From the NCBI GenBank assembly GCA_902625845.1, contig CACOCT010000003.1, positions 1 to 64,000 of the forward strand: DNA of 64,000 bases, written 5' to 3'. The notes below the pieces were generated by a model. That model was not told the DNA's origin. It did not search any database and was given only the letters and a program-made list of their open reading frames with translations. Shown in pieces: positions 1 through 64,000 of this stretch. A program made the position numbers and the translations under genes. The DNA comes from an uncultured Prochlorococcus sp. (lineage in GTDB: Bacteria; Cyanobacteriota; Cyanobacteriia; PCC-6307; Cyanobiaceae). Each line of letters opens with the position of its first letter. Positions within the stretch are counted from its first letter, which is position 1.

Positions 1-171
1 GAAACAAAAGTAGAAACTAAAGAAGAAACAAAAGAAGAAACTAAGGAAGAACCAAAAGTAGAATCGAAGGAAGAATCAAAAGCAGAAACTAAGGAAGAAC
101 CAAAAGCAGAAACTAAGGAAGATCCAAAATTTGAATCTAATGAAGACTCAAAAAAGGAAATTAAAGAATAA
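1..171 (+). CDS. C-terminal end of a Lys/Glu-rich low-complexity protein (partial)
   Basis: Frame 1 is open from the window edge to TAA at 169-171. The 56 visible residues are almost only K, E, T, S, A and P in a degenerate repeat of the form KEETKEEPKAET. The DNA carries matching imperfect tandem repeats (gaaactaaggaagaaccaaaa-like). Such tails are usually disordered and vary in copy number between strains. The N-terminal domain lies outside the window, so no function can be given. Confidence 0.8.
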   Translation, partial: ETKVETKEETKEETKEEPKVESKEESKAETKEEPKAETKEDPKFESNEDSKKEIKE

Positions 172-390
172 TCCAAGAATTACTAAAGTTAAATAAAAAA
201 ACTATTTTTAAATAAATTGAAATTCTAATTTGGATTAAGTATTTTTAATTATAACTATCTACTCTAAATTAATAAAATTTTTGATTAATTGAATTTAAAT
301 AAAAATAAATATGTATTTTATAAGTTCAAAATTTAAATATTCTTGTAATTACTGGTAATTAATTTATTAATAATCAAGTTAATTTTCGAA

Positions 391-792
391 TTATTCAAAA
401 TCAAACCCTATAAATAACTCTTTGTGAACAACAAGAACATCGAATAAAGAGGTACCTGCGGCTGGTGTTAATGGAATCTGATCTACACTAAAGGCTTCTG
501 CGCATAACAAATGTCCATCCCATCTAGTGTTATGTTCACTTATTTCAATTGACCAATCAATAACTTTTTTAAAATGGTCTGGCATCAATGACCCAATCTT
601 TCTCGAGATTTGGCATAAATTTGTAAGTATTGGAGGCTTTGAAGGCCTCTTAAGATCTTTAATTAAACTTGGCTGTGTAAAAACACTTGTATAACGTATG
701 TATTCTATTAACTCATAATCTTTTTCAGAAAGGTTAGCTTCTTTTAGAGCTTTTTCAAATTGATCTAGAGGAGTTATTGGCCTTTTTATCAT
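391..792 (-). CDS. Conserved hypothetical protein, 133 aa
   Basis: Uninterrupted 133-aa ORF with ordinary composition, a KRPITPLDQFEKAL amino end and no membrane segment or signal peptide. I do not recognise the family. Its ATG directly follows the stop of the 42-aa ORF upstream (TAA immediately followed by ATG), so the two are probably co-transcribed and translationally coupled. Confidence 0.7.
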   Translation of the reverse strand: MIKRPITPLDQFEKALKEANLSEKDYELIEYIRYTSVFTQPSLIKDLKRPSKPPILTNLCQISRKIGSLMPDHFKKVIDWSIEISEHNTRWDGHLLCAEAFSVDQIPLTPAAGTSLFDVLVVHKELFIGFDFE

Positions 793-921
793 TTAAGCCT
801 TATTTTTACCATCTATTATAAATTTTCTTCTGATAAAGAAAAATATTCCCGTCGTAATTATCATTACTGGTGCATGATAACTTAAGGTTGAAAAATATTC
901 TCCTAATGCTTGAGCATCCAT
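793..921 (-). CDS. Small single-TM protein, 42 aa
   Basis: Not in the ORF track. The minus strand from ATG at 921 encodes 42 aa with one hydrophobic segment (APVMIITTGIFFFI) followed by a basic tail (RRKFIIDGKNK), which predicts a cytoplasmic C terminus. The stop abuts the ATG of the 133-aa gene, supporting a real two-gene unit. The family is not recognised. Confidence 0.55.
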   Translation of the reverse strand: MDAQALGEYFSTLSYHAPVMIITTGIFFFIRRKFIIDGKNKA

Positions 922-1016
922 ATTTGAAAATTAAAATTAATATTAAAAAGTATATTATCTAGAAGTTTTTATTGTGATTTACAAGTGATTATTGTTATTA
1001 ATTTAAACTTTAGTAA

Positions 1017-1256
1017 TTAATCTTTTTTGATATTTTCGGCTTCATTTCCCTCACTCATATTATTATTTTTAATATTCTCAGGTTCATTAACTGCTTTATT
1101 TAATTCATTCTGAAATTCATTGGAAGCATTTTTAAGGCTTTGAAGAGTCTTACCAAGCTGTTTACCAAGTTCTGGAAGTTTTTTAGGACCAAATATTAGT
1201 AGTGCAAGTACAAGTATAACTGTAACTTCTGGCAAACCTACTCCAAAAATATTCAT
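1017..1256 (-). CDS. tatA: Sec-independent protein translocase subunit TatA
   Basis: TatA/Hcf106 protein of 79 aa. It has the short N-terminal membrane helix (PEVTVILVLALLIFGPKKLPELGKQLG) with the diagnostic FGPKKLPELG hinge, an amphipathic helix (residues ~25-45) and an acidic/lysine-rich tail. TatA oligomers form the pore that moves folded twin-arginine precursors across the thylakoid and plasma membranes. tatC is not in the window. Length and motif order are normal for the family. Confidence 0.95.
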   Translation of the reverse strand: MNIFGVGLPEVTVILVLALLIFGPKKLPELGKQLGKTLQSLKNASNEFQNELNKAVNEPENIKNNNMSEGNEAENIKKD

Positions 1257-1344
1257 AAAGAAATGATTTTAATTTGATTATATATTAGATATTTAATAAA
1301 AGCACTTAAGCAAATATTAGTACTTAATAAATAATCTTTAATTG

Positions 1345-1488
1345 TTAATTAAAAAATATTTTTTCAATAACTATTGCAGTTAAAGCACCTTTAAAAAAAA
1401 CGAACCAAAGCAATGAGTAATCAGTTAATCTTAATTTTTTTTGATACCAAGAAATCATTCTTTTGTGAGTTTGAATAATTTTTCTCAT
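1345..1488 (-). CDS. Small membrane-anchored protein, 47 aa
   Basis: Not in the ORF track. ATG at 1488, TAA at 1345-1347. A basic N terminus (MRKIIQTHKRMISWYQKKLR) is followed by one hydrophobic segment (LLWFVFFKGALTAIVI). The composition suits a real small protein, but no family is recognised. Confidence 0.5.
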   Translation of the reverse strand: MRKIIQTHKRMISWYQKKLRLTDYSLLWFVFFKGALTAIVIEKIFFN

Positions 1489-1666
1489 AATCAAAATTGC
1501 CTTTATTCTTTTTTAAATTTATACCTTGTATGAGATTTTTGAAAGTATTTAAATAATTAAAATAAATTTATTTAGCAATTAAGTAGGTAATCAATAAATA
1601 TTATTTGTTCTTTAGTAACATTTAATTTTTGAATATATTATTCTTAAAAAAGATAATCCCTAAGAA

Positions 1667-1906
1667 ATGAAAAAATTTTTCTTATCATTCTCTATTATAT
1701 TTTTTTTAAATCCTGTAAATGCTGTAACAACTAGGATGTTTAGAGTTTTAGATACTTGCGCGAGATACAGACTTAATGAATTGGATGCTTTTCAAGCTCT
1801 TGAAAAACTTAAATTACAAAATAATCAAAATAATCAATTAGAAGCAAAAGCAAAAATAAAAAAATATTGTTCCGTTTTTACACCCAACGAAAAAATAGAA
1901 TTTTAA
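1667..1906 (+). CDS. Secreted hypothetical protein, 79 aa
   Basis: Begins with a Sec signal peptide (MKKFFLSFSIIFFLNPVNA, likely cleavage after NA). The short mature domain has two cysteines (DTCARY and KYCSVF) that could form a disulfide. Similar small two-Cys exported proteins are common in Prochlorococcus. Its 3' end overlaps the upstream extension of the next ORF, but not the peroxiredoxin from its probable start. Confidence 0.65.
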   Translation: MKKFFLSFSIIFFLNPVNAVTTRMFRVLDTCARYRLNELDAFQALEKLKLQNNQNNQLEAKAKIKKYCSVFTPNEKIEF

Positions 1907-2016
1907 TCATTATTCAATTTGCTATTTATATTTACGCACTTATTTGTAGTATTTTTTACTTATCGTTTGCAAAAACATTAAAAAATTATTTAGGATATAT
2001 TTTTATACAAATTATC

Positions 2017-2466
2017 TTGAACATAGGAGAAAAAGTTCCTGAATTTCAAATGCTTGATCAAAACGGAATTCAGAGAACTAATAAGAAATTAAAATCACCT
2101 TTAGTGCTATTTTTTTACCCTAAAGACGATACCCCAGGTTGCACTATTGAAGTTTGCGGATTTAGAGATAAATATGACCTTTTTAAGGTACTTGGAGCTG
2201 AAGTATGGGGAGTAAGTAATGGGAATTCTGCAAGTCATTTATCATTTGCAAATAAAAATAAATTACAATATCCGCTTTTATGCGATACCAATGATTCTTT
2301 ACGCAAGATCTTTGGAGTTCCAAAAGTACTTGGTTTACTTGATGGTAGGGTCACATATGTAATTGACAGAAAAGGAATTGTTAGACATATTTACAGAGAT
2401 TTATTAAATGGTCCTGCTCATATTAAAGAAGCAATAAGAGTATTGAAAGAACTTCAAAATCAATAA
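2017..2466 (+). CDS. bcp: Peroxiredoxin Q / BCP-type thiol peroxidase
   Basis: Reduces H2O2 and alkyl hydroperoxides with thioredoxin. The core motif DDTPGCTIEVCGFRD holds the peroxidatic Cys (PGCT) and a resolving Cys five residues later, as in PrxQ/BCP. The track ORF starts at 1867 with a hydrophobic lead that overlaps the previous gene. I prefer the in-frame TTG at 2017 (LNIGEKVPEFQ), which gives 149 aa, the usual length. The longer form would add a membrane anchor and cannot be excluded. Confidence 0.9.
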   Translation: MNIGEKVPEFQMLDQNGIQRTNKKLKSPLVLFFYPKDDTPGCTIEVCGFRDKYDLFKVLGAEVWGVSNGNSASHLSFANKNKLQYPLLCDTNDSLRKIFGVPKVLGLLDGRVTYVIDRKGIVRHIYRDLLNGPAHIKEAIRVLKELQNQ

Positions 2467-2526
2467 GAACGTCTATTCTTGATGTTAAGATTGCTTAATA
2501 ATTTCTTAAAAAACTAAAATTTTAAA

Positions 2527-2799
2527 ATGACAAAAGTTGGTTTAAAAGCAGTTGATGAAGCCATAGCTAATGGAGTTGATCTTGATGGAACGACTATTCC
2601 ATCCAAAATGCTTGATTTATATAATAGAATTATGTTTGAAGAAAATAAAAGAAAGAGAAGCGGTGTCAAAAAATCAATGAGAAATAGATGTGTTAAAACA
2701 GGATCAAAACATTTTGATAAAGACACTTTAAATAGTATGCTAATTGATGCAGGTTGGGAGGGTTTAAAAGATAAAGAGATTACTTTTTTCTATGGATAA
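2527..2799 (+). CDS. Conserved hypothetical protein, 90 aa
   Basis: Soluble, basic in the middle (NKRKRSGVKKSMRNR), with an acidic start and a GWEGLKDKEI ending. The minus-strand track ORF 2514-2726 is its shadow. No family is recognised. The basic stretch could bind nucleic acid, but that is a guess. Confidence 0.6.
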   Translation: MTKVGLKAVDEAIANGVDLDGTTIPSKMLDLYNRIMFEENKRKRSGVKKSMRNRCVKTGSKHFDKDTLNSMLIDAGWEGLKDKEITFFYG

Positions 2800-2840
2800 A
2801 ACTTTATTAATATCGCAGATTTTTCATTCTTTTTTGAAAA

Positions 2841-3044
2841 ATGATTGATAACAATATTAGAAAAATAGCAGAAAAGCTCAACCAGTTAGCTTGTAAGGAG
2901 TGCACAAAAGGATGGATATCTGATCGTGATCAATCTACGGATCCGATTAAAGATATTTTAGATTGCTTCGAAAATGGACTAATTACAAATAAATTGAAAG
3001 ATAGGCTTATCAAAGAAACTAATGAAATTAAAAATAAAATTTAA
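2841..3044 (+). CDS. Conserved hypothetical protein, 67 aa
   Basis: Predicted largely helical and soluble, with two cysteines close together (LACKECTKGW). It lies 41 bp after the previous gene on the same strand. The family is not recognised. Confidence 0.55.
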   Translation: MIDNNIRKIAEKLNQLACKECTKGWISDRDQSTDPIKDILDCFENGLITNKLKDRLIKETNEIKNKI

Positions 3045-3160
3045 TCTCTTATAAATTTGATTTGTTTTAATGTAAAATTTAAACTAATTTATTAAAACAA
3101 ATAAACAATCCATCTTTAAAAATAGATATAAGCAATAATTATTTGAATTATAAATTAAAA

Positions 3161-3334
3161 ATGTTTAATGACTTTGCAGTTGCATTCAGTGAAATGGGAT
3201 TACGTAAATGGCAAATAATAGCAACGAGTATAAGCTTTATTGTTTTTCCAATTACTTTTTTTATTTCTTCAAAGAATTTTGACGCTGAGGCAGTATATGG
3301 GTGGATGATGGAAAAGCCTAAAAAGAATAAATAA
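3161..3334 (+). CDS. Small single-TM protein, 57 aa
   Basis: The track starts at TTG 3143. The in-frame ATG at 3161 (MFNDFAVAFSEMG) is a better start. One membrane span (IIATSISFIVFPITFFI) and a short charged tail (MEKPKKNK). The family is not recognised. Confidence 0.6.
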   Translation: MFNDFAVAFSEMGLRKWQIIATSISFIVFPITFFISSKNFDAEAVYGWMMEKPKKNK

Positions 3335-3412
3335 ACTATTTTGAATAGGGAACAAACTGATGCTAAGAATTTAAAATACTTGCTAATTATGTAATTAGAA
3401 ATATAAAATCTA

Positions 3413-3580
3413 ATGTCTACTACTTCTTACTTAATGCATATACTTTTTGGTCAAGCATCAGGAATGAATAGTGATTTTATTCTTGTTATAATACCAATCC
3501 TTTCTATTATAGTCTTGATGTTTGGTATAAGATCTATCTTTTTCGATACAAGTAAAACTAAGCTAAAAAAACAAAGATAA
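3413..3580 (+). CDS. Small single-TM protein, 55 aa
   Basis: Not in the ORF track. ATG at 3413, TAA at 3578-3580. The protein has a strong hydrophobic span (DFILVIIPILSIIVLMFGI) followed by a basic tail (KTKLKKQR). It is on the same strand as the preceding small membrane protein. No family is recognised. Confidence 0.55.
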   Translation: MSTTSYLMHILFGQASGMNSDFILVIIPILSIIVLMFGIRSIFFDTSKTKLKKQR

Positions 3581-3640
3581 ATATCAACCCTTTTAATTTT
3601 TCTTTAAAAAAAGTTGTGTGATTTCTAAGAATAATTTAAT

Positions 3641-3949
3641 TTATTTACTATTTTCTTTAAAAAGTTTTAAAGATTTTTTATGAGCTAAATTAGCTTCTAT
3701 TACGGTTACAACTGAAATAAAAGATAGTCCAGCTAAGCCTATTAATTGGTCTGATTGAGTTGGGTCCTTATCTCCTTGTAAGAGTATTCCTAGAACAAAC
3801 CATACTAGAACTGCTCCTGCTGTAAGAAAATAAGGTAACCATCTTCTCTGGTAAATGTAACCAGTACCTAAACCAGGGAAGAAATTTAATAATGATGCAA
3901 CCCAACCGCTGGATGAAGCTAAAATTTGATCTTTGTTTATATTTTCCAA
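3641..3949 (-). CDS. Membrane protein, 102 aa
   Basis: Three hydrophobic stretches: around WVASLLNFFPGLGTGYIYQRRW, YFLTAGAVLVWFVLGILL and GLAGLSFISVVTVIEA. The FFPGLGTGYIYQ loop between the first spans recalls TM2-like small membrane proteins, but the resemblance is too weak for a family call. C-terminal tail is basic. Confidence 0.65.
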   Translation of the reverse strand: MENINKDQILASSSGWVASLLNFFPGLGTGYIYQRRWLPYFLTAGAVLVWFVLGILLQGDKDPTQSDQLIGLAGLSFISVVTVIEANLAHKKSLKLFKENSK

Positions 3950-4017
3950 GAAATTTTAAAGTTTAGTTTATTTTAAAGTTATAAATTAAAAAATTGGGAA
4001 AAAATTTAGTTTAATAT

Positions 4018-4134
4018 TTATTTGAAAACTAAAGCCCACCCTGTCACCGCAAAGAGAAATACTGCAAGTGCAAACAAACTCTTGCTGTTAGCTTTACCTT
4101 TTTTATCGGTAGATTTAAAAGGAATAAGTCCCAT
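4018..4134 (-). CDS. Small single-TM protein, 38 aa
   Basis: Not in the ORF track. ATG at 4134, TAA at 4018-4020. A polar lysine-rich N terminus (PFKSTDKKGKANSK) precedes one C-terminal span (LFALAVFLFAVTGWALVF). Size and shape resemble small photosystem subunits or stress peptides, but it matches none that I know. Confidence 0.5.
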   Translation of the reverse strand: MGLIPFKSTDKKGKANSKSLFALAVFLFAVTGWALVFK

Positions 4135-4419
4135 GTTTTTAAAAATTTTTTTTATCATACATCATTTTTTTTCTCTAAGGATAATGATTATTAACTTGTA
4201 AAAAAACAAATAATAGGTTAAGCAAATTTGGTTATAAGCAATTAGGTTTATTCTTCTATCAAATTTGCACATAAAAAAACTTTGGTTATTTATAATCAAC
4301 CGGTATTTAAAAAGTTTATATAATATATTTATATTTAATATATGCATTAATTATTATTATTATTATTTAATTGGTGAAGAAAATATTTAATTTATATTCA
4401 AATAAATTTTGATTAGATT

Positions 4420-4854
4420 ATGAAATTATTAATAAATACTAATTTATCAATACCCTGTAAGGAGTTTAAATGGCGTTTCTCTAGATCTTCTGGATCAGGA
4501 GGACAAAAAGTAAATAAAACTGATAGTAAAGTTGAAATTATTTTTGATATTAAGAATTCAAAATTCTTGAATGAATTTCAGAAAATAAAATTAAGAAAGA
4601 ATCTAAACAAGAAACTAGTAAATGACTGCATTTGCATTATTGTTAAAGATCAAAGGACTCAGGGACATAATCGTCAATTAGCTTTAAAGCGCATGGCTAA
4701 GTTAATAAAAGATACTTTAAATAAAAAAACAATATATAGAATAAAAACTAAACCATCAATATCAGCCCAAAATAAGAGAATTGAAGAAAAAAAGAAAAGG
4801 AGTGAATTGAAGAATACTAGAAGATTTAGGTATTTCGAGGGAAATTACGATTAG
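4420..4854 (+). CDS. arfB: Alternative ribosome-rescue factor ArfB (YaeJ/ICT1 family)
   Basis: Stand-alone class-I release-factor domain that hydrolyses peptidyl-tRNA on stalled ribosomes. The catalytic loop SSGSGGQKVNKT (residues ~26-37) contains the universal GGQ, followed by the usual KVEI strand. The C-terminal tail is basic (KRIEEKKKRSELKNTRRFR), as expected for the part that enters the empty mRNA channel. At 144 aa it is normal for ArfB and lacks codon-recognition domains. Confidence 0.93.
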   Translation: MKLLINTNLSIPCKEFKWRFSRSSGSGGQKVNKTDSKVEIIFDIKNSKFLNEFQKIKLRKNLNKKLVNDCICIIVKDQRTQGHNRQLALKRMAKLIKDTLNKKTIYRIKTKPSISAQNKRIEEKKKRSELKNTRRFRYFEGNYD

Positions 4855-5026
4855 ATTATTTTGAGAATTAATGCACATAATTAATCTTTTGAAAATTAAA
4901 TGCGAATAATTTTTTTTAAAACAAATAAAGTTTACAGATTAAATTAAACTATCTCCTTAATTTGTAAATATTTTTCTTGACAAAGAAAACAAGATTTTTT
5001 ATTGTTTTCAACAAGACAATTAATCA

Positions 5027-5176
5027 ATGCAACAACAAAAAGGTATAACTATTGAAGCAGGTGTTAAAAGACTCTCTTCTTTAATGAAAAAGGGACTAAT
5101 AACAGAAGAAGAGTTCTTGTCTGCAGAAGAACTGATTATTCAGAGCGAAATGGAAATTCCTCCTGATAAGAAATAA
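5027..5176 (+). CDS. Small SHOCT-like protein, 49 aa
   Basis: Not in the ORF track. ATG at 5027, TAA at 5174-5176. The middle (RLSSLMKKGLITEEEFLSAEELI) fits the short C-terminal (SHOCT) domain pattern, L..L...GLIT.EEF, a small oligomerisation or lipid-contact helix pair. Here it forms almost the whole protein. Role unknown. Confidence 0.6.
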   Translation: MQQQKGITIEAGVKRLSSLMKKGLITEEEFLSAEELIIQSEMEIPPDKK

Positions 5177-5182
5177 AAATTA

Positions 5183-5350
5183 CTAAGTACTTATAAAAGT
5201 ACCTCTTGGATAAAGTCTGGCAATTTTTTTAAATTGAGTAAATTTTTTCTTTTTCATATCATGTTTGTATCTTTTCAGCATGAAAATATAATTTATAGTT
5301 CCAATTATCATTAATAAAAAGAGAAATTCAAATCCGGCTACAAAATTCAT
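5183..5350 (-). CDS. Small single-TM protein, 55 aa
   Basis: Not in the ORF track. ATG at 5350, TAG at 5183-5185. An N-terminal membrane span (FEFLFLLMIIGTINYIFML) is followed by a very basic tail (KRYKHDMKKKKFTQFKK). It converges with the SHOCT-like gene. Not recognised. Confidence 0.5.
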   Translation of the reverse strand: MNFVAGFEFLFLLMIIGTINYIFMLKRYKHDMKKKKFTQFKKIARLYPRGTFIST

Positions 5351-5577
5351 ATCAAATAAAAATTATATTTTTAATCTGACAAATTTTTTTTTATAAAACA
5401 TCAGTATTTATATCTAGTTCCTACTAATAATTTTTATATTTATAAAAAATATTTTGGTTCTTTATATGATTTACTTATTACTTCTTTTAACAAATATCCG
5501 ATATTTTATGTAAACTTAAAGCAAACTTTTTATTTATCTAATACAAATTAATTGACTTTTTTTTAAACCCTTAATAA

Positions 5578-5832
5578 ATGACAAAAAATAAAAAATCTTT
5601 AGCAAAAATTATAGAAAAGCTTCAAGAAGATGAGGAACATACTAATTTTAAAAAATGGAATGAGGATTTGTTCTCAAAATTTATTTTATTATTTCCAACC
5701 GCTATATTTTTAATTACCTTTTTAAGGATCAATAATGATAAATCTTTTATTGATTTATTTAGTTTTTTATTAGTAGCATCAATTTTGGTTTTATTTGGAG
5801 TGGCTTTAAATTTTATTCTCACCAAAAAATAA
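5578..5832 (+). CDS. Two-TM membrane protein, 84 aa
   Basis: A polar, charged N terminus (~30 aa) precedes two membrane spans (FILLFPTAIFLITFL and LFSFLLVASILVLFGVALNFI). The antisense track ORF 5622-5825 is its shadow. The family is not recognised. Confidence 0.6.
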   Translation: MTKNKKSLAKIIEKLQEDEEHTNFKKWNEDLFSKFILLFPTAIFLITFLRINNDKSFIDLFSFLLVASILVLFGVALNFILTKK

Positions 5833-5975
5833 ATATTGATTTATTTGAAAGTAAAAGTTAGTTGATTAAGTTGTAATTTAATTTCTTAAATAATCAATTT
5901 ACACAATACTTTGATAATTTTGGTACTTGGATATGGTGATCATTCAGTTATGGTATTTAGGATTTAAATCAAAAA

Positions 5976-6182
5976 ATGCAAATACTTGTTGTTGGTATAG
6001 GTTTACTAATTGGTTTATTAATTAGTTGGATATATGGTCTCTCAGGTGGGGATGTGTTTGTTTGGATATTCTGTTTATATTTAGGTTTGGAGGTTGGTCA
6101 GATGATTTTTTCAGATGATAGTAACGATGATGATGATGATTTTGATGGAGGAATTTTGACTCCTGTATATCAAGGAATTTAA
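5976..6182 (+). CDS. Membrane protein with acidic tail, 68 aa
   Basis: Two hydrophobic segments (ILVVGIGLLIGLLISWIYG and VFVWIFCLYLGLEVGQMIF) are followed by a run of Asp/Ser (SDDSNDDDDDFDGG). The polyacidic stretch could bind cations or a basic partner; this is only a guess. Confidence 0.6.
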   Translation: MQILVVGIGLLIGLLISWIYGLSGGDVFVWIFCLYLGLEVGQMIFSDDSNDDDDDFDGGILTPVYQGI

Positions 6183-6220
6183 TTAACTTTTCAATAATTA
6201 TTACTTATAATTTTTCCAAG

Positions 6221-6433
6221 TTATTTAAATCCTTTTCTCACAATCCATAAATAATAAGTAAGCCAAATTGGCGGCAGATACTTAAATAATTCCCCTAATT
6301 TATTTATATAGAAAGGTGTGCTTTCATATGTTATTAGTTCAATCACAAATGATGATAACAAGATCCAAATAGCGATACTAATAATATTTGCCCCTAATAA
6401 AGCGAACTTATTCTTTTTAAAAATCTTTGGCAT
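6221..6433 (-). CDS. Two-TM membrane protein, 70 aa
   Basis: Basic N terminus (MPKIFKKNKF), two hydrophobic spans (NIISIAIWILLSSFVIELI and YLPPIWLTYYLWIV) and a short RKGFK end. Not recognised. Confidence 0.55.
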   Translation of the reverse strand: MPKIFKKNKFALLGANIISIAIWILLSSFVIELITYESTPFYINKLGELFKYLPPIWLTYYLWIVRKGFK

Positions 6434-6554
6434 GTTAATTTTACTTCTTAAACATAACTTATAAATAACAAAGATAATTCACAAGCAATATTAATAATAT
6501 TTTTATTAAATAGATTTTTGATAATATAAATAATTAATAATTGAACCCAAAGTT

Positions 6555-6680
6555 ATGTCATCACCTATGAAAGATTTTCTAGATCAGTTTTTTGAATTAT
6601 GTAAAAAATATCAGGAAGAAATTAAACCTGCAATTATGGCAGAGATATTAAGAGATTATGCAGATAGATTAGAGGGATAA
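6555..6680 (+). CDS. Small helical protein, 41 aa
   Basis: Not in the ORF track. ATG at 6555, TAA at 6678-6680. Its second half (EIKPAIMAEILRDYADRLEG) resembles the middle of the 70-aa protein at 14911 (YVADMLRDIADALIS), so the two may be distant paralogues. No function known. Confidence 0.5.
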   Translation: MSSPMKDFLDQFFELCKKYQEEIKPAIMAEILRDYADRLEG

Positions 6681-6936
6681 AAACGAAGATAAGATTTCTT
6701 TGTTTTGTTTTCTAAAAGGTATTTATGATGCTTTAGATTACAGGAACTCTAAATAATTAGCGTTAGTAGCTTTAATTATTAATCAATTTAATCAAGGAAG
6801 TATTTTAAAGAATTAAAATCAAGGTTAAATAGGATTCTTCCAGAAAATATTTTGTATAACAAAAAAACTTTAATAAAAAATTTTGAATTATAAGGTTAAT
6901 AGATCTAAATAACTTATTAAATTCGAAAAATTTAGA

Positions 6937-7110
6937 TTAAAGAAAAATACCTTTGCTTTGAATAAACATATGAAAATTAGGATTACTAAGATACATGTTA
7001 AAAAAAAGTTTTATTGAAAAAAATACTAAAGCTGAAATTGCAAATAAAGAAATTAAAAATGATCTTTTTTCAATTTTTTGATTATTAAAATACAATTTTT
7101 TCAATTTCAT
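6937..7110 (-). CDS. Possible small single-TM protein, 57 aa
   Basis: Not in the ORF track. ATG at 7110 and TAA at 6937-6939. Basic N terminus, one span (FLISLFAISALVFFSIKLFF), short polar tail. It lies 80 bp downstream of the glycosyltransferase on the same strand and could be the last gene of that transcript. The region is very AT-rich, so this may be chance. Upstream of it, 6681-6936 holds nothing I can support. Confidence 0.4.
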   Translation of the reverse strand: MKLKKLYFNNQKIEKRSFLISLFAISALVFFSIKLFFNMYLSNPNFHMFIQSKGIFL

Positions 7111-7190
7111 AAAAAGTTTAAGGTCTATAGAATTTTTAGCAAAAAATATTTGAATATTTTTAAAATTAAATGTTTTATTTAGATTGATTA

Positions 7191-8378
7191 CTAAGAACTA
7201 GATAAATTTCTTCCCTTCCAAGTCCAACCTTTGCCTGTATATGTTTTATAAATTGAAAGTAAGCTTATGTATAAAACAACTATTCCACCTAAGCCACTTA
7301 AAAACCAATATTTTTCTGGAATATTGTACTGAGCTTTTAACCAATACCTTTTGCATATGTAAGTAAAAATTGACATAAATGAAATAAAACCTACATTTAA
7401 AAAACTTGTATTTTGGTTTTTCAAAACAATAATTATTGATATGCTAAAAAGTAACCAAGGCATACTATAAGTTAAAAAAACATAAACAGATGCTGATATT
7501 GACTTGAGGAAATTTTTTTCTAAACCTAAAAACCAATTTTTGCTCCATCCTTCGATTAATGTATTGAAATCTTTATACATATTTAAAGAGATATCTTTAA
7601 TTGCTATGAGAAAATTTAATTTTAAATTACTATCTTTAATCTTTTTTGCTAACGCAAGATCTTCAACAACTTCATCATGAGTACCCTCATGTCCTTTGAT
7701 AAATTTATATGAATCGCTTTTGAAAAGCATAAAAGGGCCTGCAGCAAAGGCAATATCACTATCCTTGTTGTTGGTATCAGAGATGGGGAAACCTATCATT
7801 AATAAACTAGTCATGATTGGTTGAACCATCCACTCTGCTAAGCAGTTACAGTTTACTTTTGGGGCTAGTGATAATAAATCTATACTTTCTTTAGATGCTT
7901 TCGCTAATGCTTTAAGAATACAATTTTCACCAACTACAACATCTGCATCAATAAATAGTATCCATTCAGAATTGATTTCTTTTGAACCAACATAACATGG
8001 CCAATTCTTTCCTACCCATCTTTTATCAGTTGGTCTTGGACCTGATGAAATTATTTCTAATTCTTCAGGATTCTTAGAGACTTGATTTTTAAAATTTTCA
8101 ACTTTTGAAAAGGTTTTATCATTACTCGAATCATCCACTACTAAAGTCTTAAATTGAATACTAGGTCTTGATATCTGATTTAATGCATTTAAACAGTTAA
8201 TTATATTTATTTCTTCGTTATAAGCAGGAATTATGACGGTAAGACTTGTATCTATTGGTTCTTTAGAACAATTAACTTGTAGAAAAGGTGCTTTTTTAAA
8301 GATATAAATTTCTATTAAAATAGAACTAATAACTAGTGCAAAAGTTAAGATTGAAATTAGTAATAAAACTATATTCAT
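7191..8378 (-). CDS. Family 2 glycosyltransferase, membrane-bound (HpnB/CruG-like)
   Basis: GT-A glycosyltransferase of 395 aa. After an N-terminal anchor (residues ~1-22) come the nucleotide-sugar motifs TVIIPAYNEE, VVDDSSND and the metal-binding FIDADV. The GKNWPC segment and the E-x5-D element (THDEVVEDLALAK) recall the HpnB hopanoid-linked and CruG carotenoid glycosyltransferases. Three or four spans follow near the C terminus (e.g. YSMPWLLFSISIIIVL). It probably glycosylates a lipid at the membrane; the acceptor is unknown. Confidence 0.8.
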   Translation of the reverse strand: MNIVLLLISILTFALVISSILIEIYIFKKAPFLQVNCSKEPIDTSLTVIIPAYNEEINIINCLNALNQISRPSIQFKTLVVDDSSNDKTFSKVENFKNQVSKNPEELEIISSGPRPTDKRWVGKNWPCYVGSKEINSEWILFIDADVVVGENCILKALAKASKESIDLLSLAPKVNCNCLAEWMVQPIMTSLLMIGFPISDTNNKDSDIAFAAGPFMLFKSDSYKFIKGHEGTHDEVVEDLALAKKIKDSNLKLNFLIAIKDISLNMYKDFNTLIEGWSKNWFLGLEKNFLKSISASVYVFLTYSMPWLLFSISIIIVLKNQNTSFLNVGFISFMSIFTYICKRYWLKAQYNIPEKYWFLSGLGGIVVLYISLLSIYKTYTGKGWTWKGRNLSSS

Positions 8379-8534
8379 ATCTAAAACTAATTACATTAAT
8401 AAATATATCTCAATTTTGATCTGTAGCTAATAAATTGATAACACCATACAAGACATAAATATTACTTTTTAATAGTTTTATAAATACTTGCTAATATATT
8501 TAAGTTATATTAATAGTCAGATAATAATAATTTA

Positions 8535-8639
8535 ATGGAAAATTCTCAACAACTAATTCTTATGGCGACTGCTTTACTTATAGTGATTTTTGCTGGGACA
8601 CTCGCTTTGAGGCTTGGGGTTGGTTTGAAAAATGATTAA
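8535..8639 (+). CDS. 34-aa single-TM peptide resembling photosystem I PsaM
   Basis: Not in the ORF track. ATG at 8535, TAA at 8637-8639. One helix with the ending FAGTLALRLGVGLKND. The 'ALRLG..L' pattern at the end of a ~30-aa single-span protein is like PsaM (subunit XII of photosystem I). The match is short and the last residues (KND rather than LYK) differ, so the call is tentative. It lies 15 bp before the next ORF. Confidence 0.45.
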   Translation: MENSQQLILMATALLIVIFAGTLALRLGVGLKND

Positions 8640-8654
8640 AAACCGATAATAAGG

Positions 8655-9026
8655 ATGAATCAAGTTCAAATAAAACATTTTTGCAGATGGTTGAAATTAG
8701 TTAATAAGAGAATGAATGTTCAACTTAAAGATGATAAAAAGAATTATTCAGAAGATTGGACTGAAGAAGTAATAGTGCCAGAATCAATTTATGAAATACT
8801 TACTGATGAAGAAAAGCAAAATTGGGATTATTGCAACCTCAATGATATTTACAGTACCGAAGATATTGAGGAAATTTTTAAAGTTAAACCTAATGCATTA
8901 AATAAATGTTTTTCAAAAAGATTTTATAAACTTTCAGAAGATGAAATAAAAGAGTGGGCAAGATTTAGTAAAATGATAAAAACTAATTTACCTATTAATG
9001 AAATTTTAATTATATATTCTCAATAG
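8655..9026 (+). CDS. Conserved hypothetical protein, 123 aa
   Basis: Soluble and acidic, Trp- and Tyr-rich, with no signal peptide or TM segment. Repeated short acidic helices (LTDEEKQNW, STEDIEEIF, LSEDEIKEW) suggest an all-alpha protein. The family is not recognised. Confidence 0.65.
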   Translation: MNQVQIKHFCRWLKLVNKRMNVQLKDDKKNYSEDWTEEVIVPESIYEILTDEEKQNWDYCNLNDIYSTEDIEEIFKVKPNALNKCFSKRFYKLSEDEIKEWARFSKMIKTNLPINEILIIYSQ

Positions 9027-9093
9027 AGATGATTGTTTTTAATTTCCATTGTTTTTCTAAATTTTAAGTAAAATTAAATAAATAATATTTTAT

Positions 9094-9477
9094 ATGAAGC
9101 TTATTGAAAATTTTATAGAGAAGTTTCATAATAATTGTCTACCCTCTCCTGAGAAATGCCTGATTATTGAAGAAGGAGATGATTTATATATTAAAAAATG
9201 GATTAAAAATGGAAAAATTAATGGTAAAGCTAAAGATATGTTTAAGTGGATAGAAAAAAGATATTTAAATAATAAATCTCAGCTAAAAGAAATAGACCCA
9301 TATAAATTTAAAGAAATAAATGATAGGTTTCTTATTAAATATTGGAGGATAATTATTTTGTTATGTGATTATCAAATGAAATATAGATATTATTCAAAAG
9401 CAATATATGCTATTAAAGATAAAAGTTATCCTGATATGAATTCAAATGACTTTTTTGAATTATTTGATAAGAAATGA
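9094..9477 (+). CDS. Conserved hypothetical protein, 127 aa
   Basis: Basic (IKKWIKNGKINGKAK), rich in Tyr, Lys and Ile, soluble. It follows the 123-aa gene on the same strand after 67 bp. The family is not recognised. Confidence 0.6.
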   Translation: MKLIENFIEKFHNNCLPSPEKCLIIEEGDDLYIKKWIKNGKINGKAKDMFKWIEKRYLNNKSQLKEIDPYKFKEINDRFLIKYWRIIILLCDYQMKYRYYSKAIYAIKDKSYPDMNSNDFFELFDKK

Positions 9478-9560
9478 ATGATTATTCAAAAGCGAAAATA
9501 AAAATATTATTTTAAAAATATTAAATTCACCCTTAAATAATAAGATATTTAAAAAATTTA

Positions 9561-9938
9561 ATGAACATTTCCCCTTTAATTCATTTTTCTATTATTTCAA
9601 TTGGATCATTGCTAGGCGCAAATTTAAGATATATCTTAATAACTAGATTTTGTTCAATAAAGTTAAGTAAGAGTGTAAGATTGCTACTCGTAAATTTATT
9701 TGCTTCAGTAATTTTGGGTACCTCATTATCATTAAATAATGATAGTGATTTAACAATTTATAGAGAATTAATTATTTTATTTATTATTGGATTCTCTGGT
9801 AGCTTAAGTACTTTTTCCTCATTTATTAATGAATTATTCAAATTATCGATTAAAAGGAAATATAAAGATATTTCAATCATTATTTTTTTATCTATATTTT
9901 TAGGTTTGTTATCAATTTCTCTTGGATTATTATTGTGA
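9561..9938 (+). CDS. crcB: Fluoride channel subunit CrcB/FluC, copy 1
   Basis: Exports fluoride. Four hydrophobic spans in 125 aa and the family signature GFSGSLSTFSSF, matching the G-x-x-G-x-L-(T/S)-T-F-S-(T/S)-F pore motif. A GANLRY element follows the first span. It is followed after 8 bp by a second crcB. Adjacent paired genes usually build heterodimeric dual-topology channels. Confidence 0.9.
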   Translation: MNISPLIHFSIISIGSLLGANLRYILITRFCSIKLSKSVRLLLVNLFASVILGTSLSLNNDSDLTIYRELIILFIIGFSGSLSTFSSFINELFKLSIKRKYKDISIIIFLSIFLGLLSISLGLLL

Positions 9939-9946
9939 ATTTTTAG

Positions 9947-10285
9947 ATGTTTGAGTTTTTTATTATTTCTATAAGTTCTATTTTAGGTTCTTTAATTAGA
10001 TGGAAGATTGGCAATATTTTTTTGGTAAATGTTCTAGGATGCTTCATCTTTGGATTTATAAATAATCTTCAAGTTTCAAAAAAAATCAAGTTATTTCTCT
10101 GCTTTAGTTTTTGTGGATCTCTAACTACTTTTAGTGGATGGATTTTAGATTTATTAAATATTTTGAATAAAGGTTTATATTTCTTATTTTTTTTAAGGGT
10201 AAGTTTGTTTTTAGTTATGGGATACTTTGCAATGTATTTTGGATACTCATTATCAGATAAGCTAAAAAAATTAAAAAAAATGTAA
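9947..10285 (+). CDS. crcB: Fluoride channel subunit CrcB/FluC, copy 2
   Basis: Second fluoride channel gene, 112 aa, with GSLIRW, NVLGCFIFGF and the pore motif CGSLTTFSGW, in which the last Phe position is Trp. Four spans. The C terminus is unusually basic (DKLKKLKKM), which would fix its orientation opposite to copy 1. The 8-bp gap implies co-transcription. I see no fluoride riboswitch immediately upstream. Confidence 0.9.
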   Translation: MFEFFIISISSILGSLIRWKIGNIFLVNVLGCFIFGFINNLQVSKKIKLFLCFSFCGSLTTFSGWILDLLNILNKGLYFLFFLRVSLFLVMGYFAMYFGYSLSDKLKKLKKM

Positions 10286-10346
10286 AAACTAAAATAATGA
10301 AAAATTTGAAAGTATTATTTAATTAATAACATCAATTTATTAATAA

Positions 10347-10562
10347 ATGATGGGGAAGTCACAAGAAAGATACAATGAAGAATTTGATGAAGGTTCAGAA
10401 TTACTTTGGCCCTCAGAAGAAGAAGATAAAGTGACAAGAAAATTTTATAGAGATCTTTCACATTTATCTAAAAATGAAAATCATAAGAAAATTGATTCGA
10501 GTATTTTCAAACAAATAATAAAATTACTTTTTGGCAAAGGAGGATCACCGCTTCGTAAATAA
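10347..10562 (+). CDS. Conserved hypothetical protein, 71 aa
   Basis: Soluble, acidic N-terminal half (EEFDEGSELLWPSEEED) and basic C-terminal half ending GGSPLRK. Not recognised. Start MMGKSQERY; either Met is possible. Confidence 0.6.
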   Translation: MMGKSQERYNEEFDEGSELLWPSEEEDKVTRKFYRDLSHLSKNENHKKIDSSIFKQIIKLLFGKGGSPLRK

Positions 10563-10631
10563 ATTATTTATATTAATATCGAATCTTAAAAATGATTTTT
10601 TAATAAATTTGAATAACAATCTAAAAAAATA

Positions 10632-10659
10632 AAAACCCCCAACTAGGGATTTAGGTTTT
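10632..10659 (+). other. Inverted repeat, possible weak terminator or leader hairpin
   Basis: AAAACC at 10632 pairs with GGTTTT at 10654, and an inner CCC pairs with GGG, with an asymmetric ATTTA bulge. It lies between the 71-aa gene and the 50-aa ORF. No T-run follows, so terminator function on the plus strand is doubtful. Confidence 0.3.
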
Positions 10660-10693
10660 AAAATTTAAGTTACTTAAATTAATTTTTATACTG

Positions 10694-10846
10694 ATGAATA
10701 TCAATGATAATCCAGTATATGTAGGAGACCTCATCCCCTCAGTCGCAACTTATCAAAAAGCGATAATTATCTACAAAAAAGGTCTTAAATCTGGCGATTT
10801 CTATGAAGAGCCTATTGGCGATGATTTTAATTATCCTGATTGGTAA
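10694..10846 (+). CDS. Small soluble protein, 50 aa
   Basis: Not in the ORF track. ATG at 10694, TAA at 10844-10846. The sequence (NPVYVGDLIPSVATYQKA, ending NYPDW) has balanced composition unlike random AT-rich translation, so I believe it is a gene. No family is recognised. Confidence 0.55.
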   Translation: MNINDNPVYVGDLIPSVATYQKAIIIYKKGLKSGDFYEEPIGDDFNYPDW

Positions 10847-11015
10847 ATTTTGTTCTTCTACTAATTTTGAAATACACAATGTTGTGTTTATAGGAAATAA
10901 ATATGAGAATATGATCTACTTATCTGTGCCTTATTAAACGTCATTTTTGAAAATAACCCCAGAAGCGAAATTAACCATGTAGTATTAAACTGTCTTAATA
11001 ATTTCTTTATATTTC

Positions 11016-12068
11016 ATGGCAATAGCAATGACTAAGGGCTACAGCGAGCAGACAGCTGGTGCAAAGCTCTGTATTGATCTTGCAAGTGACTGGGGTGCAG
11101 AATGTATCTCTGACCTAAATATAAGAGAAAATGTATTTTTAATGGATTATGGTGCTGCGGATGGTGGCACGGCTTCTGACTTTTGGGGAAAAATAATAAA
11201 TGATATACAAGAAAAGAATCAATCTACTGAGATTACTTTGATAGGGAATGATCTTTATTCAAATGACAATCAGGCTTTAATTAATAATTTATCAATCCAA
11301 TCTATTAATAATCAATTAGTTAAGACTTTTTTATGCGCTGGTAGTTTTTATGATCAGCTTGTTCCTTCTGAATTTATTGATTTTGGATTCTCAGCTACTG
11401 CAATGCATTGGCTCAATAAAAAGGTTGAAAATCTTAACGATCATACTCATGTACTAGCTTCAAACAATCAAACTGCAAGAAATGATTTCTTGAAGCAAGC
11501 ATTATTTGACTGGAATCAAATATTAGATATTAGAAGTAAAGAGCTTAAAATTGGAGGTAAATTACTTACCGTTAATTTATCTCGAGATAATGAAAATAGA
11601 TATTTAGGAAATAATGGCGGGCAGACAGTGAATGTTCATGATGAAATTCATTCTATTTGGAAAGAGTTGTTAGAAGAAAAACTTATTACAGAAGATGAGT
11701 ATCAGAAAGGGACCATCCAGAATTTTTATAAATCCCCTGAAGAATTTATTTCACCTTTAATTAATAAGGATTCTTCTGCATATAAAAAAGGTTTAAGACT
11801 AATTAAGGAAAGAACCGTATATGTAGATTGCCCATATAAGAAAAAGTGGAAGGAAAATAAAAAAACTGAGGAGTTTGCAATTGGATTAATGGAAACGATA
11901 AGAAGCTGGAGTAGACATAGTTTCATTTCTGCTTTGGATAAAAATAACCATACAAACTTAAATCCAGTTGATATACTTTTTAATCGTTTAACAAAACGAA
12001 TAAGTAACGATCCTGAAAATTGGAGTCTCGATTATGTAGAACATCACCTAATGATGGAGAGAGTTTAA
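11016..12068 (+). CDS. SABATH-family SAM-dependent carboxyl (or N-) methyltransferase
   Basis: 350 aa related to plant salicylate/jasmonate carboxyl methyltransferases. It shows the N-terminal substrate/SAM segment MTKGYSEQTAGAK, the SAM site MDYGAADGGTAS and the SABATH landmark GFSATAMHWL (plant S-x-x-x-L-H/Q-W-L). It should transfer a methyl group to a carboxylate or ring/amine nitrogen of a small molecule. It is the first gene of a three-gene operon; its TAA overlaps the ATG of the next gene (TAATG). The substrate cannot be read from the sequence. Confidence 0.85.
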   Translation: MAIAMTKGYSEQTAGAKLCIDLASDWGAECISDLNIRENVFLMDYGAADGGTASDFWGKIINDIQEKNQSTEITLIGNDLYSNDNQALINNLSIQSINNQLVKTFLCAGSFYDQLVPSEFIDFGFSATAMHWLNKKVENLNDHTHVLASNNQTARNDFLKQALFDWNQILDIRSKELKIGGKLLTVNLSRDNENRYLGNNGGQTVNVHDEIHSIWKELLEEKLITEDEYQKGTIQNFYKSPEEFISPLINKDSSAYKKGLRLIKERTVYVDCPYKKKWKENKKTEEFAIGLMETIRSWSRHSFISALDKNNHTNLNPVDILFNRLTKRISNDPENWSLDYVEHHLMMERV

Positions 12069-13117
12069 TGATTAATTTACAGACTCAACAGAAAAGAGAA
12101 GTGGGTATACTTGCCGAATATATCAGTGAGGAATTATCTATTTTTATAGTGGCAGAAAATAATCTTGAAGATCATCCAGCTAATGGAGGATTAAGACTTC
12201 TGAATTATGAAACAGATATGGAATGTATTCAGGATGGTTTTAAATTGGCAAATCTTATGAAGAGTAAGCATAGTATTTACTCTACAGGTTTTTCGGGTGG
12301 AAAAGTTGTTGCTAGATCTGCGGATATTTCTTCGGTCAAAGATAAACTTATATCTATAACATCTAAACTTCTTGAAAATCTTCAGGGGAAGATGATTACA
12401 GGATGTGATTTGAATACGAATATAAATGATATGGAGAAATTATTCAAACTAACTCCTCATGTTTTAGCAGCTATTAATAGTGGGGTTGATGCGAGTACCG
12501 CAACTGGTATGGGTGTTATTGGAGCATTTGAAGCATTTCAGAAATGTTTTTCGCAAGATTTTTCCAATGGAGTTCTAGTCCATGGATGCGGATCGGTTGG
12601 ACGAATTGTTGCCTTAGAACTTGTTAAAAGAAAAATAAAAACTTTTGTAGTTGATATTGATACTGAAAAAACTAATATACCTGGAGTAATATCACTTGGA
12701 AATGATAAGAATTGGTATCGAAAGAATTTTGATGTAATATTTCCATGCTCTATTTCAGGTCTTATAAGTACAAATATTGCTCAATTCCTTCTTAAAACCA
12801 AAGCGATTATTTCAGCCGCTAATGGCCCTTTTAGTAATGATGTAATTCCTGCAAAACTTACAGATTCAAATGTTGTTATAATTCCTGATCCACTTGTTAA
12901 TGCAGGAGCAGTAATTGCTGACTCTATTGAGAAATATGCACCTGATGCATGGACTAGAACCTCTCCTGAAAAAGTTTATAATTTCGTGCAAGAGGAAGTT
13001 AGAAAGAAATGTTTTACCTATTTATCTCTTGAACAAAGTGGTTTAGAATCTAAAGAAATTTTAAGTCTAATGCAAAATGATAGACAAGAAATAATAGGTA
13101 AATCATTTTTCAATTGA
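12068..13117 (+). CDS. Leu/Phe/Glu dehydrogenase-superfamily protein
   Basis: NAD(P)-dependent amino acid dehydrogenase fold, 349 aa from the ATG overlapping the upstream stop (the track start at 12020 is too early). Catalytic-domain motifs include GGLRLL, the lysines of LMKSKH and GFSGGK, and the conserved segment CDLNTN..DME. The Rossmann domain has GVLVHGCGSVGR. Members oxidatively deaminate amino acids or do the reverse. Its stop overlaps the next start (TGATG), so the product probably acts in one pathway with the methyltransferase and flavoprotein. Confidence 0.8.
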   Translation: MINLQTQQKREVGILAEYISEELSIFIVAENNLEDHPANGGLRLLNYETDMECIQDGFKLANLMKSKHSIYSTGFSGGKVVARSADISSVKDKLISITSKLLENLQGKMITGCDLNTNINDMEKLFKLTPHVLAAINSGVDASTATGMGVIGAFEAFQKCFSQDFSNGVLVHGCGSVGRIVALELVKRKIKTFVVDIDTEKTNIPGVISLGNDKNWYRKNFDVIFPCSISGLISTNIAQFLLKTKAIISAANGPFSNDVIPAKLTDSNVVIIPDPLVNAGAVIADSIEKYAPDAWTRTSPEKVYNFVQEEVRKKCFTYLSLEQSGLESKEILSLMQNDRQEIIGKSFFN

Positions 13118-14304
13118 TGAATAATCTTAGTATCCCAAAACATGTAGATATAGCAATTATTGGTGGTGGGATGGCTGGCCTCAGTGCAGCAGCCGCACTA
13201 AGTGAAATGGGAATAAAAAATATTGCTTTGTTTGAAGCTCAAAAACTTGCTAACGCTAATGGAAGTAGTTTCGGTGAGTCAAGAATGTATAGAGAAATGT
13301 ACTCAGATCCTGTTCTTTGTAAACTTGCAAAAGAATCAAATAAATTATGGTCAATGCAAGAATCATTATCAAATAAACCTCTCAGGAAGGAGCATGGTTT
13401 ATTGTTTTATGGGGAATCTTGGGATGAAGAAACCATTGAAGGCTCTATTCCTGGAGCTCAAAAAGTCATGGATGAACAGAACATTCCATATGAGTTTCTC
13501 TCTTCAGAAAAGATCTCAAAAAGATTTCCTATTAAACCTAAAGACCATTTTGTAGGTCTATTTGAACCAAGCGCAGGTGCAATTTTAAGTGATAAAGCTA
13601 TCGATAATTGGATACAAATTATAAAAAGAAATGGTAATCAAATATTTGAAGATTGCAGAATAAATAAAATTAATCAAAAAGATAATCAACTTGAAATTAT
13701 TGAAAATAAATCTGTTGCTTTCGATCAATTAATTGTAGCTTCTGGTATGTGGACTAACGAGCTATTGGAAAATATAGGATTAAAGCTTGACATTAAAATA
13801 TGGCCAATGCTTTGGGCTCATTATTTGGTAGAAGAAAAATTTATAAATAGTTATCCTCAATGGTTTTGTTTTCAAAAATCAAAGAATGATGATGGCGGGC
13901 TATATTATGGCTTTCCTGTATTAAGTAGAAATAAAAATAATATTCCAAGAATAAAAGTTGGGATAGACTGGGCTCCACCAAATATTATTGGAATAGATAA
14001 CAAGTCAATGGTAAATCCTTTTATGGATCCTTTAAAACAAATGCTGGATAATTTTATTTTAAATAATATAAATGGCGTAATAGCCTGTGATGAAACTTTT
14101 GTAAGCCCTTATACAATGACGAGCGATGTGAATTTTATTCTTGATAAACCTAAGCCAAATATTACTGTCTTTTCAGGAGGTTCAGGTCAATCATTCAAAT
14201 TTGCACCACTAATAGGTAAATGTCTAGCTGAAAAATCTTTAAATAAAAATTGTAGTTTCGATATAAGTTGTTGGGAAATTAATAGAGTATTGACAAAAAC
14301 ATAA
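13117..14304 (+). CDS. FAD-dependent amine oxidase, monomeric sarcosine oxidase-like
   Basis: DAO-superfamily flavoprotein, 395 aa. The FAD-binding GGGMAGLSAAAAL motif lies near residue 15, followed by NGSSFGESRMYR, which matches the GSSHG..R segment of monomeric sarcosine and N-methyltryptophan oxidases. The C-terminal SGGSGQSFKFAPLIG matches their G-x-G-F-K-xx-P motif; a Cys for covalent FAD would sit near that end but is not obvious here (S-F-K-F-A-P). It likely oxidises an N-methyl or secondary amino acid. The ATG overlaps the previous stop; the track TTG at 13114 is not needed. Confidence 0.82.
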   Translation: MNNLSIPKHVDIAIIGGGMAGLSAAAALSEMGIKNIALFEAQKLANANGSSFGESRMYREMYSDPVLCKLAKESNKLWSMQESLSNKPLRKEHGLLFYGESWDEETIEGSIPGAQKVMDEQNIPYEFLSSEKISKRFPIKPKDHFVGLFEPSAGAILSDKAIDNWIQIIKRNGNQIFEDCRINKINQKDNQLEIIENKSVAFDQLIVASGMWTNELLENIGLKLDIKIWPMLWAHYLVEEKFINSYPQWFCFQKSKNDDGGLYYGFPVLSRNKNNIPRIKVGIDWAPPNIIGIDNKSMVNPFMDPLKQMLDNFILNNINGVIACDETFVSPYTMTSDVNFILDKPKPNITVFSGGSGQSFKFAPLIGKCLAEKSLNKNCSFDISCWEINRVLTKT

Positions 14305-14375
14305 TTTTGTAGATTGTTAGAAAAATATAAATCTTTATCTTATTAAAATTTGAAGAAATAATATAATACTTCTAA

Positions 14376-14413
14376 GAAAAAAAAGAGGATTGATTTTATC
14401 AGTCCTCTTTTTT
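14376..14413 (+). terminator. Strong Rho-independent terminator of the methyltransferase-oxidase operon
   Basis: Perfect 11-bp stem (AAAAAAGAGGA paired with TCCTCTTTTTT), extended by four more pairs including one G-T, around a TTTTA loop, and ending in a T6 run. It lies ~70 bp after the flavoprotein stop. The A-run on the other side would also let it work on the minus strand. Confidence 0.9.
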
Positions 14414-14549
14414 GGAATCAATTTGAAATATTAATTGCTTATTAAAAGCGTTGCTTTTCTTTTTAAATTTCACTTAATCATGATCTTTAAAAGCAAATTC
14501 ATAGGGAAAATCTCGATTGTAATTTGTCCTGATATCGTTAGTAATTATA

Positions 14550-14660
14550 AAACGAAGTCTTATCAGACTAATTGATGAACTTTAGTTATCAAGATATTCC
14601 CTTTCTCGGGAAGACACTAAATTTCAGGCGGACTTTCAATCATAAAAAGATTGCCTCCAA
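14550..14660 (+). ncRNA. Candidate structured RNA: four consecutive hairpins
   Basis: The 14.41-14.91 kb gap has no ORF but holds four adjacent hairpins: AGTCT/AGACT (14556-14569), TTGAT/ATCAA (14572-14592), TTCCC/GGGAA (14597-14612) and AGGC..CAATC/GATTG..CCT (14626-14656). Local GC is higher than in the flanks. The strand is uncertain because hairpins read both ways; plus is a guess. It does not look like RNase P, tmRNA, SRP RNA or a known riboswitch. It could be a small RNA or the 5' leader of the 70-aa gene at 14911. The rest of the gap (14414-14549, 14661-14910) shows only a small AAAAGC/GCTTTT hairpin near 14440. Confidence 0.5.
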
Positions 14661-14910
14661 CTCAATAAATACAATTTAATACTTTGCATATTATTTAGTA
14701 AATCAGTGTTTATGCTGATTTACATCAAACACCTTTCTGTTTGAGAATTATATTGGTCTGCTTAATTTATTCCAGAGAATATTAAAAATTTATTTTTATT
14801 AAGGAAACTTTTTCTAAGGTTTGTAACTTTATATATTTTCCAATTCATTTTTGAAATGCTTATTTTATGTATTTATTATTAAAGTATTGTGATAAATATT
14901 CAATAATTAA

Positions 14911-15123
14911 ATGACTAGTACTCGTAAAGCAAAATGGGAAACAACTCCAGAGCAGATCGATAATCAAATACTTCCTGCATATAATGAAATAGCAAAGCAA
15001 AGTGTCCACTTAATAAATGAGTTTCAATGTCCACCTGAATATGTAGCTGACATGCTAAGAGATATAGCAGATGCTTTAATCTCTGCTCATCCTGAATCGG
15101 AAAATAAATGCTCATGCTGCTAA
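14911..15123 (+). CDS. Conserved hypothetical protein with Cys-rich tail, 70 aa
   Basis: Helical protein (ILPAYNEIAKQSVHLI, YVADMLRDIADALIS) ending in NKCSCC, a possible metal- or thiol-binding tail. The 41-aa ORF at 6555 shares the MLRDIAD-like segment. The antisense track ORF 14915-15115 is a shadow. Confidence 0.65.
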   Translation: MTSTRKAKWETTPEQIDNQILPAYNEIAKQSVHLINEFQCPPEYVADMLRDIADALISAHPESENKCSCC

Positions 15124-15167
15124 ATTCTGTTTTGTTTTCTTGAAACCAAATTAAAGATTTTGATCTA

Positions 15168-15545
15168 ATGATTCATGATTCCATAAAATTAATTGGCAAG
15201 AAACAGAATCCAAGAAAAGATTCTCTCTTAGCCTCTCTTAAGGAGGTAGATGGATTAGTTTCTACTTTTGAAAATAATTTTGAAGTATGGTCTGATTTTG
15301 ATAAGTGGGAGAATATTATTTTTCAAAGATGGGTTTTTGAAAGAGCGCTTGAAGTTTATAAGGGAAAAAAAATAGATTTGAAATGTGAATGTTGTGAATA
15401 TAGTTACGTTATCCAAAGTGATTTCAAAAATAGTCTTAAACAGGAATGCTATGGGATAAAAACTGCATATATGATTGAAAAAATTGTTGATGAAATTATA
15501 TTAGCTAAAGCTAGAAGAGAGACTGATGGTACATATTCTGCATAA
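15168..15545 (+). CDS. Conserved hypothetical protein, 125 aa
   Basis: Soluble protein with a central CECCEYSY cluster (three Cys) and an additional Cys near residue 104. This may be a metal-binding or redox site. It lies 44 bp after the CSCC-tailed protein on the same strand, so both could belong to one transcript. The family is not recognised. Confidence 0.6.
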   Translation: MIHDSIKLIGKKQNPRKDSLLASLKEVDGLVSTFENNFEVWSDFDKWENIIFQRWVFERALEVYKGKKIDLKCECCEYSYVIQSDFKNSLKQECYGIKTAYMIEKIVDEIILAKARRETDGTYSA

Positions 15546-15617
15546 AGTTGTTAAAAATCTCCTTCACATCAGGCCAAACTAAAACTAAGCTGATAGTTCA
15601 ATAAATAAATTAATGAA

Positions 15618-15932
15618 ATGGATAAAACTGATAATGAACTTTCCGATAAGCAAAAACAGTTTGTTGAGTTTCTTGAGAAAGCTTCGAATCAAGATAAAGA
15701 ACCTTCCGATGATCAACTAATAAACGAAATACAAGAAGAAGTAGAAGAAGAGGGAAAAAAAGAAGTTATTCATCTAAATTCGTTGATTACAAAAAATATT
15801 TCTCTTTTTACAAAAAATCCTAATTATAAATTGTTGGCTTGGCTTATCGTTCAATTAACTATACTTTCATTATTTATATTGACAGCATCATTCCTGAAAA
15901 ATAATCTTGTTCCATATATAAATTCTTTATGA
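15618..15932 (+). CDS. Tail-anchored protein with acidic N terminus, 104 aa
   Basis: The first ~60 residues are very acidic and probably helical (NEIQEEVEEEGKKEV). A single C-terminal span (LLAWLIVQLTILSLFILTASFL) ends nine residues before the stop. This is a tail-anchored layout, with no recognised domain. Confidence 0.6.
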   Translation: MDKTDNELSDKQKQFVEFLEKASNQDKEPSDDQLINEIQEEVEEEGKKEVIHLNSLITKNISLFTKNPNYKLLAWLIVQLTILSLFILTASFLKNNLVPYINSL

Positions 15933-16041
15933 ATCGATAGATGTAGAATTATTGAGCTTATTTTATAAATGTTATCTATTTAAGAAAGGTATATTTTTTA
16001 GATATTTAGTTTTTACTAATAAATTACAATTATCATTTTAT

Positions 16042-16281
16042 TTAGTTCGCATAATTACAGTTTCTATAGGCTGCGATCTTTACAAACTCTTCAACAGGCA
16101 AAGCTGATTTTTCTTCAATATCTTTTTCTGCTTCATTATTTTTCCAGACAGATAAAAGTCCTTTTTTTGAATTATTTATACAATCATTTTTGTATTTTGC
16201 TTTCCTATTTACTGGTGATAAATACATAGAAAATAAAATTAAAAAGCTCCAAAAGTAACTACTCTTCGATGCCTTTTCCAC
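16042..16281 (-). CDS. Exported or membrane-anchored hypothetical protein, 79 aa
   Basis: An N-terminal hydrophobic segment (YFWSFLILFSMYL) acts as a signal or anchor. The polar remainder contains two cysteines (NDCINN and YRNCNY) that could pair. The family is not recognised. Confidence 0.55.
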   Translation of the reverse strand: MEKASKSSYFWSFLILFSMYLSPVNRKAKYKNDCINNSKKGLLSVWKNNEAEKDIEEKSALPVEEFVKIAAYRNCNYAN

Positions 16282-16671
16282 TACTCTAAGAATTTGTTTC
16301 CTATTACAAGTAGATATTTGTGCTCTTCTAATTAAGATTACTTTTCAATAAATTGTATTTAAATTAATAAGAATGAGTATCTTTATTGCAGCATTTTTGA
16401 AGATGAAATCATAATTAATTACTTTTAAAAAGTCTAGAGAATCTTTTAGAAATCTAATATAAATGATCTTTAATAAGTGATTAATTTTTTAAATTTAAAT
16501 TAAACAAATACTAAAGAAATTTTAAGATTTATTTGACCAGCTAACAAATATAAGACTTATGTGATGATCCTTTATCCGTACAATTTAATCCTTTAAACCG
16601 AACCTTATTTTCTGTCATATATTTTTTGGAGTAGTTAGAAATAAATATATTATTGTATTGAATTAATAAAA
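16282..16671. other. ORF-free, AT-rich stretch
   Basis: About 390 bp with no plausible ORF, tRNA or strong inverted repeat. It only separates the divergent genes at 16281 and 16672 and should hold their promoters, but I cannot pick one. Confidence 0.5.
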
Positions 16672-16851
16672 GTGAACTTAAAAATTTCTAAATTCCCAAT
16701 TCTCAATAAAGAGAGAAAAGAAGTTGAATATGTTAGAGATATTTATAAAAGAAGAATTCAAAGTGAAGCCGATTCTTTTTTTAATCAGGAAGAACAACCA
16801 GATACTATTTTCGCACAAAATATTTTGTATGTAGATCCAATTTCAATTTAG
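16672..16851 (+). CDS. Small soluble protein, 59 aa (GTG start)
   Basis: Not in the ORF track. GTG at 16672, TAG at 16849-16851. The sequence (FPILNKERKEVEYVRDIYKRR, SFFNQEEQPDTIFAQ) is charged and coding-like. No family is recognised and the start is uncertain. Confidence 0.45.
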   Translation: MNLKISKFPILNKERKEVEYVRDIYKRRIQSEADSFFNQEEQPDTIFAQNILYVDPISI

Positions 16852-16911
16852 TTATAGAATATTTTCAATAATTTAAATTTTTAATAAATTTTCAATATAA
16901 AATTAGTAATT

Positions 16912-17175
16912 ATGGAAAATCAAAAGCTCAATCTTAATCACCAGTGGACAAAAACACTAAGAAAAAAATTTAATATATTTATAAAGGAGAAGAATCCAAC
17001 TTTTTCTGAATGTAAGGAATTTATAAGAAATTTAGGTATTGATTTGAATGATATAAATCTTAGATTTGCTGCAGGTATCTATATTTTTGAAAAATATGAT
17101 GGAAGACATACAGTAGAGGAAATAAGGGATATAATAGAGGATGAAATTGATAGTGTTATTAATATAGATAAATAA
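16912..17175 (+). CDS. Conserved hypothetical protein, 87 aa
   Basis: Soluble helical protein with a basic first half and an acidic C terminus (VEEIRDIIEDEIDS). It converges on psaC with a 26-bp gap. Not recognised. Confidence 0.6.
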   Translation: MENQKLNLNHQWTKTLRKKFNIFIKEKNPTFSECKEFIRNLGIDLNDINLRFAAGIYIFEKYDGRHTVEEIRDIIEDEIDSVINIDK

Positions 17176-17201
17176 ATTATATTTACCAGTCGAATAAAAA
17201 T

Positions 17202-17784
<583 letters not shown>

Positions 17785-17982
17785 ATGGACGAAATAAATC
17801 ACAATAATAATGTTATTGAGGTGTGTAAAAATTCTATAAACTATGTAAGACTTCGTCAGGATTATCTATCAAAAGATAATCAGTTAAGAGAATGTAATGC
17901 AATTTCAGAAGAATTTAGAGAATGGCTTAAAAAAGGTTATCCAACTGAAAATATTATTTATCTTATTGAATTTAAAAAATAA
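17785..17982 (+). CDS. Conserved hypothetical protein, 65 aa
   Basis: Soluble, charged, helical (SEEFREWLKKGYPTENIIYLIE). The family is not recognised. Confidence 0.55.
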   Translation: MDEINHNNNVIEVCKNSINYVRLRQDYLSKDNQLRECNAISEEFREWLKKGYPTENIIYLIEFKK

Positions 17983-18186
17983 AGTTCTAAAGATTGGATT
18001 TTATAATTAAGATAAATATTTTAAGAAATAATCCCAAATATAAAAAGATAAATTTATTTGTTAATTAAATTACAAATAAAAGAAAATTAAGATTATTTGT
18101 AACTAGTAGTATAAAAATTTATTAAGTGGTGATAATTTTGGATTATTAATCATGTAAGAATTTTAGATAGTATTAAATTAGATTTT

Positions 18187-18330
18187 ATGAATAGAAAGTT
18201 ATTTGAAGATATTGATGCTCAACTACTATGTGGAGTAAAATGTTCAGAATCAAGTCAAGTACAGCAGAATTATTTTGAAAGATTAAAAATACAAACAGAA
18301 TCCGCATTTAATAATAAAAAATATGTTTAG
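18187..18330 (+). CDS. Small soluble protein, 47 aa
   Basis: Not in the ORF track. ATG at 18187, TAG at 18328-18330. Two close cysteines (LLCGVKCSES) and a polar helical second half. Not recognised. Confidence 0.45.
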   Translation: MNRKLFEDIDAQLLCGVKCSESSQVQQNYFERLKIQTESAFNNKKYV

Positions 18331-18370
18331 GTTTAAAATTTAATTTTTAAAAATATATTAACTACTAAAT

Positions 18371-18634
18371 TTGTTGACTTATTTATTAACTATTCTTTTA
18401 ACGATAGTGTTTTTAGTTTGCGTAATATGTTTTCTTTTAAGTTTTTACAAAAATTCTAAAAAGGAATTCGATATTATAGAAAATAATCCAAGTTTATTGA
18501 CTAAAGATTATGATCAACATGTTAGAAGGTTAAATATATTTCGAAGTTCTAATTACAGAGGTATAACTTATTACTTTAGTAAGAAAGGAGGTCTTTACTA
18601 TTATTCTAAAGACAATGTCAGAATTTATATGTAA
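18371..18634 (+). CDS. Membrane-anchored protein, 87 aa (TTG start)
   Basis: The N-terminal 25 residues are one long membrane span (LLTILLTIVFLVCVICFLLSF). A basic, Tyr-rich cytoplasmic part follows (GITYYFSKKGGLYYYSKD). Start is TTG at 18371 or 18374. Not recognised. Confidence 0.5.
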   Translation: MLTYLLTILLTIVFLVCVICFLLSFYKNSKKEFDIIENNPSLLTKDYDQHVRRLNIFRSSNYRGITYYFSKKGGLYYYSKDNVRIYM

Positions 18635-18675
18635 AACTATTTTTTAAAATCATCTACGTTTAAAAAACTATTAAA

Positions 18676-18807
18676 TTAAATGGCCAACGCAAGTTTAAGT
18701 TCTAACTTTTTTGCTTTTTTTATTAAAAAAATAGCTTCATTCCTCTTGGTGGCATTTTGAGCTCGGATCAGTAATTCAGCATATTTTTTATTAATATTTT
18801 TTTTCAT
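18676..18807 (-). CDS. Small basic protein, 43 aa
   Basis: Not in the ORF track. ATG at 18807, TAA at 18676-18678. One lysine-rich helix (KYAELLIRAQNATKRNEAIFLIKKAKKLELK). It begins 3 bp after the end of the hli gene upstream on the same strand and is likely co-transcribed with it. Confidence 0.5.
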   Translation of the reverse strand: MKKNINKKYAELLIRAQNATKRNEAIFLIKKAKKLELKLALAI

Positions 18808-18810
18808 GAT

Positions 18811-18957
18811 TTATACAAAACCAGGAATTATTTGTCCTGTTGTCAAATAAGCCCCCAAGGCAGCTATTAAGCCAAGCATTGCAAATCTCCCGTTAAGGGT
18901 TTCTGCCACAAGTTTTTCTTTTTCGATTGTTTTTGTTTTTGTGTTTGATTTTTCCAT
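18811..18957 (-). CDS. hli: High-light-inducible protein (Hli/SCP), 48 aa
   Basis: Not in the ORF track. A single chlorophyll-binding helix with the hli signature ETLNGRFAMLGLIAALGAY (the E..NGR.AM motif) and the ending TTGQIIPGFV. Hli proteins bind chlorophyll/carotenoid in thylakoids and protect photosystem assembly under light stress. First of three hli genes on this strand, all with the short phage-like form. The 43-aa gene follows directly. Confidence 0.9.
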   Translation of the reverse strand: MEKSNTKTKTIEKEKLVAETLNGRFAMLGLIAALGAYLTTGQIIPGFV

Positions 18958-19130
18958 TTGTTTAGAATTTGTATTGAATAATTTTGAAATGTTTAACTCT
19001 TGAAACTGCTTTATGGAATAAAAAATTATAAAACCGTAGAAGCAATTACTAAAACCAAAAATTCACTGAGATGACTCATAGCTTTTAACTAATTCTTTAT
19101 AAAGCTCTAAGGAAAGAGGTTCCATAGCAA

Positions 19131-19334
19131 TTAAAAAATCCCAGGAATTATTTGTCCTGTAGTTGCATAAGCACCTATTAAAGCGATGAAGCCAAGCATT
19201 GCCCATCTTCCGTTAGCTTTCTCAGCTTCTGCAGGATAACTTGTATAGTCTTCAACTAATTGAGTTTTGACTTCTGTTGGGAAGATATTTTGTCTTCCAC
19301 CTGATTCTGTTGTAATTGAAACTGAAGTAGCCAT
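19131..19334 (-). CDS. hli: High-light-inducible protein (Hli/SCP), 67 aa
   Basis: Longer N-terminal region (FPTEVKTQLVEDYTSYP) followed by the chlorophyll-binding helix EKANGRWAMLGFIALIGAY and TTGQIIPGIF. The track start at 19343 is replaced by ATG at 19334, because it overlaps the stop of the upstream hli (TAATG), which shows translational coupling. A 20-aa ORF at 19063-19125 just downstream (MEPLSLELYKELVKSYESSQ) may also be translated but is too short to assert. Confidence 0.92.
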   Translation of the reverse strand: MATSVSITTESGGRQNIFPTEVKTQLVEDYTSYPAEAEKANGRWAMLGFIALIGAYATTGQIIPGIF

Positions 19335-19450
19335 TAGAACCATCCAGGGATGAGTTGACCGGTAACTAAATAAGTTCCCATAAGCAATAAGAATCCCATC
19401 ATCGCTGGGCGTCCAATTGCTTTATCAAAAATGTCTTTGTTTGATTCCAT
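19334..19450 (-). CDS. hli: High-light-inducible protein (Hli/SCP), 38 aa
   Basis: Not in the ORF track. Minimal Hli made almost only of the helix (DKAIGRPAMMGFLLLMGTY) and the ending VTGQLIPGWF. The canonical N of the NGR motif is replaced (AIGRPAM), so pigment ligation may differ from its partner. Its stop overlaps the next hli start. Paired short/long hli genes probably form heterodimers. First gene of the cluster; a TATATT-like -10 lies ~30 bp upstream. Confidence 0.85.
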   Translation of the reverse strand: MESNKDIFDKAIGRPAMMGFLLLMGTYLVTGQLIPGWF

Positions 19451-19922
19451 TTGATGAATTTTTTAATATGTAAAGAAATATAACATTAATATTAAAGATT
19501 GTAAAGTTTTTAATATTTTCTGAATATTTACAGGGCATTCTTTACAGTTTTGCTACAAAAATGTAAATTTCTGGTATTATTTTTATTAAGAAGAGGCATT
19601 GTTGAAATTAATCATAAATTAGATAAATAAAAATCTTCTTGATATATTTGATAATCTTTTTTATAGGATGGCTTTAATAAGTTTTTTGGTCTATTTTAGA
19701 TCAATGCTTTTTTTCTAAACGAATATATAGAAATGGAGAAATTCCATTGGTAAGATTTTAGAAATGAACAATTAAAATCTTTTAATATTTGATTAGAAAT
19801 TTAATATACATGAAAAATTTTGTAGATTTTAAATCCTCTGTTATTAAATAATTGATGATATTAAGACAATTAGTTTGAGTTAACTTTTTATAGTTTATAT
19901 TTCAAAAAATATCTAATTTATT
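19451..19922. other. ORF-free region upstream of the hli cluster
   Basis: About 470 bp between divergent genes. Only a short inverted repeat (AATGGA/TCCATT near 19731) without a T-run is visible. It should contain the hli promoter. Confidence 0.45.
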
Positions 19923-20225
19923 ATGGCTTTGTTTTTTGGAGAATGGGAATTCCCCTCGCAGGAAAATACAATTGAAACCTGCAAAGTTTTTGCTGATTAT
20001 ATAGATAATGGTGCTAAAGGCGATGATTTTGAAGGTTTTAAAATTCTTTATAGATTGCACGATTTGCATAATGGAACGGGTGTATTTATTGCTGAGGCTG
20101 ACGATACAACAAAAGTTTTTGATCATGGGGCACCCTTTATAAAAATGGGAAAATGCAAGGTAAAAGTAAGGCAAATGATGACTGACTCAGAATGTGTACA
20201 GGCTTATAAAAGAAATTGGAAGTAA
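19923..20225 (+). CDS. DUF3303-like small protein, 100 aa
   Basis: The layout (EWEFP....., GFKILYRLHD, GTGVFIAEADD, VFDHGAPF) parallels the intact DUF3303-type protein at 35809-36081 (HWSFKTG, EMIGRYHAPG, GWIVLKTDD, IYQHAAEW), so I place it in that ferredoxin-like dimeric family with moderate confidence. Role unknown. Antisense ORF 19902-20174 is a shadow. Confidence 0.6.
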   Translation: MALFFGEWEFPSQENTIETCKVFADYIDNGAKGDDFEGFKILYRLHDLHNGTGVFIAEADDTTKVFDHGAPFIKMGKCKVKVRQMMTDSECVQAYKRNWK

Positions 20226-20277
20226 GAATTTATCTGAATTTTATTTTAAATTAGTTAGGCAAATCTCTTCTCTTAGA

Positions 20278-20379
20278 ATGGATTTATCGGAATCTGCAAT
20301 CATTGGAGGAATTATTCCAAATATCACAGCATTTATACTTTTTTGTTTATTAATTATCTATTTCGCGAGAACAGGCTGA
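20278..20379 (+). CDS. Single-TM peptide, 33 aa
   Basis: The track ORF starts at 20194, overlapping the previous gene. The likely start is ATG 20278 (MDLSESAIIG). One span (ITAFILFCLLIIYFA) ending RTG. Similar in size to small photosystem/cytochrome subunits, but I cannot match it to one. Confidence 0.45.
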   Translation: MDLSESAIIGGIIPNITAFILFCLLIIYFARTG

Positions 20380-20464
20380 ATGGCAAATATGTTTGGATGG
20401 AATAAGAATGATAAAAATTCTTGAAAACTCACTAAGCTATAGATTTTATAAGCGTGATCAATTT

Positions 20465-20894
20465 ATGAAAAGATTAAGAAATTTGCTTATCTCAGCAATA
20501 ACAATTTCATCCATTTTTATACCTTCGGAAATTTCTAAAGCTGAAGAAAAAATAGAAGTCATACCCTAAATTCAGAGTACAAAAGGCCTTGGAGGTAAAA
20601 AGATCTCCTATCCTAGATGGAAGTAAGCTGAGCTTAGGTTTTTTTAAAGTGATAATTCCTGTAGGAGGGAAGACCCCAATACATACCCATCCAGCACGAA
20701 TGGTTGTTTATCTCGCTCAAGGAGGTTTAAAGCATACAAGAGGAGATAGTATTAATATTTTTTCATCAAAACAATCATTTATAGAGAGTAATAATGTAGA
20801 AGAACATTTTGTAGAAAATATTGGTAATGAACCAGCGATTATTTATGTAGTAGCTGCGTCTGTTGTTGGTATGCCTACTACCATTAATAAATAA
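20465..20894 (+). pseudogene. Secreted cupin protein split by a one-base frameshift
   Basis: The first part (20465-20569) encodes a signal peptide and mature start (ISSIFIPSEISKAEEKIEVIP) and then hits TAA. The second part, in a different frame, is a cupin barrel (GGKTPIHTHPARMVVYLAQGG, metal-binding H-x-H). Removing one T at 20567 gives a smooth fusion IEVIP-KFRVQKALEVKRSPILDG and a ~142-aa periplasmic cupin. The track's TTG start at 20589 is therefore an artefact of the shift. Recent pseudogene or sequencing error. Confidence 0.75.
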
Positions 20895-21054
20895 AAAATA
20901 ATACTTTTATTTAAGAATTTAAGGTAATTAAAGGGAGCATCTCTTTTTTTAATAGAACAAAAAAAGAATTTTTATTATCTTCTATGATTATTTTTGGTAT
21001 AAGTAATTGATTGTTTTATATGATTTACATTCCATATTATTAAAATAATTTAGA

Positions 21055-21247
21055 GAAGTACCAATTTACTGCACTCGGGAAGTAAAGGAAGGAATATCTA
21101 CTGAAGAATTTCAAAAATTTATAGATGGTCCATCTGGTCCAGGATTTGTTATTGATGTATTAATGAACGTATGTAAATCAAATAGATATGTCATTAATGG
21201 ATGGACAAACTCCTTATTCAAGAGTTTTTCATATGCAATTAAGCTGA
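21055..21247 (+). pseudogene. Decayed 3' fragment of a paralogue of the gene at 39438
   Basis: The translation VPIYCTREVKEGISTEEFQK..DGPSGPGF matches PVYCFWEVKEGISAEEFQEFIDGPSGPGF of the intact gene at 39438-39785. After a frameshift near 21180 the match continues (IDMSLMDGQTPYSRVF versus IDTALMNGKTPYPPVF). The N-terminal half is missing. Confidence 0.8.
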
Positions 21248-21391
21248 ATCTTTTAATATTGCGTTGAGTTGCTCATAACTTAATTGTTGTAAATAATTTC
21301 TCATCGTTAGCCATGATTTGCGGCTCTCTAATTTCCCGCTTTTTTTAATTAGACTTGCAGATACGTGATCGACTAATTCTTTATGGTTCAT
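21239..21391 (-). CDS. Small hypothetical protein, 50 aa
   Basis: Basic helical protein (HVSASLIKKSGKLESRKSW, LQQLSYEQLNAILKD). The track start (21427) is upstream; ATG at 21391 or 21397 looks better (MNHKELVDHV). Convergent with the pseudogene at 21055. Not recognised. Confidence 0.5.
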   Translation of the reverse strand: MNHKELVDHVSASLIKKSGKLESRKSWLTMRNYLQQLSYEQLNAILKDSA

Positions 21392-21524
21392 ATACATATT
21401 CTTCCTCAACTTCAATAACAACACCATTAAAAAAATCTGCTAATAATTTTGACGTATCGGTTAAAGAAATTATTCTTTTTTCTTTAGAAATTTCTTTTTC
21501 TATTGGGTTGATGTTTTTCATCAC

Positions 21525-21815
21525 TTATCCAAAATAGTGTTGTACTTCAGTCCAGCCATTATTTACTAATTCATCCCATGTCTCAAATGCACAATTAAGA
21601 TCAAGTAATCTTGAATTTTTGAGTCCAGCAGGTTCTCCTAGATGATTTGTATAGAAAAGATGAGTAAAAACTTTGATATTGTTTACTCGGGATTTTTTAC
21701 ATTTATCAAAGAAAATTAGACGACTACCTTCTGGGTTGAGTAGGCAACCAGATGGGGTATCAGTACGACTGCCGTAAGAAAAATTAGTCCAAACATTAGC
21801 TCCTCCTAAGGTCAT
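21525..21815 (-). CDS. DUF1651-like protein, 96 aa
   Basis: The ending AFETWDELVNNGWTEVQ fits the DUF1651 pattern (A...W..L...GW) common in marine picocyanobacteria, and SRLIFFDKCKKSRVNN fits its middle. The function of this family is unknown. Further members in the window are at 22605 and 28665, plus a dead copy at 32823. Confidence 0.55.
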   Translation of the reverse strand: MTLGGANVWTNFSYGSRTDTPSGCLLNPEGSRLIFFDKCKKSRVNNIKVFTHLFYTNHLGEPAGLKNSRLLDLNCAFETWDELVNNGWTEVQHYFG

Positions 21816-21977
21816 TAGAGTAATACATGTGTACTAATACTATAATCATGATTATGTGAGGGCGTCAAGTGTTTTTTAAAATATTTTTTGAAGTATTTGT
21901 TGAATTTTATGATAGTTATAATTTGCAGCTGCAATAAAATAGAGTAGGCGTTTGTAGTTACTTTTTATAAATAATAA

Positions 21978-22486
21978 ATGATTAACAAGAAAACTTATTA
22001 TTTGTGGGGCCTATTCCCTACTGAAGAGACAGTATACTGAATTTATAGAAGATAAAGTTCAAACTAAATTGATTAGTCCATATTTTGATCTGAACATTAC
22101 TCTTTCAGGCTCTTATTTAAAAATTGATAAAACTTTTATTTGTAAATTAAGATCTTTTGGAGAAAATAATTCTTCAATCATGTTGCATGTTGATGGATAT
22201 TCTTTCAAACAAGAAATGTTTAAATCATTTTATCTTTCAATAAAAAATTCATTACCTCTAAAAAACTAAGAGAAAATATTATTAAATTAGATAAATTTGA
22301 TTTAGATAATAATTATTCCCCTCACATTAGTTTGTGCTATGGGAATCATCGAATTCAAGAAAAAAAGAATTGATTTTTAATTTACCTAAATTTAATAAAA
22401 GAATTAGAATGTCTAATATTGGATTGGTTGAGATAAATCAGGATATAAATCAATAGAAAATTAAGGAAAGTTTTGATTTTAATTAA
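21978..22486 (+). pseudogene. Decayed 2H-phosphoesterase (cyclic phosphodiesterase-like) gene
   Basis: Pieces in three frames join into one CPDase-like protein. Frame one: MINKKTYYLWGLFPTEE. Frame two (track ORF 22069-22269): FDLNITLSGSYLKIDKTF. Frame three: NNYSPHISLCYGNHRI, then IGLVEINQDINQ-stop-KIKESFDF. The tandem 'H.T/S' motifs of 2H phosphoesterases are recognisable (SPHISL intact, LNITL with His replaced by Asn). At least three frameshifts and one nonsense codon (probably TGG to TAG) make it inactive. Confidence 0.7.
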
Positions 22487-22604
22487 ATATCTTTTATAAA
22501 ATCTAAATAATTTTTAATAGTTTTATTTTTAATTAAGTTTTAAATGGCGGTTAACCCATCTAATTAAAGAAATTATAGATTAATTTCTTATTAGATTAAC
22601 AAAT

Positions 22605-22847
22605 ATGCTAAAAAAAATGAAAGATGGGTGGTTACAAAACCCTATAAATAAAAATATTTTGCGGTTTTATAATTCTCAGCCAAATACAACTAAAATGTTT
22701 ATCATTTGTATAGATGAGATTGTAAATAAGGATCAAGAAATTGATTTTATTATTAAGGAAAAAGAGATACTTAAAGTTAATGAAGCAGTTCATCTTTGGA
22801 GAAATCTAAAGTTAAAAGGTTGGAAAGAAATGAAAACTAAAATTTAA
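22605..22847 (+). CDS. DUF1651-like protein, 80 aa
   Basis: GWLQNPINKNILRFYN at the start and NEAVHLWRNLKLKGWKEM at the end match the GWL..P....R.F and A..LW..L...GW landmarks of DUF1651. Met at 22617 (MKDGWLQN) is an alternative start. Function unknown. Confidence 0.6.
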   Translation: MLKKMKDGWLQNPINKNILRFYNSQPNTTKMFIICIDEIVNKDQEIDFIIKEKEILKVNEAVHLWRNLKLKGWKEMKTKI

Positions 22848-23004
22848 AGAAAAAGGTTTCAAATATTTCTCAAAATACTAAATAAAAATTAAATTTATTA
22901 GATTTTATAAAAAATAATCTTATTTAAATTATCTAATTCCTCTACCGTTTTGAAATATAAGAAATTTGATAGAATCAAATTTACTTGATTTCTACTACAT
23001 TAAT

Positions 23005-23124
23005 ATGGTTGTTTCAAAAGATCATATTAATCTTAATTATTTAAAGTTAACTTATCAAATAATCACATTAAAAGATTTAGAAAATAAACATAAAAAATGG
23101 GCTGAAGATACATCTCTCACCTAA
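23005..23124 (+). CDS. Possible small protein, 39 aa
   Basis: Not in the ORF track. ATG at 23005, TAA at 23122-23124. Polar and helical (LKDLENKHKKWAED). It sits in a 640-bp gap (22848-23491) otherwise without features, so it could be real or chance. Confidence 0.35.
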   Translation: MVVSKDHINLNYLKLTYQIITLKDLENKHKKWAEDTSLT

Positions 23125-23464
23125 TAATTTATTTTTATTAAATGAGTTATCTACAACCAAGAGATTCTATAGATGCAAATATATGGATTTATTTATTAAT
23201 GTTTTTAAATTAAATGCTTCTTAATTTAAATCCATGAGTAATTCTTAAATTTCTTTGTTGCGAATTAGCTATGGCCAAACTTCTTTAAAGTTAACTCTAT
23301 GTTTACTCAAATTTATTGATTGATTTTATATTGAAATGATAAATTTAATAATCCCTTTAGTAGTTGGAATTTCTAGAAGGGTTACTTGTTTAAATTAGTC
23401 GTTAGTTTGATCTAAAAAGAAAACAAATTCAGCTGTTTTTCGAATGCCTTGACAAACTTGTAGT

Positions 23465-23470
23465 TATAAT
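23465..23470 (+). promoter_or_regulatory. Probable -10 box of the 73-aa gene
   Basis: TATAAT preceded by TAGT, 21 bp before the ATG at 23492. A TTGACA lies upstream but only 10 bp away, too close for a classic -35, so this looks like a -10-driven promoter. Confidence 0.5.
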
Positions 23471-23491
23471 AAAAAGACTTTAAATTAAAAA

Positions 23492-23713
23492 ATGGATTCA
23501 AACAACAATCGACCTATACTTAATATTGATAATAATGAATATTATATTGACTCATTGCCAGAAGAAGGCAAGGGATTGGTTAATGGTCTTAGGACGGCAG
23601 ATGCTCAATTAAAAATATACGAAGATACTTTAAAAATGATTAATATAGGAAAAATTAAAATGTTAGAGGATTTAAAAAAGATTGTTGAAAATATTGAACC
23701 TTTAAAAAAATGA
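23492..23713 (+). CDS. Conserved small protein (DUF6447-like), 73 aa
   Basis: Short beta start (RPILNIDNNEYYIDSLP) followed by a helix pair (VNGLRTADAQLKIYEDTLKMINIGKIKML). This layout, P.L.IDG.EY..D.L..E.K....L......L...E..L, recalls DUF6447. Role unknown. Confidence 0.6.
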   Translation: MDSNNNRPILNIDNNEYYIDSLPEEGKGLVNGLRTADAQLKIYEDTLKMINIGKIKMLEDLKKIVENIEPLKK

Positions 23714-23755
23714 TTGATAGGTGATCTAGATTAGAGAATTAATTCCCATATCTTT

Positions 23756-24376
23756 TTGGATCATAGACTTTTTTTTTCAGCGACTCAAAGAAATAAAATT
23801 TATATTGGAGATGTTTTATCAAAAATTCTTCTTAAAAAAGGTTCCGTTTTAGAAATTGGTAGCGGAAGCGGCGAACATGGAGTTGAATTCCAAAAAAGAT
23901 TTCCAGAAATAATATGGCAAACAAGTGATCCTGTTTCGGAACATAGAAAAAGTATTATTTCATGGATTGATCATGAAAAATTAAATATTAAAATGCCTAA
24001 ACCTTTAGTAATTGATGTTACTAAAATTCCTTGGCCAATTCCCTCCAAATTACTCGATACTTTACAAGTGATTATCTCTATAAATATGGTTCACATAACA
24101 CCTTGGGAATGCACAGAAGCATTATTTAAAGAGTCAGGTAAATTATTAAATTGTGGAAAATTTCTTATTTTATATGGACCTTTTAAAATAGAAAATAAAC
24201 ATATAAGCGTAAGTAACGAATTATTCGATAAGTCATTAAAAATCGAAAATAAAGATTGGGGTCTTAGAAATTTGGAAGAAGTAAATAAAGAAGCAATAAT
24301 AAATGGTTTCCAACAAAAACAGCTTATAAAAATGCCCGCTAATAACCTTACTTTAATCTATCAAAAGGTAACTTAA
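23756..24376 (+). CDS. DUF938-family SAM-dependent methyltransferase-like protein
   Basis: 206 aa. It starts RLFFSATQRNKIYIGDVL, the family's characteristic opening (RLFSPA.ERN..PI), followed by the SAM motif VLEIGSGSGEHGVEF and the NMVHITPWE segment. TTG start at 23756 (DHRLFF). Substrate unknown. Normal family length. Confidence 0.85.
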   Translation: MDHRLFFSATQRNKIYIGDVLSKILLKKGSVLEIGSGSGEHGVEFQKRFPEIIWQTSDPVSEHRKSIISWIDHEKLNIKMPKPLVIDVTKIPWPIPSKLLDTLQVIISINMVHITPWECTEALFKESGKLLNCGKFLILYGPFKIENKHISVSNELFDKSLKIENKDWGLRNLEEVNKEAIINGFQQKQLIKMPANNLTLIYQKVT

Positions 24377-24725
24377 TAATTTATCAAGAAAAAATTAGTA
24401 GTTGGTACTTCAAAAAATTTATAGAATAAAATTAAAGAAAAATTCTTACTAATATAAATCAATTATGGGGGATATTTTTTGTTAAATTTGCATCAATAGT
24501 GTAGAGATAAGAACTTTCCCTAAAAATAACGAAGTTGAAGATGAATTTTTGGAATAGTTATTTATTTTAAAAGGACTAATTGTTGTTATTTGTTTTAAAA
24601 ACTACTTTTAATGAACATGAGGCTTTCTGTAAAAAATTCAAGAAGCAATATAAATCTATGGAAGATTATAATTTAAATATTAGTAAAGATTATTTTTACT
24701 TAAGGTTTTAATAAGTTGCTGTTAA
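24377..24725. other. Gap with gene debris
   Basis: No intact gene. Two stretches look like former coding sequence: a frame reading INSVEIRTFPKNNEVEDEF near 24490-24560, and a 43-codon TTG ORF at 24580-24711 (NEHEAFCKKFKKQYKSMEDY). Neither is recognised. Confidence 0.35.
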
Positions 24726-24905
24726 ATGACAAAAATAAAGATTAGCAGAGCAACATTAAGTAATAGACTTATTGTCTTAGAAGAAAATCTCATTAGTAAA
24801 AAAGGTTTTTGTACTCTCGTGTGTAGGAGTGCGGCGTTAACCTTGAAACCGCTAGGTTCGTGCCCTCCGAGAGAAGACAGATCCTTAAGCTACTTATACC
24901 AATAA
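24726..24905 (+). ncRNA. GC-rich hairpin inside a 59-codon ORF (structured RNA or small gene)
   Basis: 24814-24873 is a GC-rich island in AT-rich DNA. CTCTCG pairs with CGAGAG, then GGAG/CTCC, GGC/GCC and AACC/GGTT nest inward around TTGAAACCGCTA. The same DNA is readable as a 59-aa ORF from ATG 24726 (IKISRATLSNRL, then CTLVCRSAALTLKPLGSC). The second half has composition unlike its neighbours, which favours an RNA. A degenerate tRNA-Ser-like remnant is a weaker alternative (CTTGAAA, GGTTCG). Confidence 0.45.
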
Positions 24906-25005
24906 AAAGTTTCTAAAACAAGTAAAAATTAATTATCTTATCTTATTAATTTTGAGCATTTTTTAGCTTAAAACTTAGAATAAATAACAATAAATAACAT
25001 TAATA

Positions 25006-25107
25006 ATGAATTTACATTTACTAATAGACATTGGATTAATTAGCGCTGCGTTATCTTTTGTGCTCATACTAAGATCTAAAGGTAATGCTGCAAAAAAATT
25101 AAAATAA
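25006..25107 (+). CDS. Single-TM peptide, 33 aa
   Basis: Not in the ORF track. ATG at 25006, TAA at 25105-25107. One span (LLIDIGLISAALSFVLIL) with a basic tail (RSKGNAAKKLK). Not recognised. Confidence 0.45.
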   Translation: MNLHLLIDIGLISAALSFVLILRSKGNAAKKLK

Positions 25108-25170
25108 GAATGAATCAAAGATCTATAACTGAGAACAAATTACTTTTTTATTTGTATAAGTTCTTTAAAT

Positions 25171-25565
25171 AATGTGTGGAAGATTTGAATTAAAAACCAG
25201 ATATGATTAGTTGTAAGTAAACTTATAATAGTAATTCCCATCTGGACTTAACAGTAAATATTTGAACCAAAATCTCATAAAGCCTTCTGATCCAGTTTTG
25301 GTGATAAAAAACGAAGCCAAAATAAAAGTAACTTTTATATCTTTATGTTATTTATCTCCATAGAAAAGTATCCTTTTGACAAATAAAAGCCCAGACCATT
25401 TAAGGCTCATCTAGAGAAAGTGGAAAAAAGAAATTATTCCAGGTTGGTTGAAGCTATAAAAGATGTTTAATACCTGGGACTGGTTTTTATTAAAGTATTT
25501 CGAATAAGATAAAGAAATTATGAAATTTTTTGGCTATGTGGATTTTGGTCGGAATGGTTTTTTTC
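25171..25565 (+). pseudogene. Decayed SRAP/HMCES (YedK) gene, paralogue of 34174-34812
   Basis: Starts MCGRFELKTRYD with the catalytic Cys2 of the SRAP family, then has several stops. A later stretch, NQNLIKPSDPVLVIKNEAKIK, matches QNLIRPTDPVLVIKNEGRIK of the intact protein at 34174-34812. Only about 130 of 212 codons are traceable. The sequence from 25566 to 25849 shows nothing supportable. Confidence 0.8.
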
Positions 25566-25849
25566 ATAATAGGGCCGCTATAGAAAGTTTTTGTTTATAA
25601 ACAACATAATGAAAACAGATAATAAATCTTCTTCATTCAAGAATTCCTTTATCGTTACAAATGAATTTGAGAAACAATGAAGTATAAATTTTAAAAATGC
25701 AATATGAAAGATAAGGATTACTTTTTTATGAAGAAATGGTCATATATAGGATATTTAATGGAAAAATCAAATAATTTTTAAATAAGTCAAATTAGCTTAT
25801 TTTAAAATAGTAATAAAACAAAATTTACATACTAAAAAAGAATTTTAAT

Positions 25850-26155
25850 ATGGTATTTTCAAATATAGTTTCTAATGCTAATAATACAGTTTTAGATCCA
25901 GAGATAATAAAAAGAAGATATCCAGAGGCAAGAATAATAGTTCTTGATGATGATTTTAATACTTTTGAAAATGTAGCAAATTGTCTTGAGGCTATCATTC
26001 CTGGAATGAATAGAGAAATATCCTGGAAACTTGCTGTAGAAGTAGATAGTGAAGGTTCGGCAAAAGTATGGACAGGTCCTCTTGAACAGGCAGAGCTTTA
26101 TCATCAGCAACTACAAAGTAAAGGATTAACAATGGCACCACTTGAAAAAATCTAA
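25850..26155 (+). CDS. clpS: ATP-dependent Clp protease adaptor ClpS
   Basis: N-degron adaptor that delivers substrates to ClpCP/ClpAP. The core motif ARIIVLDDDFNTFENVANCL matches the (N/D)DD(F/Y)(N)TF substrate pocket, and the C-terminal GPLEQAELYHQQLQSKGLTMAPLE is typical of cyanobacterial ClpS. 101 aa, normal length. Antisense ORF 25892-26110 is a shadow. Confidence 0.93.
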   Translation: MVFSNIVSNANNTVLDPEIIKRRYPEARIIVLDDDFNTFENVANCLEAIIPGMNREISWKLAVEVDSEGSAKVWTGPLEQAELYHQQLQSKGLTMAPLEKI

Positions 26156-26274
26156 AATTTTTAGATTTTTAACTATCAATTAGATTTTTATTCATAATTT
26201 CAAAAAATAAAAAAGAATATTGGACTTTAAATAATTTTAGGAATTCATCTAATATCTTTAGAAAATCTTTAAGT

Positions 26275-26397
26275 ATGCAAATTACTTTTTTAGCAAAATT
26301 ACTTTTTTTCTTAGCTCTTTTTTCTCTTTCTTATTTCTCAAAAAGGTATTCTCAGAATAAAAATGCAGTTCGAAAGCCAAAAAAGCTAAACCAGTGA
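26275..26397 (+). CDS. Small membrane-anchored basic protein, 40 aa
   Basis: Not in the ORF track. ATG at 26275, TGA at 26395-26397. N-terminal span (FLAKLLFFLALFSLSYF) with a basic tail (KNAVRKPKKLNQ). Not recognised. Confidence 0.45.
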   Translation: MQITFLAKLLFFLALFSLSYFSKRYSQNKNAVRKPKKLNQ

Positions 26398-26517
26398 ATT
26401 TAAGATAATTATTAAAATATTACAGTAATTAATACTTATTTTTTAGGAAATTATTTACATAAATAATTTATTAACAATAATCATGATATAAATTAATACA
26501 ATATAAAAATTATTTTA

Positions 26518-26667
26518 ATGAATAACCATTTAATTTCTCTAAATAAAAAAGATGAAATTGATCATATAGATTCTTACTTTGAATGTATTAGTGAATGTTA
26601 CATTATTAATGGACATAAAGAATGTGTTACTCGATGTGTTGAGATCCACCTAAAGGGTGGGGAATAG
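26518..26667 (+). CDS. Twin-CX3C small protein, 49 aa
   Basis: Not in the ORF track. ATG at 26518, TAG at 26665-26667. The centre is CISEC-x8-CVTRC, i.e. C-x3-C-x8-C-x3-C. A paralogue with exactly the same spacing is encoded at 40322-40489 (CITSC-x8-CTTAC). Such twin CX3C helical hairpins are usually held by two disulfides or bind a metal. No signal peptide is visible. Confidence 0.6.
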   Translation: MNNHLISLNKKDEIDHIDSYFECISECYIINGHKECVTRCVEIHLKGGE

Positions 26668-26735
26668 TGAAAAAATATTCTTACTAAAGAAAAAAATCTA
26701 ATATAAGTTCTGAAGTTATTATTTGCTGTTCATAT

Positions 26736-27212
26736 TTATAAACTAATAATAAATAGGGCTATTAATGCACAAAAAATAATCCATATCCAGATAGGGAGAT
26801 TTATTCTATAGAAATTTTTTTGTGTTATTACTTTTTTATTTCTATAATATTTTTTATATAAATAAAGTGGATTAATACATAACCTAATTCTCTCAAAAAT
26901 AGCATATTTTTTTATAAGAAAATCTAATTCTTTTTGTATTTGAGGATCTTCTAGTTTTTTATTTATTTTTTGGTTATGTTCAATTACCTCATTAAAGTGA
27001 TCAGTTTGAAATTTCGGGAAATCTCTATTATCTAATGTTTGTTGTCTTAAGGTAATCCATTCTTTTGATGTTATATCTTTCGGTATTTGATAAATTTCAT
27101 TATATTTTCTCAAAAATGCAATTATTGCGGTATTTGTTGATGGATCAGGTTTGGGAATTAAATCAGGTCTTTTCTTTTGGATAATATATAATTCTTCCTT
27201 AGAATATTTCAT
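26736..27212 (-). CDS. Tail-anchored protein, 158 aa; paralogue of 42522-43247
   Basis: The N-terminal helix (YSKEELYIIQKKRPDLIPKP) and C-terminal span (LPIWIWIIFCALIALFII) match in position the longer protein at 42522 (YTKEQLKFIGERIPELALAK, C-terminal span). A central segment (EHNQKINKKLEDPQIQKELD) matches EHNKNILKKLRDPSTQDEYK there. A helical cytoplasmic domain anchored by its tail. Its start is preceded by the shared box-hairpin leader. Confidence 0.7.
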   Translation of the reverse strand: MKYSKEELYIIQKKRPDLIPKPDPSTNTAIIAFLRKYNEIYQIPKDITSKEWITLRQQTLDNRDFPKFQTDHFNEVIEHNQKINKKLEDPQIQKELDFLIKKYAIFERIRLCINPLYLYKKYYRNKKVITQKNFYRINLPIWIWIIFCALIALFIISL

Positions 27213-27254
27213 AAAAAAGAGGGGGCTTCCCCTCTAATTTAGATCAGCTGTCAA
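27213..27254 (-). promoter_or_regulatory. Box-hairpin leader A (before 26736 gene)
   Basis: On the minus strand, TTGACA-GCTG-ATCTAAATTAGA is followed by AGAGGGG-AAGC-CCCCTCT and a T6 run that runs into the ATG. This is the best hairpin of the set. Confidence 0.8.
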
Positions 27255-27531
27255 CCAATAATATCTTAAGTTATCCAGAACAAGAAAATACTCCTGCTAA
27301 AATATTTTTGAAAAATGGTGCTTGTCCAAGTGCATATAAAAAGAAACTTGAAGAAGCGATAGTTAAAACAACTTTAGAGGATTTATTAATCTTTAAATTT
27401 GATACTTTTGTCAAAGTTGAGTTCATTTTTAAATTTTGAATTTGAGTTAATATTAACCTGCGTTATAAATTTTTAATTATTAGAATTTACAAAATTATAT
27501 TTTTTTCAATCGAATTGTTATTATTTTTTCA

Positions 27532-27720
27532 ATGACGTTAAGTTCATACAGAATGCATAGGATTTATCTTGCGGCTACCATGGAATACGGTCTTGGCTCT
27601 GATAATCCAGAAGAACTTGCTTATTATAATAAGCTTAAAGAAGAGATAGATGATATGAAAAAGGACACAATCAATAAAGGTATACCCTTTTATTGGGATA
27701 GTCACGAAGGTAACAAGTAA
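27532..27720 (+). CDS. Small conserved protein, 62 aa; paralogue of 39927-40115
   Basis: About 75% identical by eye to the protein at 39927 (MTLSSYRMH.IYLAATM.YGLGSD.PEELAYYN). Soluble and helical, ending in a short Trp-containing tail (FYWDSHEG). In both places it is followed by a tiny membrane peptide gene; here the follower is broken. Function unknown. Confidence 0.7.
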   Translation: MTLSSYRMHRIYLAATMEYGLGSDNPEELAYYNKLKEEIDDMKKDTINKGIPFYWDSHEGNK

Positions 27721-27725
27721 TAAAT

Positions 27726-27815
27726 TTGAATACTTTTTTAGTAATATATGGGAGTCTGATGCTTGTTCTTCTGCCTTTATTGATGATTATTTAAGGCAAA
27801 AAACATATTTACTGC
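27726..27815 (+). pseudogene. Broken copy of the 31-aa membrane peptide at 40115
   Basis: Reads NTFLVIYGSLMLVLLPLLMII-stop, against NTFLLIDGSLMLVGLPLLMIL-KGKK at 40115. The ATG is lost (TTG remains) and a TTA to TAA change truncates it. The remainder up to 27992 is featureless. Confidence 0.7.
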
Positions 27816-27992
27816 TTTAGATTTAATTTATAAGTTTTGACACTAAAAGGCTATTATATTTTTTTGATGACCTTGTATCACAGGATTCAAAGAAAAAAAT
27901 AGTTATTTTTTCTATAATATCTTAAAAAAGCAAACTTCATTTAGTAATGATAAAACTGCTATTACTACTTTTAATACTGTAGAAATACTATT

Positions 27993-28148
27993 TTATATTT
28001 TAAATAAAAAGGTTATTTCTTGTTTATTTATAGGTAAACATTCCGTCGGATAGCTAATTACTTTTTTTGACATAATTCCGATACCTATAGCTAATAAGAC
28101 TAAGAAAAATAGATATCTTGACCTTGTGCTTTCTAGTATATTTTTCAT
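27993..28148 (-). CDS. Small membrane-anchored protein, 51 aa
   Basis: Not in the ORF track. ATG at 28148, TAA at 27993-27995. Basic start, one span (YLFFLVLLAIGIGIM), then KKVISYPTECLPINKQ. Its start is 1 bp from the stop of the 27-aa ORF upstream, suggesting a pair. Confidence 0.5.
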   Translation of the reverse strand: MKNILESTRSRYLFFLVLLAIGIGIMSKKVISYPTECLPINKQEITFLFKI

Positions 28149-28149
28149 T

Positions 28150-28233
28150 TTAAAGTTTTACTGATTGAATTAGTCTTTGAATCATAGCCAATATAATTAC
28201 AGCTAATAGTAGACCAATATTATGATATTTCAT
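28150..28233 (-). CDS. Single-TM peptide, 27 aa
   Basis: Not in the ORF track. ATG at 28233, TAA at 28150-28152. Almost only one helix (NIGLLLAVIILAMIQRLIQ). Listed because it abuts the 51-aa gene; otherwise too short to assert. Confidence 0.35.
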   Translation of the reverse strand: MKYHNIGLLLAVIILAMIQRLIQSVKL

Positions 28234-28664
28234 TGTGTGATTTTTTTGCTCTATTATGATTTTTCTTAATTCTAATTTTCTAGGAAGATTTTCGAGAACA
28301 GATAGATTATATTAATCTTTTAAAGCCATTAGATTTTTTATTATTTCTTAAGTATTTAACGGAAGAATCTTTTTGGGTATGCCCTCAAAGAATTTTAAGA
28401 AATTTTTTGATTTGTTATTTTATGTTTATATGTAGTTTTTAAGAATAGATGAATTTTGCATGATGTATACAATACGTTTGTTTAATTATATTTTTTTGGA
28501 ATTTTTCAACCAGAAAATTTTTTCTATTTTAAACTTACGTATTGTAAAATTAATAAAGTAGATTGTTTTAACAGCCATAAATGTGTTTAGTTACAAATTA
28601 AATATATCTAATTTTTATTTCAGTAATAAAACTGATTTTTTAATTAAATGATTCAGCCTTTGAT
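28234..28664. other. ORF-free, AT-rich stretch
   Basis: About 430 bp with no supportable ORF, repeat or structured element on either strand. Confidence 0.5.
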
Positions 28665-28916
28665 TTAATTTTTTGCCCAAACTTCTTCTGTTCTCCTCCA
28701 CCCATGAAAAAGTAATCTTTCATAAATTTCTCTAGCTAATTCTATTTCTACAGAAACCGTTGCTGTCATTATAGGCGGTTCTTTTCCTAATACTCCAACT
28801 ATTTTTCCAGAATCAATAAACATATATTCGAAAACACTATCAATGCTCTTATTGTTTTTTGTAAATCTTTTTACTTCTGATCTATTCGAATTTATTAGCC
28901 AATAAGATTTAACCAT
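28665..28916 (-). CDS. DUF1651-like protein, 83 aa
   Basis: Opens YWLINSNRSEVKRF and closes LAREIYERLLFHGWRRTEEVW, the W-L....R.F and A...W/Y..L...GW features of DUF1651. A dead paralogue sits at 32823-33034. It lies 31 bp downstream of the 95-aa gene on the same strand. Confidence 0.65.
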   Translation of the reverse strand: MVKSYWLINSNRSEVKRFTKNNKSIDSVFEYMFIDSGKIVGVLGKEPPIMTATVSVEIELAREIYERLLFHGWRRTEEVWAKN

Positions 28917-28947
28917 ACATTAAGCCGTAGTTATTGTAATCTTTTCA

Positions 28948-29235
28948 CTATTGTTCAGAAATCCAGCGATTAATTATTGTGCCTTCATAGATATGCCCAG
29001 ATGCTTCAATAACTGGCTTTGTTTCTGGATTATTAAAGATATCAAATAAAACATTTTTTGGTCCTTGAAACATTACGGTTGCTCTTTTTGGCTCTTCCAA
29101 AGATTTTCCAATATAAAAAGTTTTTACACCCATCTTTTTGAACATTTCTTGTTGCTCTGGTGCATTCATGTGAGCTTCATATTCCTCAAAAGTATTACTT
29201 AATTTGAAATCTAAAACAGTTGTTTCAATAGACAT
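28948..29235 (-). CDS. DUF3764-like protein, 95 aa; paralogue of 41999-42283
   Basis: Nearly identical to the protein at 41999 over its whole length (MSIETTVLDFKLSNTFEEYE, HIYEGTIINRWISE). A small alpha/beta protein seen mainly in marine cyanobacteria, as I recall, and of unknown role. The copies differ around QGPKNVLFDIFNN versus QGPVNTCYDIFVN. Preceded by the box-hairpin leader. Confidence 0.8.
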   Translation of the reverse strand: MSIETTVLDFKLSNTFEEYEAHMNAPEQQEMFKKMGVKTFYIGKSLEEPKRATVMFQGPKNVLFDIFNNPETKPVIEASGHIYEGTIINRWISEQ

Positions 29236-29277
29236 TTAAAAATAGTTAATTGCAACTTATTCTAGATCGACTGTCAA
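29236..29277 (-). promoter_or_regulatory. Box-hairpin leader B (before 28948 gene)
   Basis: Minus strand TTGACAG, then CGATCTAGAATA, followed by AGTT-GCAATT-AACT and ATTTTTAA before the ATG. The stem differs from other copies yet pairs. Confidence 0.75.
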
Positions 29278-29440
29278 TATTTAGTATTCAGGATATTGTT
29301 TTCTAAGTTTTTTTAGAGACTTTTGTAGAAAAGAAATACTATTTGAAAGTACATAGTAAATTAACTCTAAAATTGAGTAATTATTTTGATGTTATTCAAA
29401 TCAAATTTTGATTATATAAAAGAAAATAAAATTAAATTAA

Positions 29441-29908
29441 ATGCTAAAAGCCTTAATTATTCTTCCTGTTTCATTCTCTATTTGGTTTGGGTTAGTAAAA
29501 TTACTTTCAACAAATAAGGAATCTTCAATTAATATTCTTTCAAAAAAAGTTTTTAATGATTTCAATTTAGTTTTTAGAAATATTATTGATATTTTAGATT
29601 CTCTATTTAAAAGCTTTATTCAAATATATGAACTTTTAGGTTTAATATTAAAAAATATAGTAGTAATTTTTAAATCTTTAAGTTCTACTTTTGGACAATT
29701 TATTAATCTTTTCAAGGGTATTGGTATAACCTTATTGAGCTTTATATCTTTGTGCAAAGGCTTATATAATGAAACAAAAAATATAACTTTATTTAATAGT
29801 TTCGAAGCAATATTAAATCAAACCAAATCTGCAAAAAATAATGTTGTCAGATTATTTAAGGTTAAAGCGGATGACTTAAATAATAAAGAAGTAACTTTAG
29901 AAAGATAA
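29441..29908 (+). CDS. Membrane-associated helical protein, 155 aa
   Basis: N-terminal signal/anchor (ALIILPVSFSIWFGLVKLL), then repeated amphipathic heptad-like helices rich in Ile, Leu, Phe and Lys (FRNIIDILDSLFKSFIQIY, LKNIVVIFKSLSSTFGQF). The pattern is like a membrane-lying helical repeat protein. Not recognised. Confidence 0.6.
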   Translation: MLKALIILPVSFSIWFGLVKLLSTNKESSINILSKKVFNDFNLVFRNIIDILDSLFKSFIQIYELLGLILKNIVVIFKSLSSTFGQFINLFKGIGITLLSFISLCKGLYNETKNITLFNSFEAILNQTKSAKNNVVRLFKVKADDLNNKEVTLER

Positions 29909-30009
29909 TGATAATACTTTCATAAACAAATTATCCAGAAGAAAAAGACAAGGATCTTCATCCCTCTATTTATTTTATCCTTAAATAATTGGCATAATTA
30001 TGAAGTGTT

Positions 30010-30250
30010 TCATTTAAGTATTTAAATTGAATGTCCCTCTTTTAATCTTGGCAAAAAATTATTTTCTGGGAAAATCTTTTACATATTTTCAGAGAGGAAA
30101 AACTCTAATTCTCTTTTTATAGCGCCTTTATATAAATAATTTTTATTGGGAATAATAAAAGAGGCCTTACTAATTGAACATTAATTTTTTATTCTTTTTT
30201 ATTAACTCTTAATGACAATAATTTAGTAGGTTTATCCTTCACACTAAGAA
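30010..30250 (-). pseudogene. Decayed copy of the C-terminal part of the PDZ protein at 41427
   Basis: DNA on the minus strand aligns with 41420-41660. Shared landmarks are the KYLYKG..RELEFFLS-like and ENYFL-like ends and the NEE-K..N..VRL region. Stops and indels break the frame. The remaining gap sequence (29909-30009, 30251-30382) shows nothing. Confidence 0.7.
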
Positions 30251-30382
30251 AGATCAACTTTATCCTCATAATCCACATCAGAGAAAAAAGCGAAGCAATT
30301 AATTTTCTATATTTTATGTTACTGCTGCTTGAATCGTTCCAATCTTTCTTTTTCAGCAAGATTTGGAGTGAGCCTAAAATAT

Positions 30383-30553
30383 TTAGAAATGATAATATTG
30401 AATTTCTTCAACTTGTTTTATGTCATAATCACAAATGCCAAATTGTATACATTCCATTTGTTCATCAGTTATTTTTTTTTCAACTGAGAAAATATCAAGA
30501 AAATTGCCGACTACTTTCTGAAGATTATGTTTAAATGGATTTCCGCAAGTCAT
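30383..30553 (-). CDS. Small soluble protein, 56 aa
   Basis: Antisense to the spurious track ORF at 30316. ATG at 30553 has a strong Shine-Dalgarno AAAGGAG about 7 bp upstream, which is rare in this window. The protein (MTCGNPFKHNLQKVVGNFL, EQMECIQFGICDYD) has three cysteines. Not recognised. Confidence 0.6.
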   Translation of the reverse strand: MTCGNPFKHNLQKVVGNFLDIFSVEKKITDEQMECIQFGICDYDIKQVEEIQYYHF

Positions 30554-30596
30554 AATGAAACTCCTTTAATCTGGTTGTTATTAAGTAATAGTTATT

Positions 30597-30704
30597 TTAA
30601 AAATAAACTGTTGTATAGGGATTTGTTTTTATTGAGTCCCCATAGTAATTTTCTGCTGACTTAACCAATATCCAATAAAGAAAATTAACAAAGGATTTCT
30701 GCAT
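30597..30704 (-). CDS. Possible small protein, 35 aa
   Basis: Not in the ORF track. ATG at 30704, TAA at 30597-30599. FVNFLYWILVKSAENYYG has coding-like composition. Unknown and low confidence. Confidence 0.35.
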   Translation of the reverse strand: MQKSFVNFLYWILVKSAENYYGDSIKTNPYTTVYF

Positions 30705-30767
30705 AAGAATCTCCGTAACTATTTCTATTCAAAGTGGAATTTACTATTAAAACAACAGATAAAATAC

Positions 30768-30935
30768 TTAATTTTTATCTACTACTTCTCCTCCATGCTC
30801 TCTTTCTACAACATCTAAACATATAAGAATATCTTTTTTATAGATCTGTTTTCTTCAGATACGTAAGATGAGTTCTTATTTGGTCAATTGTGTCTTGTTC
30901 TAATCCTTTTATTATTAATTAATTACCATCTCATA
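30768..30935 (-). pseudogene. Frameshifted small gene
   Basis: Minus strand reads KGLEQDTIDQIRTHLTYLKKTD, then after a frameshift KDILICLDVVEREHGGEVVDKN-stop. Both halves look like real helical protein; the 5' end is lost among stops. No family is recognised. Confidence 0.45.
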
Positions 30936-30964
30936 GTGAGAATTTCAATCAAGATAATTACTAT

Positions 30965-31070
30965 TTTTTAGAGGTTTTTTTAAAAGTTATATATGCAAAA
31001 TTACCAATTTTAACATACAAGCTAATGCATATGTTATTGCTATGCCATAAATAATTATTGATCCATAAGT
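30965..31070 (-). pseudogene. Broken copy of the 33-aa membrane peptide at 39173
   Basis: Minus strand reads IYGIAITYALACML, then in another frame FAYITFKKTSKK. The intact peptide at 39173-39274 reads YGIAITYGVVSLL..FAYITFKMTSKK. Confidence 0.7.
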
Positions 31071-31093
31071 TTTATTGTTAAGAATTTAATTTT

Positions 31094-31279
31094 TTATTCC
31101 ATTTTTGGGGTTGGTTCGTAAACAGTTCCATTATAAACTCCAACTGCAAGTGATTCTTAGGTGGCTTTATCCCATACAGCTAGATCCTTCTCCTTTTTAT
31201 AATTCCAAAGGACTGTATTTCTAAAACATTTATTCCAAACTTGTGAATTTCTTGTTAAAGGAACTAAATCAATCGACAT
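31094..31279 (-). pseudogene. 61-codon gene interrupted by an in-frame TAA
   Basis: From ATG 31279 the protein reads DLVPLTRNSQVWNKCFRNTV..KDLAVWDKAT, then TAA (31157-31159). It continues in the same frame as ESLAVGVYNGTVYEPTPKME to TAA at 31094. The second part is too coherent to be chance. A 40-aa product may still be made. Family unknown. Confidence 0.6.
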
Positions 31280-31293
31280 TATTTAAATCTATT

Positions 31294-31467
31294 TTATAGA
31301 GATTCTAAATTACTTGATAGATTTTTGATTTCCATCTTTAGATTATCTGAATTATTAGATAATTTTTGCAAAATTAAAATTGTTTTAACTGCAATTAACA
31401 AAAGGGCTGCTGTAGAAGTTATTAAGCAATATTTAACAACATTTGGTCCTTTATGAGGAGATACAAT
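31294..31467 (-). pseudogene. Small membrane protein that appears to have lost its start codon
   Basis: Open frame IVSPHKGPNVVKYCLITSTAALLLIAVKTIL with one span and a coiled tail (NLKMEIKNLSSNLESL). The expected start position reads ATT, and no ATG/GTG/TTG lies near it. The shared upstream box is present at 31486-31507, so the gene once belonged to the group. ATT initiation is possible. Confidence 0.5.
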
Positions 31468-31507
31468 ACGAAGTGGATATATCCATCTAATTTAGATCAT
31501 ATGTCAA
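31468..31507 (-). promoter_or_regulatory. Box-hairpin leader C (degenerate)
   Basis: The box TTGACA-TATG-ATCTAAATTAGA is intact, followed by a short TGGA/TCCA hairpin but no T-run. It precedes the start-less gene. Confidence 0.65.
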
Positions 31508-31582
31508 CCAAAAATACTTAAATAGTTATTTTTTACAAACGCTTTGTTTAAAGAAATATATTGAAGGATATTTATTTGGAAT

Positions 31583-31615
31583 AAAAAAGCCAGCCTGTAT
31601 CCCTACTAGCTGACT
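31583..31615 (-). terminator. Rho-independent terminator on the minus strand
   Basis: AGTCAGC pairs with GCTGGCT (7 bp, one G-T) around a 14-nt loop and is followed by T6. It ends transcripts from the hli gene at 31751-31885. Confidence 0.8.
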
Positions 31616-31750
31616 CATAACGATCTTAGTTGAAAAATTTTAGATAAGTATGTTCATTTTTGAAGTCATACTTAAAACTACTGCAAGAAAGAAAATGCAA
31701 GAAACTGCTTTTAAACGAAAATATCCCTGATTCTTAGAGATGAAATTCAT

Positions 31751-31885
31751 TTATACAAAACCAGGAATAATCTGACCTGTAGTTAGATAAGCGCCAATAA
31801 GAGCAATGAAGCCCATCATCGCAAATCTTCCGTTTAGCTTTTCAGCTACAACCTTTTCTTTCTCAATTGTTTTTGATTCTTTCAT
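31751..31885 (-). CDS. hli: High-light-inducible protein (Hli/SCP), 44 aa
   Basis: Not in the ORF track. KESKTIEKEKVVAEKLNGRFAM leads into the helix GFIALIGAY and TTGQIIPGFV. Very close to the hli at 18811 (same ending QIIPGFV and KEKLVAETLNGRFAM). Monocistronic, with its own terminator at 31583. It protects photosystems under light stress. Confidence 0.9.
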   Translation of the reverse strand: MKESKTIEKEKVVAEKLNGRFAMMGFIALIGAYLTTGQIIPGFV

Positions 31886-32135
31886 TTGAACGTTTGTTTG
31901 TTTTACTAAGACGCTTCCTAATGCAATCTTATAAATACTTTAACGACAAGCAATATTTAATGTGAGTATAATTACTTACTCTCATATCCTTTATAAGCTG
32001 AGCTTATCTATCTAAAAATCTGCATTAGCTAAAAATATATTAAAAATATACGTTGTATTCATTAGATGTGTCTTTAACTTTAATGATTGAGAGTGTTTAT
32101 AGTCTAAAGCATAGTCAATAAGTTTAAATTTATTT

Positions 32136-32275
32136 CTATATATTCCTCTTACAAAAATTAGTTTTGTCCCAGCCTTGTTTGAGCATCTCTTCATATTCTT
32201 TATAGCCATCTTCAATTGTTTCAATCTTGCTCCCTTTCCAATCTGGTTTTGTTGAAGTTCTAAAAATATAACCAA
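32136..32275 (-). pseudogene. Fragment of a small gene, 5' truncated
   Basis: Minus strand reads RTSTKPDWKGSKIETIEDGY, then EEMLKQGWDKTNF before TAG. The track ORF 32012-32275 is in another frame and spans this region. The fragment has coding character; the family is unclear. Confidence 0.4.
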
Positions 32276-32288
32276 AATTTATTTCAAT

Positions 32289-32390
32289 TTAGTCGCTTTT
32301 TTTATATGCGATATTTTCATATTTACGAAATCTTTTTAATCGATTTTTTTTTGTTTCTTCATTAAGGAATAATTCTTCGGTTAATTTCAT
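32289..32390 (-). CDS. Small basic protein, 33 aa
   Basis: Not in the ORF track. ATG at 32390 overlaps the TGA of the 39-aa gene (ATGA). Charged helix (ELFLNEETKKNRLKRFRKYE). Third gene of a three-gene micro-operon. Confidence 0.5.
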   Translation of the reverse strand: MKLTEELFLNEETKKNRLKRFRKYENIAYKKSD

Positions 32391-32506
32391 TTCTTATTTT
32401 TTACTAACCATGGAAAAAGATTAGCTATTTCAGTCTTCAGATTTTTAAGATAATAAAATAATGTGATTAAGCCCAAAATTATCATCAAAGTAATTATTAA
32501 TTTCAT
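32387..32506 (-). CDS. Single-TM peptide, 39 aa
   Basis: Not in the ORF track. ATG at 32506. N-terminal span (LIITLMIILGLITLFYYL) with a tail ending in FPWLVKNKK. It starts 6 bp after the 60-aa gene and overlaps the next gene by 4 bp. Confidence 0.5.
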   Translation of the reverse strand: MKLIITLMIILGLITLFYYLKNLKTEIANLFPWLVKNKK

Positions 32507-32512
32507 TTATTT

Positions 32513-32695
32513 TTATCTTCTAGCTAGGTAAATGATTGCTGTCATAGTACTGATGAACACAATTCCGAAGTTCCAAACAGTTGAACTATTTCTATTAATT
32601 TGTTGAACCCAACTTGGAATTCCATCTGACATGAAAATTATAGTTAATCCAAATAGCAAAACTATTGGTAAGCCAATCGCAAAAAATAATTCCAT
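32513..32695 (-). CDS. Two-TM membrane protein, 60 aa
   Basis: Two spans (LFFAIGLPIVLLFGLTIIF and WNFGIVFISTMTAIIYLA) joined by SDGIPSWVQQINRNSS, with a short RR end. First gene of a micro-operon of three small proteins driven by the shared leader. Not recognised. Confidence 0.6.
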   Translation of the reverse strand: MELFFAIGLPIVLLFGLTIIFMSDGIPSWVQQINRNSSTVWNFGIVFISTMTAIIYLARR

Positions 32696-32736
32696 TCAAA
32701 AAAGGTTTTACATTTCTAATTTAGATTAGGTGTCAA
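32696..32736 (-). promoter_or_regulatory. Box-hairpin leader D (before 32513 gene)
   Basis: TTGACA-CCTA-ATCTAAATTAGA on the minus strand, 19 nt before ATG. A T6 run is kept but no convincing stem precedes it. Confidence 0.7.
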
Positions 32737-32822
32737 CTATTAATTCTTTTTTAAAGTGTTATTATTTAAAATAAAAATCAATTATTTTACCTTTAATCGA
32801 AGAGATTAGTGCTTCTCTATTC

Positions 32823-33034
32823 CTACGCAATAAGCCTTTTCCATATTTCTCTTTCTTCTCCTAACTTAAATTCTTCTCAATTTTGTATTAGTATCAGTTC
32901 TCTCCCTAATACTCCAATAATTTTCCATTATCAATAAAAATATATTTATTAAATTGAGCCTCATTCCCACTATTTTTAAGAAATATTCTTACTTCTGATC
33001 TATTGGAATGAATAAGCCAATATCCTCTACGCAT
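32823..33034 (-). pseudogene. Decayed DUF1651-like gene, paralogue of 28665
   Basis: Reads YWLIHSNRSEVRIFLKN..FIDNGKLLEY-stop, then in a second frame IGVLGRELILIQ and EREIWKRLIA. The intact gene has YWLINSNRSEVKRF..FIDSGKIVGVLGKE and AREIYERLL. Frameshift and stops. Confidence 0.75.
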
Positions 33035-33038
33035 ATTT

Positions 33039-33329
33039 TTAACTATCTAAGTATCGACAAATAAATTCAAAATGTTCATAATCCATACTTATAGTTTTGT
33101 ATTTATCAGTTTCAATTTTTCGATTATTTTTTAATTCAACTTTGATAGTTGGATGTTTGATTGAGTAAGTAGGTTTTAATCCTAACCGCTTTGCTCTTTT
33201 GTGCATATATTTTTTTACTTGAGGATTACAGCCGCAAAATAAAAGAGAGGGTCTAACAATTTTACCCGCCGAAGCTTTTGCGATCTTTTCTTCGATCTCT
33301 TCTGAAATTCTCTCTAGAATAGTCATCAT
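33039..33329 (-). CDS. Basic hypothetical protein, 96 aa
   Basis: Soluble and lysine-rich, with FCGCNPQVKKYMHKRAKRLGL containing two cysteines. Its ATG overlaps the stop of the ligase-like gene by 4 bp, so it is co-translated with it and may act on the same substrate. Not recognised. Confidence 0.6.
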   Translation of the reverse strand: MMTILERISEEIEEKIAKASAGKIVRPSLLFCGCNPQVKKYMHKRAKRLGLKPTYSIKHPTIKVELKNNRKIETDKYKTISMDYEHFEFICRYLDS

Positions 33330-34081
33330 TTTTTAATAGCCATCTGCCAGAAAGGATATACCCCACAGGACTTTTCTCGCAATAATTGTAATTTTCTAGA
33401 ATTTATTTTGACTACTATTCCATCAGTAGGATAGTTAGTAAATAGTTTCTTATTAATCCATTGATTCCTAAACATTTCAACTTGAGATGTGAATTTGAGA
33501 CTTTTATATTCTGGAATAGTAAAGTTTAATTTTTTTAGATAATTCAAAGACTCATGTTGGTTTAATCTGCCATTAATTATCTGAAAAGAACAAAATCTAA
33601 GATGGTCGCTTTTAGAATCAGCAGCCCTAATATAAGCGGCTGCTTGTCGTTGAGAATAAGTTGATCGTTCATATTCTGATGGAGAAAAGAGCTCTCCTCT
33701 AACTTGGAATAAACCTCTAATTGCAATTTGTTTAGGTATATCAGGAATCTTTTTTATTTTATTTGTAATATCTCTACCCTTACGACTTATAGCCTTAACT
33801 AATTCTCCGTCTATATATTGAATAGCAATCGCACATCCATCAATTTTCGGCTCAATAATTAATCTTGTTTTAAGTGTTAATCCATTTATGAATAATCCTA
33901 TACGATTTTTAGGTAATGATGGTAAAGGTAATATTGTTTTTTTTGTAAAGTAGTTAGCTTTAGGATTTATTCTATATAGATTTGCCTCTAATTGATCAAA
34001 TTGAGTATCACTAATTAAAGGAGTTCCCATTCTGTAATTATGGTCATACCATTCAATTCGCTCTTCTAAGTAAGTACTCAT
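33326..34081 (-). CDS. Stand-alone NAD+-dependent DNA ligase adenylation domain, 251 aa
   Basis: LigA-like N-terminal part only. The Ia domain (YDHNYRMGTPLISDTQFDQL) binds NMN. The nucleotidyltransferase motifs are EPKIDG (motif I, AMP-lysine), RGRDIT, VRGELF (motif III), DGIVVKIN (motif IV) and WQMAIKK (motif V). The protein stops right after motif V, so it lacks the OB-fold, Zn finger, HhH and BRCT domains. Either a mini-ligase relying on a partner, or an AMP-transfer enzyme. It sits next to the SRAP gene. The box leader precedes it. Confidence 0.85.
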   Translation of the reverse strand: MSTYLEERIEWYDHNYRMGTPLISDTQFDQLEANLYRINPKANYFTKKTILPLPSLPKNRIGLFINGLTLKTRLIIEPKIDGCAIAIQYIDGELVKAISRKGRDITNKIKKIPDIPKQIAIRGLFQVRGELFSPSEYERSTYSQRQAAAYIRAADSKSDHLRFCSFQIINGRLNQHESLNYLKKLNFTIPEYKSLKFTSQVEMFRNQWINKKLFTNYPTDGIVVKINSRKLQLLREKSCGVYPFWQMAIKK

Positions 34082-34135
34082 AATCTTTTATTTACTTTTA
34101 AGGAGCAAATTGCCATTATTTAGATTGACTGTCAA
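34082..34135 (-). promoter_or_regulatory. Box leader E (before ligase-like gene)
   Basis: TTGACAG-TCA-ATCTAAATAAT on the minus strand, 33 nt from the ATG, farther than in other copies. Only a weak GGCA/TGC hairpin and no T-run. Confidence 0.6.
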
Positions 34136-34173
34136 TTATTAACTAAAAGGGATTAATATTGTAAGCATTTCAT

Positions 34174-34812
34174 TTAAAACAAACTCATTTGGTCAATAGG
34201 CTTTCTATTTATTTCTTCTACTAACCATCCATCAGGAGACCAACCCATCAAGAGGGGAAGTAAACCTTTTAATTCATCAGCATCTTTAATCTGCCCTGTC
34301 CATTGTTCCTCATATCCATCAGGTATGACAACAGGCATTCGGTGATGTAGTGGTTTAACTAGAGTATTTGGTTCGGTTGTTAAAATACAACAACTCTCTA
34401 TTTCAGTCCCATCAGGTGAACTCCACTTGCTCCAGATTCCTCCTAACCAAAAAGTCCCATAATTATCCTTTCGAATACGATATTTTTTTTCAAAAAAACC
34501 ATTCGCTGGTATCAAGCACCTTTTGTGTTTCCAACTTCCACTAAATAATTTTTTCTCTTCTATCGTTTCCGATCTTGCATTAAAGGGTCTTGGTCTTCCT
34601 TTATCAAAAGGGTCTTTAGACCAAGGTGAAATAAACCCCCATGACATAAAAGTAGTTTTAATTCTTCCTTCGTTTTTTATTACAAGAACAGGATCAGTGG
34701 GCCTTATTAAATTTTGCGCTTTGAATTTAGTATCAAGTCCGTTTGGATAATCTTTTTTTAGAATCTTTGGTAGTTTTTCAAAATTAGTTGTTAGTTCAAA
34801 TCTTCCGCACAT
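34174..34812 (-). CDS. SRAP/HMCES-family abasic-site sensor (YedK-like)
   Basis: Forms a covalent adduct with abasic sites in ssDNA via Cys2. All key residues are visible: MCGRFE (Cys2), NARSET, RCLIPANGFFEKK (catalytic Glu) and HHRMPVVI (His). 212 aa, normal length. A broken paralogue lies at 25171. Upstream there is an AAAAAGC/GCTCTTTT hairpin with T-run but no clear box. Its neighbour is the NAD-ligase-like protein, suggesting a DNA-damage role. Confidence 0.92.
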   Translation of the reverse strand: MCGRFELTTNFEKLPKILKKDYPNGLDTKFKAQNLIRPTDPVLVIKNEGRIKTTFMSWGFISPWSKDPFDKGRPRPFNARSETIEEKKLFSGSWKHKRCLIPANGFFEKKYRIRKDNYGTFWLGGIWSKWSSPDGTEIESCCILTTEPNTLVKPLHHRMPVVIPDGYEEQWTGQIKDADELKGLLPLLMGWSPDGWLVEEINRKPIDQMSLF

Positions 34813-34928
34813 TTATTTTGAAAATTCTCATAAACTCACTTTAAAAAAGAAAAGAGCTAATTGCTTTTTATTGTAAATATATCCTCAATCGTATTTTATA
34901 TATTTGGTACTAGAAATAAAAGCATCAT

Positions 34929-35084
34929 TTAATTTTCTTTTTCCCAAACTCTAGCAAGTTCTCTTAGTAAAGTTTTCACTTCCATATCTGACACACCAGA
35001 GTCTTTTTGGAATTGAGTACAAATTTCTTTAATCTGCTCATAAGCCTGCTCTAGTAATATCGTTTTTTGATCTGGGTTTGCCAT
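34929..35084 (-). CDS. Small helical protein, 51 aa
   Basis: Not in the ORF track. ATG at 35084, TAA at 34929-34931. Reads ANPDQKTILLEQAYEQIKEICTQF..VKTLLRELARVWEKEN, two soluble helices. Preceded by a box-hairpin leader. Not recognised. Confidence 0.6.
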   Translation of the reverse strand: MANPDQKTILLEQAYEQIKEICTQFQKDSGVSDMEVKTLLRELARVWEKEN

Positions 35085-35130
35085 TTTAAAAAAGGTTTAT
35101 ATCACCCCTTTAATTTAGATCAGTTTTCAA
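35085..35130 (-). promoter_or_regulatory. Box-hairpin leader F (before 34929 gene)
   Basis: Variant box TTGAAA-ACTG-ATCTAAATTAAA, then AAAGG-11 nt-CCTTT with a T-run, AAA and the ATG. Pairing is kept with a different stem. Confidence 0.7.
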
Positions 35131-35166
35131 ATAGCATCACTATAGCAATGTACAATTATGTATAAA

Positions 35167-35313
35167 TTATCTAGTCGTTTTTGTATATAAATTCTTTGTG
35201 TTTCCCTTATCTGTTGTGAACATTGCTGCTAATATTACACCAACTAAAAATGCAAATACCATTGTTATTCCTACTACTTCAGACATCCCGCTAGGTAGGT
35301 AATTTAAAAACAT
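35167..35313 (-). CDS. Single-TM peptide, 48 aa
   Basis: The track start is 35355; ATG at 35313 (MFLNYLPSGMSEV) is more likely. One span (GITMVFAFLVGVILAAMF) and a polar tail (TTDKGNTKNLY). Not recognised. Confidence 0.5.
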   Translation of the reverse strand: MFLNYLPSGMSEVVGITMVFAFLVGVILAAMFTTDKGNTKNLYTKTTR

Positions 35314-35433
35314 AATTAAATTAAAAGAATTGAAATCATATTTAAAAAGTAGCAATTAGTTAAAACTCAAACATTAATATCATTATTATTAATAGTATTT
35401 CCTGATAATCTTTACAATACTTCTATACTTTTC

Positions 35434-35690
35434 TCATTTCTTATTTACATCAGATGTTAAAGAGTAGTGATAGTTTTCAGCTTGCTTAGATTCACCTAGA
35501 TTCGTCCATCGTTGAAGAATCTCAGGTATATTCTCCTATTCACTTATTATTTGTATTCACGAACTTTTGAATATTTTCTTCTGAAGCTTTAAGCAGAATG
35601 ATAACTTTATAAGAATCATCTTTACTAACCCCTCTAAAAGTAGGTTTGATATAAAATTCAGAATCTCTTTACTCAACATCTTCTCTATTG
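35434..35690 (-). pseudogene. Decayed small gene
   Basis: Minus strand reads RDSEFYIKPTFRGVSKDDSY..LLKASEENIQKFVNTNNK, then in another frame IPEILQRWTNLGESKQAENY. A degenerate copy of the shared box (TTAACAATC..AAAATTAGA) lies ~90 bp upstream at 35776-35798. Confidence 0.55.
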
Positions 35691-35808
35691 AAAATCACTA
35701 ACTATTCTTCAACTGTTCTATGGATTCAAAATATTAAAATTGTTATGATTTTCGGTTGATAAGAAAGGTCTTGTCGCATCTAATTTTGGATAGATTGTTA
35801 ATCTTTAT

Positions 35809-36081
35809 TTATGAGTAGACTTTAGCGACTATTGGACCAGCTTCTTCATCAGTAAATACAGGTGTGGTTTCCCAATTGAGAAATTCACCCCACTCAGCAG
35901 CATGTTGATATATAGCTTTTGGATCATCAGTTTTCAAAACTATCCAACCCTCTAGAGACCCAGGTGCATGATATCTTCCTATCATCTCAACTCCAGGATA
36001 ATTCCCCCCCCCACCAAGAAATTTTTCTGCACCTTTTTGATGATATCCAGTCTTAAATGACCAATGCTGAACGTAGAGCAT
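35809..36081 (-). CDS. DUF3303-family protein, 90 aa
   Basis: MLYVQHWSFKTGYHQKG, MIGRYHAPGSLEGWIVLKTDD and IYQHAAEWGEFL..TTPVFTDEEA are the recognisable DUF3303 blocks. Small ferredoxin-like fold, function unknown. A C9 homopolymer (36004-36012) encodes GGGG after KFL and could slip during replication. Confidence 0.8.
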   Translation of the reverse strand: MLYVQHWSFKTGYHQKGAEKFLGGGGNYPGVEMIGRYHAPGSLEGWIVLKTDDPKAIYQHAAEWGEFLNWETTPVFTDEEAGPIVAKVYS

Positions 36082-36239
36082 TTTTATATTTTTAATTGGC
36101 TTTCTATTAGTAGCAAGAAAAATGATTAATGAAAATAAATTTTTTCCATTTCATGAGAGCAAATTTCAGTTAATTCATTAAAAAAACAAAAAAAAGACGC
36201 CTGCTGGCTTTTACTGATTGCTATCGGTGAAATTTTTTA

Positions 36240-36283
36240 TGCCCTCGTTCGGACTTGAACTCGAGACCTCACCCTTACCAAGG
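36240..36283 (-). repeat. tRNA-Thr 3' fragment (left attachment site)
   Basis: TGCCCTCG, GGACTTGAAC and CCTCACCCTTACCAAGGG are shared with the tRNA-Thr at 45295. The anticodon-arm block of 18 bp is identical. The similarity ends at the anticodon stem, as expected for a tyrosine-recombinase crossover there. The T-arm carries several mismatches. Confidence 0.85.
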
Positions 36284-36352
36284 GAGATAATTATTTGATA
36301 TAAGCTAGTAATTGCAATTGTTTATAGAGAAATATATATTAAATTTCACTTA

Positions 36353-36386
36353 ATTAGTGCGAAAATTAGTGCGAAATTAGTGCATA
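36353..36386 (+). repeat. Three direct repeats ATTAGTGC at the left end
   Basis: ATTAGTGCGAA at 36353 and 36365, and ATTAGTGCATAA at 36376. The same triad occurs at 45158-45186 next to the integrase. Likely recombinase arm-binding sites. Confidence 0.7.
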
Positions 36387-36408
36387 ATAAGGTTAATTAG
36401 TTTGATTT

Positions 36409-36750
36409 ATGCATAAAAGAGCAACTAAACAAGAAACTGAATTAAGAGTTGCACATGCTGCCGAATTAGTTGCTGAAGGACAAGCTTATTCTTCAATTAC
36501 CACCCATGTCGCCGCGAAATATCGAATATCAAGAAGAAGAGCAAGAGAAATCACAAACAAAGCCTACCTTTTACTAAAAAATGATATCGAGGAAGGGGAC
36601 TTAAATCGTCCTGAGATGATAGCAAAATTATTATGTACTTTAGAGACTGCAATGCATAGAGCAATGCAGGAAAAACAATATTCAGCAGTTGCAAGTAATG
36701 CAAAAGTTCTTATGAAGTTAGTTGGCTTAGAAGCAAAAGTAAAAAGTTAG
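36409..36750 (+). CDS. Phage terminase small-subunit-like HTH protein, 113 aa
   Basis: An N-terminal helix-turn-helix (YSSITTHVAAKYRISRRRAREI) is followed by a helical oligomerisation region (MIAKLLCTLETAMHRAMQEKQYSAVASNAKVLMKLVGLEAK) that matches the usual end of TerS proteins (..A....L.KL.GL). TerS recognises packaging sites; satellites use their own to redirect helper capsids. A plain transcription regulator is the alternative. It lies between two tRNA fragments. Confidence 0.6.
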   Translation: MHKRATKQETELRVAHAAELVAEGQAYSSITTHVAAKYRISRRRAREITNKAYLLLKNDIEEGDLNRPEMIAKLLCTLETAMHRAMQEKQYSAVASNAKVLMKLVGLEAKVKS

Positions 36751-36801
36751 AGCGGGTGCTTTGGGAGCACTAGGTCGCAGGTTCGAATCCTGTCGCCCCG
36801 A
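36751..36801 (+). repeat. Truncated tRNA-Pro(TGG) 3' portion
   Basis: GCGGGTGCTTTGGGAGCAC is the anticodon arm (anticodon TGG), and GCAGGTTCGAATCCTGTC is the T-arm, ending CGCCCCGA. The acceptor 5' strand and D-arm are missing; the sequence joins the TerS stop directly. An attachment-site remnant for a second, tRNA-Pro-targeting element. Confidence 0.85.
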
Positions 36802-36819
36802 CTCAGTAAATCCAAGTGC

Positions 36820-36848
36820 AAGACAGGTTTCCCAAGCCTGTCTTTTTT
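36820..36848 (+). terminator. Rho-independent terminator after the tRNA-Pro remnant
   Basis: AAGACAGG pairs with CCTGTCTT around TTTCCCAAG and is followed by a T-run. It looks like the native terminator of the tRNA-Pro locus carried along, and would also end terS transcripts. Confidence 0.85.
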
Positions 36849-36931
36849 ATTTGTTTTCATTCTCAGATGAGAAAGGGGATCTCTAGGGGGATCTAGTTTG
36901 TAGTTACAAGTACGGATTGGTGCTTATTTAA

Positions 36932-37522
36932 CTAAAGATTATCGGTATCAGCAGCGTCTTCCTCCTCATAGCATTTATCAGTATTTATAAATTCATAATT
37001 TAAGGTAACTACTCCCTCACCTGTTGTTCTCGCATGAGTATCTAAGGCAATGTAATTTAGATGGTTAGGTAAATTATTATTTTCTTTATCCCATATAGAG
37101 GTTAAGTATCTTTCCTTTTGATATAGTCCCATCATCCAATATTTCTCCTCATCCTAAATACTTCCAGATTTTACAAAATCATATTTTTCTCCATTTCCAT
37201 ATTTTTTATTCAAAGCATTTTCAAAAAATTCAAATTTAGATTTTAATTGATCTCCAAAAGAATTTGTTTGAATTGATGTGGCTCTACCAATTATTCTGCA
37301 TAAACCACTTATTGGTGTAATAAGAAGACTGTAATTATCTAATTTTGAATTTCCTTTTGGTAATTTATCTTTGAAATACCAATAGCCTCCATCATTACTT
37401 AACTTCACACCTTTTTTTCTAATTGCTTTTACTGTCTCTCCCACTTCTAATCCAAACTGTCCTGATAGGACTTCCAAAGGAAATGAGATAGCTATAAGAA
37501 TAGGAAAAATAAATCTAAGCAT
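36932..37522 (-). pseudogene. Exported protein interrupted by one in-frame TAG
   Basis: The track shows two ORFs (37154-37522 and 36932-37135), but both lie in the same frame. From ATG 37522: signal peptide FIFPILIAISFPLEVLSG, a domain ending YDFVKSGSI, then TAG, then DEEKYWMMGLYQKERYLTSIWD to the end. Reading TAG as TGG (Trp) gives a smooth ~196-aa secreted protein. Family unknown. Recent nonsense mutation or sequencing error. Confidence 0.7.
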
Positions 37523-37669
37523 AATAAATTACTACTTAATATATAGAGTAATTATTTTCTATTAAATATCAATAATTCCTGAAGGTTCTCCCTCTAGCCT
37601 TTCCATTAATTCTCTAAGTTGGTTAAATTGCAGCTAGTAAAGGTATTAAAAATATTTTCTTAAAGATTA

Positions 37670-38056
37670 CTAATCCCTAGGAAGTATTCTATTTAATTCT
37701 GGATATTCAATTCTTAATTCTTCTATAAATGCATCAACAGTTTTCGATATCTCTCCTTTATATTTTAGATATTCCGAAACTTGAAATAATTTCATCGTTG
37801 ATTTTGTTAGAAGTAAAGTTGCAAGAGGAGATTTATCTGCCAATTTATTTGAGGGAAAATATTTTATAGCTTCAGGATAAGTTTCTTCCATATCCTCAAT
37901 ATAGTTTTCTATCTTTTCATTTAATTCATCATATTTTGTTGATAGAAACTTTTTGGTATTTAAATATTCAAATCCAGCAAATATAAAAACAACAGGGAAA
38001 CTCAAAAATAATATTGAAAGAGAAATCCTTAGAAGATTCTGGGAAAATTTTTCCAT
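37670..38056 (-). CDS. Membrane-anchored protein, 128 aa
   Basis: N-terminal anchor (LSILFLSFPVVFIFAGFEYL), then a helical, acidic domain. Two similar segments (YIEDMEETYPEAIKYFPSN and FIEELRIEYPELNRILPRD) suggest an internal duplication. Function unknown. Preceded by leader G. Confidence 0.65.
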   Translation of the reverse strand: MEKFSQNLLRISLSILFLSFPVVFIFAGFEYLNTKKFLSTKYDELNEKIENYIEDMEETYPEAIKYFPSNKLADKSPLATLLLTKSTMKLFQVSEYLKYKGEISKTVDAFIEELRIEYPELNRILPRD

Positions 38057-38099
38057 AAAAAAAGAGGATCTTATCCCTCTAATTTAGATCAGCTGTCAA
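38057..38099 (-). promoter_or_regulatory. Box-hairpin leader G (before 37670 gene)
   Basis: TTGACA-GCTG-ATCTAAATTAGA followed by AGAGG-GATAAGAT-CCTCT and a T7 run reaching the ATG. Confidence 0.8.
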
Positions 38100-38177
38100 C
38101 CAAGTAAATACTAATCCATTCGAGTTAATAAATAATTCCAATCAATATTTCAACCATTTTTACTATCAATAGGAAAT

Positions 38178-38775
38178 TTATTTAAAAAATCTAATAGTCT
38201 TAATATCGCTTTCAAATGCACCAGCTTTTTCAATTTGAAGTTCTCCTTTTTTAGCTATGCCAATATGAGAACTTAGATCAGTTGGTGGTTCATATATATG
38301 TAATTCCCTCTCTAGAAATACATGATCTAAAAATTGTTTAATGGCTCTTACGATATAGTTGCGACATACACTCTCTGGTTTCCAATCTTTTACGCAAATA
38401 TCTATTAGATCAGCAGGATTAATTGGTGGATTATTTTAACTAACTATATCAAGAGCCACTTTATATGGAGGTAAATATTTTTATTGAAAGTTGATTCTGT
38501 TATTGGAGTCCCGAAATTGATCTTTTGATCTAAAAAACTTTCTAATATGTGAACCCAATCCTTATCCTTTTTAGGTTCGTTACCTTGATCTAATTCTGCA
38601 GCAGCTTTTAATTTATGTCCTTCAATAATAAATTTCTAAATATTTCAAGTTTTTTATAAAGCATTATCAAATGTTGTGGGAGACCAATCAAATGGAAGCA
38701 TTACTGATTGCTGTTTTTCATCTTTCTTAATTTAAGTTGAACCTTACCTCTTCTCTCATTGGAAGTTATACCCAT
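38178..38775 (-). pseudogene. Decayed tyrosine integrase, N-terminal half
   Basis: Minus-strand pieces in several frames include VMLPFDWSPTTFDNAL, IEGHKLKAAAELDQGNEPKKD, KVALDIVS, NPPINPADLIDICVKDWKPES and IKQFLDHV. These follow the SAM-like/core-binding half of marine cyanobacterial phage-type integrases. Multiple stops and frameshifts; the catalytic half (R..H-x-x-R..Y) is absent. It is not a copy of the intact integrase at 43795. Confidence 0.75.
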
Positions 38776-38777
38776 CA

Positions 38778-39107
38778 TTAGGGTTTTTCAATTGGAAGTT
38801 TAGGCTTTTGAATTGGAAGTTCAGAAGCACTATTAGTTGATTGAACTAAAAGTTTTAATAATTCTGCTTGCCTCTTAGATTGACTAGCAGTTGTTCCTAA
38901 TGATCCAACAGCGGCACTAGTCACTGCCATTGTTCCAGCTGGAGTAAGTGAAATTAACAATAAATTCCAGTTTCGATTGTAATTAGTATTCTGAACGGAT
39001 TTTAATCCTAGGAAAATGCTAATTAGCAGTCCAACTAATCCAAATATTTGGCAGATGGTTCCAAAAAAAGAATCTTTAGCATTTGCTTCATTAAGTAGCT
39101 CTTCCAT
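38778..39107 (-). CDS. Two-TM protein with Pro-Lys tail repeats, 109 aa
   Basis: Two hydrophobic regions (TICQIFGLVGLLISIFLGL and LLLISLTPAGTMAVTSAAVG) and a tail with the repeat LPIQKP-KLPIEKP. Leader H lies upstream. Not recognised. Confidence 0.6.
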   Translation of the reverse strand: MEELLNEANAKDSFFGTICQIFGLVGLLISIFLGLKSVQNTNYNRNWNLLLISLTPAGTMAVTSAAVGSLGTTASQSKRQAELLKLLVQSTNSASELPIQKPKLPIEKP

Positions 39108-39148
39108 AAAAATAAGATTTTATTCTTCTAATTTAGATCAGCTGTCAA
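39108..39148 (-). promoter_or_regulatory. Box-hairpin leader H (before 38778 gene)
   Basis: TTGACA-GCTG-ATCTAAATTAGA, then AAGA-ATAAAA-TCTT and ATTTTT before the ATG. Confidence 0.75.
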
Positions 39149-39172
39149 CCAAATTAATTATTTCATGAAGCC

Positions 39173-39274
39173 TTATTTCTTAGAGGTCATCTTAAAAGTT
39201 ATATATGCAAACCCACCAAGCAATAACAAACTAACAACACCATAAGTAATTGCTATGCCATACATATAAGTCAT
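39173..39274 (-). CDS. Single-TM peptide, 33 aa
   Basis: Not in the ORF track. ATG at 39274 directly follows the stop of the 37-aa gene (TAAATG). Reads MTYMYGIAITYGVVSLLLLGG, one span, then a TFKMTSKK tail. A broken copy lies at 30965. Confidence 0.6.
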   Translation of the reverse strand: MTYMYGIAITYGVVSLLLLGGFAYITFKMTSKK

Positions 39275-39388
39275 TTATTTGGTATTTATTTTTTTCGTAA
39301 TTCTAAGATAAACATATAAACCAACACCTAGAAGAAAGACATCTAAATAAATATGCCATGGTGGAAATATCTGATGCAACAGTTCCAT
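39275..39388 (-). CDS. Single-TM peptide, 37 aa
   Basis: Not in the ORF track. ATG at 39388. FPPWHIYLDVFLLGVGLYVYL is one span, with RITKKINTK as tail. The leader I cassette upstream supports a real gene; it forms a pair with the 33-aa peptide. Confidence 0.6.
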   Translation of the reverse strand: MELLHQIFPPWHIYLDVFLLGVGLYVYLRITKKINTK

Positions 39389-39434
39389 TTAAAGAAGAGG
39401 GTTGTTATAGCCCCTATTTTAGATCTAATGTCAA
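39389..39434 (-). promoter_or_regulatory. Box-hairpin leader I (before 39275 gene)
   Basis: TTGACA-TTAG-ATCTAAAATAGG, then AGGG-GCTATAACAA-CCCT and CTTCTTTAA before the ATG. Confidence 0.7.
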
Positions 39435-39437
39435 TTA

Positions 39438-39785
39438 TCAAGAAAAGACTGGTGGATAAGGTGTTTTTCCATTCATTAAAGCTGTATCAATTGGTTTGCA
39501 GATATTCATCAGTGCATCTTGTCCAAACCCCGGTCCAGAAGGTCCATCTATAAACTCCTGAAATTCCTCAGCAGAAATACCTTCTTTTACTTCCCAAAAA
39601 CAATATACAGGGCCAGTTTTAGTTACGGCATTTGCAGAATGGTTATAAAATCCTTTTTTTTTATTAGCTGCCACGGCATCGTCCCATCCACCGCCAGGGG
39701 CCATTGCTGCATAAGCTGTTTCCCACCATTTTTCAGCTTTTCCTGCCTTAAATTCATGATGAACGATATAAAACGTTGAAGACAT
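39438..39785 (-). CDS. Conserved small protein, 115 aa (alpha/beta-barrel dimer type)
   Basis: STFYIVHHEFKAGKAEKWWETAY, GFYNHSANAV, PVYCFWEVKEGISAEEFQEF and DGPSGPGFG are well-conserved-looking blocks I associate with Prochlorococcus-specific small proteins of DUF3303-like shape. Function unknown. A dead copy is at 21055. Leader I begins right at its 3' end. Track ORFs 39519 (+) and 39623 (-) are shadows. Confidence 0.7.
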   Translation of the reverse strand: MSSTFYIVHHEFKAGKAEKWWETAYAAMAPGGGWDDAVAANKKKGFYNHSANAVTKTGPVYCFWEVKEGISAEEFQEFIDGPSGPGFGQDALMNICKPIDTALMNGKTPYPPVFS

Positions 39786-39926
39786 AAAATAATATTTGAA
39801 CTGATGATTAACATACTTCGAATAAGTAAAGGAAAGATTAATTTATTTCCAAATTTAGATTTTCAAATTTCTGAATCAACTTTACTTGAACATCAATATT
39901 ATCTTCGAATTATTTATAATTTCAGT

Positions 39927-40115
39927 ATGACTTTAAGTTCTTACAGAATGCATAAGATTTATCTGGCCGCGACCATGGGTTATGGTCTTGGCTCTGATGA
40001 TCCAGAAGAACTTGCTTATTACAATAGGTTGAGAAAAGAAATGGATATTATGAAAAAGGACTCAATCAAGAAAGGGATACCTCTAACTTGGGATATCCCA
40101 AAGGGAATTGATTGA
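39927..40115 (+). CDS. Small conserved protein, 62 aa; paralogue of 27532
   Basis: The track start at 39804 is too early; ATG at 39927 matches the start of the paralogue at 27532 (TLSSYRMH.IYLAATM.YGLG). Soluble helical protein ending IPLTWDIPKGID. Its TGA overlaps the ATG of the next peptide (TGATG). Confidence 0.7.
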   Translation: MTLSSYRMHKIYLAATMGYGLGSDDPEELAYYNRLRKEMDIMKKDSIKKGIPLTWDIPKGID

Positions 40116-40210
40116 TGAGTCTGAATACTTTTTTATTAATTGATGGGAGCCTAATGCTTGTTGGATTACCGTTATTGATGATCCTAAAAGGCAAAAAGAA
40201 GACTCCCTAA
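40115..40210 (+). CDS. Single-TM peptide, 31 aa
   Basis: Not in the ORF track. Starts inside the stop of the 62-aa gene (TGATG). NTFLLIDGSLMLVGLPLLMIL is one span, KGKKKTP the tail. The same gene pair occurs at 27532-27815 with this peptide broken. Confidence 0.6.
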   Translation: MSLNTFLLIDGSLMLVGLPLLMILKGKKKTP

Positions 40211-40321
40211 ATAATTATTATCAAGAAGTAAACTTGTATTATCAAACTTGAAAATACCGAATTTCTCAAATTGTTTTGCTGTTAAAAAGCGGTACAACCA
40301 TTAAGCGTTTCATTTATTGGC

Positions 40322-40489
40322 TTATAAGAATTTCAAAGGATAATTAACATTGTTGGGTTCAAGATGTTTTGTGTAACAAGCTGTTGTGCAATCCACTCCC
40401 TCAGCATTAATACTGCAAGATGTTATGCATTCAAAAAAACTTTCCAAAGCATCTGTATCTTTAATATTTGTATAAATGTCTTTTTTCAT
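40322..40489 (-). CDS. Twin-CX3C small protein, 55 aa
   Basis: The track start at 40522 gives 66 aa; ATG at 40489 (MKKDIYTNIKD) is likelier. CITSC-x8-CTTAC has the same spacing as the protein at 26518, and both have (D/E)S-(Y/F)-FEC before it. Possible disulfide-linked hairpin or metal binder. Function unknown. Confidence 0.6.
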   Translation of the reverse strand: MKKDIYTNIKDTDALESFFECITSCSINAEGVDCTTACYTKHLEPNNVNYPLKFL

Positions 40490-40581
40490 TGTTAAACCTA
40501 TACTCTGAAGCTTATTTAGCAAATATTTAATTATGAAGTCAAATTTTTGGTAAAGTACCTAGTCTTTTTTGGAATAATGCC

Positions 40582-40610
40582 ACACTATAGAAAAAATGGT
40601 CCAATAGTGT
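40582..40610. repeat. Inverted repeat ACACTAT/ATAGTGT
   Basis: Perfect 7-bp inverted repeat with a 15-nt spacer, no T-run. Possibly an operator in the ~300-bp spacer before the 79-aa gene. Confidence 0.5.
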
Positions 40611-40655
40611 AAGTAGAAAACTTATTAATTAAGTTATATTTTTACTCTATGGATT

Positions 40656-40738
40656 ATCGGTTTTTACGATTCGGTTTTGAAGTGTAAACCGAAGTTCGGT
40701 GTATTTGCCCTATATAATCATTCGGTTTGCGACATTAC
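40656..40738. repeat. Cluster of TTCGGTTT repeats (iteron- or operator-like)
   Basis: ATCGGTTTTT (40656), ATTCGGTTTT (40669), AAACCGAA inverted (40686), TTCGGT (40695) and ATTCGGTTT (40730): five related copies within 83 bp just upstream of the 79-aa gene, in both orientations. Confidence 0.65.
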
Positions 40739-40790
40739 AAACATTACTTATTCATATAAAGATAGGTATGTACTTATTCAGAGGTAAACA

Positions 40791-41030
40791 ATGTATTCAA
40801 TGTTTGATCTATTCTTTGATACTCCTGCATATAGACCCGTATATGTAATCTCTGATAGTGAGATGAAGGAGTTACAAAGAACACAAAATCAAGATGAACT
40901 TGAGGAAATTCGTAATCAAAAGAAAAGACTTGAAGAAGCATACAAAGCTCAAGTCAAACATCTTAATGAAAGAGAAAAAGAGTTAAGAACTGAACTAAAA
41001 GCTATTGAACCCGCTAAGAAAAAAGTTTAG
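40791..41030 (+). CDS. Coiled-coil protein, 79 aa, phage-like
   Basis: A short hydrophobic start (FDLFFDTPAYRPVYVISD) and a long charged coiled coil (EEIRNQKKRLEEAYKAQVKHLNERE). I associate this layout with small T4-like cyanophage proteins, but only from memory. ATG at 40800 is an alternative start. It has its own terminator and a repeat cluster upstream, so it is an independent unit. Confidence 0.6.
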   Translation: MYSMFDLFFDTPAYRPVYVISDSEMKELQRTQNQDELEEIRNQKKRLEEAYKAQVKHLNEREKELRTELKAIEPAKKKV

Positions 41031-41050
41031 TTTTTGATTTTTTTTATCGA

Positions 41051-41076
41051 AAAGAGGGTTTATCCCTCTTTTTTTT
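41051..41076 (+). terminator. Rho-independent terminator after the 79-aa gene
   Basis: AAAGAGGG-TTTAT-CCCTCTTT followed by T6. It lies 20 bp past the stop and may also serve the minus-strand gene through its A-run. Confidence 0.85.
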
Positions 41077-41092
41077 ATGACAGTAAAAATAT

Positions 41093-41275
41093 TTACCACC
41101 ACATACCGAGATTTAATTTTTTGGGTTCTGTATTACATGCAAGCTCACACTCGCTTAACTCTCTGACTGAGAGAGCCTCAAGTATTCTTGCCATATCAAT
41201 AGAAGATAGTTCTCCATTGACGTTCCACTTAAGTGTAGTTTTACGTTGAGGTGTGCTTTTTGTTTTCTTCATCAT
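41093..41275 (-). CDS. Basic hypothetical protein, 60 aa
   Basis: Lysine-rich start (KKTKSTPQRKTTLKW), a helix (SSIDMARILEALSVRELSE) and CELACNTEPKK with two cysteines. The plus-strand ORF 41034-41249 is its shadow. Convergent with the 79-aa gene. Not recognised. Confidence 0.55.
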   Translation of the reverse strand: MMKKTKSTPQRKTTLKWNVNGELSSIDMARILEALSVRELSECELACNTEPKKLNLGMWW

Positions 41276-41426
41276 GACTTTTTAAGGTCGGGGATAATTA
41301 AATAGCATGATTATTTAAAATTCACAAATAAAATGTGAAGTTTTTATAAGTTAAGGAATTAAATTTATTTATCAAAAATCTAGAAATTCAATTAGCGGTG
41401 TAATTAGTAAGCGTTTCATGTAAAAG

Positions 41427-41996
41427 TTAAATTGAAGTTCCTTTTTTTTGATTTGGGAAAAAATAATTTTCTGGAAAAATTTCTTTTAAATTTTCTGGAA
41501 AGAAAAACTCTAATTGCCTTCTCATGTCTCCTTTATATAAATATTCTTTGTTGGGGACTTTAAAAGTATCTCTTACTAATCGAACATTTATATTTTCCTT
41601 TTTACCTTCCTCATTAACTCTTAATAAGGCTAATTTAATTGGCTTATCTTTTGGTCCTTTTATTAAAGAAACGGCTTCTGTTATACCCATTCCTTTTGTT
41701 GATTTCCCATCAATTTTGATAATTACATCATTTGGTTGAATGTCAGCGGAAGCAGCAGGAGAATCATTTATTACAGATTGAATAGTTAATTCAGCAGTAT
41801 CACTATTAAGAAAAAGCCTTATTCCAATCCCTGAAATTTTTTTATCTTTTTTAGTAGATAGCTTTTTATTAGTTCTCACGCATCCCTCATAATCTCTTGC
41901 TTCTAAACATTTCATATGCAATTCATCAGATATTCCTGCATTAACAGCAGTAGGTAAAGCGATAGCAGCTAGTAGTGGGAGTAGTAAGCGTTTCAA
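41427..41996 (-). CDS. Exported PDZ-domain protein, 189 aa
   Basis: Signal peptide (RLLLPLLAAIALPTAVNA), a short Cys pair region (MKCLEARDYEGCVRTNKK), then a PDZ domain (residues ~55-135) with GIGIRLF carboxylate-binding loop and ASADIQPNDVIIKIDGKSTKGM. No protease domain. It probably binds a C-terminal peptide in the periplasm. 2 bp separate it from the upstream DUF3764-like gene. A dead copy is at 30010. Confidence 0.85.
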   Translation of the reverse strand: MKRLLLPLLAAIALPTAVNAGISDELHMKCLEARDYEGCVRTNKKLSTKKDKKISGIGIRLFLNSDTAELTIQSVINDSPAASADIQPNDVIIKIDGKSTKGMGITEAVSLIKGPKDKPIKLALLRVNEEGKKENINVRLVRDTFKVPNKEYLYKGDMRRQLEFFFPENLKEIFPENYFFPNQKKGTSI

Positions 41997-41998
41997 AA

Positions 41999-42283
41999 TT
42001 ATTCAGAAATCCAGCGGTTAATTACTGTCCCTTCATAAATATGACCGGATGCCTCAACTATTGGCTTAGTTTCAGGATTAACAAAGATGTCGTAACAAGT
42101 ATTTACTGGTCCTTGAAACATAACTGTCGCTCTTTTGGGATCCTCTAATGATTTGCCAATATAAAAAGTTTTTACTCCCATCTCTTTAAACATGGCCTGT
42201 TGTTCGGGAGCATTCATATGCGCCTCATATTCCTCAAAAGTATTACTTAATTTGAAATCTAAAACAGTTGTTTCAATGGACAT
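41999..42283 (-). CDS. DUF3764-like protein, 94 aa
   Basis: Near-identical to the 28948 copy except around QGPVNTCYDIFVN. First gene of a unit with the PDZ protein and preceded by leader J. Unknown function. Confidence 0.8.
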   Translation of the reverse strand: MSIETTVLDFKLSNTFEEYEAHMNAPEQQAMFKEMGVKTFYIGKSLEDPKRATVMFQGPVNTCYDIFVNPETKPIVEASGHIYEGTVINRWISE

Positions 42284-42325
42284 AAAAAAGAAGCTAATTG
42301 CCCCTTATTTTAGATGAACTGTCAA
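42284..42325 (-). promoter_or_regulatory. Box-hairpin leader J (before 41999 gene)
   Basis: TTGACAGTTC-ATCTAAAATAAG, then AAGGGGC-AATTA-GCTTCTT (7 bp, two G-T pairs) and a T-run meeting the ATG. Confidence 0.8.
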
Positions 42326-42520
42326 TATTATTCTTTAGGCCATTGCCAAGGAACTAAGCCACCTAATGCCGCCCTATTTCTTGGAGTATCTTTCTAGTAA
42401 GCGGCATTGCAATTACAACAACCCCAAGTTCTATTAATAGGAAAATCTGGAATACAGCCAATTAAAAAATATATCGTCACGCATAAAGTCCTCTTCAGTT
42501 GGATAACCTAAAACAGCTTT
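42326..42520 (-). pseudogene. Decayed copy of the zinc-ribbon gene at 43457
   Basis: Pieces YPTEEDFM, CIPDFPINRTWGCCNCNAAY-stop-KDTPRNRAALGGLVPWQWPKE match MPTQEAW, CQPDFPKHRTWGCRQCNAAFFKDTPRNRDALGGIVPWQW. A stop and a frameshift. Its 5' end runs into a 23-bp stretch copied from the integrase. Confidence 0.8.
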
Positions 42521-42521
42521 T

Positions 42522-43247
42522 CTAATTTCTTTCCAAATTGATTAAATTATCTTCTTTTGTTTCTGGAAGATTATCTACTATATTTGAAAAACTTAAAAAA
42601 AACATTAAAAATGCTATTGGCAGGCCTAAGAAATAAAAAAAGTTAGAAAGCATTCTTATCTCTTTAATATCTTCTAGATCCTTAATAGCAAGTTGTTCAA
42701 AAACTTCTTTATATTCGTCCTGAGTTGAAGGATCTCTTAGTTTCTTCAAGATATTCTTGTTATGCTCCTCAGCTTGCTTTATTTTTTTTTCGACTTCATT
42801 AATAACCTTTTTATTATTTAGTTCAATTGACTGCTTAATTTGATCCTTGTATTGAGTAAAATCTGGTTGACTTAACGCCCATCTTTTCCAAGTGTTCCAT
42901 TCTTGTGCCTGATTATTTATTTGATTAGAACGATTTGAAAAAAATATACCACTAGCAATATTCAGTCCTCCTCCCTGAATGGCATTTACAGTATTTTGAT
43001 TATTATTTGCTCTATATATTCCTGTTAATAAACTAAGTGCTGATAAGACATCCCATCCATTAAATTGACCAACGGATCTTGGTTCTATATAAACTTCATG
43101 CTGTTTTAAAAATTCTATGATTATTTGATCAAGTGATGGCATCTCTATAAGCCTGGGATCATCTTCTTTAGAGGGGACTTTAGCTAATGCCAATTCTGGT
43201 ATCCTTTCTCCAATAAATTTAAGCTGCTCTTTCGTATAATTCATCAA
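42522..43247 (-). CDS. Tail-anchored helical protein, 241 aa; paralogue of 26736
   Basis: N-terminal helix (YTKEQLKFIGERIPELALAK), a Gly/Asn-rich insert (NTVNAIQGGGLNIASGIFF), a long coiled coil (KKVINEVEKKIKQAEEHNKNILKK) and a C-terminal span (FYFLGLPIAFLMFFLSF). The last residues (NLINLERN) are encoded partly by a 23-bp block also found in the integrase. Function unknown. Confidence 0.65.
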   Translation of the reverse strand: MMNYTKEQLKFIGERIPELALAKVPSKEDDPRLIEMPSLDQIIIEFLKQHEVYIEPRSVGQFNGWDVLSALSLLTGIYRANNNQNTVNAIQGGGLNIASGIFFSNRSNQINNQAQEWNTWKRWALSQPDFTQYKDQIKQSIELNNKKVINEVEKKIKQAEEHNKNILKKLRDPSTQDEYKEVFEQLAIKDLEDIKEIRMLSNFFYFLGLPIAFLMFFLSFSNIVDNLPETKEDNLINLERN

Positions 43248-43274
43248 AATATTTTTTTTAATTCTAGTTTATTT

Positions 43275-43343
43275 GTCAATACGAATTTTGCTAATGCAGA
43301 AGATCCTGATGGATATAAAATAGAGTTAATAGAAAGAAACTAA
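43275..43343 (+). pseudogene. Glyoxalase I 3'-end fragment
   Basis: VNTNFANAEDPDGYKIELIERN-stop carries the C-terminal DPDGYKIELI block of lactoylglutathione lyase, including its metal-ligand Glu. Nothing of the upstream gene is present, so only the last ~22 codons were captured. Confidence 0.7.
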
Positions 43344-43456
43344 TGACATAATTAGAAGAAAATACTATTTTCGACCAAAACCTGCACTAATTTGTTTTCT
43401 TAGTAACAATTCCTATGAATCCAGTTTGCTGCTTGCCAACACTTACCCACATTAAG

Positions 43457-43798
43457 TTAGAAAGGTATCTCTTCGCATTGTTGTGTGTAATATTTAGGAG
43501 GTTTTTTATCATCATCTTTTCGCCATTGCCAAGGTACTATTCCACCTAATGCATCCCTATTTCTTGGAGTATCTTTAAAAAATGCAGCATTGCATTGCCT
43601 ACAACCCCAAGTTCTGTGTTTTGGAAAATCTGGTTGGCATCCCGCAATATGATATTTCCCACTTTCCCAAGCTTCTTGAGTTGGCATACCAAACATTGAA
43701 GGTTTAACTTCTTTTTTGCCACAATTTACGCATTTAATTGGCTTTCGATCAGTTACAAACCAATGAGGTTGAGATTCAGTGCATTTAAAAATATTCAT
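43457..43798 (-). CDS. Zinc-ribbon protein partnered with the integrase, 113 aa
   Basis: Two Cys pairs (CVNCGKKE and WGCRQCN) around HIAGCQPDFPKHR suggest one or two zinc sites. The C-terminal half is basic (WRKDDDKKPPK). Its ATG overlaps the integrase TGA (ATGA), so it is co-translated. Position and size suit a recombination directionality or accessory DNA-binding factor, but this is inference. A dead copy lies at 42326. Confidence 0.65.
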   Translation of the reverse strand: MNIFKCTESQPHWFVTDRKPIKCVNCGKKEVKPSMFGMPTQEAWESGKYHIAGCQPDFPKHRTWGCRQCNAAFFKDTPRNRDALGGIVPWQWRKDDDKKPPKYYTQQCEEIPF

Positions 43799-45153
43799 GC
43801 TTCAATCCTATTTTTAGAGTGGCTTTCAAATGCTCTTTGAACACTTAATTCAGTTGTATAAGCTCCGTAAGCTTTCATGTGAACGTCAACTGTGTGACCC
43901 ATTGCCTCTGCGGCATCTTTTATAGATATTGGAATTGTCGAACCTTTATGGCATTGATGAGCAAATCTATGCCTAAGACTGTATGCAGTTATATCAGAAT
44001 TATTTTTTCTAATTTCTTTCCAAATTGGATTTTTTTCTAATTTATCTACAAAGGCTCTACCAACATCTCCATATCTATTTTTCTTCTCAACTAAATTTAT
44101 TTGAGTTCTAATTGTTGCTGGTAATTTAACTAATCCAGAATCATATAAATTAATTAATTTTTCACCAAGTTTTGGCTTTTGAATTAAGTCCATTGCAAAA
44201 GCTCTTCTTGACTCTCTTTCAATATCAGATGTATTAATATTGTTTTTTACATGACCAACATATAACTTTCCATCTACAACTTTTAGAGCAGCAAGTTCAG
44301 CAAGTCTTAAACCAAAAATAGATATTAAACCAGTTGCTAAAAACATTTCATTATCTCTTGATTCAAGATCATCTAATAATCTGAATAAATCTATTTCTTC
44401 TACATAAGGAGTTAAAGATTGTTTTTTAGTTTTCTTAGCTTTACCTTTTAATTCTTTTCTAATTTCATCTTCGGGAGGTTGCCATCTTTTATCATTCATT
44501 GAATGTCTTTTGATTCCATAATTTAAAATTTCACACCATGTATCGATATATCTTTTTTTCTGATCTGGGGTAATATCAGCTAATTTTTCAACACATAATT
44601 TTATTAATTCTGTTCCTGTATTAGGTGCTGGTCTTTTATTCATTACTTCTAAAAATATTTGTATTCTGGTGAAATATTTTTTTTCAGTATTACTTGAAAT
44701 ACCTTTTTTAGTTGCCATATATTGGTCAACTTTTGAAGCCTTTAATTTTTCCTCATATTCTTTAAAAACTACATCATATTTTTTTTGAGGGTAAAAATGT
44801 TTTGGAGGAACTATTAAAAAATCTTTCCATGCTTTATTAGGAGTTTTAATATCATCATCTACAAATTGAGCTTTCCATCTTCTAGCAGCTTCACCTAATG
44901 GGAGATTTTCGTTAATAACTAATGGTTTTAAGAAATTTATAGCATTTTCAATATTTAATTTATTTTGGCTTTTCCATTGAATTGGAAGTGTAACAGAAGT
45001 CCTCTTATTGGCTTTGCCTAGCCCTTCTTGATAAACGTATAGGATTTTAGTTTTGCCACTATTTTCACCATTTACACGCCATCCTGCACCAAAATTAGTG
45101 CGAATACTATCTCTAATATCTTTTTCCCATGAAACCCTGTTGCTGCTTGCCAT
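43795..45153 (-). CDS. int: Tyrosine recombinase/integrase, 452 aa
   Basis: Catalyses site-specific insertion at tRNA-Thr. N-terminal arm domain, core-binding domain around DQYMATKKGISSNTEKKYFTR, then the catalytic domain: Arg I in FGLRLAELAAL, the second box YSLRHRFAHQCH (Y-x-x-R-H where most have H-x-x-R-H), MGHT (His) and nucleophile Tyr in MKAYGAYT. It sits 141 bp from the intact tRNA. Intact and of normal size for large cyanobacterial integrases. Confidence 0.92.
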   Translation of the reverse strand: MASSNRVSWEKDIRDSIRTNFGAGWRVNGENSGKTKILYVYQEGLGKANKRTSVTLPIQWKSQNKLNIENAINFLKPLVINENLPLGEAARRWKAQFVDDDIKTPNKAWKDFLIVPPKHFYPQKKYDVVFKEYEEKLKASKVDQYMATKKGISSNTEKKYFTRIQIFLEVMNKRPAPNTGTELIKLCVEKLADITPDQKKRYIDTWCEILNYGIKRHSMNDKRWQPPEDEIRKELKGKAKKTKKQSLTPYVEEIDLFRLLDDLESRDNEMFLATGLISIFGLRLAELAALKVVDGKLYVGHVKNNINTSDIERESRRAFAMDLIQKPKLGEKLINLYDSGLVKLPATIRTQINLVEKKNRYGDVGRAFVDKLEKNPIWKEIRKNNSDITAYSLRHRFAHQCHKGSTIPISIKDAAEAMGHTVDVHMKAYGAYTTELSVQRAFESHSKNRIEA

Positions 45154-45186
45154 TTCTATTAGTGCTATTAGTGCGAATATTAGTGC
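45094..45186 (+). repeat. ATTAGTGC direct repeats at the right end
   Basis: Copies at 45094 (inside the integrase 5' end), 45158, 45167 and 45179, same orientation as the triad at 36353. Spacing of 9-12 bp in the last three. Probable integrase arm sites. A lone inverted copy lies near 43385. Confidence 0.7.
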
Positions 45187-45294
45187 GGAATCGTTAATAT
45201 GTCCATATATTCACTTATAAGTACTTGAATTGAGGTGTATGATTTTTACTCTCTAAATTCTTTAAAACCCCTGTGGTAGTTGGGCTTTGGGCTA

Positions 45295-45366
45295 TGCCCT
45301 CGCCGGGACTTGAACCCGGGGCCTCACCCTTACCAAGGGTGTGCTCTACCACTGAGCTACAAGGGC
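45295..45366 (-). tRNA. tRNA-Thr (anticodon GGT)
   Basis: 72-nt cloverleaf on the minus strand. Acceptor GCCCTTG/CGAGGGC, D-arm GCTC..GAGC, anticodon stem CACCC/GGGTG with loop TTGGTAA, T-arm CCGGG-TTCAAGT-CCCGG, discriminator A, CCA not encoded. It is the integration target of the element to its left. Confidence 0.97.
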
Positions 45367-45376
45367 ATTTATAAAG

Positions 45377-45458
45377 TGGGCCGGGTTGGATTTGAACCAA
45401 CGTAGGCAGAGCCAGCGGATTTACAGTCCGCCCCCTTTAACCACTCGGGCACCGACCC
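45377..45458 (-). tRNA. tRNA-Tyr (anticodon GTA)
   Basis: 82-nt class II tRNA: acceptor GGGTCGG/CCGGCCC (one G-T), anticodon stem GCGGA/TCCGC with loop CTGTAAA, long variable arm, T-loop TTCAAAT. It lies 10 bp upstream of tRNA-Thr and is probably co-transcribed. Confidence 0.96.
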
Positions 45459-45558
45459 CCACATTAAAAATTTATCAGTTAATGGTCACTTTGTGTAGAA
45501 ATGTTTTGGTTTTTTTTTCTTGATCAAGATACGATTTATTTAGAAAATAATTTATTTT

Positions 45559-45993
45559 ATGGATATTTTATTGATAAATGGTCCAAATCTGAATTTACTA
45601 GGTAGTAGAGAACCTGAAATTTATGGAAATAAAACATTAGATCAAATAGAAAAAGAATTAATTCAGATAGCGAAACAGAATAAGTTTAAATTAGATTGCT
45701 ATCAAAGTAATCATGAAGGTCAAATTGTAGACAAAATTCAAAATTCCATGGGAAATGTTAACGGTATTATAATAAATGCAGGTGCTTTAACTCATACTTC
45801 AGTAGCACTTAGAGATGCATTAGTAGGTTCAAATATTCCTTTCATAGAACTTCATATTTCAAATATTTTTAATAGAGAAGGCTTTCGAAAAGAATCATTT
45901 CTTACAGATAAAGCAATTGGAATAATTAGTGGTTTTGGAGTAGATAGTTATTTTCTATCTTTAGAAGCAATAATAAATTATTTAAAAAAATAG
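45559..45993 (+). CDS. aroQ: Type II 3-dehydroquinate dehydratase
   Basis: Third step of the shikimate pathway. [18 protein letters not shown] holds the catalytic Arg and Tyr, [11 protein letters not shown] the substrate loop and ELHISN the catalytic His. 144 aa, the normal dodecamer subunit. First gene of the core block; miaE follows after 10 bp. Confidence 0.97.
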
Positions 45994-46003
45994 TTGTATT
46001 CAA

Positions 46004-46609
46004 ATGAGCAAAATTAAGAGGCCTATATTTCACATAAAACATTTGACAAAATTGTCCTCAGAAAAATGGATAAAATTAGCTTTGTCCAATCCAATAGAAA
46101 TATTAATTGATCATGCCCACTGCGAAAGGAAAGCGGCTGGAGTTGCTATTCAGTTAATGTTTAGATATCCTGCAGAACCAAATTTAGCTGAAGTTTTAAG
46201 CCCCATTGCAAGAGAAGAATTGGAGCATTTTGAAAAAATATTATATTTTCTTAAAACTAAAGGAATAGAATTGAAAGCTTTACAACCACCCCCATATGGA
46301 TCTGAACTTGCGAAAAATATTAGAAAAAATGAACCATTAAGAATGCTTGATAGTTTTTTAGTGGCTGGCATTATTGAGGCCAGAAGTCATGAACGTTTAA
46401 GTATCCTTGCTTTAAATGCAAAAGATAATTCTGCAAGAGATCTTTATAATTCCCTTTTAGAAAGTGAGGCAAGGCATTTTGGAATTTATTGGAAATTAGC
46501 AAAAAGTAAATTTGATATAGATAAAACAACAAAACGACTTGCCGAATTAGTTAAGAAAGAGGAAGAAATTCTCTCCAATACTTATATGAAGCCTCGCGTT
46601 CATAGTTAA
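46004..46609 (+). CDS. miaE: tRNA-(ms2io6A)37 hydroxylase
   Basis: Ferritin-like diiron monooxygenase that hydroxylates ms2i6A37. Iron ligands are visible in DHAHCERKAAG, REELEHFEKIL and LLESEARHFGIYW. 201 aa. 10 bp after aroQ and 6 bp before cobI. Confidence 0.93.
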   Translation: MSKIKRPIFHIKHLTKLSSEKWIKLALSNPIEILIDHAHCERKAAGVAIQLMFRYPAEPNLAEVLSPIAREELEHFEKILYFLKTKGIELKALQPPPYGSELAKNIRKNEPLRMLDSFLVAGIIEARSHERLSILALNAKDNSARDLYNSLLESEARHFGIYWKLAKSKFDIDKTTKRLAELVKKEEEILSNTYMKPRVHS

Positions 46610-46615
46610 TTTAAG

Positions 46616-47374
46616 ATGAAAAAAATACTTATATTCATTAAGAAAATATTTTTTCCTATAAAGGAAAAAGGTTCTCTAACAATTATTGCCGTAGGTCCTG
46701 GGGATCCTTCACTCTTAACTATTCAAGCTATTAATGCTCTCAAAAAATCTAAAATAATATTTTATCCAATCTCAGGAGAAGATAAGAATAGTTTTTCCGC
46801 TAAAATAGTAAATAAATATATAAAAAAAAAGAAACAAATACCCTTAATATTTCCTATGGGTAAAAAAGAATATGATTCTGAGTTTATTTGGAAGAGTGGC
46901 GCAAAAATAATTGTTGATTATATAAATAGAAATCTTCAAGTTGCATTACTCTGTCTTGGTGATACTTCTATTTGTGCAAGTTCTTTTTACTTAAAAAAAG
47001 AAATAAAAAAAAATTATCCTCAAATTAAAATAATAAATATCCCAGGCATCTCATCTTTATCTTTAGCCGCTGCACTTGGAGATTTTCAACTTATTAAAAA
47101 AGGAGAAAATTTGAATATTCTTGAGTGTCCTGACGATAAAGTTCAATTCCTTAATTTAATTAATAAACAAAGTAAAACAGTTTTAGCAATTTTGAAAGTT
47201 GGTAAAAGATGGGAATGGGTTAAATATGCTTTAGAGGAAAAAAAGATGTTGCGTAAAGCTATTTTAGCTGTAAATCTAGGTATGGAAAATCAATATATTG
47301 GAGATGCCTCAAAATACTTCTCAAATGAATTGCCTTATTTTTCATTAATTTTGCTGAGGTTAGGTCTTGAATAA
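46616..47374 (+). CDS. cobI: Precorrin-2 C20-methyltransferase
   Basis: SAM-dependent tetrapyrrole methylase of cobalamin synthesis. AVGPGDPSLLTIQAINALKKSK is the N-terminal family motif, ALLCLGDTSI the SAM-binding region and IPGISSLSLAAA the third box. A basic N-terminal extension (~20 aa) precedes it. Prochlorococcus makes pseudocobalamin, so the gene fits. Confidence 0.88.
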   Translation: MKKILIFIKKIFFPIKEKGSLTIIAVGPGDPSLLTIQAINALKKSKIIFYPISGEDKNSFSAKIVNKYIKKKKQIPLIFPMGKKEYDSEFIWKSGAKIIVDYINRNLQVALLCLGDTSICASSFYLKKEIKKNYPQIKIINIPGISSLSLAAALGDFQLIKKGENLNILECPDDKVQFLNLINKQSKTVLAILKVGKRWEWVKYALEEKKMLRKAILAVNLGMENQYIGDASKYFSNELPYFSLILLRLGLE

Positions 47375-47476
47375 TAAATTTCATCTTTCTGAAGTTAAAT
47401 TGATTCCTTCGAAACTTGAAGTTAAAAAATATATAAAAATGTATAGTTATAAAAGAAACTGAATTTTTGGAGTATT

Positions 47477-48850
47477 TTGGAACTTCCCTCAATAGCTGTT
47501 ATAGGAAGACCTAATGTGGGAAAATCTACCTTAGTAAATCGATTTTGCCAAACTAACAATGCAATTGTTTATGACAAACCTGGTGTAACGAGAGATAGAA
47601 CTTATCAAAATGCTGAGTGGTGTGGGAAGGAATTTATTGTCGTTGATACTGGTGGATTGGTTTTTGAGGATGATTCGGAGTTCCTCCCAGACATACGCAC
47701 GCAAACTTTTTTAGCCTTAGAAGAGGCTTCCATGGCAATATTTATTGTAGATGGTATGCAAGGTGTTACGGATGGCGATCTTTCTATCGCTAAATGGTTA
47801 AGGAGTGCAAAATGTAAAGTAATAATTGCTGTTAACAAATGCGAATCAACGATACTTGGAGCATCTCTTGCCTCTGATTTTTGGAAACTTGGTCTAGGTG
47901 AACCATATCCAGTTTCAGCAATTCATGGAACAGGTACAGGAGATCTATTAGATTTAGTAATTTCAGAACTTCCTGAAAAAGATAAAAAATTTCAAGGAGA
48001 GCAATTTTGTATGTCAATTATTGGTCGACCAAACGTAGGTAAATCAAGTTTACTTAATTCAATATGTGGCAATAATAGGGCAATTGTAAGTGATATTAGC
48101 GGAACAACTACTGATTCAATAGATTCCTTTATAAAAAAAGGAGATGAATTTTGGAAAATAATAGATACTGCTGGAATAAGAAGAAAAAAAAATGTAAAGT
48201 ATGGAACAGAATTCTTTGGAATTAATAGATCCTTTAAATCAATTGATAGAAGTGATATATGTCTTTTAGTTTTAGATGCAGAAGATGGTGTAACGGAGCA
48301 AGATCAGAAATTAGCTGGCCGTATTGAGGAACAAGGAAGATCTTGTTTAATTGTAATTAATAAATGGGATTTAATTGAAAAAGATAGCTCAACAATATAT
48401 TCAATCGAAAAGAAATTTAGATCAAAGTTATACTTTTTAAATTGGTCTAAGATGATTTTCATATCAGCATTAACTGGTAAGAGAGTAAATGACATATTTG
48501 AAAATGCTAAATCTGCAATTGATCAGCACCGTAGAAGAGTAACTACCTCCGTTGTCAATGAAGTTATAAAAGAAGCAATAAGTTGGAGAAGTCCTCCTAC
48601 GAAGAGAAGTGGTAAGCAAGGAAGAATATATTATGGAACTCAGGTAAAAAATCAACCTCCGACTTTTTCACTATTTGTAAATGATCCTAAATTATTTGGA
48701 AGTACATATAGAAGATATATAGAAAAACAATTTAGAATGAACTTAGGATTTGAAGGCACTCCCTTAATTTTTTTATGGAGAGGTAAACAAAAGAGATCAT
48801 TGGAGAGAGATATCTCTAAAAATAATATTCAATTAATACAAGATGATTAA
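47477..48850 (+). CDS. der: Ribosome-assembly GTPase Der (EngA)
   Basis: Two tandem G domains, each with GRPNVGKS, plus DTGG and [13 protein letters not shown] and NKWD, and a KH-like C terminus ([17 protein letters not shown]). It acts in 50S maturation. TTG start at 47477 ([12 protein letters not shown]). Its TAA overlaps the ecfT ATG (TAATG). Confidence 0.96.
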
Positions 48851-49764
48851 TGAATATACTCACTAAATTTCCACTTGGCCAATACGTAGATGGGAACAAA
48901 AGCTGGTTAAGAATTATCGATAGTAGATTAAAATTTATTATATTATTAATATTTTTAATTACTCCAATATGGGCTGGTCCAATATGGAGAATTAGTTTGG
49001 TTTTATTTTTAATATTTATCACTTTTATTAGCTTACTTCCAATAAGGGTTTGGTGGAGATCTATCTCATTTTTGATCTTTTTATCTATTCTTATCGGATT
49101 AATATCTATATTTGCAACTTCTAATTTATCTTCTTTGGAAATACCTTTAAGAGATCCAAATGAGTTAAGTTTTTTATTATCAAAAAATATAAGTTGGAAT
49201 ATTATTCAAATCCCTAACTTTAAAGTAGGTTTTATAAATTTTGGCCCATATAATATTTCTCGAAAAGCATTTGAGTTAGGAATAAAAACATCAACATTAA
49301 TTTTTACTGTTGTTCATAGTGTTAATTTAGTTTTACTTACAACTTTAAAAGAAGAAATTGTTTGGGCAATTAGTTGGTTTATATATCCGTTAAGAAAATT
49401 TAATATTCCAGTTGATAGATTATTATTTCAGTTGTTACTCTCATTGAGATTTATTCCTTTAGTACAGGAAGAATTTCAAAATATACTTAAATCAGTTTCC
49501 GTAAGGTCTGTACATTATCGAAATCTGGGTTTTAAAAAAACATTTAATATTTTGCTCAGTTTGATAGAAAGAATTTTTTTGAATATTTTATTACGAATTG
49601 AACAAGGTTCTGAGTCCCTTTTATCTAAAAACTTTTTACAAATTGATATTCAAAGGTTTAAACCCGAACAGGAACAAAAAATATCATCTTTTATAATTAA
49701 TTTGATTTCTATATTTTTTATATGCCTGGCAATTTTTCTTAGAAAACAGTATGGTGCATTATGA
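48850..49764 (+). CDS. ecfT: ECF transporter T component (CbiQ/EcfT family)
   Basis: About six hydrophobic spans and the coupling-helix region LLSLRFIPLVQEEFQNIL..VRSVHYRNLGF, where canonical EcfT has A-R-G motifs. Energy-coupling transmembrane unit for vitamin or metal uptake, working with ATPases and an S component encoded elsewhere. Translationally coupled to der. Confidence 0.8.
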   Translation: MNILTKFPLGQYVDGNKSWLRIIDSRLKFIILLIFLITPIWAGPIWRISLVLFLIFITFISLLPIRVWWRSISFLIFLSILIGLISIFATSNLSSLEIPLRDPNELSFLLSKNISWNIIQIPNFKVGFINFGPYNISRKAFELGIKTSTLIFTVVHSVNLVLLTTLKEEIVWAISWFIYPLRKFNIPVDRLLFQLLLSLRFIPLVQEEFQNILKSVSVRSVHYRNLGFKKTFNILLSLIERIFLNILLRIEQGSESLLSKNFLQIDIQRFKPEQEQKISSFIINLISIFFICLAIFLRKQYGAL

Positions 49765-49781
49765 ATAATAATTGATTTAAA

Positions 49782-50048
49782 TTGAGCTCAGAGCGTTATC
49801 TAAATCATCCGACATTTGGAATGTTGTACCAAGTATCACCTGCTAATGAGGGAAAAGATATTTATGCGACTTTATACGCACAAAAGATGTTTTTTTTAGT
49901 TTCTATTAAACCAAGAGAAATATTATTTGAGGTCATACCCTATTTAGACGCAAGAAATCAGGCTGAAATAAATTTGCAAAAGGTTAGAAGAGAGTCCCCT
50001 AATGATTTAGCAAAATGGGAGAATTTGTTTAAGCAAACTTTTTTATAA
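49782..50048 (+). CDS. pipX: PII-interacting protein PipX
   Basis: Co-activator of NtcA that is sequestered by PII. ERYLNHPTFGMLYQV and ATLYAQKMFFLV are diagnostic of the Tudor-like domain, followed by helices (EINLQKVRRE, ENLFKQTF). TTG start at 49782. 88 aa. Pairing with pipY is conserved in cyanobacteria. Confidence 0.95.
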   Translation: MSSERYLNHPTFGMLYQVSPANEGKDIYATLYAQKMFFLVSIKPREILFEVIPYLDARNQAEINLQKVRRESPNDLAKWENLFKQTFL

Positions 50049-50060
50049 AAGATATTAAAA

Positions 50061-50687
50061 TTGGATTATCTTGAGATCAAAAAAATATTACCTAAGGGTG
50101 TCAATTTACTTGCAGTAAGTAAGGGATTTAATTCTGGTGATATTGAATATATTCAATCATTGGGTCAAATTGATTTTGGTGAGAGTAAAGTTCAAGAAGC
50201 TATGCTTAAGCCAATTTTTCAAAGTAGTAATAATCTTAATTGGCATTTTATAGGAAAAATACAAACTAATAAAATACGTAAAATAGTTGAGAATTTTGAT
50301 TTTATTCATTCAGTCGATTCTTATAAGAAATTATTGAAAATTTCTCAAGTTGCAATTGAATTACAAAAAATACCAAATATTTTTATACAAATAAAGTTAG
50401 CTCATGATCCAGAAAAAGCTGGTTTGCCTTATTCAGATTTAATTGCTAATTGGAATCAGATAAAAAAAATCAAAGGAATCCTAATAATTGGATTAATGAC
50501 TATTAATCCAAAGGGACTTAATGCAGAACAAAATTTTGAATTATTTAATAAGTGCAGATTAATTGCTAATAAATTAGAACTACCACATTGTTCAATGGGT
50601 ATGTCCAATGATTGGGAGGAAGCTATCAAAGCTGGAGCAACATGGATAAGATTAGGTTCTCTAATTTTTGGAAAAAGATTTAGTTAG
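50061..50687 (+). CDS. pipY: PLP-binding homeostasis protein PipY (YggS family)
   Basis: Single-domain PLP barrel. LLAVSKGF holds the cofactor Lys; FGESKVQEA, WHFIGKIQTNK, MGMSNDWEEAI and WIRLGSLIFG are the family blocks. TTG start at 50061, 12 bp after pipX. Keeps vitamin B6 and amino acid pools balanced. Confidence 0.95.
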   Translation: MDYLEIKKILPKGVNLLAVSKGFNSGDIEYIQSLGQIDFGESKVQEAMLKPIFQSSNNLNWHFIGKIQTNKIRKIVENFDFIHSVDSYKKLLKISQVAIELQKIPNIFIQIKLAHDPEKAGLPYSDLIANWNQIKKIKGILIIGLMTINPKGLNAEQNFELFNKCRLIANKLELPHCSMGMSNDWEEAIKAGATWIRLGSLIFGKRFS

Positions 50688-50828
50688 TAATTAATAATAA
50701 TTAAGTAAAAATATTAATAATAAGCTTGCAGTTATTAACAACTAACGTTATCTAGGTATAGGTGGTTTTCATAATTTTATGAATTAATTGCTTGGTTTTC
50801 TCAATTTACATTAAGGGGATTTGAAAAG

Positions 50829-51389
50829 GTGTCACTTATTTCTCGATTAAAGGCTGTTGTCGCTGGTGATGATTACCTGGATGATGATTTTGATGAACTT
50901 GATTATGAATCGGAACAAGAGTTCAATTCAATGAATGATCATAGAAGTAATACTAGGAATTCAGGTTCTAATCCTTTTGATTTTATGAATAATAAATCAT
51001 CAAAAGTTATTGGGATGCCAGGTATCTCAAATTCATCTTCAGAAGTCAATCTTCTCGAGCCAAAAAGTTTTGATGAAATGCCTCAAGTTATTCAAGCACT
51101 AAGAGAAAGAAAAACAATAATTTTAAATTTGACAATGATGGATCCCGATCAAGCTCAAAGAGCTGTTGATTTTGTAGCAGGAGGAACATATGCGATGGAC
51201 GGCCATCAAGAAAGAGTAGGGGAAAGCATATTTTTATTTACTCCTAGCTGTGTAAATGTTACAAGTTCTTTCCCTGTTGAGGCATCTCCATCAAATATTA
51301 CAAATGAGGACATTACGTCTTTTGGACTAAATTCTAATTCCGCTCCTCAACCAGCATGGGGGGATTCAAAGTTATCTGCCTATTCTTAA
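50829..51389 (+). CDS. sepF: Cell division protein SepF
   Basis: GTG start at 50829 ([13 protein letters not shown], a membrane-binding amphipathic helix), acidic linker, then the SepF core: [42 protein letters not shown] and [10 protein letters not shown]. Anchors and bundles FtsZ. It sits between pipY and proC, as in many genomes. Confidence 0.94.
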
Positions 51390-51392
51390 GTC

Positions 51393-52205
51393 GTGTCTTA
51401 TAAGCTAGGTGTAATAGGTTTTGGCAATATCGCGAAAGCTATAATTACGCCCTTGTTAGAACACAATATTTTGCGACCTGAAGAAGTAATTTGTTTAGTA
51501 AATTCCGAGAAAAGTTTTGAAGATGTAAAAATTAATTATAAATATAAAATAAATATTTATCATTTAAATTCATCTGACGCAAATTTGGTTTGGCATTGTC
51601 CAATAAAGTTACTAGCTATTAAGCCACAGCAATTAAAATATATAAAAGAAATAAATTTTAATGAAACTAATAAATATTTTTTAATCTCAATACTAGCGGG
51701 TGTTTCCTTGAAAACTTTGGAAAATATTTTCCCAAAACATAACTGTATTAGGGCTGTAACAAATATACCTATAACTATTGGACAAGGTTTAACAGGAATT
51801 GCTTGGAATAATGATATTGATATGAAGAATAAAATCTTTATAAAAAATATTTTCGAAAATTCAGGTAAAGTTTTTGAATTGTCTGAGGATTATCTTGATA
51901 TATTTTTAGCTTTAACTTCCTCTGCTCCAGCAATAATAGCTCTAATTATAGAGGCCTTAGGAGATGGGGGATTAAGCGGTGGTTTAACAAAAAAATTATC
52001 AGAGGAGTTGGTTATAGATATGATCTTTGGAACTGTTTCAATGATGAAAGATTTAGATGTTAGTCCTTCCGAATTAAGGAATATGGTTGCTTCTCCTGCA
52101 GGAACAACAATTGCCGCTTTAAGAATTCTTGAAGAGAAAGGTTTTAGATCAGCTTTGATTGAATCAATAATGGGTGCGATGAATAAGAGCAAAGAATTTA
52201 AATGA
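51393..52205 (+). CDS. proC: Pyrroline-5-carboxylate reductase
   Basis: Last step of proline synthesis. GVIGFGNIAKAI is the NADPH-binding site; VTNIPITIGQGLTGI and DVSPSELRNMVASPAGTTIAALRILEEKGFR are the family signature. GTG start at 51393, 3 bp after sepF. 270 aa. Confidence 0.95.
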   Translation: MSYKLGVIGFGNIAKAIITPLLEHNILRPEEVICLVNSEKSFEDVKINYKYKINIYHLNSSDANLVWHCPIKLLAIKPQQLKYIKEINFNETNKYFLISILAGVSLKTLENIFPKHNCIRAVTNIPITIGQGLTGIAWNNDIDMKNKIFIKNIFENSGKVFELSEDYLDIFLALTSSAPAIIALIIEALGDGGLSGGLTKKLSEELVIDMIFGTVSMMKDLDVSPSELRNMVASPAGTTIAALRILEEKGFRSALIESIMGAMNKSKEFK

Positions 52206-52209
52206 AAAT

Positions 52210-53367
52210 TTATTTTTCTTTAATTTGGAAATAAACTCTTTCAATATGATCTATATTTTTTTCAATTGTATATCTTTCAATTACTCTTTCTCTAGCTTTA
52301 ATTCCCAAAATTTTCGTAAAATGTGGATGATCTTGTAATATAGGAATCATTGTTTTTAATTGAGTTGTTACATCATCAGTAGAAATTACTATTCCAGCGC
52401 CTTTATCTAAAACTTGACCATCGGCTCCTGCATCGGTCGCAACGCATGCAGTACCAGAAGACATAGCTTCTAGCAGTGATAAAGATAAACCCTCAACTAA
52501 ACTAGGCAAAAAAAATACTTCTGCAATTTGCATAATCGCTACTCTTATTTCAAGATTGGATTCTTCTCCCCACCAAATTAAATCCTCTTTTTCTAAATCT
52601 GAGAAATTATGCTCTAAAGAGGGCTTCATAGGTCCATCTCCTACTATTAAAAGCATACAATTTTTGCTCTTCGTTTGACGCCAAGCTTTTAAAAGTGCTT
52701 CTATATTTTTTTCATTAGCAATTCTACCCATATAAAGAAAAATTCTTTTTCCCCCAATTTTTTCTCTTATTAAATTATGGTTTTTATTCCTTTTTTCAGG
52801 GGGTTTCCAAATATTTTGGTCAACTCCATTTGGAATAATTATTTGTTTCTCCGCACTAACTCCTAGTTTTGTTAAGACATCTTTTTGATCCTGAGAAAAG
52901 ACTATTACTCTATCAAATTTAGCGAGACTAGGTGCATATAATTGATAGGTTAACTGTTGAGCACTTGCAGTCAAATTTCTTATTTTTGAATCGAATGCTG
53001 GATGAAATGTTGCCACTAAGGGAACATTAAGTTGTTGGCAAATCTCAGGTAATTTAAAATCTAATGGAGATAATGTAAGGCTGGCATGTACTATGTCTGG
53101 TTTTAGTTTTTCAAGAGAAACTTTTAATTCCTTTTCTGCTCTAGGAGAGGGTATTGTATAGACTTGAGATTTTATTAAATAAGGAAGACTTACTTCTGGA
53201 TCATTTGCTAGAAAAAGTGATTCAGATTTATTATTAAGTAAATGATTATCAAAATGAATAAAACTTACTTTATGTCCTCTTTTTTTTAAATTTTCCGTAA
53301 TTAAATTTCCATAACTAACATTCCCACAGAATGGAGATTTCTTTCCAAGCCAAGCTATGCTAACCAC
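52210..53367 (-). CDS. GT4-family glycosyltransferase
   Basis: GT-B fold, 385 aa. N-terminal SPFCGNVSYGNLI and FHPAFDSK; C-terminal MGRIANEKNIEALLKAW and the E-x7-E donor motif EGLSLSLLE followed by AMSSGTACVATDAG. Resembles cyanobacterial lipid glycosyltransferases such as DgdA, which is a possible role, unproven. Convergent with proC, with a 4-bp gap. Confidence 0.8.
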   Translation of the reverse strand: MVSIAWLGKKSPFCGNVSYGNLITENLKKRGHKVSFIHFDNHLLNNKSESLFLANDPEVSLPYLIKSQVYTIPSPRAEKELKVSLEKLKPDIVHASLTLSPLDFKLPEICQQLNVPLVATFHPAFDSKIRNLTASAQQLTYQLYAPSLAKFDRVIVFSQDQKDVLTKLGVSAEKQIIIPNGVDQNIWKPPEKRNKNHNLIREKIGGKRIFLYMGRIANEKNIEALLKAWRQTKSKNCMLLIVGDGPMKPSLEHNFSDLEKEDLIWWGEESNLEIRVAIMQIAEVFFLPSLVEGLSLSLLEAMSSGTACVATDAGADGQVLDKGAGIVISTDDVTTQLKTMIPILQDHPHFTKILGIKARERVIERYTIEKNIDHIERVYFQIKEK

Positions 53368-53437
53368 AAGTATATTTATAATTATTTATTTAATATACAG
53401 TTTGAGAGAAAGCCTAGAAATTATATTAAAGAAATAT

Positions 53438-54217
53438 TTATCTATAAAATTCTCCTAAAATTTTTAATGATGATATTTCTTTCCCTAATTGAGCGGGAAT
53501 CCAAATGGAAAATATTTTTAGTATTTTATTCCATACTTCTTTTGGACCTAATAATTCTCCATTTGATTTTATAGGTAAATTCGGGAAAAGAAGTCTTTGC
53601 ATTAATGCAATTTCTGATGCATTTAGATTTATTAAACTTCTTGAATCTTCGACAATTGAAAAGCCTTCACTAGGGATAAAAAAACATTTCCAATCCCAAT
53701 TGCCAATAGGAGGCTGAATTGGTTTACCAGTCTCGCAGCAGTAATGTAAGGGTAAACTTAATCCACCAAGTGCTAAAAGATGCATAAGTGATTGAATGCT
53801 CATAGCAAGTATTTTAAGATCACTTTCTACTAAAGCTTTGTATTCACATAAACGATCTAAATGTGCAAGAACTGTAGAAAGATAATTATTTTGAGTATCC
53901 TCATTTCCTATTAAAAGAAAAGTTAATTCTGTAATTGCTTGAGCTGCTGCTAAGCATTCAATACTTTTTCCCAATCCGCTATAACTTTTTATGATTTTTA
54001 ATTGACGTATAGTTTTAAGATTTTTTTTACCAAATATTTGAATTTCCAAAAGTGTTAAAGGAGTCGCTGAGGCTAAACTACTTTTAGGTTTCCTCGCTCC
54101 AGGTACCGCAAATCGGCTTAATCCTTGCTCTTCAGATAATAAAGTTATTAAACGATCATTTTCACCAAGAGGTGTAGCTTTAATGCATAATCCTTTTAAT
54201 TTTTTTTCATTTGACAT
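53438..54217 (-). CDS. recO: DNA repair protein RecO
   Basis: OB-fold start (LKGLCIKATPLGENDRLITLLSEEQG) followed by the helical domain with HLLALGGLSLPLHYC and CCETGKPI. Loads RecA with RecF/RecR. 259 aa. The ATG directly follows the deoC stop. Confidence 0.92.
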   Translation of the reverse strand: MSNEKKLKGLCIKATPLGENDRLITLLSEEQGLSRFAVPGARKPKSSLASATPLTLLEIQIFGKKNLKTIRQLKIIKSYSGLGKSIECLAAAQAITELTFLLIGNEDTQNNYLSTVLAHLDRLCEYKALVESDLKILAMSIQSLMHLLALGGLSLPLHYCCETGKPIQPPIGNWDWKCFFIPSEGFSIVEDSRSLINLNASEIALMQRLLFPNLPIKSNGELLGPKEVWNKILKIFSIWIPAQLGKEISSLKILGEFYR

Positions 54218-54880
54218 TTATTGATTTTTTAATTCTTGGAAAATATCATGATAGTAAGATGTTCCAATACAATCAGCTCCAGCTTCTAAAGTATCTTTTA
54301 CATTTGCGATTGTTTTTATCCCTCCCACTATTTTAATAAAATTATTTTTGCCTAATAAATTCATTATTTCTTTGATCTCATTAACTCTTAAATATTGACC
54401 AAAACCATCTCCAAATTGAAAATTCTCTATGCCTAGTTCAAGAGAAATATTTATTGCTCTATTAAAAATTTCTTTACTTAGCGGTCTTTTATTAAAAATC
54501 AAAGTGATTGGCAATTCTAATTTTGATATATTTTCAATGTCTCTTGCAAATTCTTCATCCTTATTATTTGATAATGCGAAAAATTTTGGTATATATTCTA
54601 TTCCATCTGATCCTGCATCCTTTGCATAATTAATTAATTCTTGCACAAAATTATTTGGTAAATCTCCAAATGGGTAAGAGATTAGTGTATGTATTTTTAT
54701 CTTGGACAATGGAAAATTATCTCTTATATATGATAGATAATTTAATGAAGTTGATATATTTTTGATTTTATATTTCTTAATCAAATTTATATTATTTGTA
54801 AAAGATTCTTTTGATAAATATGGATTTAAAATAATTGAGTGAATCTTTTCATTAAATTCATAATCTTTATTTGTGCTCAT
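54218..54880 (-). CDS. deoC: DeoC-family aldolase-like protein with altered active site
   Basis: TIM-barrel related to deoxyribose-phosphate aldolase: LISYPFGD, GSDGIEYIP, KIVGGIKT and EAGADCIGTS align with the family. The Schiff-base Lys in F-I-K-T-S-T-G-F is not there (NFQFGDGFG puts Gln at that place), and the catalytic Asp of E-I-D-M-V reads Glu (GIEYI). The activity may be lost or changed. Overlaps hpf by 14 bp. Confidence 0.75.
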   Translation of the reverse strand: MSTNKDYEFNEKIHSIILNPYLSKESFTNNINLIKKYKIKNISTSLNYLSYIRDNFPLSKIKIHTLISYPFGDLPNNFVQELINYAKDAGSDGIEYIPKFFALSNNKDEEFARDIENISKLELPITLIFNKRPLSKEIFNRAINISLELGIENFQFGDGFGQYLRVNEIKEIMNLLGKNNFIKIVGGIKTIANVKDTLEAGADCIGTSYYHDIFQELKNQ

Positions 54881-55469
54881 TTAATTTTTTTGATTGAATT
54901 AGTCCATACCCTCCATGATTTCTTTTATAGATGACTTGTAGTTCATTATTCTTTTTATTTCGGAAAAAATAAAAATCATGATCAATAAAATCAAGTTGTT
55001 TTCTGGCTTCAGAGATTGATATCGGTTCCATTTCAAAATATTTATTTTTAATAGATGGTTCCGGTAAGCTTCCCTTTAACCCTTCTTTTAAAAAATCAGT
55101 AGTTTCTGCAGCTATATTTGAAGTATCATCTAAACTAGCATTTTTAAATTGAATTGTTTCTTTGTAGTTACTATTGATTGTTCTTTCTTTGTATTTTCTT
55201 AGCTTTCTGCAAAGTTTATTAGATACCAAATCTATACTTGAATACAAGTTATCTGATTTTTCTTCTGCCCTTATTATTATTCCATTCGCAAAAATAGTTA
55301 CTTCTGCACTTTGAAAAGATACTCTTGGATTTTTTTCGATCGAAAGATGTATATCTGCTTCTTTGACGATATCTTTATAATGATGGGTAGCTTTAGTAAT
55401 TTTTGACTCTGTGTATTCTTTAAGTGCGCCAGTCAGTTCAATGTTTTTTCCATGAATTAAGATTTTCAT
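54867..55469 (-). CDS. hpf: Long ribosome hibernation-promoting factor
   Basis: N-terminal HPF/RaiA domain (KILIHGKNIELTGALKEYTESKI, RAEEKSDNLYSSIDLVSNKL) plus the C-terminal dimerisation domain (EPISISEARKQLDFIDHDFYFFRN). Forms 100S ribosomes; cyanobacterial LrtA is light-repressed. 200 aa. Confidence 0.94.
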   Translation of the reverse strand: MKILIHGKNIELTGALKEYTESKITKATHHYKDIVKEADIHLSIEKNPRVSFQSAEVTIFANGIIIRAEEKSDNLYSSIDLVSNKLCRKLRKYKERTINSNYKETIQFKNASLDDTSNIAAETTDFLKEGLKGSLPEPSIKNKYFEMEPISISEARKQLDFIDHDFYFFRNKKNNELQVIYKRNHGGYGLIQSKKLNEHK

Positions 55470-55516
55470 AATAAAATTTTAAATTTTGCTATCTCTCCTT
55501 TTTAATTTACATAAAT

Positions 55517-56164
55517 ATGCTTATTAGGACATCTATACTTAAACAACCTAATAAAATTTTATATTTTGAAAAGGTTCTTAAATTACAAGAAAAATATCAA
55601 AAATCTCTAATTACTGGTACATCTAAGACACAATTTGTATGGATTGGAGAACATAATCTTTGTTATACCATTGGAAGAGGTGGAGACAAGAATAATCTTT
55701 TACCTTCACTAGACAAAAATGTTGATATATTCGAAATTAATAGAGGTGGAGAAGTAACTTGCCATATGCCAGGACAATTGGTTGTTTATTTGGTGCTAAA
55801 TCTTAATAACTATAAAAAGGATTTAAATTGGTATCTAAGAACAATAGAGGAAATTATTATCAAAATCCTCCATCACTTTAAAATCGATAGTTCAAGAAAA
55901 AAAGGTTTTACTGGAGTTTGGTGTGGTAACAAAAAAATTGCTTCAATCGGTATTGGATGCAAAAGATGGATCACTATTCATGGATTTTCTTTAAATGTAA
56001 ACTGTAATTTAAATTATTTTGACAGTATTATTCCCTGTGGAATTAAAGGTTGCTTAATGACAAAAATTAGTGATTTTAATCCTCATGTAAGGATTATTGA
56101 TGTTAAGGATATTGTTAAAAATGTAATCAAGGAGGAATTTAATTTTAAATTTGTATCAGAATAA
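55517..56164 (+). CDS. lipB: Octanoyltransferase LipB
   Basis: Moves octanoate from ACP to lipoyl domains. [44 protein letters not shown] and IIPCGIKG (catalytic Cys) are all present. 215 aa. The pdhC lipoyl domain downstream is a likely target. Overlaps the next frame by 14 bp. Confidence 0.95.
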
Positions 56165-56195
56165 GATAAATAAATTAAATATCTTACTAAAAAAT

Positions 56196-58142
56196 ATGAA
56201 AAAATTTGCTTATATGACTGCCCAAAAGTTGTCTTCTAAAGAAGTAAAAAGATTACAAGATAGGGATTTTATTCGAAAGTTAAATCATCTTGATCAAATA
56301 TGGAAATGTTTAAAAAATAAACATGGAGACATATTAGCTGTAAAGGATTTAAGAGGTAAAAATAAAGAGGAATTTTCTTATTCAGAATTAGACCAATTAA
56401 TAACAAGAGCGTCTCAAGCTTTCTATAACGTTGGAGTAAGGAAAGGAGATGTTGTAACTATTATCTCAGAAAATTCGCCAAGGTGGTTAATCGCTGATCA
56501 AGCAATTATGAGATTATCTGCTATTGATGCGGTAAGAGGAATTAATTCTCCATCAGTCGAATTGGACTATATCATTAAGCACTCGAAATCTATAGGTTTG
56601 ATAATTCAATCTAATTCAATTTGGGAAAAATTAGAGAATAAAGAAGAATTATTGAAGAATTTAAAGTTTATTATTAACTTTGAGGATTTTTCAAACAATG
56701 GAATTTTATCTTGGGAGGAATTCTTAGAATTGGGCAATAAAACCAGCTCCGAAAGTTACAAAGAAGAAGTTGATAAATGTAATATCAATGATGTTGCGAC
56801 AATACTCTATACTTCTGGAACTACTGGAAAGCCCAAAGGAGTTCCCTTAACACACGCAAATTTATTACATCAAGTAATAAATTTAGCTTGTATTGCTGAT
56901 CCAAAACCAGGATCTTATGTTTTAAGTGTTTTGCCTATTTGGCATTCTTACGAAAGGAGTGCCGAATACTTTTTTTTATCATCTGGCTGTTCTCAATTTT
57001 ATACCATACCAAAATATTTGAAAGATGATATTAAAGAAGTAAAACCAATCATTATGGCTACTGTCCCAAGGCTTTGGGAGGCTATATATGATGGCTTTTT
57101 TCTCGCTTTAAAAAAGATGCCCAATACCAAACAAAATTTAATCAAGAGATTATTAATTATTAGTTCTAAATTTAAAAAAAACTTACGTAAATTCAGGAAC
57201 CTACAAGTGGATGATTCAAGCATAATTGAAAAAATTAAATCCTTGTTTTTAATGGTTTCTTGTTTCCCTGTTCATAAATTAGCATCAGTATTTCTTTGGC
57301 CAAATCTCAAAAAACAATTATGCGGAGATAAATTAAAATTTCCAATTAATGGAGGTGGTGCGTTACCTGAACACGTTGATTTGTTTTTTGAAGCATTAGG
57401 TATTGATGTTTTGGTTGGTTATGGCTTAACTGAAACAAGCCCTGTTTTAACTTGTAGGAGAACGTGGTGTAATGTTAGGGGTAGTTCTGGGCAACCATTG
57501 CCATCAACGGAAATAAAAATAGTTGGTGAAAATAATTCAATTTTAAGATTTAAAGAAACTGGAAAAATATTTGTTAGAGGTCCACAAGTTATGGGAGGTT
57601 ATCTTCATGATGCCTCTTCTTCTATGAAGGTTTTATCAATTGATGGATGGTTTGATACGGGTGATCTTGGATTCTTAATACCAAATGGCTCATTAATAAT
57701 CACTGGCAGATCAAAAGATACTATTGTTCTTTCAAGTGGCGAGAATATAGAGCCAAATCCTTTAGAGGCTAAAATTTTAAGTTCCGAATTTATTTCTCAA
57801 GTACAACTAGTTGGTCAGGATAAGAAAAATTTATCCGCTCTTGTTGTTCCTAATATTGATTTAATTGAATCTAAATTTTCTGAGAATGATTTAATAAAAA
57901 TAAATCAAAATAAAGAGATTAGTAAATTTTATAAATCTAAAATAAATAACCTACTCAAAAATAGAATAGGAGCTAGATCAGAGGAACAAATAATAGATTG
58001 TTTATTTATATCTCCATTTACTATTGAAAATTCTTTACTCACTCAAACCTTAAAACAGAAAAGAAAAGAAATTGAAAAATTATATGAAACTCAAATAGAA
58101 GAAATGTATAAAAAACAAATTAAACGAGAAAATTTGATCTGA
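56196..58142 (+). CDS. Long-chain acyl-ACP/acyl-CoA synthetase
   Basis: AMP-forming ligase: TILYTSGTTGKPKGVPLTHAN (P-loop), GYGLTETSP, DGWFDTGDLG and TGRSKDTIVLSSGENIEP. In cyanobacteria this branch recycles free fatty acids as acyl-ACP (Aas). The track start at 56151 overlaps lipB; ATG 56196 (MKKFAYMTAQKL) gives 648 aa and is preferred. Confidence 0.9.
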   Translation: MKKFAYMTAQKLSSKEVKRLQDRDFIRKLNHLDQIWKCLKNKHGDILAVKDLRGKNKEEFSYSELDQLITRASQAFYNVGVRKGDVVTIISENSPRWLIADQAIMRLSAIDAVRGINSPSVELDYIIKHSKSIGLIIQSNSIWEKLENKEELLKNLKFIINFEDFSNNGILSWEEFLELGNKTSSESYKEEVDKCNINDVATILYTSGTTGKPKGVPLTHANLLHQVINLACIADPKPGSYVLSVLPIWHSYERSAEYFFLSSGCSQFYTIPKYLKDDIKEVKPIIMATVPRLWEAIYDGFFLALKKMPNTKQNLIKRLLIISSKFKKNLRKFRNLQVDDSSIIEKIKSLFLMVSCFPVHKLASVFLWPNLKKQLCGDKLKFPINGGGALPEHVDLFFEALGIDVLVGYGLTETSPVLTCRRTWCNVRGSSGQPLPSTEIKIVGENNSILRFKETGKIFVRGPQVMGGYLHDASSSMKVLSIDGWFDTGDLGFLIPNGSLIITGRSKDTIVLSSGENIEPNPLEAKILSSEFISQVQLVGQDKKNLSALVVPNIDLIESKFSENDLIKINQNKEISKFYKSKINNLLKNRIGARSEEQIIDCLFISPFTIENSLLTQTLKQKRKEIEKLYETQIEEMYKKQIKRENLI

Positions 58143-58175
58143 TAACTATATATTAAAAACATATATTTATTTTTT

Positions 58176-58619
58176 ATGACCACAAAAGACTCTATTTCAA
58201 TTAAAAGATCAATTGCGATAAAAGCTATTGTTACTCCTACATGGAAACAAGATGCAGAGAATGAAATTAGTAAAGCAATCTCCTCAACGGATCAACAATT
58301 ATCTCAACTTGAACAAGAAGGGCAACAAGTCGTTAGTAATATTAGATCTCAAGCCGCGAATCCACTAGACCCAAGAGTTCAAGAACAAGTTGGGCAGATA
58401 CAACAACAAATAGCTGCGAAAAGGAATGAAATAGAAGAGCAAAAAAGGAATTTATTACAACAACAAAATCAAGTAAGAGATTTAAAAATGGATGATATTG
58501 TTGATCAAGGACAAGTAGATAGTTTTTGCGACGTTAATGTCGGTGATAACTTGATTAAGAAAATGCAAGTTTCCATTACAGTTAAGGATGGAATAATACA
58601 ATCAATAGATAATCTTTAA
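58176..58619 (+). CDS. ylqD: YlqD-family coiled-coil protein
   Basis: IKRSIAIKAIVTPTWKQDAENEI is the family's opening, then a coiled coil (EQVGQIQQQIAAKRNEIEEQKR) and a small C-terminal beta domain (DVNVGDNL). Function unknown. 147 aa. Confidence 0.8.
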   Translation: MTTKDSISIKRSIAIKAIVTPTWKQDAENEISKAISSTDQQLSQLEQEGQQVVSNIRSQAANPLDPRVQEQVGQIQQQIAAKRNEIEEQKRNLLQQQNQVRDLKMDDIVDQGQVDSFCDVNVGDNLIKKMQVSITVKDGIIQSIDNL

Positions 58620-58692
58620 TCGTTAATTTACAACTTTTAGATAACAAATATGTTTAATATAGATTTCTAGAGTTTTTGATAGATTCTTTACC

Positions 58693-58875
58693 ATGCTTTC
58701 AACCAAAATCACCTATGAACTAGCTGATTGGATAAGAAAATGGATTAAGAGTAGAGATGAACCACCTTCAATTGAAAATTGTTTTAAATTTGTTGAATGG
58801 AAAAGTAAAATTAATACAATAACTGAAAGCGATAAATTACAGATAGAAGCAATATTAATTTATGAAACTTCATAA
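58693..58875 (+). CDS. Conserved hypothetical protein, 60 aa
   Basis: Soluble helical protein (YELADWIRKWIKSRDEPP, ENCFKFVEWKSKINTITESD). Its position between ylqD and pdhC suggests a core gene. Not recognised. Confidence 0.6.
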   Translation: MLSTKITYELADWIRKWIKSRDEPPSIENCFKFVEWKSKINTITESDKLQIEAILIYETS

Positions 58876-59035
58876 TAGATTTTTTAAAAGATATAAATTT
58901 AATTTAATTATTTATAGTTCCCATATTTACAGGTTTTCGTATAATAAGATTAAGAGTTTTTAAGGTTATTTAATTTGAAGAATTGTTGATACTTCAGTCG
59001 ATAATCTCTAAGAACTAATGCTATAAAAATTATTT

Positions 59036-60379
59036 ATGTCTCACGAAATATTTATGCCGGCTCTTAGCTCAACAATGACTGAGGGAAAAATTGTTGAGTG
59101 GTTAAAAAATCCAGGAGATAAAGTTGAAAGAGGTGAATCAGTATTGGTAGTTGAATCTGATAAAGCTGATATGGATGTTGAATCATTTCAAGATGGATAT
59201 TTAGCAGCAGTTTTAATGCCCGCAGGTAGTACTGCGCCAGTTGGAGAGACTATCGGAATAATTGTAGAAAGTGAGAATGAGATAGCAAGTGTCCAAGCTG
59301 AGAATAAAAATATTAGTGCAGTTAAAGATAAGCCAGAAAAGATTGAGGTTGCTGATGAGGTAGATATACAAAGTACAAAGGAAGTTGAAAGAGTAAAGCC
59401 TCCTATAAAAAAAATAAAAATACAAGAGAAAAAAATAGAGGTTAATGCATCGACTTCTAATAGTTCTTCAAGAGTAGTTGCATCTCCAAAAGCAAAAAAA
59501 ATTGCTTCTCAAATGGGAATTGACTTGTCAAAAGTAAATGGCTCTGGACCTCATGGAAGAATCCAGGTAGATGATGTACTAAAAGCAAAAGGTCAACCAG
59601 TTTCTGTCCCATGGATTGGGGAAGGAAATACCTCAGCATCAATTATTAATGCCAATTCTAACGAGAGCATTCAATCAAATAATCCTGGCAATAGTTTTGG
59701 TAACCCTGGAGAAACTATTCAATTCAATACTTTGCAAAAAGCTGTTAATAAAAATATGGAATCTAGTTTGAGCGTACCTTGTTTTAGAGTTGGTTATTCA
59801 ATAAATACAGACAAATTAGATTCTTTTTATAAAAAAGTTAAACAAAATGGTGTAACTATGACTGCAATTTTAGTAAAGGCAGTTGCTAATGCACTTAAGA
59901 ATCATCCTCAGGTAAATTCCAGTTATTCTGAAGGTGGCATTTCATATCCTGAAGAAATAAATGTTGCAGTTGCTGTTGCGATGGAAGATGGTGGTTTAAT
60001 TACTCCAGTTTTAAAAGATCCTAACAAAACAGATTTATTTGAACTATCTAGGGAGTGGAAAGATTTGGTCAAGAGATCGCGCACGAAACAATTAGAGCCT
60101 GAAGAATATTCAACAGGTACATTTACGCTTTCAAATCTAGGTATGTTTGGCGTAGATAGATTTGATGCAATACTTCCTCCAGGGACTGGAGCTATCTTGG
60201 CAATTGCCGCTTCAAAACCAACTGTTGTTGCTGGAGATAATGGATCTATCTCAGTTAAAAAAGTTATGCAGGTTAATCTTACTGCTGATCATAGAGTTAT
60301 TTACGGAGCAGATGGTGCAGCTTTCCTAAAAGATTTAGCTAATCTTATTGAGAATCATCCAGAAACTTTGATAACTTAA
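59036..60379 (+). CDS. pdhC: Pyruvate dehydrogenase E2 (dihydrolipoamide acetyltransferase)
   Basis: One lipoyl domain (VVESDKADMDVESF, lipoyl-Lys), a linker rich in charged residues, the E3/E1-binding domain (VASPKAKKIASQMGIDLSKVNGSG) and the acyltransferase domain ending in DHRVIYGADGAAF (H-x-x-x-D-G). 447 aa with a single lipoyl domain, as in cyanobacteria. queA follows 9 bp later. Confidence 0.95.
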   Translation: MSHEIFMPALSSTMTEGKIVEWLKNPGDKVERGESVLVVESDKADMDVESFQDGYLAAVLMPAGSTAPVGETIGIIVESENEIASVQAENKNISAVKDKPEKIEVADEVDIQSTKEVERVKPPIKKIKIQEKKIEVNASTSNSSSRVVASPKAKKIASQMGIDLSKVNGSGPHGRIQVDDVLKAKGQPVSVPWIGEGNTSASIINANSNESIQSNNPGNSFGNPGETIQFNTLQKAVNKNMESSLSVPCFRVGYSINTDKLDSFYKKVKQNGVTMTAILVKAVANALKNHPQVNSSYSEGGISYPEEINVAVAVAMEDGGLITPVLKDPNKTDLFELSREWKDLVKRSRTKQLEPEEYSTGTFTLSNLGMFGVDRFDAILPPGTGAILAIAASKPTVVAGDNGSISVKKVMQVNLTADHRVIYGADGAAFLKDLANLIENHPETLIT

Positions 60380-60388
60380 TTCATATTT

Positions 60389-61528
60389 TTGGACTCAATT
60401 TATAAACAAGATGAATTAGATTTGCAACTAAATTCATATGATTACAAACTAGATCCTTCTTTAATTGCAAATAGACCAAAAAGGATAAGGCATGAATCAA
60501 GAATGATGGTTGTAAGACAAGTTAGTTATGATATTAGTTCTTACGAAGATAAACTTACTAAAAATATAATTGATGAACTCAATAATGGAGATTTAATTAT
60601 TGTTAATGATACCAAAGTAATGAAGGCAAGATTAAATGTTCAATTAAGTAATGGTTCTTTAGTTGAGCTGTTAATTTTAGAATTAGTAAACGATACTGTA
60701 TGGCTTTGTTTGGGAAAACCAGCTAAAAAACTTAAGTTAAATGATTGTGTGAAAATATTTTCAAAGAGAATTAATAAAAATATTGAATTGAAAATAGTTG
60801 GAATTGATAAAGAAACAGGGGGTAGATTAATACAATTTCCAGATTTTATAAATAATCTCATAACCATGGATGCATTACTTAATGATTTTGGGGATATACC
60901 ATTACCACCTTATATCAAAAATATAGATGAGAAATTAGGACATGAGAATTCTTATCAGACTGAATATGCAAAGAATCCTGGAGCGATTGCCGCTCCTACT
61001 GCAGGATTACATCTCAGTAATAGCCTACTATTAAAGTTAAAAAAGAAAGGTATTAAAATAATGCCCATAACTTTGCATGTTGGTTATGGAACGTTTAAAC
61101 CGATTGATCAAAATAATTTAATCGATTTAAAATTACATAAAGAATTTGTCAATATCGGTAAAAATGTGATCGATGAAATAAAAGCTACAAAACAACAAGG
61201 CAAAAAAATTATCGCGATAGGTACAACTAGTGTTAGGGCTCTAGAAAGTTGTTATATCGAATCTAAAAAAGATATTTTCCCTATTAATAAAAATGTGGAT
61301 TTGGTAATTAAACCTGGCTTTAAATTTAAAGTCGTAGATGGTTTATTAACTAATTTTCACTTGCCAAAGAGTTCCCTATTACTCTTAGTAAGTGCAATGA
61401 TTGGAAGAAAGAGACTACTCAGTTTATATGAAGAAGCCATAAAAGAAAAATATAGATTTTTCTCTTATGGCGATGCTATGTATATCAGTCCAGAGGCTTT
61501 TTTAAAAGGTTCTAAAATTAAGCATTAG
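60389..61528 (+). CDS. queA: S-adenosylmethionine:tRNA ribosyltransferase-isomerase QueA
   Basis: Forms epoxyqueuosine in tRNA. YDYKL-like [45 protein letters not shown] and [19 protein letters not shown] are family blocks. TTG start at 60389. Its end overlaps the convergent cysK by 11 bp. Confidence 0.95.
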
Positions 61529-62504
61529 CTGGTTCTTGAATTATTCCAGTTGGAACTTCTGTAAACATTACAGATGAGAGATATCTCTCTGCTAAATCAG
61601 GTAGAACAACAACAATAGTTTTTCCTGCATATTCATCTTGCTCTGCTAATCTAATTGCTGCAACAGCAGCTGCTCCACAAGATATTCCTACTAGTAGACC
61701 TTCCTCTTTTGCAAGTCTCAAGGCCATCTCGATGGACTCATCATTTGTCACTTGTTCAACTTTATCAACAATTGATAAATCAAGATTTTTGGGAATGAAT
61801 CCTGCACCTATTCCCTGTATTTTATGAGGCCCAGATTTCACCTCTTCACCATTGAGAGTCTGAGTAATGACCGGACTATGAGTTGGTTCAACAGCTACTG
61901 ATGTTATATTTTTCCCTTTTTCATTTTTAATATATCTGGAAACTCCTGTAATAGTTCCTCCAGTTCCTACTCCTGCAACTAGTACATCAATTTCTCCATC
62001 GCAATCTTCCCATATCTCTGGACCAGTGGTTTTGAAATGAATTTCTGGATTAGCTGGATTATCAAATTGTCCTGGCATAAAATATTTTGAAGGATCACTT
62101 TCTGCAATCTCCTTTGCTTTTGCAATAGCTCCGGGCATCCCTTTTGCTGCTTCTGTTAATATAATTTCTGCACCAAGAACAGCCATTACCCTTCTCCTCT
62201 CAAGGGACATTGATTCAGGCATAGTGAGAATTAATTTGTATCCTCTTGCTGAAGCTGTAAATGCAAGTGCGATGCCTGTGTTGCCTGAAGTTGGTTCTAC
62301 GATTACTTTATCTTTAGTTAATTTTCCACTTTTTTCTGCGTCCCAGATCATATTTGCTCCAATACGACACTTAACGCTGTAAGCAGGATTTCTACCCTCT
62401 ATCTTTGCAAGTACAGTAGCTTTTGCATTTTTGGTAACAGATTTCAATCTTACTAATGGAGTATTTCCAATAGCAAAACTATTGTCTTCATAAATTTTTG
62501 CCAT
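61518..62504 (-). CDS. cysK: Cysteine synthase (O-acetylserine sulfhydrylase A)
   Basis: PLP enzyme making cysteine from OAS and sulfide. [16 protein letters not shown] (PLP-Lys), [13 protein letters not shown] (substrate loop), [11 protein letters not shown] (phosphate-binding) and [11 protein letters not shown]. 328 aa. The metB-like gene upstream on the same strand links cysteine to methionine synthesis. Confidence 0.96.
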
Positions 62505-62588
62505 TATTTATGTGTAATATTTAATTTAATTTTAACTATGTTTTAAAAAAATAGTATATAAATTTCTTAACACTAAGAACTATAAAAT

Positions 62589-64000
62589 TTAAGTATTTAA
62601 GGCCTTTAAAAAGACATTCCATATATGATTATGATCCTCAAGACCAACTGAAACTCTTATTAAATTAGATGGTACCCCACAACTATTAGCCCATTCTAAT
62701 TCGTTATAGTGCGCCAACAACACATATGGACATATAAGACTAAATTGTGTACCTAAACTTGGTCCTTTTGAAAGCTCTAATGTATTATAAAATTTCTTTG
62801 TTTTTTCAATATTACCTTTTAATTCAAATGATAATAAGCACCCATAACCGCCATCCCTTTTAAGAATAGAATTAAAATTTGGACAATTTTCAGGATGAAA
62901 GACTGTTTTTACTGCATGATGATTTTCTAATTTTTTTTTCAACTTTAAACAATTACTATTTTGATTAATAACTCTAAACTCAATATCTCTGCTGGATTTT
63001 TCTAAAGATACTAAATCATTATCAGATAATTTTGGAATATCTATTTCATTAAGTGCTTTTTTAAATTTATCAATCCACTTACTTTTAGGATTGAGTATAA
63101 GAGAACCTGCGAGAATATCTCCACTTCCTGAGAAAATCTTAGTTAATGATGTAAATACGATATCAGAATAATTGAGAGAATTGATATTCAAATTAGAGCC
63201 TATAGTATCATCAGTAATCAAAGGTATATTATATTTTCTTGCTATTTTTGAGATTTCAATAATGTTAGTGCATTTAAGTAAAGGATTACTAGGTAATTCT
63301 ATGATAATGGCTGCAGGATCTATTCTTTTTATCTCAAATTCAATTTTTTGAAGATCATCTTCAATAATTAAATTTGCCCCATAAAAAATATTCTTTGGCA
63401 ATTTAAGAACATCAACATATGGAAATCCAATTTGTAGGGTTGGTTTTTTGGGAAGAATTTTATAAATAATCTCTAAAGCACTATATAAAGCTGACATCCC
63501 TGAAGAAGTAATATGAATCAACTCTGAATTTGATTGAACATATTTAGAAATTCTGGTTATAATTTTTCTTTCTGAATCTTTAGCTATGTCATTTTCAGCT
63601 CTAGGCTCTAATTTTAAATTAATTGCAGCTTCTCTAGATGATGCACCTAGACCAGTATGCTGCCAAAAAACTTTTGCGAAATTATTTGCTTCATCTTTAG
63701 TGATTAAAAAAAATAAGCTTTGATATTCCTTTATGAAAGAATTAGACGGATTAGTGAATTTATCACAATAAATTTTAGCTTTTAAAACAAAATTTCTACT
63801 TGAATAAGGCCATACATTATGGCCTTGCAAATTATTCTGTTTAAGTAATTCATTAGATAATTTTTTTAATAATGGATTTATACCAAATCTTGGATAAATT
63901 GATTTTAAAAAATTTATGCATTCTGGTTTTTTCTCCTCATAGGCAATAACATCATTCCATTCTGGGAGAGCGACTGAAACAGCATGTTGGCTGTCTGGTA
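62589..64000 (-). CDS. metB: Cystathionine gamma-synthase/lyase-like PLP enzyme (partial)
   Basis: Cys/Met-metabolism PLP fold: SGMSALYSALE, LITDDTIGSN, SLTKIFSGSGDILAGSLI (PLP-Lys) and LIRVSVGLEDHNHIW. The track starts at TTG 63830, but the frame stays open to the window edge (DSQHAVSVALPEWNDVIAYEEK), so this is the C-terminal ~470 residues of a longer protein with an N-terminal extension, starting outside the window. Gamma-synthase versus lyase cannot be decided here. Confidence 0.88.
   Translation of the reverse strand, partial: PDSQHAVSVALPEWNDVIAYEEKKPECINFLKSIYPRFGINPLLKKLSNELLKQNNLQGHNVWPYSSRNFVLKAKIYCDKFTNPSNSFIKEYQSLFFLITKDEANNFAKVFWQHTGLGASSREAAINLKLEPRAENDIAKDSERKIITRISKYVQSNSELIHITSSGMSALYSALEIIYKILPKKPTLQIGFPYVDVLKLPKNIFYGANLIIEDDLQKIEFEIKRIDPAAIIIELPSNPLLKCTNIIEISKIARKYNIPLITDDTIGSNLNINSLNYSDIVFTSLTKIFSGSGDILAGSLILNPKSKWIDKFKKALNEIDIPKLSDNDLVSLEKSSRDIEFRVINQNSNCLKLKKKLENHHAVKTVFHPENCPNFNSILKRDGGYGCLLSFELKGNIEKTKKFYNTLELSKGPSLGTQFSLICPYVLLAHYNELEWANSCGVPSNLIRVSVGLEDHNHIWNVFLKALNT

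Follow-up and report, generated by a model that had tools for sequence, protein, structure and literature searches.

A portable tRNA-Pro attachment site behind a terS-like gene in a probable satellite-type tycheposon of Prochlorococcus

Prochlorococcus cells are among the most abundant photosynthetic cells of the ocean, and their nutrient genes move on genomic islands. In these islands, tRNA-Pro repeats were reportedly observed by Coleman et al. in 2006. The locus in the present study shares with such islands the repeated 3′ pieces of tRNA-Pro of about 48-50 bp, but here one copy was tied to terS at other tRNA genes and was found both filled and empty. Tycheposons are known elements of Prochlorococcus (PMC10872708, describing Hackl et al. 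2023, Cell). According to that account, they are elements of genomic islands in which a tyrosine recombinase adjoins a tRNA gene, 3′ remnants of tRNA mark the opposite end, and the cargo varies and includes nitrate-assimilation genes; the elements described here share all of these features. Compared by this description, the present elements differ in that a tRNA-Pro piece fused behind terS serves elements of a different tRNA specificity. The PICIs and terS satellites are also small integrated elements with a recombinase, a TerS, and a VapE-like helicase, which we found in complete relatives of our element. In contrast to them, the copy studied here had no helicase, and its TerS was unrelated in sequence to known ones in the searches run; this comparison is one of genes alone. 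PICMIs are small marine phage satellites without terS homologues (PMC10803314); our element resembles them as a probable small marine satellite but differs in having a terS homologue. The arrangement also works like an integron cassette array, in which a fixed site heads a row of cassettes that lack a recombinase and that each terminate in another copy of this site. As read in the sequence, the site copies here were tRNA-Pro pieces instead of attC hairpins, and no IntI-type integrase was found beside the array at the terS end. A terS-fused portable tRNA-Pro site that accepts other elements was provisionally considered undescribed in the literature searched, outside of which lies Hackl et al. 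2023.

We analyzed a stretch of 64,000 nucleotides (the window; G000:C3) from a Prochlorococcus genome that was 66% complete. The first-pass annotation of this DNA had described a tRNA-Thr 3′ fragment, ATTAGTGC repeats, a 113-aa TerS-like gene, and a tRNA-Pro 3′ fragment with a terminator, and all of these features were confirmed. The tRNA-Thr(ggt) 3′ fragment was located at 36240..36286 on the minus strand (91% to a relative's tRNA-Thr, positions 26-72). It was followed on the plus strand by three ATTAGTGC direct repeats starting at 36353, 36365, and 36376 (span 36353..36383), the 113-aa terS-like gene at 36409..36750, which reads inward from the distal end of the element, and the tRNA-Pro(tgg) fragment at 36748..36802 (98%, tRNA positions 21-75). 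The stop codon of terS formed the first three bases of this tRNA-Pro-like stretch. A hairpin and T-run at 36822..36848 on the plus strand constituted a terminator-type right arm; this region had a 95% match at G000:C11:5894-5993, and right arms of the same class occurred in other Pro units. Next came a cargo region of mainly small ORFs without assigned function (36850..43456), a gene for a 113-aa cysteine-rich protein at 43457..43798 on the minus strand, homologues of which come after the recombinase gene in Thr and Ser elements, and a 452-aa tyrosine recombinase at 43795..45153 on the minus strand (phrog_216, E=7e-5), with 64% identity to its counterpart in the related element L158. Three more ATTAGTGC repeats on the plus strand (45158, 45167, and 45179; span 45158..45186) marked the recombinase end, and an intact tRNA-Thr(ggt) was located at 45294..45367 on the minus strand, with a 3′ half unlike that of the relative's gene. 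The earlier statement that no other structural gene is present was consistent with the ORFs read from 36.2 to 45.4 kb, of which the family scan covered part.

Further features were noted in the window. A closely similar pair of 94-95-aa proteins was encoded at 41999-42283, inside the Thr element, and at 28948-29235, outside it. At 33039-34081, a 251-aa protein was restricted to the adenylation portion of an NAD-dependent DNA ligase (PF01653) and was adjoined by a 96-aa ORF and an SRAP protein. The cyanobacterial non-coding RNAs Yfr8 and Yfr13 were located at 14462-14666 and 23271-23369.

The distribution of the repeats was then considered together with the two tRNA-Thr sequences. The window contained 10 copies of ATTAGTGC, compared with 1.8 expected, and six of them made up the two matched triplets, one per end of the Thr element. 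The triplets at 36353..36383 and 45158..45186 are probably the recombinase arm sites at the distal end and at the recombinase end, respectively. Similar repeats were found at both ends of the related Gly element L050, and the Thr element L158 had matched repeats of its own. The orphan Thr fragment retained the host-like 3′ sequence (GGTCTCG), as in the relative's intact gene, and the 3′ half of the window's intact tRNA-Thr differed from the host-like version; the same swap was seen in L158. A variant 3′ half in the intact gene combined with a host-like orphan is expected from integration at the 3′ half of a tRNA, the variant half having been brought in by the element. The fragment at 36240..36286 is the distal attachment remnant and carries the displaced 3′ half of the host gene. 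The matched triplets, the recombinase at the intact tRNA-Thr, and the 3′-half swap thus delimited an element of about 9 kb at 36238-45367. On these features, it is a single tycheposon-type element in tRNA-Thr, with the locus under study as its distal end, and it has the tycheposon arrangement of a tyrosine recombinase (43795-45153) beside an intact tRNA-Thr (from 45294) and a tRNA remnant (from 36240) at the opposite end.

To place the terS/tRNA-Pro junction among relatives, we retrieved 61 related loci from genome contigs, almost all of them with Prochlorococcus in the title. Of 200 genomes sampled from the genus, 66 contained a match. The mapped near-full copies numbered 54, and every one was situated immediately interior to a tRNA remnant; the upstream tRNA fragment was from Thr in 34, Ala in 17, and Gly in 3. 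In 28 of the 54, a tRNA-Pro core began at the terS stop codon or only a few bases from it, so that the junction, for which a search of other genomes had been proposed, was indeed recurrent. By class, the core was found in 13/16 short-spaced Thr, 11/17 Ala, 3/3 Gly, and 1/18 long-spaced Thr copies. Because the Pro piece accompanied terS at Thr, Ala, and Gly elements alike, it appeared to be a standing part of the element family; since half of the copies were without it, it was not essential to terS. A chance junction was ruled out by its occurrence in 28/54 copies together with the upstream tRNA fragment in 54/54. Positions were compared in eight genomes (G010, G013, G018, G022, G024, G025, G026, and G036); in all of them, terS and the intact tRNA-Pro lay on different contigs or far apart, which ruled out placement of the Pro piece at the genuine tRNA-Pro gene in these relatives. 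The tRNA-Ala(ggc) elements occurred in two polarities, one with an orphan 3′ half and the other with an orphan 5′ half (positions 1-42), both with the anticodon arm as the common core (L016, L021, L023, L025, L034, L043, L045, and L163).

Two tRNA fragments less than 560 bp apart might also be explained by separate Thr and Pro elements that abut by chance, in which case terS would be the end of a tRNA-Pro-integrated satellite, and the first-pass annotation had accordingly proposed that two elements were joined here. We consider this explanation very unlikely. The identical junction was found behind Thr, Ala, and Gly remnants, the Pro core at terS lacked the left arm typical of Pro elements, and terS was located outside the tRNA-Pro island in 8/8 genomes. 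In the genomes compared, the wrong left arm and the absence from the Pro island ruled out that an element targeting tRNA-Pro ends in terS. The proposal of two joined elements was thus not supported as worded, as only the Thr fragment bounds the window element and the Pro piece belongs to the family.

The tRNA-Pro islands consisted of arrays of Pro cores of about 50 bp headed by the intact gene. An ordinary Pro unit had a recurring left arm (..ATAGC..ATAAGTCTCA..), a core corresponding to tRNA positions 25/29 to 75, and a right arm that was either terminator-like or made of paired short repeats. For the cores linked to terS, the 3′ end of terS itself took the place of this left arm, and right arms of both kinds were found. 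The terS DNA was 92% identical in the median pair, and the 300 bp 3′ of the core were at the shuffled level (0.55 vs. 0.54); some right flanks were common to Pro islands and terS sites. In L018, L024, L031, L034, and L053, the Pro cores just 3′ of terS were broken in the T-arm (GGTTCGAATCC) and followed by unrelated sequence, as if joined via the T-arm of another tRNA.

Use of the terS-linked core was examined by comparing filled and empty loci. The flanks of L012 and L031 were 91-94% identical for kilobases on either side, and L012 had 3.0 kb extra exactly at the terS-linked core, comprising two cassettes with a core after each and no recognised recombinase gene. Similarly, L015 and L018 had flanks with 92-96% identity, and one of the two genomes had 3.7 kb extra at the terS-linked core. 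In the genome G018, a 16,557-bp alignment with 99.8% identity (100% over the 16,228 bp first compared) connected the genuine tRNA-Pro site with the terS-linked core. The two copies were located at G018:C1:1075772-1092325 (tRNA-Pro) and 1290010-1306564 (terS-linked core, from 1306564 downward); their homology began at tRNA position 25, and both ended at a Pro core and diverged beyond it. This element of about 16 kb carried molybdopterin-cofactor and nitrate/nitrite-assimilation-like genes, which were named by eye, and a tyrosine recombinase at its far end. Among HLII genomes, duplicate nitrate clusters located in separate islands have been documented for MIT0604 alone (PMC6370341), and the arrangement in G018 fits this description, although identity of the two genomes is not claimed. 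The signs of mobility were docked insertions at the Pro core, namely the filled/empty pairs and the near-identical second copy, and they concern the inserts, not the Thr element. Sequence comparison thus showed the terS-linked tRNA-Pro piece to be a used integration site, in addition to the element boundaries and the conserved junction described above.

The cores were nearly identical, so homologous recombination between these sequences of about 50 bp is a possible source of some exchanges, and the sequences cannot fully separate it from site-specific recombination. Such exchange between near-identical cores would also suit an explanation in which the Pro piece is retained for a role in RNA or transcription, such as the end of the terS transcript or a tRNA-like structure, and the insertions reflect incidental homologous recombination between repeats. 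The terminator-like hairpin after many copies is in line with this explanation, but several copies had no terminator and had truncated cores. Moreover, the insert ends coincided with the core edges that the tRNA-Pro element uses at the real tRNA gene, and the element in G018 had its tyrosine recombinase. In view of these observations, an RNA feature with incidental insertions seems improbable, and we favor integration at the Pro core.

To evaluate the identity of the 113-aa protein, the first-pass annotation had proposed structure prediction and an HMM search against TerS families. The AlphaFold model, built from an 18-sequence alignment, had low confidence (mean pLDDT 61), and Foldseek searches of PDB and BFVD returned nothing at ≤1e-3; the prediction was thus uninformative. 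No match to TerS was obtained in Pfam, NCBIfam, or PDB sequence searches, and profile comparison indicated no relationship to the TerS of cyanophage P-SS2. The protein matched phrog_34910, a family with unassigned function (E=2.6e-6), members of which lay directly upstream of terL of two families in marine picocyanobacteria. In L178, a 107-aa member overlapped the start of terL (phrog_2, E=7e-33), and in L191 and L192, a 177-aa member preceded a TerL of phrog_38 (E about 2e-74). This adjacency holds at the family level, as the window's own gene had no terL beside it. The gene context suggested that the 113-aa protein is a TerS, so the earlier assignment gained support from the neighbors of the family but not from any direct resemblance, in sequence or structure, to a known TerS. 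The protein could otherwise be a DNA-binding regulator of the element instead of a terminase subunit. The all-helical prediction, a weak match to the late transcriptional activator family phrog_836 (E=0.044), and the lack of TerS matches in the Pfam, NCBIfam, and PDB searches are compatible with a regulator. In contrast, members of the same PHROG lay immediately 5′ of terL genes of two families, so that the matches were not confined to plain transcription regulators, and the gene was constantly placed at the distal end of satellite-like elements. We consider a regulator unlikely and retain TerS as the assignment.

The complete relatives were further compared with the window element. L158 and L159, both at tRNA-Thr, contained a helicase related to VapE (PF05272, 5e-42 in L158), as well as a TerS with 27-30% identity and two more small genes at the same end. 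A recombinase was present as well in L158, which thus combined recombination, replication, and packaging genes, and L159 starts within the helicase. For the window element, a recombinase and TerS were identified, and no replication gene was recognised. The TerS-like gene at an attachment site, which the first-pass annotation had taken as a signature of satellites, and the satellite-like complete relatives agreed with that view; the window copy itself had no helicase. Two small proteins (about 135 and 110 aa) adjoined terS in the complete elements L158, L160, and L163 (L158:10033-10775, L160:8315-9320, and L163:9248-9861) and were absent from the window element; homologues were also found away from terS at L016:10617-11345.

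Phage satellites are known to redirect packaging with a TerS of their own. In IMG/VR, no match was found for the 113-aa protein, its diverged form, the helicase, the recombinase, or the junction DNA, so the proposed look-up of the junction in viral contigs was negative, and the phage records contained no match for the 113-aa protein. Without relatives in viral contigs and phage records, packaging was unsupported in these data.

Collectively, we regard it as likely that the window element is a satellite-type tycheposon in which cargo elements dock at a portable tRNA-Pro attachment site located behind terS. In this model, terS, which lies just inside the distal attachment remnant and reads inward, has a tRNA-Pro 3′ piece fused to its stop, and this piece acts as a second, portable site of attachment. 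Small cassettes and whole elements normally found at the genuine tRNA-Pro would recombine into the terS-linked piece, giving the order terS, core, cargo, core. A tRNA-Pro-type tyrosine recombinase would insert its own element into the terS-linked core and may act in trans for cassettes without a recombinase. The putative TerS would direct packaging of the satellite, together with the cargo docked in it, into the particles of a helper phage. As a more tentative suggestion, which we think may well not hold, satellite-like elements of Prochlorococcus could keep a Pro docking site behind the packaging gene so that nutrient-gene elements and small cassettes load in an integron-like array and are packaged and passed from cell to cell as a composite.

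The proposed docking would provide a two-tier route, in which cargo of the tRNA-Pro island lands on the portable site of terS-carrying elements at other tRNAs. It would account for the presence of the nitrate-assimilation element of about 16 kb at two places in one genome, and it would make testable the question of whether phage satellites are carriers of ecologically useful genes.
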